Source: Aliiruegeria haliotis
GTDB lineage: Bacteria > Pseudomonadota > Alphaproteobacteria > Rhodobacterales > Rhodobacteraceae
Length of the DNA stretch: 64,000 nt
NCBI RefSeq assembly: GCF_003003255.1
Contig: NZ_PVTD01000002.1
Location: forward strand, 496,001-560,000
Reading direction: 5' to 3'
Below, piece by piece: positions 1 through 64,000 of this stretch (the stretch's first letter is position 1; each line of letters begins with the position of its first letter). The notes under the pieces were generated by a model. It saw only the letters and a program-made list of their open reading frames with translations, searched no databases and was not told where the DNA came from. The position numbers and the translations under genes were made by a program.

Positions 1-1
1 C

Positions 2-835
2 GGTCAATCGGATCTGGGCGCGCGCCTGCTCGCCACCGGCGACGCCGCAGAGGCTCAGGCCCTCGCCGAGCGGCTCGATCAGCTAAATCGCGACCGCCGC
101 GAGATCGAGCAGCGCGTCACCGAGGAAGCCTCCGCGCAGGCCGAGGCGCGCGGGCTCGACGGGCCGCTGGTCTGGGCCGCGGGCGAAGGCTGGCACCCGG
201 GCGTTGTCGGCATCGTGGCGTCTCGTCTGAAGGAGGCCACCAACCGTCCCTCCGTCGTCATTGGTATAAGCGACCGTGAAGGCAAGGGCTCCGGCCGGTC
301 CGTCGCGGGCGTCGACCTTGGCGCGTCCATCCAGCGCGTCGCTTCCGAGGGATTGCTGATCAAGGGCGGTGGCCACAAGATGGCCGCCGGCCTCACCGTC
401 GCGGAGGACAAGCTGGACGCCGCCATGGAACGGCTTGCCGAGTTGCTGGACCGTCAGGGGGCCGGCCAGGGCGGCCCACGCGATCTTGAACTGGATGGCC
501 TTCTGATGCCCGGCGCCGCAACCATCGAACTGATCGAGCAGATCGAGACGGCAGGACCTTTTGGCGCCTCCGCCCCCGCGCCCCGGTTCGCCCTTCCCGA
601 CATGGCGATCCTCCATGCTCGCCGCGTTGGCGAAGCCCACCTGAAAATCACTTTCGGCGACGGCATGGGGGCGAAGATGGACGCAATCAGCTTCGGCGCC
701 TTCGACACGCCCCTCGGTCCCCGCCTCGAAGCGCATGGTGGTGCGCGGTTCCATCTCGCCGGACGGCTGCAGATCAATGAGTGGAACGGCCGGCGCTCGC
801 CTCAACTCCGCCTGGAGGACGCGGCCGAAGCCTGA
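2..835 (+). CDS. recJ: RecJ single-stranded-DNA 5'-3' exonuclease, C-terminal part (5' end outside window)
   Basis: The frame is open from the left edge and ends in TGA at 833-835, so about 277 C-terminal residues are visible. The motif GWHPGVVGIVASRLKE and the glycine-rich GGHKMAAGLTV belong to the DHHA1 domain of RecJ. The remaining C-terminal part fits the OB-fold that completes RecJ. The catalytic DHH domain lies upstream and is not seen. RecJ degrades single-stranded DNA 5' to 3' in recombination and mismatch repair in the cytoplasm. The family motifs are clear; only the N-terminus is missing. Confidence 0.95.
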   Translation, partial: GQSDLGARLLATGDAAEAQALAERLDQLNRDRREIEQRVTEEASAQAEARGLDGPLVWAAGEGWHPGVVGIVASRLKEATNRPSVVIGISDREGKGSGRSVAGVDLGASIQRVASEGLLIKGGGHKMAAGLTVAEDKLDAAMERLAELLDRQGAGQGGPRDLELDGLLMPGAATIELIEQIETAGPFGASAPAPRFALPDMAILHARRVGEAHLKITFGDGMGAKMDAISFGAFDTPLGPRLEAHGGARFHLAGRLQINEWNGRRSPQLRLEDAAEA

Positions 836-955
836 ATGGGCTTTGCGAGCCGTCGACCTGCTGGACAATCGGCTGAATCATGGATCCCTTGCGGGCCCGC
901 CCCACCCGCGTTTTCCGGCTCCGCGTCCTTTTCTACGACATGGGCAAATTAACGC

Positions 956-984
956 TTGCACCGGCCGTTCGCGTTTCCTAAATA
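956..984 (+). promoter_or_regulatory. Likely promoter of tRNA-Glu
   Basis: TTGCAC at 956-961 and TAAATA at 979-984 are separated by 17 bp and lie 20 bp before the mature tRNA 5' end. The match to the consensus is moderate (3 of 6 in each box), but spacing and position are right. Inference from sequence only. Confidence 0.45.
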
Positions 985-1003
985 GCCCATCACCAGCGAC
1001 CAC

Positions 1004-1078
1004 GCTCCGTTCGTCTATCGGTTAGGACGCCAGGTTTTCAACCTGGAAAGAGGGGTTCGATTCCCCTACGGAGTGCCA
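1004..1078 (+). tRNA. tRNA-Glu (anticodon UUC)
   Basis: This is a 75-nt cloverleaf. The 7-bp acceptor stem GCTCCGT/ACGGAGT has a G-U first pair, and CCA is encoded. The anticodon stem CCAGG/CCTGG closes the loop TTTTCAA, which gives UUC. The T arm contains GGTTCGATTCC. The 3' end serves as the integration site of the adjacent element: the last 15 nt recur at 11180-11194. The gene stays complete on the left side of the element, so integration does not destroy it. Confidence 0.97.
1064..1078. repeat. attL: 15-bp core repeat within the tRNA-Glu 3' end
   Basis: CCCTACGGAGTGCCA here is identical to 11180-11194. It comprises the 3' acceptor strand, part of the T stem and the CCA of tRNA-Glu, a classic target for tyrosine integrases. 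The integrase gene begins its 3' end only 20 bp to the right. Confidence 0.88.
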
Positions 1079-1098
1079 CTTCCTGATCTAACGCATTG

Positions 1099-2169
1099 TT
1101 AGTCATTGGCTTTTGCCTCCTTCCTGTCCAACTCGTCAGAAAGGTTGGACACGTTGCCCGCGCTCAGCTTCGCAAAACCGCTGTCCGCAAGGCGCGCCCG
1201 GTTGGCCTTTTTCGTGTAGACCGCCGCCTGCGTCGTGTCCGAGTGTGCGAGGTAGGAAGCGATCTCCCATTCTGTCGCCCCAGCGTCCGCAAGGCGCGTG
1301 GCACCGGCTTTCCGCAGGCCATGCAGCGATCCGGGGACGTTCGCCTCGGCACACCTGTCCCGAAACCAGTTTCCCAGCGATGCGACGGCATAGGGCTTGT
1401 CGCTCTTGTCCTGAGTGACGAATAGCATCCGGTCTTTCGGAACGTGGCGCAGCTCCTCCGCCAGCTCGGGCAGTATGGGCATGTCAGCCGCAACAGCGGT
1501 CTTGTGCCTGCGATATGCGATCCGCCCGCCCTTGATGTGCTGACGGCCGACTCGGGCGAGGTCTTGACGCGCCATGCCGGTGTTGAGTGCCAGCAGCATG
1601 ACCAGCCGCGCTTTCGTGCCCGGCCCGTGACGCTCAAGGAAGCGGTTCACCTCGGCCTCTGTCCAAGTGTGGAAGCCGTCCGGGTTCGTTTTCATCCGCT
1701 CAGCGTGACGCGCCGGGTTCGGGCCGGTGTAACTCAGCTTCTTGGCCGCGAAGTTGAACAGCATCGAAAGGTTCTTCTTGACCGTGTTCGCGGCGGTCGG
1801 GCCTTTCTTCTTCGACATGAGGGCTTCGACGTGCCGGACTTCCAGCCGCTCGAAGTGATACTTGCCTGCCTCTTTGCGCAGCCAATCCAGCTCAAGGCGG
1901 ATCGTCCGCTTGCGACTGTCGGAGAGGTTCTGAAAGCGAAGGCTGCGAAGGTATTGCTCGATCAGCCATGCCAGCGTCCCGGCCAGCGCCGTCGATGAGC
2001 TGGACGCCTTGGAACCGGCAAGCGCAGCCTCATAGGCTGCCAGAAACTCGGGCGATCCGTAGGGACCGGGAATATTGGTGCGGAAGTCGCCGCGCTCAAA
2101 CTTCCAGTAGACGCGCCCCTTGACCACGTTCTTGCGGACGCCGGGATATGGGTTCTTGCGCCGCGTCAT
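1099..2169 (-). CDS. int: Tyrosine-type site-specific integrase of the tRNA-Glu element
   Basis: A 356-residue tyrosine recombinase. The N-terminal half (about 60-150) fits a core-binding domain and the C-terminal half is catalytic. Visible catalytic residues are R201 (NTGMARQDL), K223, H283 and R286 (SLHGLRKAG), H309 (YLAHSD) and the nucleophile Y318 (AAVYTKK). It should catalyse recombination between the tRNA-Glu 3' end and attP. The gene is transcribed towards the tRNA and its stop lies 20 bp from the attL core. Its start overlaps the previous gene by ATGA, so it is translationally coupled. No excisionase is recognisable by sequence; the 61-residue gene upstream is a candidate by position only. 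Confidence 0.95.
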   Translation of the reverse strand: MTRRKNPYPGVRKNVVKGRVYWKFERGDFRTNIPGPYGSPEFLAAYEAALAGSKASSSSTALAGTLAWLIEQYLRSLRFQNLSDSRKRTIRLELDWLRKEAGKYHFERLEVRHVEALMSKKKGPTAANTVKKNLSMLFNFAAKKLSYTGPNPARHAERMKTNPDGFHTWTEAEVNRFLERHGPGTKARLVMLLALNTGMARQDLARVGRQHIKGGRIAYRRHKTAVAADMPILPELAEELRHVPKDRMLFVTQDKSDKPYAVASLGNWFRDRCAEANVPGSLHGLRKAGATRLADAGATEWEIASYLAHSDTTQAAVYTKKANRARLADSGFAKLSAGNVSNLSDELDRKEAKAND

Positions 2170-2351
2170 TTCAGCAGCTCGTCAGGATCGGGGCCAGCGG
2201 CCTGCGCCGCCGCGCCTTCGGGAAACACGACAACGCGGCCGGTGGCATGATCCACCTCAACCCTGCCGATCCGCAGGCCAGCAGACAGCGCCGCTTGAAG
2301 GGTGCGCTTGATTTCAGCTTGGGATACAAGGGCCGGGCGCGCTGCCATCAC
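2166..2351 (-). CDS. Small protein of unknown function upstream of int
   Basis: 61 residues, starting MMAARPALVSQAEIKR. A short predicted helix (SQAEIKRTLQAALSAG) is followed by a beta-like stretch (RIGRVEVDHATGRVVVFPE) and an acidic proline-containing tail. It overlaps the upstream gene at its start and int at its end (ATGA), so it belongs to the integrase transcript. I do not recognise a family. Position suggests a recombination directionality factor or an accessory integration protein, but no helix-turn-helix is evident. Confidence 0.65.
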   Translation of the reverse strand: MMAARPALVSQAEIKRTLQAALSAGLRIGRVEVDHATGRVVVFPEGAAAQAAGPDPDELLK

Positions 2352-3049
2352 ACAACCTCCCCGCCGGGGACTTCCGGCGCATGGGCCAGCTCGGCAAGGC
2401 CATAGAGCGCCTGACTGTCTAGCCGGACCATGATTGCCCGGCCGCTGCGCGTCTTGCCGTGCCGCCGGGTGTGATACCGGAAGCGCCAGTTGTATTCGGT
2501 TTGCTTCTTGTTTTTGGTCCAGTCTGCGCCTTCATCGACCGTGCCGAAGTCCAGACCGTTCAGGTGAATATCCACCCACGCATCGCCGTCAACCCACAGC
2601 TCCACACAGTCATAGAACGACATGCCGTCGCGGCCGGTCTTGCGGTATTCGTCAGCGATCTTGCAGAGCGCAGCGGAGACCGTCTTGGGCACGTCCACGA
2701 AGAATTTCGGCAGCACTCGGTTGCCGTATTCGTCCTTGTCGCTCCACTGGATTGTGTCGTTGTAAAGAACGGGGTCGCCATCGTCCGCGCGCGTGACTTC
2801 CAGATAGCTGAAACGGGCGCTCAGAAGCTGGGCGATGGTGGCGGGCGCGGCCGTAGGCGGATCGGTCACCAGCGCCGCACAGATTGCGGTGGCATAGTCG
2901 GTGCTGACCATCTGGGGCGCGTGACGCCCCTTGCCGGAGGTGGTGAACATGCCGGACTGCCGCACGGTCTTGATGAGCGAATTGGCCCTCGGCGCGTCTC
3001 CGCCAAGGGTGCCCTCAAGCCACTTCTGTATGTCCGACAGCTTTGCCAT
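2348..3049 (-). CDS. Element-encoded protein of unknown function (possible regulator or replication protein)
   Basis: 233 residues from the chosen start MAKLSDIQKWLEG. The frame is open further upstream to 3208, but that extension overlaps the preceding gene and crosses the palindromes at 3057-3105, so the shorter start is preferred. The N-terminal 60 residues (DIQKWLEGTLGG, ANSLIKTVRQSGMF, GRHAPQMVSTDYATAI) look like a helical nucleic-acid-binding fold seen in alphaproteobacterial phage proteins. The C-terminal part is rich in aromatic and acidic residues (SFYDCVELWVDGDAWVDIHL) and ends in a basic patch (FRYHTRRHGKTRSGRA). I assign no function. It sits in the int operon behind its own putative operator. 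Confidence 0.7.
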   Translation of the reverse strand: MAKLSDIQKWLEGTLGGDAPRANSLIKTVRQSGMFTTSGKGRHAPQMVSTDYATAICAALVTDPPTAAPATIAQLLSARFSYLEVTRADDGDPVLYNDTIQWSDKDEYGNRVLPKFFVDVPKTVSAALCKIADEYRKTGRDGMSFYDCVELWVDGDAWVDIHLNGLDFGTVDEGADWTKNKKQTEYNWRFRYHTRRHGKTRSGRAIMVRLDSQALYGLAELAHAPEVPGGEVV

Positions 3050-3056
3050 GGGAATA

Positions 3057-3105
3057 GGAATGCCATTCCGATGATGCCGCGTCAAGGTAAAAGGAACGGC
3101 ATTCC
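3057..3105. promoter_or_regulatory. Pair of palindromic operator-like sites
   Basis: GGAATGCCATTCC (3057-3069) is a perfect palindrome around one central base. GGAACGGCATTCC (3093-3105) is a near-identical second copy, 36 bp away centre to centre. Between them lies a minus-strand TTGACG (3085-3080). The sites sit directly before the preferred start at 3049, as expected for an operator controlling that gene. The binding protein is unknown. Confidence 0.5.
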
Positions 3106-3146
3106 ATAATTCGAGCGGGGTTGCATCTCCGAAGTGCATCGCCCGG

Positions 3147-3578
3147 TCACGTCGCGCGGTCGCGTTCGATCCGGCCCGGATTGCCGAGAATGTCCCCGAT
3201 GCGGTCAAGCTGGCGGGTGGCCCGGTGCATCGCCATCACCACGCGATCCGCGACATACAGCGCAGCATCGCGGTTGAAGCCGTCCTCATCCAGATCACCG
3301 TCCTTCACAAGCGCCTCAAGCGCATGAGACAGGTGCAAGGCTTCCTCGATGCCATCGGGGTAGCTTTCGGAGTTCGGGTGCATGAGCTTGAGCGCCGCGC
3401 GGATCACCTCGGGCGGATCGCTGGGCAAGCTGTCCAGATAGGCCGCTTGGCGATCCCGCAGAGCTTGGGTGCCCTCAATGTGGTCGCGGAAGATGGGTTC
3501 GGCGCAGAGGGCGTGGCCTTTGGCGGCTTTGTTCTCCCACATGGTCACCGGCTTGAGTTCATCGGTCGAATTGGTCAC
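3147..3578 (-). CDS. Element-encoded protein of unknown function, first gene of the int operon
   Basis: 143 residues from a GTG start at 3578, chosen because an AAAGGG ribosome-binding site precedes it at good spacing and because the predicted promoter starts transcripts near 3618. An ATG at 3605 in the same frame is the alternative. The product is mostly helical and acidic in the middle (SDPPEVIRAALKLMHP, IEEALHLSHALEALV) with a basic C-terminus (IGDILGNPGRIERDRAT). No family is recognised. It diverges from the XRE regulator and heads the integrase transcript, so an early or regulatory role is inferred. Confidence 0.65.
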   Translation of the reverse strand: MTNSTDELKPVTMWENKAAKGHALCAEPIFRDHIEGTQALRDRQAAYLDSLPSDPPEVIRAALKLMHPNSESYPDGIEEALHLSHALEALVKDGDLDEDGFNRDAALYVADRVVMAMHRATRQLDRIGDILGNPGRIERDRAT

Positions 3579-3592
3579 GGCAGGCCCTTTCT

Positions 3593-3671
3593 TGTGTATC
3601 AGCATCTCTAATTTGGGTATCAGAACCATATTCGCAATCTTGTTGCTGTCAACCATCAATGTGGGTATCAT
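3593..3671. promoter_or_regulatory. Overlapping divergent promoters with three direct-repeat operator sites
   Basis: Plus strand: TTGCTG (3643-3648), 17 bp, TATCAT (3666-3671), seven bases before the regulator ATG at 3678. Minus strand: TTGACA (3652-3647), 16 bp, TATGGT (3630-3625). The two -35 boxes overlap by two bases. A nine-base motif TGGGTATCA occurs at 3614-3622 and 3662-3670, with a variant TGTGTATCA at 3593-3601. One copy covers the plus -10 box, one the minus start site and one the minus leader. This is the layout of a phage-type genetic switch; the XRE product is the natural ligand. Inference from sequence. Confidence 0.6.
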
Positions 3672-3677
3672 CACCAC

Positions 3678-3923
3678 ATGAGTATGACCGGGACACAAAT
3701 TCGCGCCGCGCGGGTGCTGCTTGAGATGGAGCAATCCGAGCTGGCGGAACGCGCCTCGGTCAGCATCAACACGGTTCGGAACATGGAAGCGAAGGGCCGT
3801 CAGGTTGTCCGGGTAAGGCTGGACACGCTGATGAAGGTCCAGAAGGCGCTTGAGGAAGCCGGGGTTGAGTTCATCGCAGAGAATGGCGGGGGCGCGGGCG
3901 TCCGCTTGAGCAAGGGACAGTGA
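3678..3923 (+). CDS. XRE/Cro-CI type helix-turn-helix regulator of the element
   Basis: 81 residues. The helix-turn-helix spans about residues 6-45 (IRAARVLLEMEQSELAERAS, VSINTVRNME). The C-terminal GVEFIAENGGGAGVRL tail is common in small alphaproteobacterial XRE regulators. This and the next small ORF are the only plus-strand genes of the element. The predicted -10 box ends seven bases before the ATG, so the mRNA may be leaderless. It probably binds the GGGTATCA repeats and represses both its own promoter and the int operon. The family call is firm; the target is inferred. Confidence 0.88.
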   Translation: MSMTGTQIRAARVLLEMEQSELAERASVSINTVRNMEAKGRQVVRVRLDTLMKVQKALEEAGVEFIAENGGGAGVRLSKGQ

Positions 3924-3924
3924 A

Positions 3925-4086
3925 ATGGATGATCAGAGCGCGTTCGAGCTGACGGAAGCGATCAAGAAACAGAATGAGCTGCAAGAGGAAGCGAATGGGC
4001 TGATGCGGTCGCTCATCCCGGCGATGGAAGCCACAGCGCAAGAGCTGCTTGAGCTGCGCCAGCAGCTCGCCAAGTCCGAGAAATGA
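3925..4086 (+). CDS. Small coiled-coil protein co-transcribed with the regulator
   Basis: 53 residues, beginning MDDQSAFELTEAIKKQ and ending QQLAKSEK. It is almost entirely helix-forming and rich in Glu, Gln and Leu with heptad-like spacing (ELQEEANGLMRSLIPAM), consistent with a coiled coil. It starts one base after the stop of the XRE gene, so the two form an operon. No family is recognised. It could modulate the regulator, as small antirepressors do, but this is conjecture. A 24-codon ORF (4083-4157) overlaps its stop by ATGA and is probably not a gene. Confidence 0.55.
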   Translation: MDDQSAFELTEAIKKQNELQEEANGLMRSLIPAMEATAQELLELRQQLAKSEK

Positions 4087-4090
4087 TGAT

Positions 4091-4127
4091 GCGCGCCGCG
4101 CCCGCCAGAGAGAGCGGGCCGCGCGCT
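4091..4127. terminator. GC-rich hairpin between convergent transcripts of the element
   Basis: GCGCGCCGCGCCCGC and GCGGGCCGCGCGC flank the short loop CAGAGAGA. It separates the plus-strand regulator transcript from the minus-strand portal gene. No T-run follows, so it may be only a pause or a Rho-dependent end. Confidence 0.3.
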
Positions 4128-4213
4128 GTCGGGGTTGTTGCGGCACTCACCGACTGATCCGAGGCGCTTCCGGGCTGAACAAGCTCGACAAGAGACCCGA
4201 GGCGCGCCCCGCC

Positions 4214-5278
4214 CTATTCCTTCCAGTCCACCATGCGCATGGCCCCGGACACGTCGCCCGGCGGAATGCCCGCCTCTTTCGCCTCGGCCATCGTCTTGAT
4301 GATCGCGGACAGGGCACGGGCGCGTCCGCCAGCGTCGAAGGCTTGCAGGGGCCGGATTGTGTCGATCTCCACCAGCCCGCCGAGCTTTGCGGATGCCTCA
4401 TCGGCCAACAGCGCGGCGATGGGTTGCAGCGTCCAGATTGCAAGCTGGCGCTGCGCCTCCCTCACGGCCGGGCCGGTGGCGGCGCGGTTCACCAGCGACG
4501 GCAGGACGCCATAAGCCATGAGAATGCCCTCGCGGGCCGCTGCCAGCGTCTCGGCCGTCATGCTCTTGGACAGGTCCGGCGAGAGCTGATCCGGCTTCTG
4601 CCCTATCTGGGGGTTCATGCCCGCCGCCGTCGCCTGCGCTATGCCCTCGATCACCAGCGTCGAGCCGCGCCGCCCTCGGAACGCGCCTCGCATCGAGGCC
4701 ATGTCCTCGGCCCCGGTGTCCGGCAGGGGCACGATCTGCGATCCGAGCGGGGCATTCTCGAAGGTCTCGCCAAGGGCCGATTCCACCGCGTGGAGCATCG
4801 CCCCGGTGAGGCTGGACCGGCGCAGCGGGGCCGTGCCGATCCACGGGGTCAGGTTATCCGAGCCGATCCGAAGGTGCAGCACCTCGGCCGCAAGAGCTGT
4901 CACCGTGCGCCCGCCGCCCGCCTCGGGGATGGACAGGCGATAGGCGCGCGGCTTGCCGTCGCGGGTGGTCACGTCCCAATCCGTTGCCGGGACAAGCCCC
5001 AGCTCGGTGATCAGATAGACCGCCTCGCCGTTCAGCGCGGCCGAGCGGGCAATCATCGCCATCGTCTGGCGGGTCAGCAGCTCGGTGCCGGACACGTCCG
5101 CCATTGCGAACCCGCCTTCCCACAGGCTGACGCAGCTCTGCACCGTCGCCGTCAGCTCGGCCACGCCACGCCGCCCGCTGATGAAGCTGTCCCGCGCTGC
5201 CATGACCTGGGCAGTATAGCCGGACCCGCTGGACCTGGCCTCGATCGGGCGCAGCTTGTTCATGAGCCATCCGAACAT
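4214..5278 (-). CDS. HK97-family phage portal protein
   Basis: 354 residues from MFGWLMNKLRP. This start is chosen because a textbook Shine-Dalgarno GGAGGTGATC precedes it directly, within the end of the protease gene. Portal-like segments include GNNLTP-type IGSDNLTPWIGTAPLRR and the conserved region LSPDLSKSMTAETLAAAREGI followed by AYGVLPSLVN, where the family loads DNA through a dodecameric ring at one capsid vertex. It is slightly shorter than many HK97 portals (about 380-420). It is the last gene of the head operon, downstream of protease and capsid, whereas lambdoid phages usually place portal first. Confidence 0.88.
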   Translation of the reverse strand: MFGWLMNKLRPIEARSSGSGYTAQVMAARDSFISGRRGVAELTATVQSCVSLWEGGFAMADVSGTELLTRQTMAMIARSAALNGEAVYLITELGLVPATDWDVTTRDGKPRAYRLSIPEAGGGRTVTALAAEVLHLRIGSDNLTPWIGTAPLRRSSLTGAMLHAVESALGETFENAPLGSQIVPLPDTGAEDMASMRGAFRGRRGSTLVIEGIAQATAAGMNPQIGQKPDQLSPDLSKSMTAETLAAAREGILMAYGVLPSLVNRAATGPAVREAQRQLAIWTLQPIAALLADEASAKLGGLVEIDTIRPLQAFDAGGRARALSAIIKTMAEAKEAGIPPGDVSGAMRMVDWKE

Positions 5279-5280
5279 GA

Positions 5281-5859
5281 TCACCTCCACCGGATCGCAG
5301 CGGGGCGGTGCGTCAGGCGCTTCGCCACCTCGCCAATGGGTTGCCAGTTCCGGGCCTCGATCTGGGCTTGCGGATAGGCGGGTTTCGTGACGGCGCTGAT
5401 CTCGATCAGGTCAGCCGCCTTGATGGTCCGCAGGATCGCGGTGCCGCGTTCCTCGACCGTCTCGCCGCCCGGCCGGACGCGGAAGCCGGGGGACAAGCCC
5501 CGCACCAACCCGGCCGCGTGGGCCGAGAGGAAGTCCCGAACATAGCTGACCTGCCCCATGTCGGCGCTGATGGTCGCTTCCACCGTCAGCGCGTCATCCG
5601 ATTCCGTCAGGGTCAGGGTGCCGGCCGAACGTGAGGCCAGCGGCTTGTTGAAGTCATGGCCGGACAGAAAGTGCACGTCCTCGCCGCGCTCGATCCGATC
5701 CGCGAATGCACGGGCTGCGATCATCTCACGACGCTCACGGCCCATGCCCACGCGCTCGGCCAGTACGGTTTCCCGGCCATAGGGGAAGGTTGCCCGAAGG
5801 CGGGTTTCCCCGCCCTCGGTGCGCAGCTCAAGGCTGCCGACATGAGCGCCCCAGAGCAT
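5281..5859 (-). CDS. HK97-family prohead protease
   Basis: 192 residues, starting MLWGAHVGSLELR. The ATG overlaps the capsid stop by one base (TAATG). Catalytic signatures of the U35 herpesvirus-assemblin-like fold are present: H68 in LSGHDFNKPLA and S123 in GLSPGFRV. It should cleave the delta domain of the capsid protein during prohead maturation. The stop is three bases from the portal ATG, so translation is coupled. Confidence 0.9.
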   Translation of the reverse strand: MLWGAHVGSLELRTEGGETRLRATFPYGRETVLAERVGMGRERREMIAARAFADRIERGEDVHFLSGHDFNKPLASRSAGTLTLTESDDALTVEATISADMGQVSYVRDFLSAHAAGLVRGLSPGFRVRPGGETVEERGTAILRTIKAADLIEISAVTKPAYPQAQIEARNWQPIGEVAKRLTHRPAAIRWR

Positions 5860-7130
5860 TACGCGGCTTCCAGTTCGAGGCCGGTCAGCAGTTCGAGCTG
5901 GGCCGGGCGCGCCACGGTCACGTCCATCGTCGCCAGTGCCGTGATCCGCAGCCCGCCGGACTGCGCATCGCTGTAGGGATCGCGGATCATGTCCACCGCG
6001 CCCCATGCGCCGATGAAGATCGGGGCGACACCGCCCGCCGCGGTGGTCAGCAGCGCCGAGGTGGCGGAAGGCGTCCCGGACGGCGCGGCAAGCGCGTTGT
6101 TCGTCATGGCGATGTTGCCCGCCGGGATGTTCTTCACCAGCCGGTCCCACTCGGACACGGCCGTGCCGCTGATCAGGGCGCTGTCCAGATAGTCCCACAG
6201 TTCGGGCCGGATCAGGGCGCGCACCGCATCCGGCGAACCGGCCGCGTTGGCGGTCATGAACCGGGTGACCGCCGAGCGGAACGCGCCCCAGCTCGCCAGC
6301 GCGGCAACGGCCGTGGACGTGATGCCGTAGGTCGCCGCGCCCGCGATGACGCCGAGCGGCTGACCGTTGGCCCCGGTGCCGAGGAACGCCGCCTGATCCA
6401 TCGCCGCGCCCATTGCGCCGCTCATGTCCCGCCGCACAGCCTGTTCCAGCGCCGCACCGGACTGCTTGAGCGTCTTGCGCGTGATGCGCATCTGAATGCC
6501 GAGGTTGTGGTCCGGCGACATGGCGCGGTCGGTGGTGGCGTAGGTGGTCGGCCCGGCCACGTTCGCCGTCTCGCCGTCCGCCCAGCCCGCCGTCACGGCC
6601 GAAGTCGTCACCGGCCATTCCACCGCGCCCGCGTCGATGCTGATCATCTGAGCGCCCATGCGCGCCGCCACGCTGTCCGGGAACAGCCGGTCGATGATGG
6701 GGCGGGTCTGGATCGGGTTCGGGGTGCCGCTGGCGACGGTCTCACCGGCCCGGACTTCCAGCGCCTGCCACGGCACGGGGATGCCACGGAAGCCGCCCGC
6801 GCTGCGCAGCTCGGACACGATCTCGGCCGTCTGCCCGTCAAGCTGACGCCCTTCATCGAGGGCCAGCGCGACCTGACGCATCTCGAAACCGGCCATGAGG
6901 TCGGCCCATTCCTGCGCCGTGCGGGTTTCCAGTTCGCTTCCCGCGTCCCGGCGTTCGGTATCTTCCGCGATCAGGGCGGCGCGATACCGGGTTTCGTTTG
7001 AGCGGTATTCCCGGTCCAGCTCATCCATCTTGCGGACTTCATCCTCGGACGGGTTCTCTTTGCCTGCCAGCTCGGCAAGGTTCTGGCGGATTTCGCTTTG
7101 CCGCCGGGCGATCTTCACAGATTCGAGCAT
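5859..7130 (-). CDS. HK97-fold phage major capsid protein
   Basis: 423 residues. Residues 1-60 form a charged coiled coil (RRQSEIRQNLAELAGKEN, MDELDREYRSNE), the typical cleavable delta/scaffold domain. The HK97 capsid body follows: GGFRGIPVP and PIIDRLFPDSVAARMGAQ in the middle and QPLGVIAGAATYG and NNALAAPSGTPSAT towards the end. With its own capsid, protease and portal the element should be able to build its own head rather than remodel a helper capsid. The start has a three-base gap from the HNH stop. Confidence 0.93.
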   Translation of the reverse strand: MLESVKIARRQSEIRQNLAELAGKENPSEDEVRKMDELDREYRSNETRYRAALIAEDTERRDAGSELETRTAQEWADLMAGFEMRQVALALDEGRQLDGQTAEIVSELRSAGGFRGIPVPWQALEVRAGETVASGTPNPIQTRPIIDRLFPDSVAARMGAQMISIDAGAVEWPVTTSAVTAGWADGETANVAGPTTYATTDRAMSPDHNLGIQMRITRKTLKQSGAALEQAVRRDMSGAMGAAMDQAAFLGTGANGQPLGVIAGAATYGITSTAVAALASWGAFRSAVTRFMTANAAGSPDAVRALIRPELWDYLDSALISGTAVSEWDRLVKNIPAGNIAMTNNALAAPSGTPSATSALLTTAAGGVAPIFIGAWGAVDMIRDPYSDAQSGGLRITALATMDVTVARPAQLELLTGLELEAA

Positions 7131-7133
7131 TGG

Positions 7134-7469
7134 TTATCCTTTCTGCTCAACAGGGGTGCCGGGCCGCTCAAGCGACTCGACTGCTTGCCGCCAGTCACGG
7201 CGGTCCTCTCGGGGCGGGGGATGCCCGCACTCGATCCGGGTCTTTCGGGTGTGGCAACCGGGGCAAAGCGCCTGAAGGTTGCGCGGGTCATAGGACAGTT
7301 CGGGGTGCGTCCTGACCGGCTTGATATGGTCCACCTCAAGCCGCCCGCCGCAGCCGCAGGATTTGCAGCGATAGCGGTCGCGTTCGAGGATCTCGGCCCG
7401 CAGCGCCTTCCAGCGTTTCGTGCGGGTGATCTTCCGGGAATGCCGGTGATGCTCCTTGCGGATGCTCAT
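7134..7469 (-). CDS. HNH endonuclease of the packaging module
   Basis: 111 residues. A basic N-terminus (RKEHHRHSRKITRTKRW) is followed by an HNH domain: two zinc-binding CxxC/CxxCH pairs (CKSCGC and CPGCHTRK), EVDHIKPV, and the Asn of DPRNLQALC. HNH proteins encoded beside TerL are needed for cos cleavage with the terminase in HK97-like phages, and they accompany packaging modules in capsid-forming satellites. It overlaps the head-closure gene by ATGA and lies between that gene and the capsid gene. Confidence 0.9.
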   Translation of the reverse strand: MSIRKEHHRHSRKITRTKRWKALRAEILERDRYRCKSCGCGGRLEVDHIKPVRTHPELSYDPRNLQALCPGCHTRKTRIECGHPPPREDRRDWRQAVESLERPGTPVEQKG

Positions 7470-7807
7470 GCGATGTCATCCGTCTGGGCGGTGATTTCGA
7501 GGAAGCCCCGGTTGTCGGGAACCTCCTTGATGCCGTCGATCTCGAAGGTGACGCCCTCGTGCACAAGGCGGTCATACCGGGCGATGCTGCGCCCGAATGC
7601 CGTCGCCCGGATGATGAAGCGGGTCACCAGCTTGTTGTCCCACGCGCCCGCGCTGAGGCGTTCAGCGTCGGACACGTCCCGCCGCCGGGCGAAAATCGCG
7701 GGGCCGAAGTCATTCCATTCGTTGTCAAAGCCGCCGTAGCCGTCCGGGGTCTGGGTCGCCCGCTGGATTTGGATGCGCCGGTTGAGGCTTCCCGAGTTCA
7801 GAACCAT
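7466..7807 (-). CDS. Phage head closure / head-tail adaptor protein
   Basis: 113 residues starting MVLNSGSLNRRIQIQRAT. The pattern 'LNRRIQIQR...PDGYGGFDNEW...FARRRDVS' with 'ARYDRLVHEGVTFEIDGIKEVPDNRGFLEITAQ' is typical of the SPP1 gp16-like head-tail joining family. It closes the filled capsid and offers the interface for a tail. Its start lies 10 bases inside the TerL gene. A satellite needs such an adaptor to accept tails supplied by a helper phage. Confidence 0.85.
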   Translation of the reverse strand: MVLNSGSLNRRIQIQRATQTPDGYGGFDNEWNDFGPAIFARRRDVSDAERLSAGAWDNKLVTRFIIRATAFGRSIARYDRLVHEGVTFEIDGIKEVPDNRGFLEITAQTDDIA

Positions 7808-9516
7808 GCCATCTTCGCTTTCGTCTGGGGTTGAGCCGCGATGCGCGCGCCCTGCGCCACGGCGAGGACGGAAGCCGCCGCCGCGTCGATCCGGCCGGTG
7901 GAGCGGGCTTTCGCCAGTTTCAGGTTGTTGGCCGGGTCGCGCAGGCACACCGCATCCGCGAAGGCCGAGCGCAGCAGCAGCGACGGCCGGGCCTTCACCA
8001 GCCCGTCGAAGGCGGCGCGGCGGAACCGCTCGCAATCCTCGCCGCCGTCGCGGAAGCCCTGCCCGCGCCAGACACACGGGGCGCGGACGCCCGCCCGGTT
8101 CAGCGCCTCGCCCAGCTCGGCCTGCTTGTATCGGTCCATCGTGATTGCAATGACGTTCTGGCCCTCGACGTGGCGCATCACCTCGGCCAGCCACGGGGCC
8201 ACCGGAACCGTCTTGTCCCCGAGGACGGTCAGCTCGCAGCGCTCCTGCATCTCGACGTATCGCCCGGCCACGCCGTCCGCCTGCCCTCGGTCCAAGAGGC
8301 TGGGCATGGACGGGAAGGTGCCGAGGCATTCGAGCCGCCCGGTCTGGGGCCAGTAGAACGCCGCCGCCGTCATCGAGGCCGAGCCGCCGAGGTCGATCCC
8401 GATCACAACGCCGCCTTCGCGCGGCGGCAGGGCGTCGGTTTCGCAGTTCAGCCACTCATCGAGGGTAATCAACAGGTCGCGGGACTCGCCGGACACGCGC
8501 TCATTGCGATTGTAGAGGCGGAAGGACGTGAGGCTGGACCCGCCGCGCGCAATCGCCCGCTTGGCTTGGGCTTCCAGCCATTCCAGCGAACCGCCGATGC
8601 CGTGCGGGGCGCCGGGGTTGGCGATCAGCAGGCTTTCGGGGTCATCGGCGGGCAGACCCGGCGCGGGCCGATGCTCTTGGACGTAGGAACCGGGTGCCGG
8701 ATCGTCGATCCACCGGGAAAACGGGTGCGTGTCGTCGCTGGCGGACGTGCTGATGAGGAAGGCCCGGCCGTCCCGCTTGCCGAGGCCGGAAAGCAAGGCG
8801 TGTTCCAGCTCGTCGCCGCGATCCAGCGCCCAGTGCCCGCGCTCATCGAGGATCGCCATCGTCGGAGCACCGCCGAGAGCGGACTTGCCGTCAGCAGCGA
8901 TGACGCGAAGGACGTGCCCGCCGCCGTCGCCCTCAAACTCGATTTCGAGGCGCGGGGCGCGGCGGTAGATCAGGCGGCGTTGCAGCTCAAGCGGCAGGGT
9001 GGCAGCGAACCCGGCCACGAAGTCCCAGATGATGCGGCCCTGATCCCGCGTCCGGGCGGCTGCGATGATCTCGCGCCGGGGCTGGCGATCCCAGACGCCA
9101 ATGAGACCGCCGAGCGCAAGGCCCGCCGTGATCGCGGATTTGCCGTTGCCGCGCCCGATGCTGAGAACAGCGTTGGCGGTGTCCTCGGCCATCGCGCCTT
9201 TGATGAATTGGCTTTGAAAGGGGGCGAGGGAAACCGGCTTTCCAGCGTTCGGACCTTCCGGGATACGAAGTCCATGCATGAATTGCATAGCTCGCTCGGC
9301 CGGGGTCCCCTCATCATCCTGAGCGAAAAGAGAAAACTCAGACGCACGGTTACCGGCAAGGATGAAAGGCGCGGCATTGGGACCAGCGTGGGCCTGCATC
9401 TCGACACCCGCGAACAGATCGGCGGTATCGGCCTCGGTCGCAGCCTCGCGGTCGCAGGGCAGCAGCGATCCGTCTGCCTTGCGCCACTCTCTTTTTTTCT
9501 TCGCTGCGCCTGTCAT
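7798..9516 (-). CDS. Phage terminase large subunit (TerL)
   Basis: 572 residues from MTGAAKKKREWRK. The start has GAGGA upstream; an in-frame extension to 9717 looks non-coding. Walker A GRGNGKSA lies at about 121-128, Walker B MAILDERGHW at about 220-228 (D224, E225), and the nuclease-domain acidic motif VIGIDLGGSASM at about 378. TerL pumps DNA into the prohead and cuts it. No obvious small terminase gene precedes it, which is unusual. It begins the tightly overlapping block TerL-adaptor-HNH-capsid-protease-portal. Confidence 0.92.
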   Translation of the reverse strand: MTGAAKKKREWRKADGSLLPCDREAATEADTADLFAGVEMQAHAGPNAAPFILAGNRASEFSLFAQDDEGTPAERAMQFMHGLRIPEGPNAGKPVSLAPFQSQFIKGAMAEDTANAVLSIGRGNGKSAITAGLALGGLIGVWDRQPRREIIAAARTRDQGRIIWDFVAGFAATLPLELQRRLIYRRAPRLEIEFEGDGGGHVLRVIAADGKSALGGAPTMAILDERGHWALDRGDELEHALLSGLGKRDGRAFLISTSASDDTHPFSRWIDDPAPGSYVQEHRPAPGLPADDPESLLIANPGAPHGIGGSLEWLEAQAKRAIARGGSSLTSFRLYNRNERVSGESRDLLITLDEWLNCETDALPPREGGVVIGIDLGGSASMTAAAFYWPQTGRLECLGTFPSMPSLLDRGQADGVAGRYVEMQERCELTVLGDKTVPVAPWLAEVMRHVEGQNVIAITMDRYKQAELGEALNRAGVRAPCVWRGQGFRDGGEDCERFRRAAFDGLVKARPSLLLRSAFADAVCLRDPANNLKLAKARSTGRIDAAAASVLAVAQGARIAAQPQTKAKMAWF

Positions 9517-9910
9517 CGTCTTGTCCTCGCGCGTCTCTCTCTGTTCAACCGTTGCTCTTGCCCTCTGCTTACTGGTGAGGGTTGCTGTGACGGTCAGCAT
9601 GGCGACTTCTGAGCCGCCCGCTGACCGCCGCGATCTTGCCTGCTCACCGGAGCCGGGCCGCCGCTTAGGCCACGCCTCCGCTGTCCAGCGTCGAAGGCGC
9701 GCACTCCATCTGTTCACCGCCCGTTGGTGGCAGTGCTATCGGGCGTGGAGTGACAGGCTTTCGCCTGCATGGCCGCCCAGTTGGTGGTGCGATAGCTTCC
9801 CCGAGTACCACCGTGTCGCGCCGCCCCTCGGTCAAGTCGTCAAGCCCTGAGCGCCGCCCTGTTCTGTTCCCGCCTGCCTGCCCTGATCAGGGGCAAGGGC
9901 CGGTGTCTGC
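9517..9910. other. 394-bp region upstream of terL without a convincing gene
   Basis: No reading frame of phage-like composition is visible on either strand. The region holds a 14/15-bp direct repeat (9717-9730 and 9773-9787), the inverted pair CACTCCA/TGGAGTG at about 9702 and 9746, and the palindrome CCCTGATCAGGG (9881-9892). In head-module phages this position is where terS and the cos or pac site usually lie. The repeats could therefore mark a packaging site, but this is inference. Confidence 0.4.
9717..9787. repeat. Short direct repeat upstream of terL
   Basis: CCGCCCGTTGGTGG (9717-9730) and CCGCCCAGTTGGTGG (9773-9787) differ by one inserted base and are 56 bp apart. They lie in the only sizeable non-coding gap of the packaging module. 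Confidence 0.5.
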
Positions 9911-10141
9911 TTACCGCTCGATCACCTCCATCATCGGTTCGGGGGCAGTGCCCAGCTCGGACACCAGCCGCCGCATGATCTGCGCTTGCTTGACCGTGGG
10001 TCGCCACGATGGGCGCTTGCCATGTCGGGCGATGGACCGAACGAAGCCCTTGAGCCATTCGTCCGAGCCGTCAGCCATCACGCGCCGCATGACGATGGGC
10101 CAGCGGAAGGTGAGGATTTCGTCCAGCTCGCTATCGGTCAT
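9911..10141 (-). CDS. Small element protein of unknown function between connector and TerL
   Basis: 76 residues, MTDSELDEILTFRWPI to PEPMMEVIER. A helical, basic middle (WLKGFVRSIARHGKRPSWRPTVKQAQIMRRLV) suggests nucleic-acid contact. It overlaps the connector gene by ATGA. Its position before terL makes it a candidate small-terminase substitute or packaging specificity factor, but it is shorter than usual TerS proteins (about 130-180) and no family is recognised. Confidence 0.65.
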   Translation of the reverse strand: MTDSELDEILTFRWPIVMRRVMADGSDEWLKGFVRSIARHGKRPSWRPTVKQAQIMRRLVSELGTAPEPMMEVIER

Positions 10142-10686
10142 ACCTGCACCCCGCGATACCGTGCGCCCACGCGGGCCATGTGCGGCGACGTGGTGAGGCT
10201 CTTGGCGTCCATCGGGGACCGGCCGTCATAGTGCAGCGCGGCCTGATCCATGAGGGCTTGTGCGAGGTCTGGCGGCACGTCCGCCGCCGCAGCCCCGAAC
10301 CCGGCCTGATACTCGATTGTCATGCGGCTGGGGGTCAGGTCGTGATAATCCGCCAGCCAGCGGATATAAGGCCGGTTGCCGCCCACGAAGTCGAAGGCGG
10401 TGAATGCCTCGCCGTCGATGGTCACGGTCGGAACGTCATAATCCGCAACGGGGCCGATGGGCAGGCTCAAGCCGTATTCCCGCGACGGGTTGAAGATCGT
10501 CACCCGGATCGTCTGGGTCAGCAGGGCAATCTGGGCGAATTGCTCGATCTCGGCCGCTGCCGTCTCCCCGATGTTCTGGATCGCGGTATCTTCCGCGTGA
10601 TCGGGCACCCGAAGGTGCAACTTGAGGTCATCGAGGACGAAGGGCAGCGCAGCGCCGCCCGCAGTCCGGTGCACAAGCATCTTCAT
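10138..10686 (-). CDS. Phage head-tail connector (HK97 gp6-like)
   Basis: 182 residues. LDDLKLHLRVPDHAEDTAIQ near the N-terminus and the helical pair ending in DLAQALMDQAALHYDGRS fit the gp6-like 'DNA packaging / head-tail connector' family, which stacks on the portal ring. The start overlaps the upstream gene by ATGA. It is separated from the rest of the head block by one small gene and the 394-bp gap. Confidence 0.85.
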   Translation of the reverse strand: MKMLVHRTAGGAALPFVLDDLKLHLRVPDHAEDTAIQNIGETAAAEIEQFAQIALLTQTIRVTIFNPSREYGLSLPIGPVADYDVPTVTIDGEAFTAFDFVGGNRPYIRWLADYHDLTPSRMTIEYQAGFGAAAADVPPDLAQALMDQAALHYDGRSPMDAKSLTTSPHMARVGARYRGVQV

Positions 10687-11195
10687 GCCGCCACCTCCAT
10701 TTCGCTGATGTGCCGGAAGAACGCCGCCTGATCCTTCGCGCTCATGGCCTCGAAGGATGCGAGGGCATATGCCTTGAGTTCGGAGCGGCTGGCGTAGGAC
10801 GCCCAGAACCGGGCCTCATCCATGCCGCCGAGGAAAATGGGCAACGGAGCACCGGCCGAGCCGATGGACGCCGCCGCCGTCATTTCCGCGTGGTCCAGCT
10901 CAAGGGAATTGAGGGCCGAGAACGCCAGCGCCGCGCGCTCGGTCTCGGATAGCCTGACAGCCGCCACGAAGCTGAAACCGGACCATGCATCGGCGGTGCC
11001 GAGGGTCAGGCAATAGCCGAGCATCCGCGACATGCGCTTGTGCTCGGGCTTCATGAAGCGGCCGAGGCTGGAAGGCTTTTTGGCGTTGGACAAAGCGGGC
11101 TTTTCCGCTTTGTTTTCAATGGGGGTATTCTGGCCGGTTGGACGGGTTACAGGCTTGATTTCGTTGGAAACTGCGACAACCCTACGGAGTGCCAT
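10683..11195 (-). CDS. Element protein of unknown function, first gene of the head operon, starting within attR
   Basis: 170 residues if translation starts at the ATG formed by 11195-11193 (MALRRVVAV). The first 45 residues are basic and low complexity (KPVTRPTGQ, KAEKPALSNAKKPSSLG). The remainder is helical (LSETERAALAFSALNSLEL, FEAMSAKDQAAFFRHI). The attR core supplies codons 1-6, so the upstream sequence differs between integrated and circular forms; in the predicted circle the first codon becomes GTG. An internal start (MKPEHKRM) is possible. No family is recognised. Position at the head of the packaging transcript suggests a packaging or redirection role. Confidence 0.6.
   Translation of the reverse strand: MALRRVVAVSNEIKPVTRPTGQNTPIENKAEKPALSNAKKPSSLGRFMKPEHKRMSRMLGYCLTLGTADAWSGFSFVAAVRLSETERAALAFSALNSLELDHAEMTAAASIGSAGAPLPIFLGGMDEARFWASYASRSELKAYALASFEAMSAKDQAAFFRHISEMEVAA
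11180..11194. repeat. attR: 15-bp core repeat
   Basis: An exact copy of the tRNA-Glu 3' end CCCTACGGAGTGCCA (see 1064-1078). It marks the right border of the element. The core overlaps the 5' end of the minus-strand gene 10683-11195. Confidence 0.88.
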
Positions 11196-11722
11196 CGCCT
11201 GTATCCCAGCACAGGTCGCGCTGCCCCACTGCAATCCTTAGAATGTGCCCGGCAAAGCTTGGGTCGCGCAACTCTTTCGTGAGTAGCGGCAGAAAGCGGC
11301 ATCACCCGTCTGCCGTCACGCGCCGTGCCGTTCAACCGGCGCGTTGGCTTTGCTTCGTGGCGTTGCTGTGCCGGAACCGTGGTCGCTGAAACTGGGCATG
11401 CGTTGGCACCATGCGGCGAAACTCTGCAAGGCGGTTGGCGGGACTGACCTCTGTTGCCGCGAACAAAGCGGCATGGACAGGTTCACGGCGTTGACGATTG
11501 ACATCGTGCCGCGCGTTGGGATCCTTCGCGCGTGGCACATACGCCCGTCAAATCCGAACCGAGACGATTGGAAAAGGAGCCGGGCAACGGCCCATCCGAT
11601 TTCCCACGCCCCCTCGGGCGAAAGAGGCTTGCGATACAGACCGCATCAACCTCCCTTTTCTCCGCCTGCCGGTTCGGCTACACGAGAGCAGCTTTCGAAG
11701 AACAACAAGGGGCCTGAGCCAT
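11195..11722. other. 528-bp chromosomal flank between attR and accB, no gene seen
   Basis: Neither strand shows a frame with convincing start, ribosome-binding site and codon bias. Before integration this stretch would have followed tRNA-Glu directly. It presumably contains the accBC promoter, but I cannot place it with confidence. It is somewhat less GC-biased at third positions than the neighbours and may hold gene debris. Confidence 0.4.
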
Positions 11723-12220
11723 ATGACCAGGGAACACCGGGACGCGGATGTCGCATTCATCGAGGCGCTCGCAGAATTGCTGCGCGCCAAGGATCTGACG
11801 GAGCTGGAGGTCCTTCGGGAGTATGGTGACAACGACAGCCTGAACGTCCGTGTCAGCCGCCAGACCGCCGCCCCGGCGCCGGTCGCGGTCGCGGCTCCCG
11901 TTGCCGCCCCTGCAGCCGCCCCCAGCCCTGCGCCGGCGCCCGCGGCCGCCCCGGCTGCCAGTGATGTCGAGGATCCGGCGCAGTTGCCCGGCGCCGTCGT
12001 CTCGCCAATGGTCGGCACCGTCTACATGGCTCCGGAGCCCGGCGCCCCCAATTTCGTTGGCGTCGGAGATCAGATCACGGAAGGCCAGACGATCCTGATC
12101 ATCGAGGCGATGAAGACGATGAACCAGATCCCGGCCCCAAAGGCCGGCACCGTCAAACGCATCCTGGTTGAAAACGGCGCCCCCGTGGAATTCGGCGCGC
12201 CCCTGATGATCATCGAGTAA
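11723..12220 (+). CDS. accB: Biotin carboxyl carrier protein of acetyl-CoA carboxylase
   Basis: 165 residues from ATG 11723 with AAGGGG upstream. N-terminal helical region (FIEALAELLRAKDLTELEVL), then an Ala/Pro-rich linker (about 53-85), then the biotinyl domain with IEAMKTMNQI; the Lys of EAMKT carries biotin. The family more often has EAMKMMN; EAMKT is common in alphaproteobacteria. It carries the carboxyl group for malonyl-CoA formation in fatty acid synthesis. The stop overlaps the accC start by one base (TAATG). Confidence 0.96.
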   Translation: MTREHRDADVAFIEALAELLRAKDLTELEVLREYGDNDSLNVRVSRQTAAPAPVAVAAPVAAPAAAPSPAPAPAAAPAASDVEDPAQLPGAVVSPMVGTVYMAPEPGAPNFVGVGDQITEGQTILIIEAMKTMNQIPAPKAGTVKRILVENGAPVEFGAPLMIIE

Positions 12221-13566
12221 TGTTCGAAAAGATCCTGATCGCAAACCGGGGCGAGATCGCCCTTCGTGTCATCCGCGCCTGTGCCGAGATGGGAATCAAG
12301 TCGGTCGCGGTGCATTCCACCGCCGATGCCGATGCCATGCATGTTCGTCTTGCCGACGAATCCGTCTGCATCGGCCCCCCGTCCTCGACCCAGAGCTACC
12401 TGTCCTTTCCCGCCATTATCTCGGCCTGCGAGATCACGGGCGCTGATGCGATCCACCCAGGCTATGGCTTCCTGTCGGAAAACGCTGCCTTCGTGCAGAT
12501 CGTCGAGGACCATGACCTGACGTTCATCGGCCCGACGGCGGAACATATCCGGATCATGGGCGACAAGATTACCGCCAAGGAAACCATGAAGAACCTTGGC
12601 GTGCCGGTGGTTCCCGGCTCCGACGGCGGTGTGCCGGACTACGAGAGCGCACAGAAAGTTGCGGAGGACATCGGCTATCCCGTCATCATCAAGGCCACCG
12701 CCGGCGGCGGCGGGCGCGGCATGAAGCTCGCCAATGGCCCCGACGAGTTGGAGACCGCATTCCGAACCGCCCGTTCAGAGGGCAAGGCCGCCTTCGGCAA
12801 TGACGAGGTCTATATCGAGAAGTACCTCGGCAAGCCGCGTCACATCGAGATACAGGTTTTCGGCGACGGCAAGGGCACGGCCGTGCATCTGGGCGAGCGT
12901 GACTGTTCTCTCCAACGCCGCCACCAGAAGGTCTTCGAGGAGGCACCGGGTCCCGCAATCGATGCCGAGACCCGCGCGCGCATCGGCCGGGTCTGCGCGG
13001 ACGCGGTGTCCCGCATCAACTACATCGGCGCCGGCACGATCGAGTTCCTCTACGAGGATGGAGAGTTCTACTTTATCGAGATGAACACCCGGCTTCAGGT
13101 GGAACACCCCGTGACCGAAGGCATCTTCGGTGTCGACCTGGTGCGGGAGCAGATCCGAGTGGCACAAGGTCTTCCGCTCTCCTTCACGCAGGACGACCTC
13201 TCCGTGAACGGCCATGCCATCGAAGTACGGATCAATGCCGAGAAACTGCCGAACTTCACGCCCTCTCCGGGCACTGTCGGCATGTACCACGCTCCGGGCG
13301 GTCTTGGCGTCCGCATGGACTCGGCGCTCTACGGCGGCTACTCGATCCCGCCGTATTACGACTCGCTCATCGGGAAGCTGATCGTGCACGGCCGCGACCG
13401 GCCAGAGGCGCTTTCGCGTCTTGACCGCGCGCTCAGCGAAATCGTGATCGAGGGGATCGATACCACGCTGCCGCTCTTTGATGCGTTGTTGCAGGAACCA
13501 GACATCCTGTCCGGCAACTACGACATCCACTGGCTGGAAAAATGGCTCGCGGCGCACGGCGAATGA
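12220..13566 (+). CDS. accC: Biotin carboxylase subunit of acetyl-CoA carboxylase
   Basis: 448 residues, the usual length. ATP-grasp features are HPGYGFLSEN, KATAGGGGRGM and FIEMNTRLQVEHPVTEGIFGVDLV, followed by the C-terminal domain (FTPSPGTVGMYHAPGG). It carboxylates biotin on AccB using ATP and bicarbonate. It is cotranscribed with accB. Confidence 0.98.
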   Translation: MFEKILIANRGEIALRVIRACAEMGIKSVAVHSTADADAMHVRLADESVCIGPPSSTQSYLSFPAIISACEITGADAIHPGYGFLSENAAFVQIVEDHDLTFIGPTAEHIRIMGDKITAKETMKNLGVPVVPGSDGGVPDYESAQKVAEDIGYPVIIKATAGGGGRGMKLANGPDELETAFRTARSEGKAAFGNDEVYIEKYLGKPRHIEIQVFGDGKGTAVHLGERDCSLQRRHQKVFEEAPGPAIDAETRARIGRVCADAVSRINYIGAGTIEFLYEDGEFYFIEMNTRLQVEHPVTEGIFGVDLVREQIRVAQGLPLSFTQDDLSVNGHAIEVRINAEKLPNFTPSPGTVGMYHAPGGLGVRMDSALYGGYSIPPYYDSLIGKLIVHGRDRPEALSRLDRALSEIVIEGIDTTLPLFDALLQEPDILSGNYDIHWLEKWLAAHGE

Positions 13567-13681
13567 GTGTCGCGCCCATGCCCCGGCATGGGCGCCTTCT
13601 TGCCCGCTCTGTCCAAGTCCATTGCCAGACGGGCAAATTTCCTGTCCTTTGGGAAGAAAGAGCAGGACAGTCGACACCGCA

Positions 13682-14323
13682 ATGACGGGCGAGATCACTC
13701 CGGAACTCCTCCTGAGGGCCTATGCCATGGGCATTTTCCCCATGGCCGAAACCCGTGCGTCCGATGATGTGTTCTGGGTCGACCCGGACCATCGCGGGAT
13801 CATTCCGCTCGACGGCTTTCATATGTCCCGCTCGCTACGCAAACGGATCCGGCAGGAACCCTTCGCCATCACCACGGATCGCGATTTCGCGGGGGTGGTA
13901 GCGGGCTGCGCAGACCGCAAGGAAACGTGGATCAACGAGACGATCCACGATCTCTACATGCGGCTGCACCGCGCCGGTTTTGCGCATTCGCTGGAAGTCT
14001 GGGATGGTCCGGATCTGGTGGGCGGCGTCTATGGCGTCACGCTCGGCGGCGCCTACTTCGGTGAAAGCATGTTTTCCCGTCGCCGAGACGCCTCCAAGAT
14101 CGCGCTGGCATACCTGGTCGATCGGCTACGCATCGGCGGCTATCGCCTCTTTGACACGCAGTTCCTTACGCCCCACCTCGCCAGCCTCGGCGGGGTCGAG
14201 ATCACGCGGGAAGACTACCACGACATGCTCGAGGATGCCTTGCAGGTGACGGCGGATTTCATCGCCCCGGGGCGGGCGCCACCGGCCTATTGGTTGTTAC
14301 ACCGCAGCATCCAGACATCATAG
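13682..14323 (+). CDS. aat: Leucyl/phenylalanyl-tRNA-protein transferase
   Basis: 213 residues from MTGEITPELLLRAYAMGIFPMAE. The hallmark YAMGIFPM, the 'FWVDPDHRGIIPLDGFHMSRSLRK' block and GGVYGVTLGGAYFGESMFSR are all present. It adds Leu or Phe from aminoacyl-tRNA to proteins starting with Lys or Arg, marking them for ClpAP (N-end rule). The 3' end overlaps the convergent DUF2155 gene by 37 bp. It follows accC by 115 bp. Confidence 0.96.
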   Translation: MTGEITPELLLRAYAMGIFPMAETRASDDVFWVDPDHRGIIPLDGFHMSRSLRKRIRQEPFAITTDRDFAGVVAGCADRKETWINETIHDLYMRLHRAGFAHSLEVWDGPDLVGGVYGVTLGGAYFGESMFSRRRDASKIALAYLVDRLRIGGYRLFDTQFLTPHLASLGGVEITREDYHDMLEDALQVTADFIAPGRAPPAYWLLHRSIQTS

Positions 14324-14658
14324 CGCGGGTGGTCCATGGCACTGAGCGCGGGCGAGGAGGCGATCATCCACCCTGAGAAGGCCTCTGTCGAAGCCCCATC
14401 CTGATCGATGTAGATCTCCAGCCAACCGAAAGCGTCCGAGTTGGGGTCGTTGGTCGGGTAACGGCAATCCCCAAGCGTGATCTGCAACTTTCCGATGATT
14501 TTTGTCTGCCCACGACTCATACGAACATCGGTCGTCTCGCCCGACGTCTTGTCGAGGACGCGGATCGTGCCGCCGCTTGCGCTCGTGGCCTTCGTCTGCG
14601 CGACGGCCGGCACAGCCGCCCCGACCAGTGCGAGGCACAGGATCGCGGCCCGGATCAT
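14287..14658 (-). CDS. DUF2155 exported protein
   Basis: 123 residues with a signal peptide (MIRAAILCLALVGAAVPAVAQ). The mature part matches the DUF2155 pattern: IRVLDKTSGETTDVRM, GDCRYPTNDPNSDAFGWLEI and a final SALDHPRYDVW-like segment (SAMDHPRYDVWMLRC). Two cysteines could pair in the periplasm. The function is unknown; it typically sits beside mlaD in this order. It starts within the mlaD stop (TGATG). Confidence 0.88.
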   Translation of the reverse strand: MIRAAILCLALVGAAVPAVAQTKATSASGGTIRVLDKTSGETTDVRMSRGQTKIIGKLQITLGDCRYPTNDPNSDAFGWLEIYIDQDGASTEAFSGWMIASSPALSAMDHPRYDVWMLRCNNQ

Positions 14659-15113
14659 CAGCCGTCCTCGCTGGCCGACGAAACGAACTTGGCAAGCAGG
14701 CCGATCAGGCTGAGCGCGCCCTGAGTGTCCTCGATCTCGTCCCCTGTTTCGAGGTTGAAGGGCGATCCGCCGGGCACCAGCTCGACGTAGTTTCCACCAA
14801 GCAGCCCCTCCGAGGAAATTGCGATGGAACTGTCCTCGGGCACGTCGAATCCGCCGCCGAGATTGACCACGACATCGGCGCGGAAGGTCTCCGGGTTGAG
14901 TGCGACGTCGGTTACCGTCCCGATCTTGACGCCGGCCATGCGGACGTCGGTGCCCACGCCGATGCCCTCGACCGAACGGAAGGAAGCGGTGAGGTCGAAC
15001 CCATTGCCCTGGGTCGAGGCAACACCCGCCCCCTGCGAGGCATAGATCAGGAATCCAACCGCAACCGCCAGTGTGACGCCACCTGCAATGACCTCTCCGG
15101 GGCTCTCAGACAT
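14658..15113 (-). CDS. mlaD: MlaD/MCE-family phospholipid transport protein
   Basis: 151 residues from MSESPGEVIAGGVTL. One N-terminal membrane helix (about 8-25) is followed by a single MCE domain (FDLTASFRSVEGIGVGTDVRMAGVKIGTVTDVAL, then GLLGGNYVELVPGG). MlaD hexamers in the inner membrane bind phospholipids for the Mla pathway that maintains outer-membrane asymmetry. No mlaE or mlaF is adjacent here. Confidence 0.9.
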   Translation of the reverse strand: MSESPGEVIAGGVTLAVAVGFLIYASQGAGVASTQGNGFDLTASFRSVEGIGVGTDVRMAGVKIGTVTDVALNPETFRADVVVNLGGGFDVPEDSSIAISSEGLLGGNYVELVPGGSPFNLETGDEIEDTQGALSLIGLLAKFVSSASEDG

Positions 15114-15170
15114 GCAATGCTCCTGCTCCGGCAGAATCGGCGCCGGCAACGTTTCGGGATCGGGTGCGAA

Positions 15171-15554
15171 TTATTCCGGCGACCAGGCTTCGTAGTCGCT
15201 ACGCTCAACCGGGTCGGTCCGCCGGATGGACCCGGCGGGCACATAGCTCCGCGCCGAACCCGACAGGTTCTCCTGGTGCGGCTTCTCCCAGTCCTTGTGC
15301 ACGAACGGGCGTTCCGTCGGCGGTTCGTCGAAGGTCTTGTGCAGCCAGCCATGCCACTCCGGCGGAATGCGGGTGGCCTCGATCTCGCCATCGAAGATGA
15401 CCCAGCGTTTGCTGTCATCTTCGTTCCGGTAATAGATATTACCGGCATCGTCCTCGCCCACCTTCTCACCATGACGAGAAGTGAACAGCTGGGTGCCGTA
15501 AGTCTGCCCGTCCCACCAGATGAGGGCGCGAAGCACCGAGTTCAGGATGCCCAT
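15171..15554 (-). CDS. NDUFA12-family accessory subunit of NADH:ubiquinone oxidoreductase
   Basis: 127 residues from [36 protein letters not shown] and '[20 protein letters not shown]' are characteristic of the NDUFA12/B17.2 accessory subunit of complex I found in alphaproteobacteria and mitochondria. The start has no strong alternative. It lies 57 bp upstream of mlaD. Confidence 0.92.
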
Positions 15555-15714
15555 GAATGCCTCCGGATGCGTGTCGGCCTCCGGTATGGACCAAGAGCGC
15601 GCGGAGGTCCAGAGACAGGGCCGCGCAGTCCGCACGCAGATTGTTTTCGCCGCAAGGGGAGATGGGTTTCGCCGGTGCCAGCGTCAACCGCCGCAAAGAG
15701 GCCCAACGGCGGCT

Positions 15715-16101
15715 TCACGACTGCGGCGCCCGCGCCGTCACCTCGATTTCGATCTTCATTTCTGCTTCCTGCAAGCCCGCCGAGAACATGGTCGCGGCTG
15801 GCTTCGCGCGCGCAAACGCCTCGCGGGTCACGGGCCAGCAGGCAGGCCAGTCTTCCGGATTCGGCAGGATATAGCGGACCCGCACCACGTCATCGAGGCT
15901 CGCGCCAGCTTCGGCCAGCGCCCCGGCGATGGTCTTGATCGCATTGGCGCATTGGTCTTCGACCGCCTGCGGCATGGTCATGGTCGCATAATCGTAGCCC
16001 GTGGTGCCGGCGACGAAAATCCAGCCATCGCAGAGCACCGCCCGGGAGTATCCGATCCGTTCCTCGAATGGCGATCCGGTGGAAATGGTCGTGCGGGTCA
16101 T
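15715..16101 (-). CDS. RidA-family (YjgF/YER057c/UK114) deaminase-like protein
   Basis: 128 residues, the standard length. The conserved blocks FEERIGYSRAVLCDGWIFVAGTTG and VVRVRYILPNPEDWPACWPV, followed by PAATMFSAGL, define the fold. Archetypal RidA has an Arg near position 105 in the 'PAR' motif; here the equivalent is PAA, so reactivity with 2-aminoacrylate is less certain. Transcribed alone downstream of the clpX terminator. Confidence 0.88.
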   Translation of the reverse strand: MTRTTISTGSPFEERIGYSRAVLCDGWIFVAGTTGYDYATMTMPQAVEDQCANAIKTIAGALAEAGASLDDVVRVRYILPNPEDWPACWPVTREAFARAKPAATMFSAGLQEAEMKIEIEVTARAPQS

Positions 16102-16182
16102 CCTGTCCTCCTGCCCTCGTGCAGTTGAACCATACCGACATGGCGTTCGGGAAACAGCGGTTTGGCTCTGGCTGACGGCAAG

Positions 16183-16205
16183 AAAAAGGGAGCCCGGAGG
16201 CTCCC
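16183..16205 (-). terminator. Intrinsic terminator of clpX
   Basis: On the minus strand GGGAGCC-TCCG-GGCTCCC forms a perfect 7-bp stem with a 4-nt loop, followed by TTTTT. It lies 40 bp after the clpX stop. Confidence 0.85.
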
Positions 16206-16244
16206 GTTCCCGACTGTATCCCGGGCGTGGCTATCCAGCGAAGA

Positions 16245-17507
<1,263 letters not shown>

Positions 17508-17682
17508 GCCAATCCTCTAGGGCCCTGGGCCCGCTGTGCCTGCCGATACGTCGGCCATCGTCGGCGTCCGCTCCGGGCACGCCGCTCTACCAAGATTAGG
17601 ACAGCCCCCCGCGGGGCACAATGCCGAAATGGATGCGGGTGCCGGGGTGGCGATTGCCATCCCGGTGCCCTCCTGCGCCGCC

Positions 17683-18315
17683 TCAGCTCTCCGCGCTATC
17701 CTCGGCTGTCTTGCGGCTCTCGACGATCTCGTCGATCAATCCCCATTCCTTGGCATCCTCCGCCGACATGAAGTTGTCGCGCTCCAGCGCGGCCTCGACC
17801 TTCTTGAGGGTCTGCCCGGTGTGCTTGACGTAGATATTGTTGAGCCGGTCCTTCAACTTCTGCGTTTCCTGGGCGTGGATCATGATATCCGTCGCCTGCC
17901 CCTGGTATCCGCCGGAGGGCTGGTGGACCATGATCCGGCTGTTGGGCAGCGAGAACCGCATGCCGGGCTCCCCGGCGGTCAGCAGCAGCGAGCCCATGGA
18001 GGCAGCCTGCCCAACCACGAGGGTCGAGACCTTCGGCCGGATGTACTGCATCGTGTCATAGATCGACAGCCCGGAGGTCACCACGCCACCGGGCGAGTTG
18101 ATGTACATGGAGATCTCTTTCGAAGGGTTCTCCGCTTCGAGGTGCAGCAACTGGGCGACGATAAGCTGGCTCATCCCGTCATGGACGGGACCGTTGACGA
18201 AAACGATCCGCTCCTTGAGCAGGCGCGAGAAAATATCGTAGGCGCGCTCGCCGCGACTGGTCTGCTCGACGACCATCGGGACGAGGTTCATATAGGTCTC
18301 GTGGGGATCACGCAT
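17683..18315 (-). CDS. clpP: ClpP, proteolytic subunit of the Clp protease
   Basis: 210 residues from [13 protein letters not shown]. The catalytic triad is visible as S106 (GQAASMGS), H131 (MVHQPSGG) and D180 (LERDNFM). It forms the tetradecameric serine protease chamber used with ClpX. An alternative start at residue 9 ([11 protein letters not shown]) is possible. Transcribed with clpX. Confidence 0.97.
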
Positions 18316-18624
18316 GGGGTACTGCCTCGGGATGGGGGCGGTCGCTTGCACGCTCGCCGCTGAAATTGTCCTAGAGTCGTAGTGTCGACCCGTGGGGGTT
18401 GCAAGGGCACGGCAGGCACACCGGGTCGGACGCCGGGTTTGACATCGCCCCACTCCACGCCTTACCCTAGGTATCCTGCAATTCCGCCGCCCGGTTCTCT
18501 CGGACCGTCTAACCGCGTGGTCTTGCCGAAAGGTTTCCGGCACTGCGAAATCACGGTTTCGCGAATGTTGCCGTGCCGACGAATTGGTCAAACCCGCCCA
18601 CGCCATGGAAAACGGAGTGACGAC
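18316..18624. other. Divergent intergenic region clpP / SRPBCC gene (309 bp)
   Basis: This region must hold the clpP promoter and that of the plus-strand SRPBCC gene. A minus-strand TTGCAA with TACGAC 17 bp downstream is a weak clpP candidate. I see no gene, repeat or strong hairpin. Confidence 0.35.
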
Positions 18625-19086
18625 GTGCCAGAAACCCTGCCCGCCCTGAGAAAGACCTATGTTCTGCCGCTGCCCGCCGAGGTTGCCTTCCGGCTGTTCG
18701 CCGAAGAGCTTGGGGATTGGTGGCCGCTGGAGTCGCATTCGCTTTCGGCCCTTGAAGGCAAGCTGCCGCTGTCGGTGCGGGCCGAGCCACGCCTGGGCGG
18801 ACGGATCGTCGAGATCCGCCACGACGCCGCTGAGGCCGAGTGGGGCACGTTCACGGCCTGGGATCCGGTGCGCCGCATCGCCTTCGACTGGTACGTCGGT
18901 CGCGAGCGCGCGCAAGCAACACAGGTCGAGGTCACGTTCTCTCAACGCGGCGACGAAACGGTGCTCGGGCTCGTCCACAGTGGTTTCGAGAACCTCGGCC
19001 CCGGCGCGGAGGCCTCGCTGGCCAACTACGACGAGGGCTGGGACCTCGTGCTGGGCGAGCGGTTTCTCAAAGCCTGCGGTGGGTGA
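18625..19086 (+). CDS. SRPBCC (START/AHSA1-like) domain protein
   Basis: 153 residues from a GTG at 18625, preceded by GGAG at 8 bp. [23 protein letters not shown] and the long internal beta pattern ([31 protein letters not shown]) fit the helix-grip SRPBCC fold; [21 protein letters not shown] is the C-terminal helix of AHSA1-like members. These proteins bind hydrophobic ligands or act in detoxification, but no substrate can be read here. The next gene starts 5 bp downstream and is probably cotranscribed. Confidence 0.82.
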
Positions 19087-19090
19087 TGGC

Positions 19091-19453
19091 ATGCGGCAAA
19101 TACTGTTGACCGAAGATGCAGACGGCACCTCTCATTTCTCCGATGCGGAGCTTGCCATGACGCTGGCGGATTTCGCTCCCCCGGCTCCGGCACTCTACCT
19201 GTCCGAGGCAGAGACGGCCCGGCGGGTGCTGTTCCTGACCCTGCCGCCGGGCTGGACGGGCGAGATGCACCCCTCCCCCCAGCCGCAGTTCGTGATCTGC
19301 CTTGAAGGCCGGATGCGGTTCGAAGCCGGCGACGGCGAAGCGCGTGAGGTCCGTCCCGGAGATGTCATTCGCTGCACGGACACCACGGGCTCCGGCCACC
19401 GGTCGGCGGTTCTGGGCACAGAGAACGCGCACCTTGCGATCGTGCAGATCTGA
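19091..19453 (+). CDS. Cupin-domain protein
   Basis: 120 residues, [18 protein letters not shown]. The second half shows a conserved cupin barrel ([50 protein letters not shown]). The usual metal-binding HxH of motif 1 is reduced to a single His (EMHPSP), and motif 2 has GHRS, so metal binding is uncertain. It is paired with the SRPBCC gene; the joint function is unknown. Confidence 0.8.
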
Positions 19454-19597
19454 CATCGCGGGCCACGAGACCGCGCGTGCAGTCGCGCTTCGGCACCATC
19501 CCGGCCCCCGGAGCCACTGCGGCGGGACGAAATGCCCGCGCTTGCCGCTTGTCTGAACGACGCCGAGACCATACCTCTGAAAACAGGAGGTCCGGTC

Positions 19598-20319
<722 letters not shown>

Positions 20320-20323
<4 letters not shown>

Positions 20324-22692
20324 GCCTGCTCGCACCTCTCGACCGCAAGCTGTTGCGGGACCTCTGGCGGATCCGCGGCCAGGCGGTTGCGATCGGTGCA
20401 GTGGTCGGGCTTGGCGTGCTGATGCTGGTGATGATGACCGGGCTTGTGAACACGCTCGAACAGACGCGGCAGGCATATTACGAACGCTACCGACTGGCCG
20501 ACGTATTCGCGCCGGTGGCGCGTGCGCCCGATCGGGTGCTGGCCCGGCTGGAGGCACTGCCCGGCGTTGCCGTGGTAGAGGGGCGCGTCACTGGCATGGC
20601 GTTGATCGATCTGGAGGACGAGATCATCCCGGTGCGCGCGCAGGCCGTATCCCTGCCCTCCCACGGCATTGCGCGGCTCAACGACATATTCCTCACATCC
20701 GGTCGGATGCCCGATCCCGACCGGGCCGAAGAAGTGTTGCTCCTCAAGGGTTTCGCGGAGGCGCGCGGTCTATCGCCGGGAGACCGGCTCTCTGCCACCA
20801 TGCATGGCAGCCGGCGATCCTTCGTGATCACCGGCCTCGCGCAGTGCCCGGAGTTCCTCTATACGACGGCCCCTGGTGAGTTGGTGCCCGACGATACCCG
20901 CTTCGCGGTGATCTGGATGAGCCGGGATGCGCTCGGGGCGGCCTACGACATGCGCGGCGCCTTCAACGAGGCGCTTATCGGGCTGGAGCGCGGCGCGCAG
21001 CTGGAGCCGGTTCTGGAAGCCGTGGACAGGGTGTTGGACCCACAGGGCGGGCTGGGCGCCTACGGGCTCAGGGACCAGGTGTCGAACTTCTTCATAGAAG
21101 AAGAAATCTCCGGTCTGCGAAAGAACACGGTCGCCGTGCCGCCCCTCTTTCTCGGCGTATCCGCCTTCCTGCTCTACATCGTCATCAGCCGCATCGTGCA
21201 GGCGGAGCGGGAGCAGATCGGACTTCTGAAGGCCTTCGGCTACTCGGGAGCCGAGGTATCAGGCCACTACCTCAAGATGATCCTCGTGATCGCCATCGGG
21301 GGGGCCGTCGTGGGGTCGCTGGGCGGGATCGCGGCGGGCCGCGCGCTGTCCGGCGTCTATCAGGCCTACTACAAGTTCCCGTTCCTCGTCTTCCAGCTTG
21401 ATCCACGCAGCTTCGTGCTCGGCCTGATGATCTCGGTTATGGCGGCCTCAGCCGGCGCCTTCGGCGTGCTGCGCGGGGTTTTCCGGCTCACACCTGCCGT
21501 GGCCATGCGGCCGCCAGCGCCGGCCGACTACACAGGCACGGGTGGGTCCAATGGCTGGGCCAGACGACTGCTCGACCAACCCGGCCGGATGGTCCTGCGC
21601 CGCATCCGGCGGCAGCCCGGGCGCATGGCGGGTGCGGCCCTCGGGATCGCGGCCGGCATGGGGCTGTCTGTGGGCATGATCGGCGTGTTCACCGGCTTCA
21701 ACCAGACTATCGACCTTGCCTTCGGCGTTGTCGACCGGTCCGACGCGCAGGTGAGTTTCGTCGAGGCCAAGTCAGACAAGGTGATCTATGAACTCGCGCG
21801 GCTGCCCGGCGTGCTGGAAGTGGAACCGATCCGCTACGTCTCGGTGCAGCTGCGCAATGGGACGCTGAGCCATCGCGGGGCGATCAATGGGCTGACCGCT
21901 GCCCCCCGGCTCAACCGCGCCCTTGATGCGGAGCAACGCGCGCTGCCCCTGCCCGATGACGGCATCGTGCTGTCGAGCACGCTTGCCCGTGTGCTGGACG
22001 CCGAGGTTGGTGACACGATCACCGTGGATGTTCGGGAGGGTCGCCGCCCGGTGTTGCAGATCCCGGTCGCGGCGGTCGCGGATTCCCTGCTCGGTTCACC
22101 CACCTACATGCAGATCGATGCGCTCAACCGCGCGCTGCGCGAACCCGGCCGCGTCTCCGGTGCATTCCTGCGGCTGGACAGTGACAGCGAGGAAAGTGTC
22201 TTCGAGGCCGTCAAGGACATGCCCTCCGTCGCCGGGATCTCGCTGAAGTCCGACATGCGGCAGGCGATCCAGAAGGTGATGGACGAAGGCGCCGGCATGA
22301 TGCGCTTCATCATGCTCGCCATCGCCGGTATCGTCACCTTCGGCATCGTCTTCAACGCGGCCCGAATTGCCTATGCCGAACGGGCCCGCGATCTCGCAAG
22401 TCTACGCGTGATCGGGTTTTCCCGCGGCGAGACGGCCTTTGTGCTCCTTGGGGAGCTGGCCGCGGTGACACTTGCCGCGCTGCCACTGGGGGCGCTTTTC
22501 GGATACGGCATGTCGGCAGCCGTCTCCGCCGCCTTTTCCACCGAAGTCTATTCCATTCCGCTGATGTTCGACGCCAGAACGGTCGGCACGGCGACGTTGG
22601 CCGTGTTGTTTGCGGCCGTGATGTCGGGATGGATCGTGAAACGCGACCTCGACCGCCTGCCACTGGTCGAAGCCCTGAAGACGAGAGAGTGA
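20320..22692 (+). CDS. FtsX-family ABC transporter permease (two FtsX units)
   Basis: 790 residues from GTG. Hydrophobic segments lie at about 22-45, 270-290, 325-350, 370-395, then about 445-465 and three near the C-terminus (670-695, 715-745, 755-775), giving two FtsX repeats. Extracytoplasmic domains ([26 protein letters not shown]) lie between. Together with the ATPase and the HlyD-type adaptor it should form a MacAB-like envelope exporter. The substrate is unknown; lipids, lipoproteins or small toxic compounds are typical. Confidence 0.92.
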
Positions 22693-22695
22693 CCC

Positions 22696-23928
22696 ATGGC
22701 CCAGAAAAAGCGCAACCGCAGGCTCCTGACCGTCCTCGTCCTCGCCGCAATTGCCGGCGCGCTCGCCTTCGCTTTCTGGCCGCGTCCCGTGCTGGTCGAC
22801 ATTGCCGAGGTGCGAACGGGCACCCTGACCGTCACCATCGACGAAGAGGCCCGCACCCGCGTGCATGAGCCCTACGTCGTCTCCACCCCCGTCACGGGGC
22901 GCCTGTTGCGGGTCACCGTCGAGCCCGGCGACGTGGTGGAACGCGGCATAACTGTCGTGGCGCATATGCTGCCGACGAACCCCGCCGCTCTTGACGTGCG
23001 CACACGGGAACAGGCACGTGCCGCCGTGACCGCCGCCGAGGCTGCCCTGCGGGTGGCCCGTGCCGATCTTAACAAGGCCACGGCCGACAACGACCTCGCC
23101 CAGTCCGACCTCGAACGCGCCAAGCGGCTGGCCGACAGTGGCACCGTATCGCAAGCGGCGCTGGAGCGCGCGGAAGGCAGCGCAAGGGCCGCGCAGGCAA
23201 CGCTCGACACCGCCGAGGCCGCCATTGCCATGCGCGAGGCCGAGGTCGACAACGCCCGCGCCCAACTCATCGGCTTCGACGACCAGGGGTTTGCCACCGC
23301 ACTTCAGATCACCACGGAGAAGGCCACGCCGCTCTTTGCCCCGGCCACCGGCCGCATCCTGCAGGTCATGCAGAAAAGCGAGACGACCCTGCCCGTCGGC
23401 ACGCCGATCATGGAGATCGGCAATATCGAGGATGATCTGGAGGTCGTGGTCGAGCTTCTGTCCACCGATGCCGTTCAGGTGAAGGTCGGCGACAGGGTGA
23501 TCATCGACAAGTGGGGCGGCGCGCAGACCCTCGCAGGCGAGGTCATCCGCGTCGATCCCTTGGGGTTCACCAAGTATTCCGCGCTTGGCGTGGAGGAACA
23601 GCGGGTCAACGCCCGCATCAAGCTCACCGACCCGCCCGAGACCCGCGCCGCGCTCGGCCACGGCTTCCGGGTCGAGGTGCGCATTGTCGTCTGGGAAAAG
23701 CAGAACGCCACCATCGTTCCCGCCTCGGCGCTCTTCCGCCAGAACGGCGGCTGGGCCGCCTTCACGGTGGAGGACGGCACGGCACGGCTGCGCAAGGTGA
23801 CGCTCGAACGATCAAACGGCATCGAGGGCGCGGTTACGTCCGGGCTCACAGAAGCAGAGCAGATCATCCTTTATCCGGCGCCCGGCCTTGCCGACGGCAC
23901 CAAGGTAGCGCGACGTCACGCCAATTGA
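22696..23928 (+). CDS. HlyD-family periplasmic adaptor (membrane fusion protein)
   Basis: 410 residues. One N-terminal membrane helix (RLLTVLVLAAIAGALAFAF) is followed by a lipoyl-like half (GRLLRVTVEPGDVVERG), an alpha-helical hairpin rich in Ala and charged residues (about 95-190, TREQARAAVTAAEAALRVA) and the second lipoyl half plus beta-barrel (PATGRILQVMQKSETTLPVG). It starts 3 bp after the permease stop. It would bridge the inner-membrane ABC pump to an outer-membrane channel not encoded here. Confidence 0.92.
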   Translation: MAQKKRNRRLLTVLVLAAIAGALAFAFWPRPVLVDIAEVRTGTLTVTIDEEARTRVHEPYVVSTPVTGRLLRVTVEPGDVVERGITVVAHMLPTNPAALDVRTREQARAAVTAAEAALRVARADLNKATADNDLAQSDLERAKRLADSGTVSQAALERAEGSARAAQATLDTAEAAIAMREAEVDNARAQLIGFDDQGFATALQITTEKATPLFAPATGRILQVMQKSETTLPVGTPIMEIGNIEDDLEVVVELLSTDAVQVKVGDRVIIDKWGGAQTLAGEVIRVDPLGFTKYSALGVEEQRVNARIKLTDPPETRAALGHGFRVEVRIVVWEKQNATIVPASALFRQNGGWAAFTVEDGTARLRKVTLERSNGIEGAVTSGLTEAEQIILYPAPGLADGTKVARRHAN

Positions 23929-23982
23929 CTCCATCAAGCCCGGGATATGGCTGCGACCGGCGGGCGGGCGGGCTGCAGCTGC

Positions 23983-24366
23983 CTACTTGGTATCGATCGG
24001 CTGCGCTTCGTCCCCGACCTCGTCATAGCCTGCCCAACCGCATTCGCCCTCCGGCTGCGGCAGCTCACGTTCCTTCACGTCGCGATGCATATGCGCCTTG
24101 GCGACGAAATTCGCTGTGATCGGCGCGGTGATGAACAGGAAGGCCGTGATCAGCAATTCGTGCAAAGAGACGTCTTCGAGAAAGATCGCGAAGTAGAGCA
24201 TCGAGGCGATCAGGATCCCGCCCACTCCAAGCGTCGTCGCCTTGGTGGGGGCATGCAATCGTCGCATCGTGTCATTGAACTTGATCAGCCCGAATGACCC
24301 GAGGAATCCGAAGGTTCCGGCAACCACGAGCAGGAAGGAGATGACGATTTCCGCGATCAGGTTCAT
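23983..24366 (-). CDS. phaG: PhaG/MnhG/MrpG subunit of a cation/proton antiporter
   Basis: 127 residues from MNLIAEIVISFLLVVAG with three membrane helices. GSFGLIKFNDTMRRLHAPTKATTLG is the conserved PhaG motif. The hydrophilic C-terminal tail (REL PQPEGECGW) is longer than in many homologues. Last gene of the pha operon; convergent with the HlyD gene. Confidence 0.93.
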   Translation of the reverse strand: MNLIAEIVISFLLVVAGTFGFLGSFGLIKFNDTMRRLHAPTKATTLGVGGILIASMLYFAIFLEDVSLHELLITAFLFITAPITANFVAKAHMHRDVKERELPQPEGECGWAGYDEVGDEAQPIDTK

Positions 24367-24376
24367 TGGATACTCC

Positions 24377-24646
24377 TCACTCGATGATGTTGCCGCGCAG
24401 GATGAAGCGGCAGTAGGCGACGGTAGAAACGAAGCCGAACATGGCAATCAGAAGCGAAACCTCGAAGTAGATCGCCGTCCCTTCCAGGATGCCGTAGATG
24501 TTGATCAGCGCGATGGCGTTGATGACCATCGTGTCCAGCGCCAGGATCCGATCGACAACCCCTGGCGCGAAACGAATTCGCCAGATGTTCATCAGCAACC
24601 CCAGCGAGAAGCAGATCACGGCGAAGTAGAGCGCGTAGGTAATCAT
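24377..24646 (-). CDS. phaF: PhaF/MnhF/MrpF subunit
   Basis: 89 residues from MITYALYFAVICFSLG with three membrane helices. The conserved RIRFAPGVVDRILALDTM motif identifies MrpF. The start overlaps the phaE stop by ATGA. Confidence 0.93.
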   Translation of the reverse strand: MITYALYFAVICFSLGLLMNIWRIRFAPGVVDRILALDTMVINAIALINIYGILEGTAIYFEVSLLIAMFGFVSTVAYCRFILRGNIIE

Positions 24647-25146
24647 TCGAAGATCTCCATCAGCCTGCGTTCGTATCGGGACTTGATCTCGTCGCGGACC
24701 GCGTCCGGGTCGTCGACATCGAGGCAATGCACCAACAGGTGGCGGGCATCGGCGGAGAGCATTGCCGTCAACGTGCCCGGCGTCATGGTGATGGTGCCGG
24801 CGAGAATCGTGATTGCTTCTGGCGAGGTCACGTCGAGCGGCACGGTGATCCAGCGGCTGTGCGTGTTGGCGTTGGACTTGAACAGGATGATCTTTGCCAC
24901 CGTCCAGTTGGCCACGCAGATGTCCCAGAGCACCAGCAGGATATAGGCGGCGGCCTTGAGCGGGCGCCGCACCTTGGGCCGGTTCGGCCAGAACGGCTGC
25001 GTGATGGCAGGGATCGCGAGCCCAAGCACCAACCCCAGAACGACGTTTCCGACGGTCACCGTATTGACCAGCAGAAGCCAGATGAACAGCAGGAAGAACG
25101 TCAGCTGCGGGTGAGGGAAAATCCGGTTGAGGATGCGGTTCAGCAT
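24643..25146 (-). CDS. phaE: PhaE/MnhE/MrpE subunit
   Basis: 167 residues. Two N-terminal membrane helices (FFLLFIWLLLVNTVTVGNVVLG) are followed by the conserved cytoplasmic part VTSPEAITILAGTITMTPGTLTAML and HCLDVDDPDAVRDEIKSRYERRLMEIF. The gene starts 3 bp after the phaD stop and overlaps phaF. Confidence 0.94.
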   Translation of the reverse strand: MLNRILNRIFPHPQLTFFLLFIWLLLVNTVTVGNVVLGLVLGLAIPAITQPFWPNRPKVRRPLKAAAYILLVLWDICVANWTVAKIILFKSNANTHSRWITVPLDVTSPEAITILAGTITMTPGTLTAMLSADARHLLVHCLDVDDPDAVRDEIKSRYERRLMEIFE

Positions 25147-25149
25147 GGC

Positions 25150-26670
25150 TCAGCTCCCTCCCTGCGGGCCAAGAACTGCGGTGATGTAGCCGGCGGTGTC
25201 ACGCAGCTGGACCGCCGTTTCCCGCATCATCTCGGCGACAGGCCCGGCCAGTATGGTCAGCACGACAAGCAACCCGAGAGGGATGCAGGCCGCCGTCACC
25301 GCAAGCCCGGGAATGCGGGCCGCGGCAATGGGCAGGCCCTCCTCGTCGAGGTTCTCCGGGAAGGTGAAGTTCGGGTCGAGCGGCTTCCACATGTAGCGGC
25401 TGCCTCGCAATGCGAACCCCACGATGGTCATCAGCGATGTTACCAGGATCACGGCCCAGATCCATGGCATCCAGGCGTCGGTCCGGCTGGCGTCGAGGAT
25501 CAGCAGCTTGCCCACGAACCCCGAAAGCGGCGGCATGCCGGCCATGGCAATGGCGGCAACGAAGAAGAGCGAGGTGACAAGTCCGCCCGGTGCCTGCTCC
25601 GTGTTGCCCTGGCTTTGCCGGATCATGTCGAGGATCACGAACATGGCCCCGGCGGCAAAGGTGGAATGCACCATGTAGTAGAGCGCCGCCGTCGTCGCCT
25701 GCTCCGTGTCCAGCGATATCGCGAGCAACAGCGTCCCCATCGACGCCAGCACTGCGAAGGACACCTGCCGCGGCAACTGGCGCGAGCCAAGAACGCCGAT
25801 GGCACCGACACAAAGCGTCACCAGCGCGACGGGCAACAGCAGGTCGGTGAAGACGGTGCCCACGGTATCGGCCCCGAAGATCAGCGTGTAGACGCGGATG
25901 ATCGCGTAGGCGCCGACCTTGGTCATGATGGCAAAGAGCGCCGCCACCGGCGGGGCGGCATTGGAATAGGTCGCCGGAAGCCAGAACTGGACCGGGAAGG
26001 CCGCCGCCTTGATCGAAAACACGATGAGCAGAAGCATCGCGCCAACCAGCAGCAGCCCCTGGTCTCCGGGCGCCAGTCCACGCGCCTTGACCGCCATGTC
26101 GGCCATGTTAAGAGTGCCCAGCACCGCGTAGAGCGTCCCCATGGCAAAGAGGAACAGCGTCGAGCCGACGAGGTTCATCACCACGTATTGCAGACCGGAT
26201 CGCAGCCGCATCGCACCGCCGGCATGGATCATGAGGCCGTAGGAGGCGATCAGCAGAACCTCGAAGAAAACGAAGAGGTTGAAGGCGTCACCCGTCAGGA
26301 AAGCCCCGTTGACCCCCATCATCTGGAAAGCGAACAGCGGGTGGAAGTGGCGCCCCCGGCTGTCCCAGCTTGAACCGATGGCATAGAGCACGACACCGAA
26401 GGCAAGCAGCGACGACAGCACCAGCATCGTCGCGGACAGCCGGTCGAGCACGAGGACGATCCCGAAAGGCGCCTCCCAATTTCCGAGGGTATAGACCTCG
26501 ATGCTGCCATCAAGCGTCGAAATGAAGAGCCCGATGGAGATCATCATCATCGCGACCGTTCCGGCGATGGAAAACACCCGCTGCAACAGCAGGTCGTGGC
26601 GCATTGCCATGGCCATCACCGGGGCGAACATCGCCGGCAGGATGACCGGGAAGATGATCCAATGGTTCAT
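25150..26670 (-). CDS. phaD: PhaD/MnhD/MrpD subunit (NuoN-like)
   Basis: 506 residues with about 14 membrane helices. It belongs to the NADH-quinone oxidoreductase N/proton-translocating family: MMGVNGAFLTGDAFNLFVFFEVLLIASYGLM contains the key Glu (FFEVLL), and FSIKAAAFPVQFWLPATY carries the conserved Lys. Couples proton flow to cation export. Overlaps phaC by 4 bp. Confidence 0.95.
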   Translation of the reverse strand: MNHWIIFPVILPAMFAPVMAMAMRHDLLLQRVFSIAGTVAMMMISIGLFISTLDGSIEVYTLGNWEAPFGIVLVLDRLSATMLVLSSLLAFGVVLYAIGSSWDSRGRHFHPLFAFQMMGVNGAFLTGDAFNLFVFFEVLLIASYGLMIHAGGAMRLRSGLQYVVMNLVGSTLFLFAMGTLYAVLGTLNMADMAVKARGLAPGDQGLLLVGAMLLLIVFSIKAAAFPVQFWLPATYSNAAPPVAALFAIMTKVGAYAIIRVYTLIFGADTVGTVFTDLLLPVALVTLCVGAIGVLGSRQLPRQVSFAVLASMGTLLLAISLDTEQATTAALYYMVHSTFAAGAMFVILDMIRQSQGNTEQAPGGLVTSLFFVAAIAMAGMPPLSGFVGKLLILDASRTDAWMPWIWAVILVTSLMTIVGFALRGSRYMWKPLDPNFTFPENLDEEGLPIAAARIPGLAVTAACIPLGLLVVLTILAGPVAEMMRETAVQLRDTAGYITAVLGPQGGS

Positions 26671-27080
26671 CCGTGGTCTCCCTTCGGCCGTTGCAGGCCC
26701 GGCATGTAGAAATCGTCGTCCTCCGGCGCGATCTCGTCAGGGTCGAGATCCATCGGGTCACGTCGCATGTCGATATGGTCGGTGTCGGATTCGAGATAAG
26801 CCCCCAGTGCGATCATCACCGCCACCGCGGTCATCCCGAAGGAGATCACGATCGCTGTCAGCACCAGCGCCTGTGGCAGCGGGTCGGTATAGCCCTCCGC
26901 ATATTTCGAGTAGATCGGCGGCATGTTGAATGCCAGCCGTCCGCTTGCGAAGAGGAACAGGTTGACCGCGTAGGTCATCAACGCCGTTCCGACTATCACG
27001 GAGAAGGTCCGCCGCCGCATCACGAGGTAAAGTCCGCCTGCGGTTTGTAGCCCGATCAGGATTGCCATCAGGAGTTCCAT
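26667..27080 (-). CDS. phaC: PhaC/MnhC/MrpC subunit (NuoK-like)
   Basis: 137 residues from MELLMAILIGLQTAGG; three membrane helices resembling NuoK (LPQALVLTAIVISFGMTAV). The acidic C-terminal tail (DPMDLDPDEIAPEDDD) is a lineage feature. Start lies between phaAB stop and phaD (TGACATG). Confidence 0.94.
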   Translation of the reverse strand: MELLMAILIGLQTAGGLYLVMRRRTFSVIVGTALMTYAVNLFLFASGRLAFNMPPIYSKYAEGYTDPLPQALVLTAIVISFGMTAVAVMIALGAYLESDTDHIDMRRDPMDLDPDEIAPEDDDFYMPGLQRPKGDHG

Positions 27081-27081
27081 G

Positions 27082-29952
27082 TCAGATCTGCTCCTCTTCC
27101 CGCTCGGGCGCCGAGGGGTCGTAGTCCATTGGGGCAATGTTCACCGTCTCACCTGTGCGCCGCGCGATCCGGCTGAGGCAATAAAGCGCCAGCATCACCG
27201 CGCCCACGACCGTCAGGAAAACGCCGAGGTCGAAGGCCATTGCGGTCGCGAGCTCGAACTCCTCGATTGGCGGGAAATGGAAATAGCCATACCAGCTTGT
27301 CAGGAACGGACGGCTGGCAAACCATGCCCCAACCCCCGTGATGGCGGCGATCAGCACGCCCCAGCCGATGAAACTGTGATAGGGAATGCGCTGCCGCTCC
27401 TGCGCCCACGCAAAGCCCGAGGCCATGTATTGCATCAGCAGCGCGATGGCGACGACCAGCCCGGCAATGAACCCGCCACCCGGCATATTATGCCCGCGCA
27501 GGAAGATATAGACGCCAACCATGAGCGAGATCGGCATCATCAGCCGGGTCGCAACCACCATCATCAGCGGATGCCGGTCCTTGGAATAGACGCTGTCGTG
27601 GACCCAGTTGATCAGCCTGCGGGAGGCCTTGCCCTCCATCAGCGCCTCCTCCAGCGCGTAAATGGTGAGCGCCGCGATCCCGAGTACGATGATCTCGCCG
27701 AAAGTATCGTAGCCCCGGAAGTCCACAAGGATCACGTTGACGACATTGGTGCCACCACCGCCGGGCTTGGCATTGGTCCAGTAATAGTCCGAGATGGTCG
27801 TGAAATCCCGCGTCATCAGCGCGTAGGCCAGCGCGCCGACGGCAAGTCCGGCCACGCTCGCGATGCTGAGGTCCCGCATGCGTCGGCTGAGGCCGCTTTC
27901 GCGTGGCGTTTGCTTGGGCAGGAAGTGCAGCGCCAGCAGCAGCAGGATCAGTGTAACGACCTCGACCGTGACCTGGGTCAGCGCGAGGTCCGGTGCGGAG
28001 AGCCGAACGAACACGACGGAAACGATCAGCCCGTTGATTCCGATCAGCACCAGCGTCAGAAGGCGCGACCGGTGGTAGTTCACGATGGCGATCGTCGACG
28101 CGCAGAGCAGCACGGCCCCGACCACGTCGACGATCGTGACGGGCAGCAGATCGCGCGTGCCGGCCATGTGCTCGCCCTGCAAAAACGCGTAGATCCCGGC
28201 CGCGATCGTCGCAACACCGAAGATCGCCACGTACTTGGTGATCCGCCCGTTGTGAAGGTTTGCCGATAGGCGGGCCGCGGCAGCGGTCGTGCCATCGACG
28301 ACGTTGTCAAACATGGCCTTCGCATCCGGATGCGGCAGACGGGCCCAGAAACGCTCCAGGGCCGGGTAGGAGGCGATCAGGGCCAGACCACCGAGCGTCG
28401 CGATCACGCTCATCCCAAGTGCCGGAGTGAAGCCGTGCCAGATCTTGAGCTTGTGAAGGTGCAGGTGCTCCCCGGTGACGGCATCGGCCACAACCTGAAG
28501 GAAGGGCCCGACGGTCGCCTGCGGTACAATCCCGATGACGATCACCATCGCTGCCAGCAACGCCGGCGCGATGTACATCCCGAAGGGCGGATCATGTGGA
28601 TGACTGGGGTAGTCCTGCCGTTCCGGTCCGAGGAAGACATGGGCGATATAGCGGAAGGAATAGGTCGCCGAAAGCAGGCCGCCAAGGGTCGCCAGCACCG
28701 GCACCAGGAACGGGTTGCCGGCCCAGACGGTATGGACGGCCTCCTCCAGCATCAGCTCCTTCGACAAGAAACCGTTGAAGAACGGCAGCCCAGCCATGGA
28801 AAGCGAGGTGATGATGGCGATGGTGGCCGTGATCGGCATCAGGTGGCGCAGCCCGCCGAGCCGCTTGATGGAACGGGTGTGCGTCTCGTGATCGACAATC
28901 CCGGCCGTCATGAAGAGCGCCGCCTTGAAGATCGTGTGATTCATGATGTGGAACACCGCCGCCGTCGCCGCGGTCGTGGTGCCGAACCCCAGCAGCATGG
29001 TGATGAATCCGAGGTGGCTGACGGTGGAAAAGGCCAGCAGCGCCTTGATGTCATCCTTGAAGATCGCGATCCAGGCGCCGACCAGCATCGTCACCAGGCC
29101 GGTTGTGCCGACGATGTAGAACCATGCATCGGTTCCCGAAAGAACCGGCCAGAGCCGCGCCATCAGGAAGAGCCCGGCCTTCACCATCGTGGCGGAATGC
29201 AGGTAGGCGGACACCGGCGTCGGAGCCGCCATGGCATGTGGCAGCCAGAAGTGGAACGGGAATTGCGCGGACTTCGTGAAAGCCCCGAGCAGGATCAGGA
29301 TCAACGCAGGGATGTAGAGCGGCGAGGCCTGGATTTCCTCGCGCTGGTGCAGGATGTCGGTCAGGTCATAGCTGCCGACGATGCTGCCCAGCAGCAGCAC
29401 ACCACCGATCAGGGCAAGCCCGCCCATGCCAGTCACCGCAAGGGCCATGCGCGCGCCCTGTCGTCCGGCAACCGTATGTTTCCAGTAGCCGATCAACAGG
29501 AAAGAGGACAGCGACGTCAGTTCCCAGAACACCACCATCAGCAGGATGTTGTCGCTGAGCACGATCCCGAGCATCGCCCCCTGGAACAGCATAAGGTAGG
29601 TGTAGAACTGTCCGATCGGATCATCGCGATCGAGGTAGAACCGCGCGTAAAGGATGATCAGCAGACCGATCCCGAGGATCATGCAGGCAAAGAGAAACCC
29701 GAGCCCGTCTAGCAGGAAATTCGCATTGAGCCCCAGCATCGGCAGCCAGTCGATGTGAAAGACCACCGCCTCCCCCGCAAAGACACTCGGCGACAACGTC
29801 AGCAGGAGTATCAGGGCCGAGAGCGTGGCCCAGCCGGCAGATAGCGCGCAGGCGTCGCGTCCGGCGCGGATCATCAACCCGGGGAAAAGCGCGCCTATGA
29901 ATGGTAGAGCCGCAATCAGGGCAAGCGTCACATCCGAATGCGCTGTCACCAT
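27082..29952 (-). CDS. phaAB: Fused PhaAB (MrpA-MrpB) antiporter subunit
   Basis: 956 residues from MVTAHSDVTLALIAALPF; GGGGGA upstream supports this start over 30087. The N-terminal two thirds are NuoL-like with many helices (MLGIVLSDNILLMVVFWELTSLSSFLLIGYW contains the essential Glu; KSAQFPFHFWLPHAMAAPTPVSAYLHSATMVKAG). The C-terminal part carries the MrpB domain (VGVYIFLRGHNMPGGGFIAGLV). MrpA and MrpB are separate in Bacillus but fused in rhizobia and rhodobacters. It probably exchanges Na+ or K+ for protons in pH and salt tolerance. First gene of the operon. Confidence 0.95.
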   Translation of the reverse strand: MVTAHSDVTLALIAALPFIGALFPGLMIRAGRDACALSAGWATLSALILLLTLSPSVFAGEAVVFHIDWLPMLGLNANFLLDGLGFLFACMILGIGLLIILYARFYLDRDDPIGQFYTYLMLFQGAMLGIVLSDNILLMVVFWELTSLSSFLLIGYWKHTVAGRQGARMALAVTGMGGLALIGGVLLLGSIVGSYDLTDILHQREEIQASPLYIPALILILLGAFTKSAQFPFHFWLPHAMAAPTPVSAYLHSATMVKAGLFLMARLWPVLSGTDAWFYIVGTTGLVTMLVGAWIAIFKDDIKALLAFSTVSHLGFITMLLGFGTTTAATAAVFHIMNHTIFKAALFMTAGIVDHETHTRSIKRLGGLRHLMPITATIAIITSLSMAGLPFFNGFLSKELMLEEAVHTVWAGNPFLVPVLATLGGLLSATYSFRYIAHVFLGPERQDYPSHPHDPPFGMYIAPALLAAMVIVIGIVPQATVGPFLQVVADAVTGEHLHLHKLKIWHGFTPALGMSVIATLGGLALIASYPALERFWARLPHPDAKAMFDNVVDGTTAAAARLSANLHNGRITKYVAIFGVATIAAGIYAFLQGEHMAGTRDLLPVTIVDVVGAVLLCASTIAIVNYHRSRLLTLVLIGINGLIVSVVFVRLSAPDLALTQVTVEVVTLILLLLALHFLPKQTPRESGLSRRMRDLSIASVAGLAVGALAYALMTRDFTTISDYYWTNAKPGGGGTNVVNVILVDFRGYDTFGEIIVLGIAALTIYALEEALMEGKASRRLINWVHDSVYSKDRHPLMMVVATRLMMPISLMVGVYIFLRGHNMPGGGFIAGLVVAIALLMQYMASGFAWAQERQRIPYHSFIGWGVLIAAITGVGAWFASRPFLTSWYGYFHFPPIEEFELATAMAFDLGVFLTVVGAVMLALYCLSRIARRTGETVNIAPMDYDPSAPEREEEQI

Positions 29953-30337
29953 GTGTCCCCCGGGGTCTGTCGCCATTTGTGGCAGATCTTGGTCGCGGTC
30001 AGCATGGCCAACCCATGTTGGCGATTTGTAGGGTCTTCGGCGGGAAAAGCAAATCGATCCCTGCCTGCCTGCCGGGCGTCCGGGCACATTGGGCTTTGGC
30101 AGCGTCCCCGCTTCGGCTTTGCGTGCGCCGGTTCACCCCAGGTCAGGCAAAAGGCATATCACAAGTTTTTCAATGCATTACACCGCTTGAATTCGACGCA
30201 CGCTCACAGTGGACAACACTGGAAATACCATCCATGCATCGTAACACCGCGAGGATCAGGGGAGGGTAAAACGCCATCCGGCCAAACGCTGTGCCCTCCC
30301 CATCTTTCGAAGAGAACGGGCACAGCGTGTGGTATGA
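29953..30337. other. Intergenic region upstream of phaAB (385 bp)
   Basis: This region contains the gcdH terminator hairpin (30286-30328) and must contain the phaAB promoter. I see no coding frame with support. An A/T-richer patch lies at about 30150-30240. Confidence 0.4.
30286..30328 (-). terminator. Inverted repeat downstream of gcdH
   Basis: ACGCTGTGCCC (30286-30296) and GGGCACAGCGT (30318-30328) are perfect 11-bp complements around a 21-nt loop, 10 bp after the gcdH stop. A TTTT follows on the minus strand at 30272-30269 after a short gap. Probably a transcription terminator. Confidence 0.6.
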
Positions 30338-31564
<1,227 letters not shown>

Positions 31565-31784
31565 GACGTACTGAACCTCCCGGATGGACATCGGGCGCAC
31601 CGCTGGTGCGCAACACTCTGGCTGCGATGCCTACTCCGAATATCGATGGCACACCAAGGCTTTTCCGCCGCACCGGACTGGATGCTGCCGCAACGTCCCG
31701 GACCGTGGCCGCCCGGCGCGGGTCCCCCCTTGCGCTCGGCCCGCTTTCGGCGATTGTGGGACAACGCATCCAGGGAGCCCCGCC

Positions 31785-32024
31785 ATGAGCCAATGTGTCT
31801 TCATTCAGATCCGCTGTGCGCCCGGCACCACCTACGAGGTCGCCGATGCCATCGCGCTGAAGGAAATCCACTCCGAGCTGTATTCCACCAGCGGGGAATA
31901 CGACCTGCTGCTCAAGCTCTACATTCCCGAGGACGCGGATGTCGGCCATTTCATCAATGCCAATGTCGCAAGCATTCCCAATATCCAACGGACATTGACC
32001 ACGATGACATTCCGGGCATTCTGA
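31785..32024 (+). CDS. Stand-alone Lrp/AsnC-type effector (RAM) domain
   Basis: 79 residues: MSQCVFIQIRCAPGTTYEVADAI to RTLTTMTFRAF. It matches the C-terminal ligand-binding half of Lrp regulators (GEYDLLLKLYIPEDADVG) but has no helix-turn-helix. Such proteins bind amino acids and oligomerise, possibly modulating full-length Lrp. It is 43 bp upstream of the branched-chain amino acid binding protein and so may sense the same ligands. Confidence 0.82.
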   Translation: MSQCVFIQIRCAPGTTYEVADAIALKEIHSELYSTSGEYDLLLKLYIPEDADVGHFINANVASIPNIQRTLTTMTFRAF

Positions 32025-32067
32025 GGCCCGTACAAAAAACCAAAAACGAACCCAACGGGAGACAAAC

Positions 32068-33210
32068 ATGAAAAAGGTCGGAATTCTGACCGCAGCCTGC
32101 GCTGCGGCCCTGTTCGCCGGCGCCTCTGCGCAGGCGGGCGACGTCAAGGTCGGCATGATCACAACGCTGTCTGGCGGCGGCGCGGGGCTCGGCATCGACG
32201 TCCGCGACGGCTTCGAGCTGGCGCTCAAACAGGCAGGCGCGGACAATATCGAACTGGTGATCGAGGATGACCAGCGCAAGCCCGACGTGGCCGTTCAACT
32301 CGCAGACAAGTTGATCCAGTCGGAGCAGGTCGACGTGCTCACCGGCATCATCTGGTCCAACCTCGCCATGGCGGTGGTGCCGGCGGCGACGGCGCAGGGC
32401 AAGTTCTACCTGTCACCCAATGCCGGCCCCTCGGCGCTTGCCGGAAAGGGCTGCCACGAGAACTACTTCAACGTGGCCTGGCAGAACGACAATCTGCACG
32501 AGGCCGCCGGTGCCTATGCCAAGGACACCGGCTACAAGAACTCCTTCATCCTGGCGCCCAACTACCCCGCCGGGAAGGATGCGCTGACCGGCTACAAGCG
32601 GTTCTACGACGGGGACCTGGCCGGCGAGATCTACACCAAGCTCGGCCAGACCGACTATGCCGCGGAAATCGCCCAGATCCGCGCATCCGGCGCCGACAGC
32701 GTGTTTTTCTTCCTGCCCGGTGGCATGGGGATTGCCTTCCTCAAGCAATATGCCCAGTCCGGCGTGGATCTGCCCGTCGTCGGCCCGGCCTTCAGCTTCG
32801 ACCAGGGCATTCTGCAAGCTGTCGGAGAAGCGGCACTCGGGGTGAAGAACACCTCGCAGTGGTCCAAGGACATCGACAATCCTGCGAATGCAGCCTTCGT
32901 GGAAGGATTCCAGGCCGAGTATGGTCGCCTGCCGTCGCTCTATGCCAGCCAGGGCTATGACACGGCGAACCTTTTGATCTCCGCCGCAGCCAAGGCCGAC
33001 GTTGCCGATGCGGACGCTTTCCGCGCCGCCCTCGCGGCCGCCGAGTTCGACAGTGTGCGCGGTGCCTTCAAGTTCGGCCCGAACCATCACCCGATCCAGG
33101 ACATCTACGTCCGTGAGGTGATCAAGGAAGGCGATGTCTACACCAACAAGATCATTGCCACCGGCCTCGCCGACCACGCCGACGCCTACGCCGGCGATTG
33201 CAAGTTCTGA
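32068..33210 (+). CDS. Branched-chain amino acid-type ABC substrate-binding protein
   Basis: 380 residues with a signal peptide (MKKVGILTAACAAALFAGASAQA). The mature part begins GDVKVGMITTLSGGGAGLGIDVRDGFELALK, the type I fold of LivJ/LivK-like receptors. Genes for LivH, LivM, LivG and LivF follow after a gap. The exact ligand is not readable: amino acids, amides or aromatic acids are possible. Confidence 0.88.
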   Translation: MKKVGILTAACAAALFAGASAQAGDVKVGMITTLSGGGAGLGIDVRDGFELALKQAGADNIELVIEDDQRKPDVAVQLADKLIQSEQVDVLTGIIWSNLAMAVVPAATAQGKFYLSPNAGPSALAGKGCHENYFNVAWQNDNLHEAAGAYAKDTGYKNSFILAPNYPAGKDALTGYKRFYDGDLAGEIYTKLGQTDYAAEIAQIRASGADSVFFFLPGGMGIAFLKQYAQSGVDLPVVGPAFSFDQGILQAVGEAALGVKNTSQWSKDIDNPANAAFVEGFQAEYGRLPSLYASQGYDTANLLISAAAKADVADADAFRAALAAAEFDSVRGAFKFGPNHHPIQDIYVREVIKEGDVYTNKIIATGLADHADAYAGDCKF

Positions 33211-33218
33211 ACCTGACC

Positions 33219-33247
33219 GGGGCCACCCTGCCCGGCAGGGCGGCCCC
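33219..33247 (+). terminator. Strong intercistronic hairpin after the binding-protein gene
   Basis: GGGGCCACCCTGCC and GGCAGGGCGGCCCC pair with one mismatch around a two-base loop, 8 bp after the stop at 33210. There is no T-run, so it may act as partial terminator or mRNA-stabilising structure, giving more receptor than permease. Confidence 0.65.
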
Positions 33248-33786
33248 GACACCCCGAGGTCCCACGTGCTCTACACGCTTGCACTTCCCCGGTGGTCGCC
33301 ACCCGATGCCGACCGCCTTGCCACCGGGCATACCCGCCACCAGCCAGAGAAATATCCGTGCACCACTGGCCGTGCAGGGCTCCAAATCGGGCGCGATGCA
33401 AGACCCTTCTACAGAACTGCGCACCGGATCCGGTACACAGCCGCGACCAACCGGCCAGTTTTTGCATGCATCGCCAATGTCACGACGCGACGTAGGATCA
33501 ACGCCGTGAGCATCCGCGACCCCGAAACCGGGATAGCTGTACTGGCCCGGTCGGACGTCCCGCCTCAGCGTGCCCCCGTGGCCGCCGATATCTACGAAGG
33601 TGCAAACCATGCGCCCAGCGTCGCCGTCTGTCGGGCCGAAGGCACCGACAGGTTCGCGGCCAATGCAGACGCGAATGTCCCGCCTCCCGCAGCCCCGACC
33701 CGCAACCTGCCAGCTATGGATCCCGTCGACGGGATCATTCCCGTGCGATCAGGAGCCGCCTTCGCGATGGAAGGTGCGGATCGCCC
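33248..33786. other. 539-bp gap inside the LIV transporter cluster, no firm gene
   Basis: A plus-strand frame runs from a GTG at 33508 and ends at 33790, overlapping the livH start by ATGA (94 codons, very Pro/Ala rich). It shows no domain and weak ribosome-binding signal. I see no other gene. Confidence 0.35.
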
Positions 33787-34710
33787 ATGACTTCGCTCCT
33801 CCTCGCCGAGCAAGTCCTGAACGGGCTGCAATTCGGCATGATGCTGTTTCTGATGTCCGCCGGGCTGACCCTCGTCTTTGGTGTCATGGGGCTGATTAAC
33901 CTCGCCCATGGCTCCTTTTACATGATCGGCGCCTTCGCCTGTGCCTCGGTCGCTATGGCAACCGGGTCGTGGTTTCTGGGCCTTGCGGCGAGCCTCGCAG
34001 CCGCCGCCGTGGCCGGAGTGCTGGTGGAGTTGCTGGTCATCCGGCGGTTGTATGACCGGGACCACCTCGATCAGGTGCTGGCGACATTCGCGCTGATCCT
34101 CGTCTTTTCCGAAGGCACCCGCTACCTCTTCGGCTCCTTCCCGCTGTTTCTTGACGTGCCCGCCGCATTGTCCGGCGCCGTGACGCTGCCCGGCGGAATC
34201 GCGTACCCGGTCTACCGACTGGCCATCATCGCAGCCGGGATCGCCGTGGCCATCGGCCTGTTCTGGCTGGTCGGCCGCACCCGCCTCGGCATTCGCATTC
34301 GCGCGGGCGAAGCTGACCGGGAAATGATCGCGGCGCTCGGTGTCGATATCGACCGGCTCTACACCATCGTCTTCGCCCTCGGCGCCGCACTCGCTGGCTT
34401 CGCCGGCGCTATGCTCGGGACGATCCAGTCGGTTCAGGTCGGCATGGGCGAGCCCGTCCTGATCCTCGCCTTTGTCGTCATCGTGATCGGCGGAATCGGC
34501 TCGATCAAGGGCGCGCTCATTGGCTCGATGCTCGTAGGGCTGACCGACACGCTCGGCCGTACGCTACTGCCGGTCGCCTTTAGCACCATCCTTCCCCCCT
34601 CCGACGCGAATGCCGTGGGCTCCGCCCTCGCCTCCCTGCTCATCTACGTGCTGATGGCCGGCATTCTCGTGTTTCGCCCTTCGGGCCTCTATGGGGGGCG
34701 CAGCGCATGA
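33787..34710 (+). CDS. livH: Branched-chain amino acid ABC transporter permease LivH
   Basis: 307 residues, about eight membrane helices. Typical start ...LLAEQVLNGLQFGMMLFLMSAGLTLVFGVMGLINLAHGSFYM and conserved GVDIDRLYTIVFALGAALAGFAGAM with GMGEPVLILAFVVIVIGGIGSIKGALIG. Forms the inner-membrane channel with LivM. Overlaps livM by 4 bp. Confidence 0.93.
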   Translation: MTSLLLAEQVLNGLQFGMMLFLMSAGLTLVFGVMGLINLAHGSFYMIGAFACASVAMATGSWFLGLAASLAAAAVAGVLVELLVIRRLYDRDHLDQVLATFALILVFSEGTRYLFGSFPLFLDVPAALSGAVTLPGGIAYPVYRLAIIAAGIAVAIGLFWLVGRTRLGIRIRAGEADREMIAALGVDIDRLYTIVFALGAALAGFAGAMLGTIQSVQVGMGEPVLILAFVVIVIGGIGSIKGALIGSMLVGLTDTLGRTLLPVAFSTILPPSDANAVGSALASLLIYVLMAGILVFRPSGLYGGRSA

Positions 34711-35687
34711 TCCCCGAACGCTGGCTCAACCTGGGCGTCCTGACTCTTCTGGCCGCCGTGCCCCTCGTCGCAAGCCTCGCCGGTCAACCCTTCACCGTGA
34801 CGCTGGCCACCAAGATCGCCATCTTCGCGCTGGCCGCCACCGGGCTGAATATCGCGCTTGGCCTCGGTGGGCTGGTCTCTTTCGGCCATGCGGCCTTTTT
34901 CGGCGTTGGTGGCTATGCCTGCGGGATCCTCGCCAGCCATGCCCGCAACTACGAACCACTATCGACCTGGCCCTGGGACATCGAGGGCACCACGCAGATG
35001 CTCACCATCTGGCCCATCGCGGTCCTGCTCGGTGGTCTCGCGGCGTTGGTCATCGGGGCCCTTTCGCTGCGCACGTCGGGCATCTTCTTCATCATGATCA
35101 CACTCGCCTTCGCGCAGATGTTGTACTACTTCGCGATTTCCTGGCCGACCTACGGCGGTGAGGACGGGCTGCCTTTCTACTTGCGTGGCGATTTCCCGGG
35201 CCTGAACACGATGGACCCGATCCAGTTCTTCGGCATCTGTTTCGCCCTGTTGCTGGCCGCCCTGTTCACGTTCCACCGCCTGCACCGCGCACGTTTCGGC
35301 CTCTCCCTCGAAGCTGCCCGCCAGAACCCGGAGCGCCTGCGCAGCCTCGGAATTCGTCCATTTCATGTGCGGCTCCTGGCCTTCGTCATCTCCGGCATGA
35401 TCACCGCCTTGGCCGGGGCGCTCTATGCCGATCTCAACCGTTTCGTGTCCCCGGCGATGCTCTCCTGGCACCTGAGCGGCGAGTTGATCGTGCTGATCGT
35501 CCTCGGGGGCGTCGGTCGCCTCTGCGGTCCCGTGGTGGGCGCGGCGGCTTACTTCCTCCTGGAACACTGGGCGGGTGCGGCCAGCGAATACTGGCAATTC
35601 TGGTTCGGCCTGTTGCTGCTGGGCGTTGTTCTCTTTGCCCGGGGCGGGATCGTGGGCGCGTTGGCGAAGGATCATACCCATGACTGA
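34707..35687 (+). CDS. livM: Branched-chain amino acid ABC transporter permease LivM
   Basis: 326 residues, about nine membrane helices. LAATGLNIALGLGGLVSFGHAAFFGVGGYA and 'SLRTSGIFFIMITLAFAQMLYYF' are LivM hallmarks. The C-terminus shows HLSGELIVLIVLGGVGRLCGPVVGA. Overlaps livG by 8 bp. Confidence 0.93.
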   Translation: MIPERWLNLGVLTLLAAVPLVASLAGQPFTVTLATKIAIFALAATGLNIALGLGGLVSFGHAAFFGVGGYACGILASHARNYEPLSTWPWDIEGTTQMLTIWPIAVLLGGLAALVIGALSLRTSGIFFIMITLAFAQMLYYFAISWPTYGGEDGLPFYLRGDFPGLNTMDPIQFFGICFALLLAALFTFHRLHRARFGLSLEAARQNPERLRSLGIRPFHVRLLAFVISGMITALAGALYADLNRFVSPAMLSWHLSGELIVLIVLGGVGRLCGPVVGAAAYFLLEHWAGAASEYWQFWFGLLLLGVVLFARGGIVGALAKDHTHD

Positions 35688-36429
35688 GCCGATCCTGACC
35701 ACCCGCAGCCTTCGAAAGTCCTTCGGCGCACTGGCGGCGACCGACGATGTCTCCCTCGATCTGCGTCCGGGCGAAATCCACGCGCTGATCGGCCCGAACG
35801 GCGCTGGCAAGTCCACCCTGATCAAGCAGATCGCCGGTGAGATCGCCCCCGACAGCGGTACGATTCATTTTGCCGGGCAGGACATCACCACGAAACATGC
35901 CGCCGCCCGCGCCCGGCTGGGCATGGCACGCACCTACCAGATCTCTTCCGTAGCGCCGGATTTCACCGTTTTGCAGAACGTCGTCCTGTCACTGGTTGCA
36001 CGTCACCACGGGGCATTCGGCCTCTTTCGCAACGTGTTGAAGGACCGCCGCCTGACAGACGCCGCACGGGAGCACATTGCCCGCGCAGGCCTGTCCGGGC
36101 GGGAACGACAGCGCGCCACCGACCTGTCACACGGAGAGCGCCGCCGTCTGGAGATCGCCATGGCGCTTGCGCAATCCCCGAAGCTGTTCCTGCTCGACGA
36201 ACCGATGGCCGGACTGGGCACCGAGGGCGCGAGCGAGCTGACCGGGTTGCTCGACGGGCTCCGGCAGCAAGCCCCGATCCTGCTGGTCGAACACGACATG
36301 GACGCCGTGTTCGCCCTGGCGGACCGGATCTCCGTGCTGGTCTACGGCCGGGTCATCGCAACCGGCACCGTCGCGGAAATCCGCGCCAATGCAGAGGTGC
36401 GCACGGCCTACCTGGGGGAGGACGCATGA
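35680..36429 (+). CDS. livG: Branched-chain amino acid ABC transporter ATP-binding protein LivG
   Basis: 249 residues from MTEPILTTRSLRKSFG. Walker A GPNGAGKST, signature DLSHGERRRLEIAMAL, Walker B LFLLDEPMAGLG. The signature begins LSHGE rather than LSGGQ, common in LivG. Overlaps livF by 4 bp. Confidence 0.94.
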   Translation: MTEPILTTRSLRKSFGALAATDDVSLDLRPGEIHALIGPNGAGKSTLIKQIAGEIAPDSGTIHFAGQDITTKHAAARARLGMARTYQISSVAPDFTVLQNVVLSLVARHHGAFGLFRNVLKDRRLTDAAREHIARAGLSGRERQRATDLSHGERRRLEIAMALAQSPKLFLLDEPMAGLGTEGASELTGLLDGLRQQAPILLVEHDMDAVFALADRISVLVYGRVIATGTVAEIRANAEVRTAYLGEDA

Positions 36430-37121
36430 CCGCGCCGCTGCTGAAACTGGACAATGTCTCGGCGGCCTACGGCGCGGCGGAAGTGCTCTTCGATCTGTCC
36501 TTCGACATCGCCCCGGGAGAGATCGTCGCCCTGATGGGGCGAAACGGCATGGGCAAGACCACCACGATCCGCACGATCTGCCGGATGCTCGGATCCACGC
36601 ATGGCCACATCACCTTCGACGGCCATGAACTCACCAGCATGAGCGCCCACAAGGCGGCGCAACTCGGGCTCGGGCTGGTGCCCGAAGGGCGGCGCTGCTT
36701 TGCCCCCCTTACTGTGGCAGAGAACCTGACCGTTGCGTCCCGCCCGGGCCCCTGGGACCTCGCGGCCGTCACCACCCTGTTTCCCCGCCTGCGCGAACGG
36801 CTTGGCCAGAGTGCCGGCTCGCTTTCCGGTGGCGAGCAACAGATGCTTGCCATCGGCCGTGCGCTGATGACCAACCCGCGCCTCCTGCTGCTCGACGAGG
36901 CCACCGAGGGGCTGGCTCCCGTGGTCCGGCAGGAGATCTGGGCGGCCATCGGCGAACTGGCGGACACCGCCGCCCTCTCCATCCTGATCGTCGACAAGAG
37001 CTTGCGGGAACTGCGCGCCCTCGCGCATCGCGCGGTGATCCTCGAAAAGGGCCGGAAGGCCTGGGAAGGGCCTATAGATGCCTTGACCGACGATATCAGC
37101 GCACGACACCTCGGGGTCTGA
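36426..37121 (+). CDS. livF: Branched-chain amino acid ABC transporter ATP-binding protein LivF
   Basis: 231 residues. Walker A GRNGMGKTT, LVPEGRRCFAPLTVAENL (LivF-typical), signature SLSGGEQQMLAIGRAL, Walker B LLLLDEATEGLAP. Pairs with LivG; last gene of the cluster, convergent with the acyltransferase gene. Confidence 0.94.
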   Translation: MTAPLLKLDNVSAAYGAAEVLFDLSFDIAPGEIVALMGRNGMGKTTTIRTICRMLGSTHGHITFDGHELTSMSAHKAAQLGLGLVPEGRRCFAPLTVAENLTVASRPGPWDLAAVTTLFPRLRERLGQSAGSLSGGEQQMLAIGRALMTNPRLLLLDEATEGLAPVVRQEIWAAIGELADTAALSILIVDKSLRELRALAHRAVILEKGRKAWEGPIDALTDDISARHLGV

Positions 37122-37201
37122 GCGCACCGCCCTGTACCCGCGCCCATCGCGCGAAGCGCTCAGGAGGAATGGCGCGACACGCGCCGCCGCCGGGTTGGAT
37201 G

Positions 37202-38026
37202 TCAGCCAGACAGGCCGTCGTATGCCTGCACCATCGCGCCCCGCAAACGGGCAACCTCCGCATCGACCTCGGCCTCCGCATTGCAGTGAAACGTATCCAG
37301 CACCTCGATCCGGATCACGCCGGGCCGTGGCACGATCGCCTTGCGCGGCAGCAGCAGGTCGGAATTTGCGATCACCACCGGACGAATGGACCTGCCTGTC
37401 TCCCGCGCGACAAGGACCGCGCCCGCCTTGAACACGCCCAGCCCGTCGTCCCGTGCCCGTGTCCCCTCCGGAAACAGGATCAGGGAGCGGCGCGCTGGCA
37501 TGGTCCGAACAGCTTCGACAAGCACCTGAAGTGCCTGGCTGCCGCTCTTTCGGTCAATCTCTACCAGGCCGGCAGCACGGAAACCGCGGCCCAGCAGTGC
37601 TTTCTGGAACAATTCCTTCTTCGCCCCGAAGGTTACCCACTTCTCGCGCGGGACATTGGAAAGCAGTGCAAACCCGTCGAGATGACTGCGGTGGTTGACC
37701 ACGAAAAGAGAGTTCACATCCCCGGCCATGCGTTTCACGCTGCCCTCGCTGATGTCCACCCGGATGCTCAGCAACCACAGCAACCAGCCGCAGGACCGCG
37801 GCACGAGGCACCAGTACCAGGCACGAAACCCCTTGCGGTTCTCGCAGACATAGGGCGCGGCACAGACAAAGAGGAAGATCGCCGGGCCGGCAACAAGGAG
37901 CGCGAGACGCTTCAGCAACGTGATCAACTGTTTTCCGATCGGGATGGAGGCAACGGCAGCCAGCAGGCCGGTGATCCCCGGAGACCACAAGTCGCGTTGG
38001 ACATCGGGAGCAAACCCGTCCCGCAT
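37202..38026 (-). CDS. PlsC-type 1-acylglycerol-3-phosphate acyltransferase
   Basis: 274 residues. Hydrophobic N-terminal segments (about 15-30 and 40-60) anchor the protein. The catalytic HX4D motif is H112 to D117 (VVNHRSHLDGF) and the second motif FPEGTR is at 185-190. Members transfer acyl chains to lysophospholipids such as lysophosphatidate; which substrate is used here is not evident. The family call is firm. Unlinked in function to its neighbours. Confidence 0.88.
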   Translation of the reverse strand: MRDGFAPDVQRDLWSPGITGLLAAVASIPIGKQLITLLKRLALLVAGPAIFLFVCAAPYVCENRKGFRAWYWCLVPRSCGWLLWLLSIRVDISEGSVKRMAGDVNSLFVVNHRSHLDGFALLSNVPREKWVTFGAKKELFQKALLGRGFRAAGLVEIDRKSGSQALQVLVEAVRTMPARRSLILFPEGTRARDDGLGVFKAGAVLVARETGRSIRPVVIANSDLLLPRKAIVPRPGVIRIEVLDTFHCNAEAEVDAEVARLRGAMVQAYDGLSG

Positions 38027-38053
38027 CCTGAACCACGAGTCAACAACGAAGAA

Positions 38054-38075
38054 CGCCCGGCCAACCGGCCGGGCG
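38054..38075 (-). terminator. Terminator of the LacI-linked sugar operon
   Basis: CGCCCGGCC and GGCCGGGCG pair perfectly around a 4-base loop, followed on the minus strand by a T-rich stretch (TTCTTCGTTGTT). It lies 38 bp after the binding-protein stop codon. Confidence 0.75.
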
Positions 38076-38112
38076 CTCCCCTTTCTGCACTGTCAGATCG
38101 AAATTCTGCCGA

Positions 38113-39063
38113 TCAGAACGGGCTGTCCGGATAGTAGAACTTCTCGGCGTTTTCCTGTGTGATCAGGACCGACCCGATGACGAACTTGCCGGACACCGGT
38201 GCATTGGATACGAAGTTCAGCGCCGTCATTTCGATGGCCGTGGCGGACATCGACGGCGGATAGGTCACGTTGGCCTTGATCGTCGGGTCACCATCGGCAA
38301 CGCGCTTGATCATTTCCTTCATGCCGGCGCCACCAAGCACCCACATCTCGTCCGTGCGGCCGGCTTCCTTCATCGCGCCCAGCACACCGATGGCCATGTC
38401 GTCATCAGACGCCCAGACGGCGTCGATTTCCGGGTACTTCGAGAGGAAGTCCTGCATCACGGTGAATGCGTCATCGCGGTTCCAGTTGCCGTGCTCCATC
38501 GCAAGGATCTCGATGCCGGAGCCTTCGATCGCGGCCTTGAAACCGTCAACACGTTCGTTGTCGATCGTGGTCGGGATGCCGCGCAGAACAACGATCTTGC
38601 CGCCATCGGGCATCATTTCCTTGAAGAACATGCCGGACGTGTAGCCGAAGCCGGGGTTGTCGCCCGCCACGTACAGATCTTCGATACCATCTTCGGACAG
38701 GCCACGGTCGATCACCGTCACCCATGCGCCGCTTTCCTTCACGCGCTTGACCGGGGCGGTCAGCGGCTCGGATTCGAAGGGCAGCACGACGAGCGCATCG
38801 ATATTACGGGTCGCCATCATGTCTTCGATGTCGTTGACCTGCTTGGCCGGATCAGAGGCCGTTGCCAGCACAAAATCCAGCTCGGGGTAGGTGGCTTCCA
38901 GCCGCTCGACGGTCGTCTTTGCGTGGAAGTTCATGCCACCGGCCCAGCCATGGGTCGCGGCCGGAATGGACACGCCGATCACGGTGGTGTCCGCAGCAAT
39001 CGCTACGCCTGCGGCCATCATGGTCGCAATCGCGGTGGCACCGAACAGATGCTTCATTTTCAT
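38113..39063 (-). CDS. Sugar ABC transporter substrate-binding protein (RbsB-like)
   Basis: 316 residues with a signal peptide (MKMKHLFGATAIATMMAAGVAIAADTT cut after AIA or nearby). Periplasmic binding protein type I, CUT2 class: ALVVLPFESEPLTAPVKRVKESG, VTVIDRGLSEDG, IDAVWASDDDMAIGVLGAMKEAGR. Last gene of a minus-strand operon with permease, ATPase, oxidoreductase and isomerase. The ligand is likely a sugar or polyol such as an inositol; not certain. Confidence 0.9.
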   Translation of the reverse strand: MKMKHLFGATAIATMMAAGVAIAADTTVIGVSIPAATHGWAGGMNFHAKTTVERLEATYPELDFVLATASDPAKQVNDIEDMMATRNIDALVVLPFESEPLTAPVKRVKESGAWVTVIDRGLSEDGIEDLYVAGDNPGFGYTSGMFFKEMMPDGGKIVVLRGIPTTIDNERVDGFKAAIEGSGIEILAMEHGNWNRDDAFTVMQDFLSKYPEIDAVWASDDDMAIGVLGAMKEAGRTDEMWVLGGAGMKEMIKRVADGDPTIKANVTYPPSMSATAIEMTALNFVSNAPVSGKFVIGSVLITQENAEKFYYPDSPF

Positions 39064-39113
39064 GGTCTCTCTCTCCCTTTTGCAGTTTGCCCCGCGACGG
39101 GGCGCTCTTCCCG

Positions 39114-40107
39114 TCAGCGGGATGACGTCCTGGCGCGCTGCAGCACGACAGCCAGAATGATGATCACGCCCTGGATCGCCCCGTTCAGGTAGGGGCTCAC
39201 AAGATCCGTGAGATTGAGGATATTGTCGATCAGGCCAAGGATCAGCACGCCGACCACCGTGCCCCAGACCCGGCCATAGCCGCCCGACAGCAAGGTGCCG
39301 CCGATGATCACGGCCGCGATGGTTTCCAGTTCCCACAACAGGCCGGTCGAGTTCGAGGCCGATCCGAGCCGCGGCACATAGAGAACCGAGGCCAGCCCGA
39401 CCAGAACACCGAGCACGATGTAGGTCATCAGCCGCACGTTCTTCACATGCACGGCCGAATAACGTGCGACCTGCTCGTTGGAGCCAATCGCTGCGCAGTG
39501 CCGGCCATAGGCGGTGTGGCGCATGGCTATCTCGCCCAGCACCGCCACCACCGCAAAGACGATGATAGGCCAGCGGATGCCGAACAACCCGCCGTAGTAG
39601 ACCGGCTCGTAGATGGACCCGAGCGAGAAGTTGAGCGAGATCGTCCCGCCATCAGCCATCCAGGTGACGAGGCTGCGGAAGATCACCATCATGCCCAGCG
39701 TCACGATGAAGGCCTCGATCCCCATTCGGGTGATCAGGATGCCGTTCAGCGCCCCCGCCGCGGCGCCCAGCATCAGGCCTACCCCCATACCGACAAGGAT
39801 CACGCCCCAGGTCGTGCCGAGCGCTGGGATCAGCCCGTTCATCACCATGATCATGATGCCGGCGATGAAGGCCGTCATGGAGCCGACCGACAGGTCCAGC
39901 CCGCCCGCGGTGATCACAAAGGTCATACCGACAGCCATGATGCCGATGAAGGCGGACCGCGACAGAACGTTGGTGATGTTCTTGGAGGCGAGGAAATCAG
40001 GGTTCAGCAGGTAGCCAATCACGACCAGCGCGATCAGCGCCAGGATCGGCCCAAGCGCCTGTATGTCGAATTTGAACCCGCCCTTGCCCGGGGCATTCGT
40101 GGTCGTC

Positions 40108-40115
<8 letters not shown>
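39114..40115 (-). CDS. Sugar ABC transporter permease (RbsC-like)
   Basis: 333 residues from MAETTTNAPGKGGF; of the two adjacent ATG codons the second has AAGGG at better spacing. About eight to ten membrane helices. The CUT2 permease motif AVGMTFVITAGGLDLSVGSM and 'LETIAAVIIGGTLLSGGYGRVWGTVVG' are present. Overlaps the ATPase gene by 8 bp. Confidence 0.92.
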
Positions 40116-41661
<1,546 letters not shown>

Positions 41662-41668
41662 GCGCGCC

Positions 41669-42814
41669 TCACGCCAGCTTGACCCAGGCCGCATCCCGAG
41701 CCGAGGAGCGGACACAGGCATCGACGAAAGAGACACCGGCCAGCCCGTCCTCGACGGTGGGGAAGACGACATCGGCCGGGACCGGGTCTCCGGCCATCTT
41801 CGCACGAATGGCCCTGGCGGCTTCCGTGTAGATGTTGGCGAAGCCCTCCAGGTAGCCCTCCGGGTGGCCACCGGGCGTGCGCGACACGCGGGCCGCGACA
41901 TCGCGGGCGCCAGCCCCACCGCGGGTCAGCAGCCGCTTGGGCTCGCCGAACGGCGTGAACCAGAGGTAGTTCGGGTCTTCCTGCGACCATTCCAGCCCGC
42001 CCTTGGTGCCATAGACCCGCAGCTTGAGTGCGTTCTCGTTGCCCGGGGCGACCTGGCTGCACCAGAGCATCCCCCGCGCGCCGCCCTTGTAGCGCAGCAT
42101 GACGTGACCGTTGTCATCCACACGCCGCCCATCGACAAAGCTCTGCAGGTCGGCAGACAGCATGTCCAGTTCCAACCCGGTCACGAAACCGGCGAGGTTG
42201 AAGGCATGGGTACCGATGTCGCCCGTTGAGCCCCCTGCCCCGGAACGTTCCGGATCCGTGCGCCACTCGGATTGCTTGTTCTGCCCGGATTGCTCTTCGG
42301 GCTCGGTGAGCCAATCCTGCGGATACTCTACCTGCACGACGCGCAACTCGCCCAACTCGCCGTTCGCAACCATCTCGCGGGCCTGACGGACCATCGGGTA
42401 GCCGGTGTAGTTGTGCGTCAGCACGAAGAGTGCGTCGCTCTCGTTCGCGATCTTCACCAGCTTGCGGGCGTCGGGAAGAGTGCTGGTCAGCGGCTTGTCG
42501 CAGATCACGTGGATGCCGCGCTTGAGGAATTCCCGCGCGGCCGGGTAATGCACGTGGTTCGGTGTGACGATGGCCACGGCATCGATGCCGCCCTTGATCC
42601 GGTTCTCCCGGATCGCCATTTCGCGGAAATCGCCATAGATCCGGTCGGGCGCAAGTCCAAGCGCCTCGCCGCTGGCCTTTGCCCGTTCCGGAGTGGAGGA
42701 CAAGGCCCCGGCGACCAGTTCGAATTCCCCGTCAATCCGGGAGGCGATGCGGTGCACCGCGCCGATGAAGGCGTCGTTGCCGCCGCCGACCATGCCAAGC
42801 TTCAACGGTGCCAT
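41669..42814 (-). CDS. Gfo/Idh/MocA-family oxidoreductase
   Basis: 381 residues. The N-terminal Rossmann motif LGMVGGGNDAFIGAVH binds NAD(P); the conserved EKP-like segment appears as ICDKPLTSTLPDARKL, with Lys in CDKP as the expected catalytic residue. The C-terminal half (TGDIGTHAFNLAGFVTGL) carries the usual GxHxxD-like His region. It should oxidise a sugar or inositol derivative imported by the adjacent transporter. Confidence 0.9.
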   Translation of the reverse strand: MAPLKLGMVGGGNDAFIGAVHRIASRIDGEFELVAGALSSTPERAKASGEALGLAPDRIYGDFREMAIRENRIKGGIDAVAIVTPNHVHYPAAREFLKRGIHVICDKPLTSTLPDARKLVKIANESDALFVLTHNYTGYPMVRQAREMVANGELGELRVVQVEYPQDWLTEPEEQSGQNKQSEWRTDPERSGAGGSTGDIGTHAFNLAGFVTGLELDMLSADLQSFVDGRRVDDNGHVMLRYKGGARGMLWCSQVAPGNENALKLRVYGTKGGLEWSQEDPNYLWFTPFGEPKRLLTRGGAGARDVAARVSRTPGGHPEGYLEGFANIYTEAARAIRAKMAGDPVPADVVFPTVEDGLAGVSFVDACVRSSARDAAWVKLA

Positions 42815-42816
42815 GT

Positions 42817-43869
42817 TCAGATCCCCAGCATTTTCTTGTTGCCTTCCTCGTCGGTCCCGCCGTCGGCGAAATCGTCAAAGGCTTTTTCGGTGACGCGGAT
42901 GATGTGATCCTTGACGAACTGCGCGCCTTCGCGCGCACCATCCTCAGGATGCTTCAGGCAGCATTCCCACTCGACCACGGCCCAGCCGTCGAAGTCGATG
43001 GCGGCCATCTTGGAGAAGATCGCGCCAAAATCGCACTGGCCATCGCCGAGGCTGCGGAAACGACCCGCGCGGTCGACCCAGCTCTGGTAACCGGAATAGA
43101 CACCTTGCCGGCCGGTCGGGTTGAACTCGGCGTCCTTGACGTGGAACATGCCGATCCGATCCTTGTAGATGTCGATATTGTCAAGATAATCAAGGCACTG
43201 CAGCACGTAGTGGCTGGGATCATAGAGCATCATCGCACGAGCGTGGTTGCCGACCCGCTCCAGGAACATCTCGTAGGTGACGCCGTCGTGCAGGTCCTCG
43301 CCCGGATGGATCTCGTAGCAGACATTCACACCGCAATCTTCTGCATGATCGAGGATCGGCTTCCAGCGCCGGGCCAGTTCGTCAAAAGCAGTTTCGACGA
43401 GGCCCGCAGGACGCTGTGGCCAGGGGTAGATGTAGGGCCAGGCCAGCGCGCCGGAGAACGTAGCATGGGCGCCGATGCCCATGTTGCGCGAGGCCGTCAG
43501 GGCCTTCTTGACCTGATCGACGGCCCATTCCTGCCGCGCCTTCGGGTTGCCACGCACTTCCGGGGCCGCAAAACCGTCGAATGCCGTGTCATAAGCAGGA
43601 TGCACGGCCACCAACTGGCCTTGAAGGTGGGTGGACAACTCCGTCACCTCGACACCGTTCTCGGCCGCCTTGCCCTTGAACTCGTCGCAGTAGTCCTTGC
43701 TTTCGGCGGCCTTGGCCAGGTCGATCAGCCGTCCGTCCCAGGAAGGAACCTGTACACCGATGTAGCCGCAATCGGCGGCCCATTTGGTGATGCTGTCCCA
43801 GGAATTGAACGGCGCCTCATCGCCGGCGAACTGCGCCAGGAATAGAGCCGGTCCCTTGATCGTCTTCAT
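42817..43869 (-). CDS. Sugar phosphate isomerase/epimerase (TIM barrel, AP-endonuclease-2-like)
   Basis: 350 residues from MKTIKGPALFLAQFAGDE. VCYEIHPGEDLHDG and YDPSHYVLQCLDYLDNI hold the metal-binding Glu, Asp and His of the xylose isomerase-like TIM barrel; MFHVKDAEFNPTG and WAVVEWECC follow. First gene of the operon, divergent from the LacI regulator. With the Gfo/Idh/MocA protein it probably forms a keto-sugar or inositol catabolic route. Confidence 0.9.
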   Translation of the reverse strand: MKTIKGPALFLAQFAGDEAPFNSWDSITKWAADCGYIGVQVPSWDGRLIDLAKAAESKDYCDEFKGKAAENGVEVTELSTHLQGQLVAVHPAYDTAFDGFAAPEVRGNPKARQEWAVDQVKKALTASRNMGIGAHATFSGALAWPYIYPWPQRPAGLVETAFDELARRWKPILDHAEDCGVNVCYEIHPGEDLHDGVTYEMFLERVGNHARAMMLYDPSHYVLQCLDYLDNIDIYKDRIGMFHVKDAEFNPTGRQGVYSGYQSWVDRAGRFRSLGDGQCDFGAIFSKMAAIDFDGWAVVEWECCLKHPEDGAREGAQFVKDHIIRVTEKAFDDFADGGTDEEGNKKMLGI

Positions 43870-43942
43870 CGCACAACCTCCTCGGCCGGGATGAGCGGCG
43901 CGCATGTCGCGCAGCCCTCCTCCGGCATTTGCGAATCGCAGA

Positions 43943-43988
43943 TGTAATCCTTTACATCGCGATCATACGAGGTATGTAATCGTTTACA
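43943..43988. promoter_or_regulatory. Two LacI-type operators
   Basis: TGTAATCCTTTACA (43943-43956) and TGTAATCGTTTACA (43975-43988) are two near-palindromic 14-mers, 32 bp apart centre to centre, in the divergent region between the isomerase and LacI-family genes. The TGTAA-N4-TTACA pattern is typical for LacI-family regulators. It likely represses both directions. Confidence 0.78.
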
Positions 43989-44055
43989 AGATCCAATTCT
44001 TGCAACTATTGTGCTGCCACCTTCGCGTGAGAGAAAAGGCGCAGGGATTTGAAAA

Positions 44056-45105
44056 ATGGGTGAAAACGGCGCTCGCGCGCCCTCGATTCGCGATGTTGCC
44101 CAGGCCGCGGGGGTCTCGACCGCCACGGTAAGCCGAACCTTGTCCAACCCCGACGTGGTAAGCGAAGGCACGCGGGAGGCCGTGTTCCGCGCAATTCGAG
44201 ACACCGGCTACATCGTGAATGTGGCGGCCCGCAACCTGCGCAAGCGCGAGACCGGCGCCATAGCCGTGCTGGTTCCGAATATCGCCAACCCGTTTTTCTC
44301 CCGCATCCTCTCCGGCATCGCCGAAGTGATGAGCGAGGCCGGCTACAACGTGCTGATCACCGACACAACGCCGATGTCGCTCGATGACCACCGCTTCCCG
44401 GAGTATTTCAGCCACAACCTGACCGACGGGCTGATTATTCTCGATGGCATGCTGAACAAGGACCTGCTTCTCAATCGGGGCGCACCGGAGGTACGGGCGC
44501 CGATGGTCTTTGCCTGCGAATGGATCGATGAGGTCCCGCGCCCCACGGTCACCGTGGACAATCACGAGGCCTGCGGCATCGCCGTCCGCCACCTGATCGA
44601 CCTCGGGCATCGCCGGATCGGCCATTTGGGCGGCCCTCCGGATAATGTGCTGTCGAAACACAGGATGCGCGGCGGCCGCGAGGCACTGCACACCAATGGG
44701 CTGCCCCACCGGCGCGACTGGGTCTACGAAGGTGATTTCACGCTGCGCTCCGGCGCGAAGATCGCAAACCAGTGGCTGGCGCAATCCGACAGGCCCACGG
44801 CCGTCTATTGCGCCAGCGACGAGATGGCGATGGGCTTCATCGCGGAGCTCAACCGCAAGGGGGTCCGCGTTCCGGACGAGGTTTCCGTGCTGGGCTTCGA
44901 CGACCTGGAGATTGCGGAGCATTTCGTGCCGCCCCTGACAACCGTGCACCAACCCCGCGTTGCCATCGGCCGCGCTGCCGCCCGGATGCTTCTTGAACGG
45001 ATGAACACGGATCCCCGGGAACGTGTTCTTGGCCCGGTCCCGAGGGTTGTGCTTCCCATCACTCTCGTGGAACGTGGCAGCACGGCTCCGCCCCCATCCT
45101 CCTGA
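44056..45105 (+). CDS. LacI-family transcriptional regulator
   Basis: 349 residues. The N-terminal LacI helix-turn-helix is APSIRDVAQAAGVSTATVSRTLSNPDVV, followed by the hinge and a periplasmic-binding-like effector domain (VLVPNIANPFFSRILSGI, HLIDLGHRRIGHLGGPP, YCASDEMAMGFIAEL). Likely controls the divergent sugar operon through the two palindromes upstream. Confidence 0.95.
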   Translation: MGENGARAPSIRDVAQAAGVSTATVSRTLSNPDVVSEGTREAVFRAIRDTGYIVNVAARNLRKRETGAIAVLVPNIANPFFSRILSGIAEVMSEAGYNVLITDTTPMSLDDHRFPEYFSHNLTDGLIILDGMLNKDLLLNRGAPEVRAPMVFACEWIDEVPRPTVTVDNHEACGIAVRHLIDLGHRRIGHLGGPPDNVLSKHRMRGGREALHTNGLPHRRDWVYEGDFTLRSGAKIANQWLAQSDRPTAVYCASDEMAMGFIAELNRKGVRVPDEVSVLGFDDLEIAEHFVPPLTTVHQPRVAIGRAAARMLLERMNTDPRERVLGPVPRVVLPITLVERGSTAPPPSS

Positions 45106-45121
45106 CCAGCCAGGCTATCCC

Positions 45122-46444
45122 ATGCGCGCCCCTGCCCTCCTTGCCTTCGTCCTGTTGCTTCCGTCACCGACCCCGGCGGCTGGCCCGCCACCTCCTGTGA
45201 CCGACGAGATGTACCGCCAGGTCAACCCGGCGCTGGTGGATGTGGGGCACCTGCTGTTCTGGGATCCCATTCTGTCCGGCAACCGCAACATTTCCTGCGC
45301 CACCTGCCACCACCCTCGCTTCGGCACGTCCGATGGCGTGTCGCTGTCGCTGGGTGAGGGCGGAACGGGCCTCGGACCCGATCGCGTTCCCGACCCGGAC
45401 AACATGCCGGAACAGCGCATCCCGCGGAACGCTCCGGCGCTGTTCAACCTCGGCGCGGAGGAGTTCACAACTCTGTTCCACGATGGCCGCATCCAGGCCG
45501 ATCCGAGCCAGCCCAACGGGATTCGCACGCCGCTGGACCAGGAAATGGTACGGGGTTTTTCCGGAATCCTGTCGGCGCAGACCATGTTCCCCGTGCTCAG
45601 CCAGGACGAAATGGCCGGGCACTATGGCGAGAACGAAGTGTCCAAGGCCATCCGATCGGGCCGCCTGACCGGCATAGGCGGCGCCTGGGACCTGATCGCG
45701 GCGCGGGTCCGCGCCATTCCGGACTACCAGCAGGCATTCGAAGCCGCCCTGCCCGAGGTCGCCGCCGGACGGCCGGTGGCCTTCACCGATATCTCCAATG
45801 CCATCGCCGATTTCATCACCGTCGAGTGGCGCTCCGATGACAGTGCCTTTGACAGGCACCTTCGGGGCGAGGCCGCCTTGCAGGATGCCGCGCTTGCTGG
45901 GATGGAGCTTTTCTATGGTGAGGCCGGATGCAGCACCTGCCACAGCGGCCCCTTCCTGACGGACCACGATTTTCACGCCATGGGGGTGCCTCAGTTCGGC
46001 CCCGGCAAGGCCGAGCGTTTCGAGAACCACGCGCGCGACGAAGGAAGGTTCCGTGTCACAGGACGGGAGGAGGACCGCTATGCCTTCCTGACACCAAGCC
46101 TGCGCAACGTCGCCAAGACCGCCCCATACGGCCACACCGGATCGCATCGGGACCTCGCGGCCTTCGTCGCTTTCCACGCCAACCCTGCGGCGGCCCAATC
46201 CGATTTCGACCGCAATCAGCCGGTTCTTCAGGACTTCGACGGAAAGCCGATCTGGTCGTCGCTTGATGACAAGGCCGAAGTCGGCAGGATTTCCACTACG
46301 CTGGACGCAATACCCGTGGATCTTTCGGCGGAAGACGTCTCCGCAATCGTCGCCTTCCTGAACAGCTTGACCGACGAGCAGAGCGTCAGCGGCCGCCTCG
46401 GCATTCCGAAGAGCGTTCCCAGCGGCCTTCCCATCGACCGCTGA
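45122..46444 (+). CDS. Di-haem cytochrome c peroxidase-family protein
   Basis: 440 residues with a signal peptide (MRAPALLAFVLLLPSPTPAAG). Two haem c sites: CATCH at 59-63 and CSTCH at 270-274. HMGVPQFG-like AMGVPQFGPGK and LRNVAKTAPYGHTGSHRDL follow. The MauG/CcpA superfamily includes H2O2 peroxidases and specialised oxidases; which one this is cannot be told. It faces the CRTAC1 gene with only 21 bp between the stops. Confidence 0.9.
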   Translation: MRAPALLAFVLLLPSPTPAAGPPPPVTDEMYRQVNPALVDVGHLLFWDPILSGNRNISCATCHHPRFGTSDGVSLSLGEGGTGLGPDRVPDPDNMPEQRIPRNAPALFNLGAEEFTTLFHDGRIQADPSQPNGIRTPLDQEMVRGFSGILSAQTMFPVLSQDEMAGHYGENEVSKAIRSGRLTGIGGAWDLIAARVRAIPDYQQAFEAALPEVAAGRPVAFTDISNAIADFITVEWRSDDSAFDRHLRGEAALQDAALAGMELFYGEAGCSTCHSGPFLTDHDFHAMGVPQFGPGKAERFENHARDEGRFRVTGREEDRYAFLTPSLRNVAKTAPYGHTGSHRDLAAFVAFHANPAAAQSDFDRNQPVLQDFDGKPIWSSLDDKAEVGRISTTLDAIPVDLSAEDVSAIVAFLNSLTDEQSVSGRLGIPKSVPSGLPIDR

Positions 46445-46465
46445 GCCAACAGGCGGCTCGGGGGG

Positions 46466-48025
46466 TCAGTTCCGGCGTATGATCCTGACATCGAGGCCGT
46501 GCTCCTCCTGCCGCCAGATCTCCACGGCATGGTTGGCCCCGACCGAAACCCACTCGCTCGCCTCGCCCTGAGGCCAGATCATGCGCAGTTCGACCGTCTC
46601 CGCCGCACCGAGGCCGAAGTGCTCGGCCAGCGCCACCCCGCTGACATGTCCACCGCCAACCGTGATTTCGCGCGCAACGACCGATCCATCGGGGCGGCGC
46701 AACTCGATCCACCCGCCGACGGCAAAGTCGTTCACCCCGACCTGGCGGGGCTGGACCGCGATCCAGTTTCCCGTAGCCTCGGTGACGTTGCGGTAGAGCT
46801 CCATTGGTGCCCTCCGATTGACCACGACAAGATCCAGACGCCCGTCGAGATCCAGGTCCGCAAGGGCCGCGCCACGCGATCTTTCGGTCGTCGCCACGCC
46901 GGCCTCGACCGAACGCTCCTCGAAGGTGCCATCCGCCCGCTGCAACAACAGGTTGTTGGGATCGTTTATCGCGTTGCTTGGCATCTGGTCGACATTGCCC
47001 TTCGCGATGAACAGGTCGTCGCGCCCATCGTTGTTCAGATCCCCGAAGGTCGCCGTCCAACCGGTGGAGGGGCGCCCGTCGTCACCGATATGCGGCCGCT
47101 GTGCAAAGGTGCCGATGGAATAGGGTGCCGGAACATACCCGGTCTCCCCTTCCGTCAGAAGGGTGAGTTGATCGGCCATCGACGTCAGGACGAGATCCGG
47201 CCGCCCGTCCCCGTTCAGATCCCGGCTGGCAATGCCCATGCCCCAGATCGAGAACCGTTTCCAGCCGTCATCGGGGCCGAGAAGAACCGGCGGACGCTCC
47301 ATGCGCCACATCTGCTCCTCGCCACCGCGCACATAGTAGTGGCGGTCGTTCGACACCCGAAGGTCGGCACGACCCGACCGGGTCCAATCGGAAAACAACA
47401 TCGAGAGGGCACAATGCCCAGGCTCAAGCAGCGTCGGGGTCCCGTAGGCGCGCCCGTCCGGACGGTGCAACTCGTTGACATCACAGGCCTCGAACGGGCC
47501 GTCGGGATCGCTGCGGTCGACGTAGTTTCCGATCGCCAGTGTCGGGATCCGCTGCCCTGCTTCCCAGGTGGCGGAGAAGGCCGTGGACCAGCGATCGCCC
47601 GCATCGAAGCCAGCCGCCCGGGTCGCATCCTCGAAACGGCAATCGCCCCGTCCCTGCAGGAGCACGTTCGGCCCGACACGCAGAACCGCCAGATCGAGCA
47701 GCCCGTCATCGTTGATGTCCACCGGATAGGCCCCGGTCACACCCGTCAACGCCGGCAGACCGCCAGTTTCGGCAAAGTCGAAACCTTGCTGTCCCTCGGT
47801 GCGATTGACGAACAGCCGCGCGGTCCCCTCGCCTCCTGCCACGAAGATGTCCGGGCGCTGATCGAGATTGCAGTCGAAGACAGCCACACCGCCGCCGACG
47901 AAGTGCTCCCAGCCGCCGCTGTAGACATGCTCGACCGGCAATGCGGCACTCTCGTCGGCGAAACGGACATCCTGCGCCGCCAGCGGCCCAGCGAGAAATA
48001 CCGTCACCACGCATAGCGATCTCAT
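46466..48025 (-). CDS. CRTAC1/ASPIC-UnbV FG-GAP repeat protein, exported
   Basis: 519 residues with a signal peptide (MRSLCVVTVFLAGPLAAQD). FG-GAP/VCBS calcium-binding loops occur at least five times (DCNLDQRPDIF, DINDDGLLDLAV, DLNGDGRPDLVL, DLNNDGRDDLFI, DLDLDGRLDLVV), giving a beta-propeller. The ASPIC/UnbV C-terminal domain (GHVSGVALAEHFGLGAAE) ends the protein. Function unknown. It overlaps the ROK regulator stop by ATGA, so the two are made from one transcript. Confidence 0.88.
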   Translation of the reverse strand: MRSLCVVTVFLAGPLAAQDVRFADESAALPVEHVYSGGWEHFVGGGVAVFDCNLDQRPDIFVAGGEGTARLFVNRTEGQQGFDFAETGGLPALTGVTGAYPVDINDDGLLDLAVLRVGPNVLLQGRGDCRFEDATRAAGFDAGDRWSTAFSATWEAGQRIPTLAIGNYVDRSDPDGPFEACDVNELHRPDGRAYGTPTLLEPGHCALSMLFSDWTRSGRADLRVSNDRHYYVRGGEEQMWRMERPPVLLGPDDGWKRFSIWGMGIASRDLNGDGRPDLVLTSMADQLTLLTEGETGYVPAPYSIGTFAQRPHIGDDGRPSTGWTATFGDLNNDGRDDLFIAKGNVDQMPSNAINDPNNLLLQRADGTFEERSVEAGVATTERSRGAALADLDLDGRLDLVVVNRRAPMELYRNVTEATGNWIAVQPRQVGVNDFAVGGWIELRRPDGSVVAREITVGGGHVSGVALAEHFGLGAAETVELRMIWPQGEASEWVSVGANHAVEIWRQEEHGLDVRIIRRN

Positions 48026-49278
48026 TCGACCACCTCGGCGGACGTCCTTGCGTCCGTCACGGCAGAGAGCGCCAGCGTCGCCGCCCCACGCGCCCAGACC
48101 AGGTCGCCCCAGGCGTTGATTTCCACCCGTGGCAATTTGCGCCCCTTGTTCAACGTCAATTCCCGCACCTCTTTCAGCACATCCTCAGCATAGAGGTAGT
48201 CGTATCTCATCCTCGCTCCCGACAGGATCACCAATGATGGATCGAACAGGTTGATCACATTCGCGAGGCCTGCCGCCAGAAACCGCCCCGCGCGACGGAA
48301 GATGGTGCGCGCGGCCTCGTTGCCGGCCTTGGCCTGATCGTAGAGGCTTTCAAGAATGACCTGCGCCGAGCCGGATTCGGTGCGATGAAGATCAAGCGCC
48401 ACGGAGGCCTCCCGCACCAGCGCATAGTCGGAGACATAGGCCTCCAGACAACCGCGTTGCCCGCATCGGCAAAGCGCGCCGTCGAGCTGCACCTTTGTGT
48501 GACCAAGCTCCATGCCGACCGAGTTTGCCCCTCGATACAGCCGGTGGTTCATCACAAGCCCCATCCCGACCCCGTATTCCTGCGTCACCACGGCGAAATC
48601 CGGCAGCCTCCGCCCCGCACCGTACCAAAGCTCCGCGAGTGTCAGCACGTTGGCGTCGTTGTCCACCTGGACGGGCAGCCCCATCCGCTCGGACATCATC
48701 CGCGCGATCGGGATTTCGAGCCCGCGCAGGATCGGCGACCAAAGGATCAGACCGCGGAAATGGTCCACGATCCCGGGAAGTCCCAATCCGACCGCGGAGA
48801 TGGCCGACCGGTCCATGCCGGCCTCGGCCAGCATCCGGGTCAGCAATTCGTCGGCCTCCTCGACGAGCAGATCCACCTCCGTGCGCAGGCTGGGACGATG
48901 CAGCCGCGCCTCCGCCACCGGACGACCGGCAAAGTCGATGATCACACCGGTGTGCACGAGATCGCTGAGCTTGATCCCGACCACGTATCCCGCTTCGGGG
49001 CGGACGGCGAGCGCCACTGGCGGGCGGCCACGACTTCCGGGATCGCGCGGCGCCTCGACCTCCTTGAGCAACCCGCCCGCGATCAGGTCGGACACGATCG
49101 TGGTTACCGAGGCTGGCGACACGCTGAGATGCTTGGCCACATCGATTCGCGAAATCTGCCCGTGCGAGCGCACGCATTCGAAGATCTGCTGCCGGAGTGG
49201 CGGCACCGTGGAATCGTGTGCTGGCAAGATCGGGCCACACCCCGCCTGCAAGAGCGCGCTTGCCCCGCTTTCGTCCAT
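48022..49278 (-). CDS. xylR: ROK-family transcriptional regulator (XylR-like)
   Basis: 418 residues if started at MDESGASALLQAG; the frame is open to 49395 and several Met codons lie between, so the start is uncertain. An N-terminal winged helix (ISRIDVAKHLSVSPASVTTIVSDL) precedes the ROK domain (VGIKLSDLVHTGVIIDF, VVTQEYGVGMGLVM, GHTKVQLDGALCRCGQRGCLEAY with the ROK zinc site CGQRGC). It diverges from xylFHGBA and likely represses it in absence of xylose. Confidence 0.88.
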   Translation of the reverse strand: MDESGASALLQAGCGPILPAHDSTVPPLRQQIFECVRSHGQISRIDVAKHLSVSPASVTTIVSDLIAGGLLKEVEAPRDPGSRGRPPVALAVRPEAGYVVGIKLSDLVHTGVIIDFAGRPVAEARLHRPSLRTEVDLLVEEADELLTRMLAEAGMDRSAISAVGLGLPGIVDHFRGLILWSPILRGLEIPIARMMSERMGLPVQVDNDANVLTLAELWYGAGRRLPDFAVVTQEYGVGMGLVMNHRLYRGANSVGMELGHTKVQLDGALCRCGQRGCLEAYVSDYALVREASVALDLHRTESGSAQVILESLYDQAKAGNEAARTIFRRAGRFLAAGLANVINLFDPSLVILSGARMRYDYLYAEDVLKEVRELTLNKGRKLPRVEINAWGDLVWARGAATLALSAVTDARTSAEVVE

Positions 49279-49408
49279 TCCCGCCTGCATCATTCTTTCA
49301 ATCATCCAATTAATGAACATTCTGCGCCGCAGAAAGATCCGAGAAACCTGCAGCAAGGCCACAATTTTCGGCGACATCTCCGCGCATCGCTGCATTCCTG
49401 ACCGATTT

Positions 49409-49442
49409 TTATTTTGACAAGTAAAATAATATAGTCAATGCT
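49409..49442. promoter_or_regulatory. xyl promoter/operator
   Basis: TTATTTT-GACAAGT-AAAATAA (49409-49429) is a 21-bp palindrome. A perfect -35 box TTGACA (49414-49419) sits inside it and AATGCT (49437-49442) is 17 bp downstream. It lies 62 bp before xylF and between xylF and the ROK gene, so repressor binding would block the -35 box. Confidence 0.65.
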
Positions 49443-49504
49443 CTTGTCGGCGCGGTCTTACGACCGCCCGCCCAAACGCAGGGCTGAAAACTCGGGAGGA
49501 ATTC

Positions 49505-50530
49505 ATGCGTAACCTGTTCATCGCGGCTGCCGCACTGACGACGGCTTTCACTACCACCGCACTGGCACAAGACATCACCGTCGGCGTAAGCTGGTCCAAC
49601 TTCCAGGAAGAACGCTGGAAGACAGACGAGGCCGCCATGGTCGCCGCGCTCGAAGCAGCCGGCGCCACATATGTCTCGGCTGACGCCCAGTCGTCTTCGT
49701 CCAAGCAGCTCTCGGACGTTGAAGCTCTGATGGCACAGGGCGTCGACGCGCTCATCGTGCTCGCCCAGGACACCGAGGCCGTGATCCCCGCCGTGCAGAT
49801 GGCCGCGGACGAGGGCATTCCGGTCGTGGCATACGACCGCCTGATCGAAGATCCGCGCGCCTTCTACCTGACGTTCGACAACGTCGAGGTTGGCCGCATG
49901 CAGGCTCGCGCCGTCTTCGCCGCCCAGCCCAAGGGCAACTACGTGATGATCAAGGGCTCGCCCACCGATCCGAACGCAGACTTCCTGCGTGGCGGTCAGC
50001 AGGAGATCCTGCAGGCGGCGATCGACTCCGGTGACATCACCATCGTCGGCGAAGCCTACACGGACGGCTGGCTGCCCGCGAACGCTCAGCGCAACATGGA
50101 ACAGATCCTGACCGCGCAGGACAACAAGGTCGATGCCGTTGTGGCCTCCAATGACGGCACCGCCGGTGGTGTTGTCGCAGCGCTGACCGCGCAGGGCATG
50201 GAAGGCATTCCGGTCTCCGGTCAGGACGGTGACCACGCCGCGCTGAACCGCGTTGCAAAAGGTCACCAGACCGTGTCCGTCTGGAAAGACGCACGTGAGC
50301 TCGGCAAAGCCGCGGCAGAGATCGCCGTTGCGATGGCCGGCGGAACCGCCATGGCCGACATCGACGGCGCCGCCGAGTGGACCTCGCCATCCGGCACCAC
50401 GATGACCGCCAAGTTCCTGGAGCCGATCCCCGTCACGGCCGAGAACCTTACGGTTGTCACGGATGCAGGCTGGATCTCGGTCGAAGCACTGTGCCAGGGC
50501 GTCGAGAGCGGCCCCGCACCCTGTAACTAA
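49505..50530 (+). CDS. xylF: D-xylose ABC transporter substrate-binding protein
   Basis: 341 residues with a signal peptide (MRNLFIAAAALTTAFTTTALAQ). The start has GGGAGGAATTC upstream. ITVGVSWSNFQEERWKTDEAAM and AYDRLIEDPRAFYLTFDNVEVGRMQA are xylose-binding protein features. Delivers xylose to XylH/XylG. First gene of the operon. Confidence 0.95.
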   Translation: MRNLFIAAAALTTAFTTTALAQDITVGVSWSNFQEERWKTDEAAMVAALEAAGATYVSADAQSSSSKQLSDVEALMAQGVDALIVLAQDTEAVIPAVQMAADEGIPVVAYDRLIEDPRAFYLTFDNVEVGRMQARAVFAAQPKGNYVMIKGSPTDPNADFLRGGQQEILQAAIDSGDITIVGEAYTDGWLPANAQRNMEQILTAQDNKVDAVVASNDGTAGGVVAALTAQGMEGIPVSGQDGDHAALNRVAKGHQTVSVWKDARELGKAAAEIAVAMAGGTAMADIDGAAEWTSPSGTTMTAKFLEPIPVTAENLTVVTDAGWISVEALCQGVESGPAPCN

Positions 50531-50563
50531 GCAAGACCCACCACTCACGACCTGAAGACCAGA

Positions 50564-50587
50564 GCCCCCGCCGATCACGGCGGGGGC
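50564..50587 (+). terminator. Intercistronic hairpin xylF-xylH
   Basis: GCCCCCGCCG-ATCA-CGGCGGGGGC, a perfect 10-bp stem. No T-run, 34 bp after xylF. Probably stabilises the xylF part of the mRNA or partly terminates, which would raise the receptor-to-permease ratio. Confidence 0.65.
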
Positions 50588-50617
50588 CATCAAACGCGCA
50601 CCCCGGAGAGCGCCACA

Positions 50618-51916
50618 ATGGCTGAAAGCACGGACAAGACCGACCTGCCGCAGCAAACCCGCCGGAACTTCCTCGACACACTTGAAATCGACACCCGCCT
50701 GCTCGGCATGATCGGGGCTTTCGTCGTCATCTGTGTCGTGTTCGATGTCTGGACGGGCGGCAGGTTTCTGACCCCTCGCAACATCTTCAACCTGACGATC
50801 CAGACCGTTTCCGTGGCAATCATGGCCACCGGCATGGTCTTTGTCATCGTCACCCGACATATCGACCTCAGCGTCGGCGCTCTGCTGGCCACCTGCTCCG
50901 GCGTAATGGCGATGACGCAGACCGCCTGGCTGCCCGGCGCCCTCGGGCTGGAACTCGGCTCGCCGATGATCGCGCCGATTGCAATTCTTGTCGGCCTGAT
51001 CGTTGGCACATTGATCGGCTCCTTCCACGGCTGGCTGATCGGCTACCTCACGATCCCGGCCTTCATCGTCACGCTGGGGGGACTATTCGTCTGGCGCAAT
51101 GTGGCCTGGCACCTGTCCGCCGGACAGACCATCGGGCCGCTCGACCCGACCTTTCTAAAGCTTGGAGGCATCTCCGGCACGCTTGGCGCCAGCGGCAGCT
51201 GGATCCTGGGACTGCTGGCCACCGGGTTCTCGCTCTACCTGCTGTTCAACGCACGGCGCTCCAAGCTGGCGCATGGCTTCCCGGTGAAGCCGATGTGGGC
51301 CGAACTGACCATCGCGGGCATCGTCTCGGCGGCTATCTTGGGGTTTGTCTGGATCCTGAATTCCTACGAGGTTCCAGCCCGACGCCTTGCCCGCGAATTC
51401 GCAGCGGCAGGCAAGGAGATGCCGGAAGGCTACACCGAGGTCTACGGCGTGCCCTACTCGGTGCTGATCCTGATCGCCGTCGCATTGGTCATGACCGTCG
51501 TCGCCCAGCGCACACGGCTCGGTCGCTATATCTTCGCAACCGGCGGCAATCCGGAAGCAGCCCAGCTTTCTGGTATCCGCGTACGTTTGCTGACCGTGAA
51601 GATCTTCGCCATCGTAGGCTTCCTGTGTGCCCTGTCGGCGGTCGTCGCCTCGGCCCGCCTGACCTATCACACCAACGATATCGGCACGCTGGATGAATTG
51701 CGCGTCATCGCTGCGGCGGTGATTGGCGGCACGGCGCTCTCGGGTGGCATCGGCACGATCTACGGCGCCATCCTCGGTGCACTGATCATGCAGTCGCTGC
51801 AATCGGGCATGGCCATGGTCGGCGTCGAAGCCCCCTACCAGAACATCGTCGTCGGCATCGTGCTGGTGTTCGCCGTCTATGTCGACATCGTCTATCGCAA
51901 GCGGACGGGAGACTGA
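50618..51916 (+). CDS. xylH: D-xylose ABC transporter permease
   Basis: 432 residues; about ten membrane helices plus a long soluble loop (about 225-285). ATGMVFVIVTRHIDLSVGALLA and IAAAVIGGTALSGGIGTIYGAILGALIMQSLQ are XylH/RbsC hallmarks. The loop (LNSYEVPARRLAREFAAAGKEMPEG) is typical of XylH. xylG starts 3 bp downstream. Confidence 0.95.
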   Translation: MAESTDKTDLPQQTRRNFLDTLEIDTRLLGMIGAFVVICVVFDVWTGGRFLTPRNIFNLTIQTVSVAIMATGMVFVIVTRHIDLSVGALLATCSGVMAMTQTAWLPGALGLELGSPMIAPIAILVGLIVGTLIGSFHGWLIGYLTIPAFIVTLGGLFVWRNVAWHLSAGQTIGPLDPTFLKLGGISGTLGASGSWILGLLATGFSLYLLFNARRSKLAHGFPVKPMWAELTIAGIVSAAILGFVWILNSYEVPARRLAREFAAAGKEMPEGYTEVYGVPYSVLILIAVALVMTVVAQRTRLGRYIFATGGNPEAAQLSGIRVRLLTVKIFAIVGFLCALSAVVASARLTYHTNDIGTLDELRVIAAAVIGGTALSGGIGTIYGAILGALIMQSLQSGMAMVGVEAPYQNIVVGIVLVFAVYVDIVYRKRTGD

Positions 51917-51919
51917 CCC

Positions 51920-52693
51920 ATGCCACTTGATACCTCTGATCGCGGTACCCCTCTGCTGGAGATGCGCAACATGCGCAAATCCTTTGGCGGCATTCATGCC
52001 GTGGACGACGTCTCCATCGATCTTCACGCAGGCGAGGTCGTGGGTGTCCTCGGCCACAACGGCGCCGGGAAATCGGTGCTGATGAAGATGCTCTCGGGCG
52101 CCTATCCGCGCGACTCCGGCCAGATCTTCATCAACGGCGAGGAAGCGCATATCGACAACCCTCGCGATGCGCGCGACTACAACATCGAGACGATCTACCA
52201 GACCCTCGCGCTGGCGGACAATCTCGATGCCGCCTCCAACCTGTTCCTCGGCCGGGAACTGGTCACGCCCATGGGCCTGGTGGACGACGCCAAGATGGAA
52301 GCCGAGACGCGCAAGATCATGAACCGTCTCAACCCCAACTTCCAGAGATTCCACACCCCGGTTGCCGGTCTGTCGGGCGGCCAGCGGCAATCGGTGGCAA
52401 TCTCTCGCGCGGTCTATTTCAACGCCAAGATCCTGATCATGGACGAGCCGACAGCGGCGCTTGGTGTCGAAGAGACGGCGATGGTGGCGCGACTCATCGA
52501 CGAGTTGAAGTCGCAAGGCCTCGGGATTCTGCTGATCGACCACGACATCCACCAGGTGAAGGCGCTCTGCGACAGGGCCTCGGTGATGAAGAACGGCAAG
52601 CTGGTCGGCACGGTCCGGGTCGACGAAGTCACCGAAGACGACATCCTTGGAATGATCATTCTCGGCAAGAAGCCGGAGAAAGGTGTGGAATAA
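51920..52693 (+). CDS. xylG: D-xylose ABC transporter ATP-binding protein, single ABC domain
   Basis: 257 residues, about half the length of E. coli XylG (513), with one ABC domain only: Walker A GHNGAGKSV, signature LSGGQRQSVAISRA, Walker B ILIMDEPTAALG. The neighbouring non-xylose system at 40108-41661 has the usual duplicated form. A homodimer would supply both sites here. The TAATG overlap couples it to xylB. Confidence 0.93.
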   Translation: MPLDTSDRGTPLLEMRNMRKSFGGIHAVDDVSIDLHAGEVVGVLGHNGAGKSVLMKMLSGAYPRDSGQIFINGEEAHIDNPRDARDYNIETIYQTLALADNLDAASNLFLGRELVTPMGLVDDAKMEAETRKIMNRLNPNFQRFHTPVAGLSGGQRQSVAISRAVYFNAKILIMDEPTAALGVEETAMVARLIDELKSQGLGILLIDHDIHQVKALCDRASVMKNGKLVGTVRVDEVTEDDILGMIILGKKPEKGVE

Positions 52694-54132
52694 TGTATAT
52701 CGGTCTGGATCTGGGGACTTCCGGTCTCAAGGCCCTCCTGATCGACGAGGCGCAGAGCGTCATCGCCGAGGCCACGGCACCGCTTGCCGTGTCCCGCCCC
52801 CACCCCGGCTGGTCGGAGCAATCGCCGGCCGACTGGCTGGCGGCGGCCTCTGCCGCGATGGACGGGCTGGCCGCAGCGGCCTCTCTTTCCGGCGTGAAGG
52901 GGATCGGGCTTTCAGGGCAGATGCACGGGGCGACCCTTCTGGATGCTTCGCAGAACGTGCTGCGGCCCTGCATGCTCTGGAACGACACCCGCTCCCACAA
53001 GGAGGCAGCCACCCTTGATGCCGCGCCCGCATGGCGTGATGTCAGCGGCAATATCGTCTTTCCGGGCTTTACGGCGCCCAAGGTCATGTGGGTCCGCAAC
53101 AACGAACCCGAGATCTTCGAGAAGATCGCGATGGTGCTGCTGCCGAAGGACTACCTGCGGCTCTGGCTCACCGGCGAGGCCGTTTCGGAAATGTCGGATT
53201 CCGCTGGCACGTCCTGGCTCGACACCGGCAAGCGGGACTGGTCGGATCCGTTGCTGGCGGCCTGCGACCTCTCTCGCGAGACCATGCCGCGCCTTGTCGA
53301 GGGCTCAGAGGTATCCGGCGAGCTCCGCAAGGAGTTGGCGGAACGCTGGGGCCTACCCGATGGCGTCGTGGTGGCCGGTGGCGGCGGCGACAACGCGGCC
53401 TCTGCTGTTGGCGTCGGTGTCGTGAACGCAGGCGAGGCCTTCGTGTCGCTTGGGACATCCGGCGTGCTCTTTGCCGCCTCGGACGCCTATCAGCCCGACC
53501 CGGCAACCGCCGTGCATACGTTCTGCCATGCGCTGCCCGACACCTGGCACCAGATGGGCGTGATCCTTGCGGCCACGGATGCGCTGAACTGGTACGCCGG
53601 GCTGGTCGGCTCGGACGCGGCCTCGCTCACCAACGAACTCGGCGCCCTGCGCAGCCCCGGCCGGGCAATGTTCCTGCCCTACCTCGGCGGCGAAAGGACA
53701 CCGCACAACGACGCCGGGATCCGCGGCAGCATGACCGGCCTCGAACACGCCACCGACCGCGCCGCAGGCACTGCCGCGGTGCTGGAAGGGGTGACCCACG
53801 CCGTGCGTGACAGCTATGACGCGCTCGCCTCGACCGGCACCCGTTTCGATCGGCTGATCGCCGTTGGCGGCGGATCACGATCCGACTACTGGCTACAGGC
53901 GATCGCCACATCGCTCGACATGCCGGTCCAGGTCCCGGTGGCCGGCGATTTCGGCGGCGCCTTCGGCGCGGCACGGCTGGCGATGATGGCCGCGACCGGC
54001 GCGGGTGCAGAAATCGCGGTCATCCCGGAAATCAGCAAGGTCGTCGAGCCCGTGAAGGACCTGACGTCTGCATTCGCCGAAGCGCACGCTCGCTATCGGG
54101 ACACCTACCAAGCCCTCAGAGGTCTCTCATGA
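52693..54132 (+). CDS. xylB: Xylulokinase
   Basis: 479 residues. FGGY kinase features: [15 protein letters not shown] at the N-terminus, [13 protein letters not shown] with the xylulose-contacting [21 protein letters not shown] and [13 protein letters not shown] in the C-terminal ATP-binding half. Phosphorylates D-xylulose to D-xylulose 5-phosphate for the pentose phosphate pathway. Overlaps xylA by 4 bp. Confidence 0.96.
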
Positions 54133-55433
54133 CAAACTTCTTCGACGGCATCGACGCCGTGAAATTCGACCCCTCCAGCGATTCCGACCTGGCCTATCGC
54201 TACTACAACCCTGACGAGATCGTCATGGGCAAGCGCATGGAGGATCACCTGCGCTTCGCTGTCGCCTACTGGCACAGCTTTGCCTGGGAAGGCGGCGACC
54301 CCTTCGGTGGACGAACCTTCGACCGCCCCTGGTATCCGCAGGACAGCATGGAGCTGGCAAAGGTAAAGGCCGACGCCGCCTTCGAGATGTTCGCGATCCT
54401 CGGCCAGCCGTTTTTCTGCTTCCACGATGCAGATGTCGCGCCCGGCGGCGACAACTTCGCCGAGTACAAGCGCAACCTTGAGGAGATCGTCGACTACTTC
54501 GGCGAGAAGATGGAGGCCACGGGCACCAGGCTCCTCTGGGGAACGGCAAACATGTTCACCCATCGGCGCTTCATGGCCGGTGCGGCCACGAACCCTGATC
54601 CGGATGTCTATGCCTGGTGCGCGGCGACCGTCAAATCCTGCATGGATGCGACCAGCAAGCTTGGCGGCCAGAACTACGTGCTCTGGGGCGGCCGCGAAGG
54701 CTACGAGACGCTGCTGAACACCGACCTGGTGCAGGAGCGCCAGCAAGCCGGGCGCTTCCTGCAGATGGTCGTTGACTACAAGAACAAGATCGGCTTCGAC
54801 GGCGCGATCCTGATCGAGCCGAAGCCGCAGGAGCCTTCAAAGCACCAGTACGACTATGACGTGAACACCGTCTACAGCTTCCTCAAGGAGTTCGGGCTGG
54901 AAGGCGAGGTGAAAATGAACATCGAGCAGGGCCACGCGATCCTCGCCGGGCACAGCTTCGAGCACGAACTGGCGATGGCAGCGGCCTTCGGCATCCTCGG
55001 GTCCATCGACATGAACCGCAACGACTACCAGTCCGGCTGGGACACCGACCAGTTCCCCAACAACGTGCCAGAGGTGGCCCTGGCCTACTACGAGATCCTC
55101 AAGGCCGGAGGCTTCACCACCGGCGGCACCAATTTCGACGCCAAGCTGCGCCGGCAGTCGCTGGACGCCGAAGACCTGATCGCCGGACATGTCGGCGCGA
55201 TGGACGTCTGCGCGCGCGGCTTCAAGGCTGCTGCGGCGATGCTGGAGGACGGCGGCCTGGAGAAGGCCCGCGCCGAGCGATACGCCGGCTGGGACGAGCC
55301 CACCAACAAGGCAATGCTTGAATCCGGCACGCTGGAGAGCATTGCCAAGCGGGTTCTGGCCGACGACATCAACCCCGAGCCTCGCTCGGGCCGGCAGGAG
55401 CGGCTGGAAAACTACATCAATCGCTTCGTCTGA
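54129..55433 (+). CDS. xylA: Xylose isomerase
   Basis: 434 residues, the class II length. [10 protein letters not shown] contains the catalytic H99 and D102; the metal-binding acids appear in [34 protein letters not shown] and [20 protein letters not shown]. Converts D-xylose to D-xylulose. Last gene of the operon, followed by an intrinsic terminator. Confidence 0.97.
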
Positions 55434-55461
55434 TCTGCGCCTTCGGGCGAGGACATTCCAG

Positions 55462-55488
55462 GGCGGCCCCTCGGGGTCGCCTTTTTTT
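55462..55488 (+). terminator. Intrinsic terminator of xylFHGBA
   Basis: GGCGGCCCC-TC-GGGGTCGCC with one mismatch, followed by seven T (55482-55488), 28 bp after the xylA stop. Confidence 0.88.
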
Positions 55489-55525
55489 GCGGCACCGACC
55501 ATCTGCCGCAGAGGTCCCGGGGATG

Positions 55526-56410
55526 TCAGGGCAGCGGATCGAGGAGCGGATCGATCGCGTGCGGATATCGCTGCGCAATGATGGTGCGTTGCGCATCGGA
55601 CAGGTGCAGGCGGGGCCCGGCCGACAATGCTGCGAGCGTCATCTTCCGCACGAGGGCAAATACCGCCCTCTGCGCGGTGTTGCGTTCGGTGTCCTTGCCG
55701 ATGACGTCGTTGGCGCGCCGCAGCACACCGGCGGCCCGGCGCGACAAGGCCTCGTTTGCAGGTGTCGGACGCTGGAGCCCCACCGGATCGATCCCGGCGA
55801 ATGCGCAGAAAGTATCGATCAGATCGGGACCGCTGTCTCCGGCGCCCGGCATCGCCGCCACCCTCAGCCGCGCTCCGAACTGCGCCCGCCAGTCGAGGAT
55901 CGTCTGGTGGATATCGAGTTCCGCGTAGTCCTCGACAAAGGCCTGCAAGCTTCGGGCCGAACCACGCTTGACGGATTCCGAGTAGCTGGACAGAACGAAC
56001 TCCGCCTGCGGGCGCACGAACATGATGTAGCGGAATACGGCGAAACGCTCGGACAATAGCTCATCCAGCGCAGCGCGCAACTCGGGCGTGTGAAGCCAGA
56101 TCCCGATGTGCTCGCTGGAGATAATCTCCCGGTCGCATTCCGGCCGTCCGGTCGGCAGAGCCGACACAAGGTCCGCCTGGTCGCCTGGGCGCGTCAGCGC
56201 ATGTTGATTTCGAAACATCTCGTCCTCAACCAGCCGATCCGCCCGCAGACAGGCCGCCAACCCGTACTCCAGTTGGCTGTAGCGGTCGATCAGCGGCGGT
56301 GCACAGGCGATCCCGCGCCTCTTCAGAGCCCGGCGGTTCGTTGCGAGGAACATCTGGATCGCGGTGGAGCCAGTCTTTGGCAGTCCAACGTGCACGATTG
56401 CCTCAGCCAT
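55526..56410 (-). CDS. Sulfotransferase-like protein
   Basis: 294 residues from MAEAIVHVGLPKTGSTAIQ. The N-terminal HVGLPKTGST is the 5'-phosphosulfate-binding loop of PAPS-dependent sulfotransferases, and FRYIMFVRPQAEFVLSSYSESVKRG corresponds to the 3'-phosphate-binding Arg/Ser segment. The acceptor is unknown. It diverges from the giant repeat protein, so it may modify a surface glycan, but this is positional inference. Confidence 0.82.
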   Translation of the reverse strand: MAEAIVHVGLPKTGSTAIQMFLATNRRALKRRGIACAPPLIDRYSQLEYGLAACLRADRLVEDEMFRNQHALTRPGDQADLVSALPTGRPECDREIISSEHIGIWLHTPELRAALDELLSERFAVFRYIMFVRPQAEFVLSSYSESVKRGSARSLQAFVEDYAELDIHQTILDWRAQFGARLRVAAMPGAGDSGPDLIDTFCAFAGIDPVGLQRPTPANEALSRRAAGVLRRANDVIGKDTERNTAQRAVFALVRKMTLAALSAGPRLHLSDAQRTIIAQRYPHAIDPLLDPLP

Positions 56411-56665
56411 GTCAGACTTCAACCTTTCCGATTCCGCCGGGGCAACACTCCATGGCCGGGGGGGCAAAGGGAAGCCGAAACACGGGCTCGATGACGCCCA
56501 TCGGCCGAAAATGTCACTTTGTTTCAGAACAGGATACAGTCAGCGGCGGCCTGTTGCTCAATCCGGCGATATCCAAGACGTCTGCGCATCTTTTGATGAC
56601 CGAATGACTATCCGGCGCCGGATCTATCCATATATTGTGATCATCAGGCTTTGTGAGGGCTCGGC

Positions 56666-59600
56666 ATGAACGACCAATCCAACACCCCGTCCGCAGGCGT
56701 CGGGATCGACTCCACGCCGGAGCACCTTCAGGACTTGATCACGCTTGCACGAGAAGGCGCGACCGTCGCGGGGTTTTCGGTCATTCCACCGTCCGACGAG
56801 CCGACAATACTGCCGGAGGACACGCTGACCTCTCGTGTGCTGCTGCTGGGCGATCACATCGTTCTGGCCACGGATACCGGCCATGTCATCGTCCTGCTGG
56901 ATGGCGCCATTTCCGACTCGAAGATCGAGATCGGCGAGCAGGAACTGTCGACCCGTGACCTGCGCGTGGCCGGCAACGAGACCGGTGAGTGGAGCACCCT
57001 CGCCTCCGCCCCGGTCAAGAACCTAACCGAATATGCCGGCGCCGCGCGCGATCTTGGCTCCGGCGGCACACTTCCGGTACAGGCCGGCGACCCGCTGATC
57101 GGGCTCAAGATCAGCCCCCTGCAGCTCTTCACGGAGTACCCTCCGACCCCGGACAGAGACGAGTATCGTGGGTTGCAGACCTCGCCTGCCGTGCCACTCA
57201 TCACCATTGCCGACCTGTTGCGCGGTGACGAAACCGACGCTGCCTTGATGCTCTCGCCGTCAGAAGTCGTCACCCTCTCGCTCGAGGGGACAGCCGTGGG
57301 CGAGACGATTTGCGATGTCACGTTCCTTCTGGACGGCCTGCCCGCGGGCACGACGGTGTCATCCGGGGTGCTGACCGATGCCGGTGACGGGACACTTTCC
57401 CTGCGGTTCTCCGGCAGCCCGTCCGCCTTCGAAGGCCTTGTCATCACCTTCCCCACGGATTTCTCAACCGACAGCCGGAACGACTACCCGGAAGGAAACC
57501 TCGTCGCCACGCTGGAGGTGAAAACCAATCTCGGCGACGCGACGTCGGCGACAATGGAGATCCGCGTCGCACCGGAAGGCGATGTGGAGATCGACGACAC
57601 CCTGCCGGACACGGTCGCGGACGAAACCGATGCAACGACCGCCGTGGTTCCCGGTGCGCTGCTGGATCCCGCTGCCACCGATATCGACGGCTCCGAAACC
57701 ATCATCAAGCTGGTGTTGACCATCGCCGGCCTGCCCGGCGACGGCAGCTTCAGCACAAGCTCGGGGATTTCCGGCCTGCCCAGCGGTGCGATCCTGAACT
57801 TCTTCATTGCGGCCGATGGATCGGGCACGCTGACGATCACGCTCGACGCTGCATCGGTGGGCGACGTGGTGGCTGCATACAAGGCTATCGGCCTTCGCCT
57901 GCCCGCCGACTTCTCCACCGCCAACCGCTCCGATTTGACTGGAAATGACCCGGACGGCCCGACGAGCCTGCCGCTGACACTGACGCTGACGGCCATCACC
58001 GACGAGGACCAGAACCTCGGCGACGACACCGACACCGACGGCCAGAGTACCGTGAGCCGTGTGGTGGACATCGACTTCGAGGCCGATATCACGCTTGACG
58101 CTCCGTCCCGCGTCGAGGGGATCGAGGACGGAGGAGTGCTCGGTTCGCCCGCCCCCGGGGTGACCGTCGATCTCGACATCGCGATTGCTGTGACCGATGC
58201 AGACGGCTCTGAAACAGCTTCAACCGCGGATTCGCGCTTCACGACCGTTGTCGAGATCACGTTCGCGGGCCTGCCCAGAGGCGCAAGTGTCAATACTGGC
58301 ACGCTTTCCGGCAAGACATGGACCGGTTCGGTCGCGGAGGCAGAGCAGCTCGAACTGACGCTGCCGGGCAATTTCAGCGGCGAGATCACCCACACCATCG
58401 TGGCAACCACACCGGAGGGATCGGTCAGCACCGATCAGGTGATCTATATCGAACCGCGCCCCGATATCGATGTGGATGGCGTCGTCAATGTCGATGAAAC
58501 CGATGACCGTGTCGATGTCCTGATCTCCGATTTCGTGGACGTCCTGGTCACCGATCCCAACGAAACCGTGGTCGAGGTCACGTTTACCCTTCCGGGCCTT
58601 CCCCCGGGAGCGCTGGCCTATGACCAGACGACCGGCCAGTCGGTGGGCAGTTTCACCGATGCAGGCAACGGCACGGTCATCTTCGTCTACACCTGGACCG
58701 CTGGCGCCACCGATTTCGCGGACGTGGTGCTCAGTTTCCCGACCGACTACTCGACCACCAGCCCCGTGAGTACGCTGATCGCCGACCTGACGGTCACCAC
58801 CGAGGAAAACGGCACCCGCCTCGACCCGGTCACCGGCCAGATCCAGGTCCACATCGTCGAGGAAGGCGATGTCGCGATCGACGACACCCTGCCAGACACC
58901 GTGCCCGACGAGACAGACGGGCCGACAGCGCTGGTGCCCGTGGATCTGCTCTCCCCCGCGGCGACCGATCTCGATTCCTCGGAAAGTCTCGAACGGCTGA
59001 CCCTGGTGATCGAGGGACTGCCGGGCGACGGCTCGTTTACCCTTGCCAATGGCGTCTCCGGACTGCCTTCCGGCGCGGTGGTCAGCCTCGTGAAAGTGGC
59101 CGACGACTCGATGACGCTGACCATCTCGATGGAGGCCAGCGTAGTCGGTGACATCGGCACGGCCTATGCCGGTATCGCGCTGAAGCTGCCAAAAGACTTC
59201 TCGACCGCCAATCGGACCGACCTGCTCGGCGACGATCCCGACGGGCCGACCGAACTGCCCATCACGCTGACGCTGACCGTCTCCACCGACGAGGACCGGA
59301 ACCTGTCGGACGACACGGCCAATGACGGTCAGGCGACCGTCAGCCGGGTGGTCGATATCGACTTCGAAGCCGACATCAACCTCTCTGCAAAGCCGGTCGT
59401 CACGGCCCGCGAGGATGACGGGGTGTCGGGCGAACCGGCGCCCGGTGTCACGGTGGACCTGCCCATCTCGATCGATGTGACCGACATCGACGGGTCCGAA
59501 ACCACCTCCACCGCCGACAGCCGTTTCACCACAGTGGTAGAGATCACTTTTCAGGGCATGCCGGCCAACGCTGTCTTCAACCGCGGCACATTCTCGGGCG

Positions 59601-62600
59601 ACACCTGGACAGGCACCGTAGCGGAGGCGGAGGACCTGTCCGTCACCTTGCCCGGCAACTTCTCCGGCGCCATTCCCGCCCTGATCCGGGCCACGACACC
59701 GGAAGGCACTGCATCGGCACCGCAGTTGATCATGATCACACCCACCCCGGATATCGAGATCGATGGCGAGGTGATCACCGACGAAACCGACGCCGAGGTC
59801 AGGGTTCGGCTGTCCGATTCCATCGACGTGCTGGTGCCCGATCCCGACGAGACCGTGGTCGAGGTTGCCTTTACCCTGCCTGGGCTGCCCCCGAACATGA
59901 AGGCGGTGGACGCCACCACCGGTCAACCGGTCGGCACATTTATCGTTGCCGGCAACGGGACCGTCACCTTTTCCTACATCTGGAACGCGAATGGCACCGG
60001 ATCCGCCACCGCGCCCGAAGACGTCACGCTCGTCTTTCCAACCGACTATTCCTCCACCAACCCGGCTACCACACTCGTCGCGAAACTGACGGTGACGACC
60101 GAAGAAAGTGGCCAGCTCAATACACCGGTTTCGGGCGATATCGCCGTGACCGTGAACTACGAAGGCGATATCGAGATTCGCGGTGACGGCCCGAGCCTGA
60201 TCGAGACCGACGCGCCGATCACCTTCGCCCCCGGCGCCTACCTGAGTCCGACCGCGACCGATCTGGACGGATCGGAGAGCGTGATTGCCGTGACCCTCGA
60301 TTTGCAGGGGTTGCCGGACGGCACGAGGGTGTCCTACGACGGAGGCGCCAGTTTCTCCGCCCTCGGAGGATCGGCCCTGACATTCATTGGCACGCTTGAT
60401 GAATACAACGCGCTGCGGGTCAAGCTGCCCCGGGACTTCTCGACAGAGAACCCTGCCACGACAATCGCGGGGACAGTCTCCGGACTGACCGACGAAGGCG
60501 GGCTCGAGAGCCGGGATTTCGAGGTGGTGGTCGCCGCCACTCCCGACGTCACCGTCGTGGCCCCGGCGCTGATCACCGACGCCGAGGACGGCGACGGGAT
60601 CGATGGCGGCGGGGTGACCGTCGACCTTCAGATCGTAGCCGACCCCAACGACATCGACGGCTCCGAAGACAACACGCTGGTGGAAATCGCCTTCACAGGG
60701 CTGCCGCTTGGAACGACGGCATCGACCGGCACGCTGGACGCTGCCGCTGGCACCTGGAGCGGCACCGTGGCACAGGTCAACAGCCTGTCGCTAACGTTGC
60801 CGGGCGACTATTCCGGCGATATCGACCTGACGATCACCGCGACAAGCCCCGAGGGCGTCGCCACGACGACCCAGCGCATCGAGATCGCGCCCGCGGGCGA
60901 CGTGGACCTCGATATCGTGGAATTGGTCACGGCCGAGACTGATGACATCGTGCTTGTGACGCCCTCCGACGCCTGGCAGGTCTCCGTCTCCGATTTTGAT
61001 CCCAACGACCCGCGCGAGGTGCTGACCGAAGTCTCGCTCACCCTCGACGGTCTCCCGCCTGGCGTTCTGGTGCAAGGGGTCCCGGCCTCTACTATCACCT
61101 ACGACACCCTGTCCGGTGGCACCTTCACTTTCGTCGGCACGGCCGATCAGTATGCCGCCCTGAAACTCTGGTTCCCGGCGGACTACTCAACCGAGAGCCC
61201 AACGGCAGATGGGCTCACGATTACCGGCACGCTGGCCGCGACGTCGACCGAAGGGTCGAACGGCCCGTCCGGCGTGGTATTGCGGATCACGCCCGAAGGC
61301 GATGTGGAAATCGACGATACGATGCCCGACACGGTCGCCGACGAGACCGACGGGCCGACCGCGCTTGTGCCGGTGGACCTTCTGGCGCCGGCCGTCACGG
61401 ACAACGATGGCTCCGAAAGCCTCAGCCGGCTGGTCCTTGTGATCGCAGGGTTGCCCGGCGACGGCTCCTTCACCATTGCAAACGGCGTGACGGGGCTGCC
61501 AAACGGCGCCCAGGCCACGCTGACATCTGCTCTGGACGGTTCATCCACGCTGACGATCACGCTTCTCGCAAGTCAGGTCGGCGATGTGGGCGCGGCCTAT
61601 TCCGGCCTTGCGCTCGAGTTGCCGACGGACTTCTCGACGGCGAATCGCTCCGACCTGACCGGGACCGATCCCGACGGCCCGACCCAGTTGCCAATCACTC
61701 TGACGCTGACGGTGGAAACGGACGAGGATCAGGACCTCACGGATGACACCGCGGTGGACGGACAGGTAACAGCCAGCCGGGTCGTGGATATCGACTTCGA
61801 AGCCGACATCGCGCTGTCCGCGCAGGACGTGGTGACAGCCCGCGAGGACGGCGGCTTCATCGGCGATCCTGCGCCGGGCGTGGAGGTCGATCTGCCAATC
61901 TCCATCGCCATCACGGATCTCGATGGTTCGGAGACCGCCTCGACCGCCGACAGCCGCTTCACCACCGTGGTGGAGATCACCTTCCAGGGCATGCCCGCGA
62001 CGGCGACATTCAACGGAGGCAGCTTCGCAGGGGACACATGGACCGGCACAGTGGCGGAAGCCGAGAACCTGTCGGTAAAGCTTCCCGGGAATTTCTCCGG
62101 CAGCATCCCGAGCCTTGTGCGGGCCACCACACCAGAGGGCACGGCCGCCGCGCCGCAGCTCATCGTCATTACGCCGGTGCCCGACGTCACCGTGGATGGT
62201 GAGATCAGGACCCGGGAAACCGACGCGCCGGTCGAAGTGCTCATCTCCGACTTCGTTGACGTACTGGTGACCGACCCGGACGAAACCATCGAAGAAATCA
62301 CTTTTATCCTGCCCGGCCTGCCGCCGAACATGCGGGCCGTGGATGACACGACCGGCCTGCCAGTCGGGACGTTCACCGACGCCGGCAATGGGACCGTCAT
62401 CTTCTCCTACATCTGGAAGTCGGATGGCTCCGCCTCCGGCACCTCACCGGATGACGTCAAGCTGATCTTCCCGAAGGATTATTCCTCGACCAACCCGTTG
62501 ACCACACTGGTGGCCGACCTGACCGTCACGACTCGGGAGAACGGGCAGCTCAATACGCCGGTCTCTGCCGACATCGCTGTCACCGTCGACTTCGAGGGCG

Positions 62601-64000
62601 ACGTCGAGATCCAGGGGACCAACCCGGTCTTTGACGAGACGGACGACCCGATCGTCGTCACCCTCACGAACTTCCTCAACCCGGTCGCGACCGATGTGGA
62701 CGGCTCGGAGAACGTGATCGCAGTAACGCTCTCGCTTGACGGGCTGCCTGCTGGCGCCCGGGTCTCCTATGACGGTGGCGGCACGTTCGCCCCAGTCGGT
62801 GCGAGCGGCACGATCACATTCATCGGCACGCTTGCCGAATACCGAGACGTCCAAATCGAGCTTCCGGCAGATTTCTCGACCGAGAACCCCGCCACCACGA
62901 TCTCCGGCACCCTTTCCGGGCTTACCGACGAGGCTGGGCTGGACAGCAAGGACTTCAGGATCGTCATCAACGCCACGCAGGACGTCACGGTTGATGCGCC
63001 TGCGCTACTGACCGATGACGAGGACGGCGACGGCATCGACGGCGGAGGCGTGACTGTCGATCTGCAACTCAATGTGGCGCCGAACGATATCGACGGCTCG
63101 GAGGACAATACACTGGTGGAGATCACCTTCACCGATCTGCCGCTGGGCACAACGGCATCGAACGGGACGCTGGATGATGCGGCCGGGATCTGGACCGGCA
63201 CGGTCGCCGATGCCAATGCGCTCGCCTTGCACCTGCCGGGCGACTATTCCGGCGACATCGACCTGTCGATCCGGGCCACCAGCCCCGAAGGTGTCGCATC
63301 GACAACGCAACGGATCGAGATCGCACCGACCGGCGATGTCGACCTCGATATCGTGGAGTTGACCGCTGCCGAGACAGACGATTTCGTCTTCGTCACGCCA
63401 TCCACGGCCTGGCAAGTGTCCATCTCGGATTTCGATCCCAATACCCCGCGCGAGGTGATGCAGCAGGTCGACCTCACCCTTGATGATTTGCCGCCGGGAG
63501 TGGTGGTCAACGGTGTCCCCGCCGGGACCTTCAGCTACGATTTCGTCAACGGTGGAACGCTTGCCTTCACCGGCACGGAGGCCGAGTACAACGCTCTGGA
63601 GTTGCGGTTCCCGGTCGACTACTCGACCGAAAGCCCCGCAGCCGACGGGCTCACCATCAACGGGACGCTGACAGCAACTTCGAACGAGGGATCGAACGGG
63701 CCGGCGAATGTGGTGCTTCGGATCACGCCGGAAGGCGACGTGGAGCTCGACGATACCCTGCCCGACACCGTGCCGGATGAAACGGACGCGCCGACCGCGC
63801 TTGTACCGGTGCAACTTCTGGCCGCCGCGGCAACGGACCTCGACCTGTCGGAGAGCCTGGACCGGCTGGTCTTCGTTGTTGCCGGCCTGCCCGGCGACGG
63901 CTCCTTCACTATCAACAATGGCGTCAGCGGCCTCCCGGCCGGTGCAACGACGAGCCTTGTGACGGTCGCCGATGGCTCCAAGACCCTGACGATCACCCTG
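56666..64000 (+). CDS. Giant secreted repeat protein (cadherin-/VCBS-like adhesin), 3' end outside window
   Basis: The frame is open from ATG 56666 (GAGGG upstream) to the right edge: 2445 codons without a stop. No classical signal peptide is present, which fits type I secretion with a C-terminal signal not seen here. Residues 1 to about 170 are unique (DTLTSRVLLLGDHIVL, EIGEQELSTRDLRVAG). A non-repeat linker and one variant module follow, then Ig-like/cadherin-like modules rich in Asp, Gly and Thr with DGSE motifs (ATDLDGSE, ITDLDGSET) that probably bind calcium. Modules recur in a fixed order with a period of about 811 codons. Likely a biofilm or surface-attachment protein; T1SS genes would be expected to the right. 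Confidence 0.9.
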   Translation, partial: MNDQSNTPSAGVGIDSTPEHLQDLITLAREGATVAGFSVIPPSDEPTILPEDTLTSRVLLLGDHIVLATDTGHVIVLLDGAISDSKIEIGEQELSTRDLRVAGNETGEWSTLASAPVKNLTEYAGAARDLGSGGTLPVQAGDPLIGLKISPLQLFTEYPPTPDRDEYRGLQTSPAVPLITIADLLRGDETDAALMLSPSEVVTLSLEGTAVGETICDVTFLLDGLPAGTTVSSGVLTDAGDGTLSLRFSGSPSAFEGLVITFPTDFSTDSRNDYPEGNLVATLEVKTNLGDATSATMEIRVAPEGDVEIDDTLPDTVADETDATTAVVPGALLDPAATDIDGSETIIKLVLTIAGLPGDGSFSTSSGISGLPSGAILNFFIAADGSGTLTITLDAASVGDVVAAYKAIGLRLPADFSTANRSDLTGNDPDGPTSLPLTLTLTAITDEDQNLGDDTDTDGQSTVSRVVDIDFEADITLDAPSRVEGIEDGGVLGSPAPGVTVDLDIAIAVTDADGSETASTADSRFTTVVEITFAGLPRGASVNTGTLSGKTWTGSVAEAEQLELTLPGNFSGEITHTIVATTPEGSVSTDQVIYIEPRPDIDVDGVVNVDETDDRVDVLISDFVDVLVTDPNETVVEVTFTLPGLPPGALAYDQTTGQSVGSFTDAGNGTVIFVYTWTAGATDFADVVLSFPTDYSTTSPVSTLIADLTVTTEENGTRLDPVTGQIQVHIVEEGDVAIDDTLPDTVPDETDGPTALVPVDLLSPAATDLDSSESLERLTLVIEGLPGDGSFTLANGVSGLPSGAVVSLVKVADDSMTLTISMEASVVGDIGTAYAGIALKLPKDFSTANRTDLLGDDPDGPTELPITLTLTVSTDEDRNLSDDTANDGQATVSRVVDIDFEADINLSAKPVVTAREDDGVSGEPAPGVTVDLPISIDVTDIDGSETTSTADSRFTTVVEITFQGMPANAVFNRGTFSGDTWTGTVAEAEDLSVTLPGNFSGAIPALIRATTPEGTASAPQLIMITPTPDIEIDGEVITDETDAEVRVRLSDSIDVLVPDPDETVVEVAFTLPGLPPNMKAVDATTGQPVGTFIVAGNGTVTFSYIWNANGTGSATAPEDVTLVFPTDYSSTNPATTLVAKLTVTTEESGQLNTPVSGDIAVTVNYEGDIEIRGDGPSLIETDAPITFAPGAYLSPTATDLDGSESVIAVTLDLQGLPDGTRVSYDGGASFSALGGSALTFIGTLDEYNALRVKLPRDFSTENPATTIAGTVSGLTDEGGLESRDFEVVVAATPDVTVVAPALITDAEDGDGIDGGGVTVDLQIVADPNDIDGSEDNTLVEIAFTGLPLGTTASTGTLDAAAGTWSGTVAQVNSLSLTLPGDYSGDIDLTITATSPEGVATTTQRIEIAPAGDVDLDIVELVTAETDDIVLVTPSDAWQVSVSDFDPNDPREVLTEVSLTLDGLPPGVLVQGVPASTITYDTLSGGTFTFVGTADQYAALKLWFPADYSTESPTADGLTITGTLAATSTEGSNGPSGVVLRITPEGDVEIDDTMPDTVADETDGPTALVPVDLLAPAVTDNDGSESLSRLVLVIAGLPGDGSFTIANGVTGLPNGAQATLTSALDGSSTLTITLLASQVGDVGAAYSGLALELPTDFSTANRSDLTGTDPDGPTQLPITLTLTVETDEDQDLTDDTAVDGQVTASRVVDIDFEADIALSAQDVVTAREDGGFIGDPAPGVEVDLPISIAITDLDGSETASTADSRFTTVVEITFQGMPATATFNGGSFAGDTWTGTVAEAENLSVKLPGNFSGSIPSLVRATTPEGTAAAPQLIVITPVPDVTVDGEIRTRETDAPVEVLISDFVDVLVTDPDETIEEITFILPGLPPNMRAVDDTTGLPVGTFTDAGNGTVIFSYIWKSDGSASGTSPDDVKLIFPKDYSSTNPLTTLVADLTVTTRENGQLNTPVSADIAVTVDFEGDVEIQGTNPVFDETDDPIVVTLTNFLNPVATDVDGSENVIAVTLSLDGLPAGARVSYDGGGTFAPVGASGTITFIGTLAEYRDVQIELPADFSTENPATTISGTLSGLTDEAGLDSKDFRIVINATQDVTVDAPALLTDDEDGDGIDGGGVTVDLQLNVAPNDIDGSEDNTLVEITFTDLPLGTTASNGTLDDAAGIWTGTVADANALALHLPGDYSGDIDLSIRATSPEGVASTTQRIEIAPTGDVDLDIVELTAAETDDFVFVTPSTAWQVSISDFDPNTPREVMQQVDLTLDDLPPGVVVNGVPAGTFSYDFVNGGTLAFTGTEAEYNALELRFPVDYSTESPAADGLTINGTLTATSNEGSNGPANVVLRITPEGDVELDDTLPDTVPDETDAPTALVPVQLLAAAATDLDLSESLDRLVFVVAGLPGDGSFTINNGVSGLPAGATTSLVTVADGSKTLTITL
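57575..64000 (+). repeat. Hierarchical tandem super-repeat A-B-C-(D-E-F), period about 2.43 kb
   Basis: Module A ('EGDVEIDDTLPDTV') starts at 57575, 58862, 61295 and 63731. Module B ('VDIDFEADI') starts at 58064 and 59351, with a third near 61790. D ('EGDIEIRGD') starts at 60161 and 62594, E ('PDVTVVAP') at 60542, F ('GDVDLDIVE') at 60896. Periods are 2433 and 2436 bp for complete units and 1287 bp for the first unit, which has only A-B-C. Amino-acid identity between copies is high while third codon positions differ. Confidence 0.88.

What the first reader, a model, noticed from the sequence alone, without database searches (positions are those of the whole stretch)
1064..11194. Head-only integrative element at tRNA-Glu: candidate capsid-forming phage satellite of Rhodobacterales
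The element has an integrase, an XRE switch and a complete head/packaging set (connector, TerL, adaptor, HNH, capsid, protease, portal). Tail, lysis and replication genes are absent. Intact frames and 1- to 10-bp overlaps argue against decay. It is bounded by an exact 15-bp tRNA repeat. This matches the cf-PICI concept (own heads, helper tails). I cannot tell from sequence whether close relatives in this order are already described.
Basis: partly seen in the sequence, partly recalled or inferred. Interest (0 to 1): 0.85.

Follow-up and report, generated by a model that had tools for sequence, protein, structure and literature searches.

The report
Tailless ten-kilobase phage satellite family
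A 10-kb mobile DNA element sitting in a tRNA gene encodes its own virus heads but no tail, and relatives of the same size and layout in many marine bacteria suggest that it spreads by borrowing tails from other phages.

Summary
Window 1064-11194 is a 10.1-kb element between exact 15-bp tRNA-Glu repeats, with integrase, divergent XRE gene and an intact HK97-type head set. No small terminase, replication, tail or lysis gene is recognised.

It is not a lone remnant. Relatives occur in about 40 of 394 family genomes, with conserved gene order, purifying selection, 12 tRNA targets and nearly constant att-to-att size (45 of 49 at 9.3-10.95 kb), leaving about 3.4 kb outside called core genes. Capsids 93-96% identical sit in other genera whose GTA capsids are only 71-78% identical, so the elements move. 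Own heads plus movement without tails best fits a capsid-forming satellite that borrows helper tails; that step is inferred.

New here: relatives carry an unrelated lambda-type head cassette on the same backbone, with interleaved integrases (16 label changes, at least 13 forced). AlpA, primase and TerS were not found in the window, so formal cf-PICI membership is open. One paper's list of main cf-PICI hosts names no Alphaproteobacteria. GTA tails as helper: the association failed its control. No particle, excision or empty site was observed.

The parts
1004..1078 (+). tRNA-Glu (ttc), integration target
   Evidence: ARAGORN; Rfam
1064..1078 (.). attL core CCCTACGGAGTGCCA
   Evidence: exact repeat
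1099..2169 (-). tyrosine integrase
   Evidence: PF00589, phrog_1
2166..2351 (-). 61-aa backbone gene (g61) next to the integrase
   Evidence: cluster in 10 of 81 loci; match in 8 of 23 lambda-head contigs
2348..3049 (-). 233-aa protein, no family match
3147..3656 (-). 169-aa protein (start uncertain), no family match
   Evidence: cluster in 7 of 81 loci
3678..3923 (+). XRE/Cro-type regulator, divergent
   Evidence: PF01381, phrog_5823
3925..4086 (+). 53-aa gene downstream of the XRE gene, no family over a cut-off
4101..4213 (-). conserved non-coding stretch after portal; sub-threshold Rfam RF03044 match at 4124-4194
4214..5290 (-). portal
   Evidence: PF04860, phrog_12
5281..5859 (-). prohead protease (S78)
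   Evidence: PF04586, phrog_80
5859..7130 (-). HK97-type major capsid protein
   Evidence: PF05065, phrog_617
7134..7469 (-). HNH endonuclease
   Evidence: PF01844, phrog_144
7466..7807 (-). head completion / stopper Hc1
   Evidence: PF05521, phrog_25; 43% to Paracoccus phage Pthi1
7798..9516 (-). large terminase subunit (start inferred)
   Evidence: PF20441, PF03354, phrog_9
9639..9656 (-). conserved non-coding motif CCGGCTCCGGTGAGCAGG, role unknown
9911..10141 (-). 76-aa backbone protein g76, helical model
   Evidence: 31 of 79 loci; model mean pLDDT 88
10138..10686 (-). head-tail adaptor Ad1
   Evidence: TIGR02215, phrog_442, PF05135; RcGTA adaptor Rcc01688
10683..11195 (-). backbone protein gR, helical model; ORF starts in attR
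   Evidence: 40 of 79 loci; model mean pLDDT 82
11180..11194 (.). attR core
   Evidence: exact repeat

Best explanation
This is a head-only phage satellite, a member of a widespread, mainly alphaproteobacterial family. Shown by sequence: it lies at the 3' end of tRNA-Glu with its own integrase, has an XRE switch, and encodes an HK97-type shell (capsid, S78 protease, portal), a packaging motor (TerL plus HNH) and two connector proteins (Ad1, Hc1) that close the head, but no tail. Inferred: a helper phage switches it on; it excises; the circle places the integrase operon directly upstream of the co-directional head operon; TerL and HNH cut and package one ~10-kb genome into a small head; Ad1 and Hc1 present a docking surface for the helper's (probably siphoviral) tail; the hybrid particle injects the DNA into a new cell, where it integrates again. 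The nearly constant length is read as a capsid-size limit.
For: Family: TerL in 44 of 394 family genomes at E<=1e-30, 40 of them at >=49% identity (fragments included), then a gap down to 30-34% for the other 4. Capsid relatives: 97 IMG/VR stretches, the 80 kept all on contigs <=15.6 kb; 184 GTDB stretches, 80 kept. Profile recount in 79 anchored loci: HNH 78, protease 78, TerL 77, portal 75, integrase 66 (profiles built from the same loci). att: 49 of 79 loci have a tRNA-anchored repeat >=13 bp, 12 tRNA types, median 10,155 bp, 45 of 49 at 9.3-10.95 kb. In 46 of the 49 (three short ones dropped): size SD 451 bp, called core genes median 6.9 kb, called non-core genes median 1.7 kb and at most 3.9 kb, longest non-core ORF 414 aa. 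dN/dS mostly 0.04-0.3, highest 0.48 for gR. Mobility: element-capsid identity exceeds GTA-capsid identity in 12 of 16 genomes tabulated, by >=10 points in 8, and the two do not correlate (rho 0.11). A tailed prophage with terminator, tape measure and tail-tip genes sits in the same genome.
Against: No helper, particle, excision or transfer was observed; no exact terminal repeat of 15 bp or more in 80 IMG/VR contigs and no attP junction of this element in IMG/VR. TerS, AlpA and primase were not recognised in the window. Stopper types A and B were found in only 26 and 15 of 79 relatives, so not every member is shown to bring its own stopper. The empty site was not shown. 30 of 79 loci gave no tRNA-anchored repeat (21 of them have no tRNA in the stretch held). 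Many IMG/VR contigs are metagenomic and may be cut, so short contigs alone prove little.
Confidence: 0.76

Rival explanations
1. Decayed or truncated prophage that happened to keep its head genes.
For: Head genes are of ordinary phage families; no tail or lysis gene.
Against: Same content and ~10-kb att-to-att size in many genera, intact frames, low dN/dS, many tRNA targets, TerL hits separated from other phage TerLs by an identity gap.
Confidence: 0.06
2. The element uses the tail of the host's own gene transfer agent (GTA) rather than a phage tail.
For: Its adaptor profile scores higher with the host GTA adaptor (71 bits) than with those of one Paracoccus phage (22) and one E. coli cf-PICI (17), and the RcGTA adaptor is its only convincing PDB match. 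The GTA capsid gene is in 39 of 40 element-bearing family genomes against 275 of 354 others, p=0.001.
Against: The control fails: genomes with an ordinary tailed prophage are enriched for GTA too (112 of 125 against 202 of 269, p=0.0007), and element against prophage is p=0.19. 11 of 48 element genomes tested (of 80 GTDB loci) show no GTA capsid at 1e-60, among them Thioclava sediminum with a 97% identical element capsid; drafts and divergent GTAs may account for some. The stopper profile scores 107 bits with siphophage Pthi1 and 23 with the GTA.
Confidence: 0.07
3. The heads are not for transfer: an island whose capsid or connector proteins interfere with infecting phages, spread by other routes such as transformation.
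For: No transfer was observed; several small genes have no known family. PADLOC gave only HTH-type matches to the XRE gene among 7 proteins scanned.
Against: Terminase, HNH, protease and portal are all under purifying selection, and total length varies less than non-core content; interference alone would need neither.
Confidence: 0.08

Closest known systems
Capsid-forming PICIs (cf-PICIs); compared with one E. coli element that I take to be of this kind (L206)
   Same: Integrase, own capsid, protease, portal, Hc1, connector, HNH and TerL, no tail genes; family profiles of TerL, protease, integrase, stopper and HNH match its proteins, connector and portal weakly.
   Different: Window has no recognised TerS, AlpA or primase; other gene order; the capsid profile does not match the E. 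coli capsid; ~10 kb against a 14-kb average, and Alphaproteobacteria are not in the list of main hosts (PMC10803314, passages).
MulchRoom/MiniFlayer satellites of Streptomyces phages (PMC10690885, passages)
   Same: Own capsid and packaging genes, presumed helper tails at least for MulchRoom.
   Different: Direct terminal repeats, virulent helpers, other hosts; described as without significant similarity to known satellites. Not compared by sequence here.
Rhodobacterales gene transfer agent (RcGTA)
   Same: Related adaptor (PDB 6tba); weakly related protease, portal and stopper.
   Different: The GTA is a separate cluster with its own tail; the window's genome has both.
Paracoccus phages Pthi1 and Shpa
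   Same: Stopper 41-43% identical.
   Different: Records of 38-40 kb; Pthi1 has an annotated tail, and of its nine head and packaging genes compared only stopper, HNH and weakly the connector matched.

Membership tests
cf-PICI | Integrated, att-bounded, own integrase | tested here: met
   empty site not shown
cf-PICI | Capsid, protease, portal, connectors, TerL, HNH (list from PMC10690885) | tested here: met
cf-PICI | Small terminase subunit (same list) | tested here: inconclusive
   No TerS family match for gR or g76; lambda-head relative L230 does have one
cf-PICI | No tail or lysis genes | tested here: met
   No tail or lysis family in the window; none among scanned recurrent clusters of 81 loci (seven of 30 clusters not scanned); non-core called length at most 3.9 kb in 46 att-bounded elements
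cf-PICI | PICI-type regulation and replication (AlpA, primase; PMC10111431 passages on Gram-negative PICIs, and recall) | tested here: not met
   None recognised in the window; in relatives a primase/helicase in 18 of 79 and an excisionase-like gene cluster in 8 of 81
cf-PICI | Capsid within the described cf-PICI capsid clades | tested here: inconclusive
   No match to one E. coli capsid; the papers with the clades are not held
cf-PICI | Induced by a helper and packaged with its tail | not testable with these tools
   needs experiment
Decayed prophage | Broken genes, irregular size, tailed close relatives | tested here: not met

The most novel reading that the evidence does not exclude
The family is an alphaproteobacterial satellite lineage defined by a small backbone (gR, g76, a conserved 18-bp site, g61, integrase) that swaps whole, unrelated capsid-and-packaging cassettes (HK97-type and lambda-type) while staying near 10-12 kb, so that head type, integration site and tail docking evolve as separate modules.
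Probability: 0.55. Interest if true: 0.85.

Novelty: new variant of a known kind. Interest (0 to 1): 0.72.

Why it matters
Satellites that build their own heads and take only tails are described from few bacterial groups. A common family of them in marine Alphaproteobacteria, with nearly constant genome length and exchangeable head cassettes, would be a natural experiment on capsid-size control and head-tail compatibility, and would reclassify many short 'incomplete prophages' as functional mobile elements.

Tried and rejected
GTA tails as the specific helper: the enrichment (39 of 40 against 275 of 354) is matched by a control prophage (112 of 125), so it is no evidence (genome lists were compared by eye and transcribed).

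The conserved motif as packaging (cos) site: within 900 bp upstream of the TerL core in 50 of 161 loci (154 with TerL; copies of one element in IMG/VR and GTDB counted apart), at 268-378 bp; missing in 82 that have the room; 6 matches elsewhere. It also follows g76 in four contigs with an unrelated lambda-type terminase, so it belongs to the backbone and I do not call it cos.

gR and g76 as small terminase: no sequence support, no Foldseek match at E<=0.001 for either model (gR: viral and PDB; g76: PDB), only middling Z for g76 (best 6.1); these absences exclude nothing. Lambda-head relatives with gR and g76 have a separate TerS.

Free circular form: no terminal repeats in 80 IMG/VR contigs, no attP junction. 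Empty site: not resolved. Rfam RF03044: below threshold in the window and absent at gathering score in 13 relatives, two of them lambda-head. The TerL row was out of frame and is replaced. A search for unknown stoppers between TerL and HNH gave mostly unconvincing frames (33 of 61 without a match). The c8 protein, suspected as an adaptor from position and length, found no informative family.

Literature: the primary cf-PICI paper and the satellite classification paper are not held, nor a 2025 Cell paper; what I know of them is recalled. Passages only were read of PMC11389934, PMC10690885, PMC12946183, PMC10111431 and PMC10803314. Ten searches of the open-licence library listed no title or visible abstract that describes such elements in Rhodobacterales; most listed papers were not opened.
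Full report
What is there. The window carries an element of 10,116 bp (repeat to repeat) at tRNA-Glu, bounded by an exact 15-bp copy of the tRNA 3' end. From left to right, minus strand unless noted: integrase, three genes without family (two of them without any match at all), an XRE gene and a 53-aa gene on the plus strand, then portal, protease, capsid, HNH, stopper, TerL, g76, adaptor and gR. Nothing in it matches a tail, lysis or replication family, and no small terminase is recognised.

Is it chance or decay? TerL of this kind is in 44 of 394 family genomes at E<=1e-30; 40 are 49% identical or more (fragments included), the other 4 are 30-34% and I left them out as other phages. The capsid finds 97 IMG/VR stretches, of which the 80 kept lie on contigs of 15.6 kb or less, and 184 GTDB stretches, 80 kept. 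In a class-wide sample 2 of 385 genomes had the capsid at 1e-60, the window's own included, so it is rare outside this family. I called genes in 81 loci (80 GTDB loci plus the window) and clustered them. Of 30 clusters found in five or more loci, those with a window member and ten further representatives were scanned and none is a tail family; seven clusters were not scanned. Two loci (L189, L192) had no capsid call in the anchor cluster and dropped out, leaving 79. Gene order is conserved. Profile recount in the 79: HNH 78, protease 78, TerL 77, portal 75, integrase 66, adaptor 40, gR 40, c8 35, g76 31, stopper type A 26, primase/helicase 18, stopper type B 15 (the profiles come from the same loci, so this is not independent).

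Size. 58 of 79 loci have a tRNA in the stretch held; 49 have a repeat of 13 bp or more linking it to the other side of the head genes. The distances have a median of 10,155 bp, and 45 of 49 lie between 9.3 and 10.95 kb; 12 tRNA types are used. Without three short outliers (6.6-8.1 kb; two of them rest on 13-14 bp), 46 elements have a median of 10,254 bp and a size SD of 451 bp, while non-core coding length has an SD of 685 bp. I read this as a limit set by head size (inference). About 3.4 kb lies outside called core genes, which is too little for a siphoviral tail module of roughly 8-10 kb (recalled figure).

Selection and movement. Against 15 chosen relatives (two of them copies of one element; pairs under 60% identity dropped), dN/dS of the element's genes is mostly 0.04-0.3, with single values up to 0.34 for portal, 0.39 for protease, 0.40 for g76 and 0.48 for gR (TerL 0.07-0.21). 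The element capsid is 93-96% identical in Aliiroseovarius, Roseovarius, Ruegeria, Puniceibacterium and others, while the GTA capsid of those genomes is 71-78% identical. In 16 genomes that I tabulated, out of 37 with a GTA, the two identities do not correlate (rho 0.11); in 4 of the 16 the GTA capsid is the more similar one.

Helper. The window's genome has two PF05065 capsids, its GTA and this element, and on contig C4 a prophage with TerL, portal, protease, capsid, terminator, tape measure and tail-tip genes, a possible helper. Element and C4-type prophage co-occur in 19 of 40 against 106 of 354 genomes (p=0.03), which may only reflect prophage-rich genomes. The stopper is closest to Paracoccus siphophages and the adaptor to the GTA adaptor. 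Presence of the GTA is not specific: see the control.

A second head type. The 19-base site CCCGGCTCCGGTGAGCAGG is in 21 IMG/VR contigs of at most 20.5 kb; all 21 carry g76 of this family, and two of them, L230 and L234, show none of the HK97-type head genes. L230 carries a phrog_57 small terminase, phrog_15 TerL, phrog_21 portal, a fused protease-capsid protein (phrog_4523) and a phrog_2545 adaptor instead; L234 has homologues of these five in the same order. A search with the fused capsid protein gave 25 loci: 23 at 30-100% identity on contigs of 4.3-18.2 kb, and two at 28% on contigs of 28.6 and 39.9 kb. In 23 contigs examined (22 of those 23 plus L234; L263 was left out), an integrase of the profile is in 22, g61 in 8, gR with g76 and the site in 4, a primase/helicase of the lambda-head element in 3; two more site matches, in L257 and L258, lie on the opposite strand and look like chance. 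L076 holds a lambda-type and an HK97-type element in tandem. Of 15 lambda-head contigs, four have tRNA-linked repeats, 10.6-12.5 kb apart. In a quick integrase tree of 82 rows (61 from HK97-head loci, 21 from lambda-head contigs; some rows are extra integrases from flanks), the label changes 16 times, at least 13 forced by well-supported branches, against 18.9 for shuffled labels (34 of 500 shuffles as low). So head cassette and integrase are exchanged nearly freely.

Comparison. The concept is that of cf-PICIs, which PMC10690885 describes as encoding capsid, protease, portal, connectors, both terminase subunits and HNH and depending on the helper only for tails (passages). PMC10803314 lists their main hosts and a 14-kb average; Alphaproteobacteria are not named (passages). 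PMC11389934 says cf-PICI capsids form three clades (passages); I could not test whether this family is one of them. Against an E. coli element that I take to be a cf-PICI, profiles of TerL, protease, integrase, stopper and HNH match, portal and connector weakly, the capsid profile not. It works like a cf-PICI; formal membership stays open because AlpA and primase were not found and TerS is unresolved.

What is shown and what is inferred. Shown: boundaries, gene content, family, near-constant size, selection, horizontal spread, second head type. Inferred: excision, own particles, tail borrowing, capsid-size limit, coupling of head expression to circularisation.

Noticed in passing
window 9639-9656: CCGGCTCCGGTGAGCAGG, a conserved non-coding site roughly 230-275 bp after g76, kept with two unrelated terminase types; role unknown.
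   Followed up: partly
window 11180-11195: The gR reading frame starts inside the right att copy; its ATG uses one host base and would read GTG in the excised circle, where the integrase operon would lie directly upstream of the head operon (sequence).
   Followed up: no
window 4101-4213: Conserved non-coding stretch after portal in an alignment of 38 adaptor-bearing loci, with a strong predicted hairpin and a sub-threshold RF03044 match.
   Followed up: partly
L197 1-20000 and L198 1-3900 (G000 contig C4): Tailed prophage whose capsid is not PF05065 and whose tail-tip proteins are 41-55% identical to the host GTA's.
   Followed up: partly
L146, L161: Relatives with TerL and capsid so close that only HNH fits between, and no stopper gene called: perhaps the helper supplies it.
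   Followed up: no
L076 1-12695: Lambda-head element and HK97-head element in tandem.
   Followed up: no
G452 contig C2, 75332-90495: In a congener of the Ruegeria locus a tRNA-Phe att-like copy recurs 14.5 kb away, suggesting another island at the same site.
   Followed up: no
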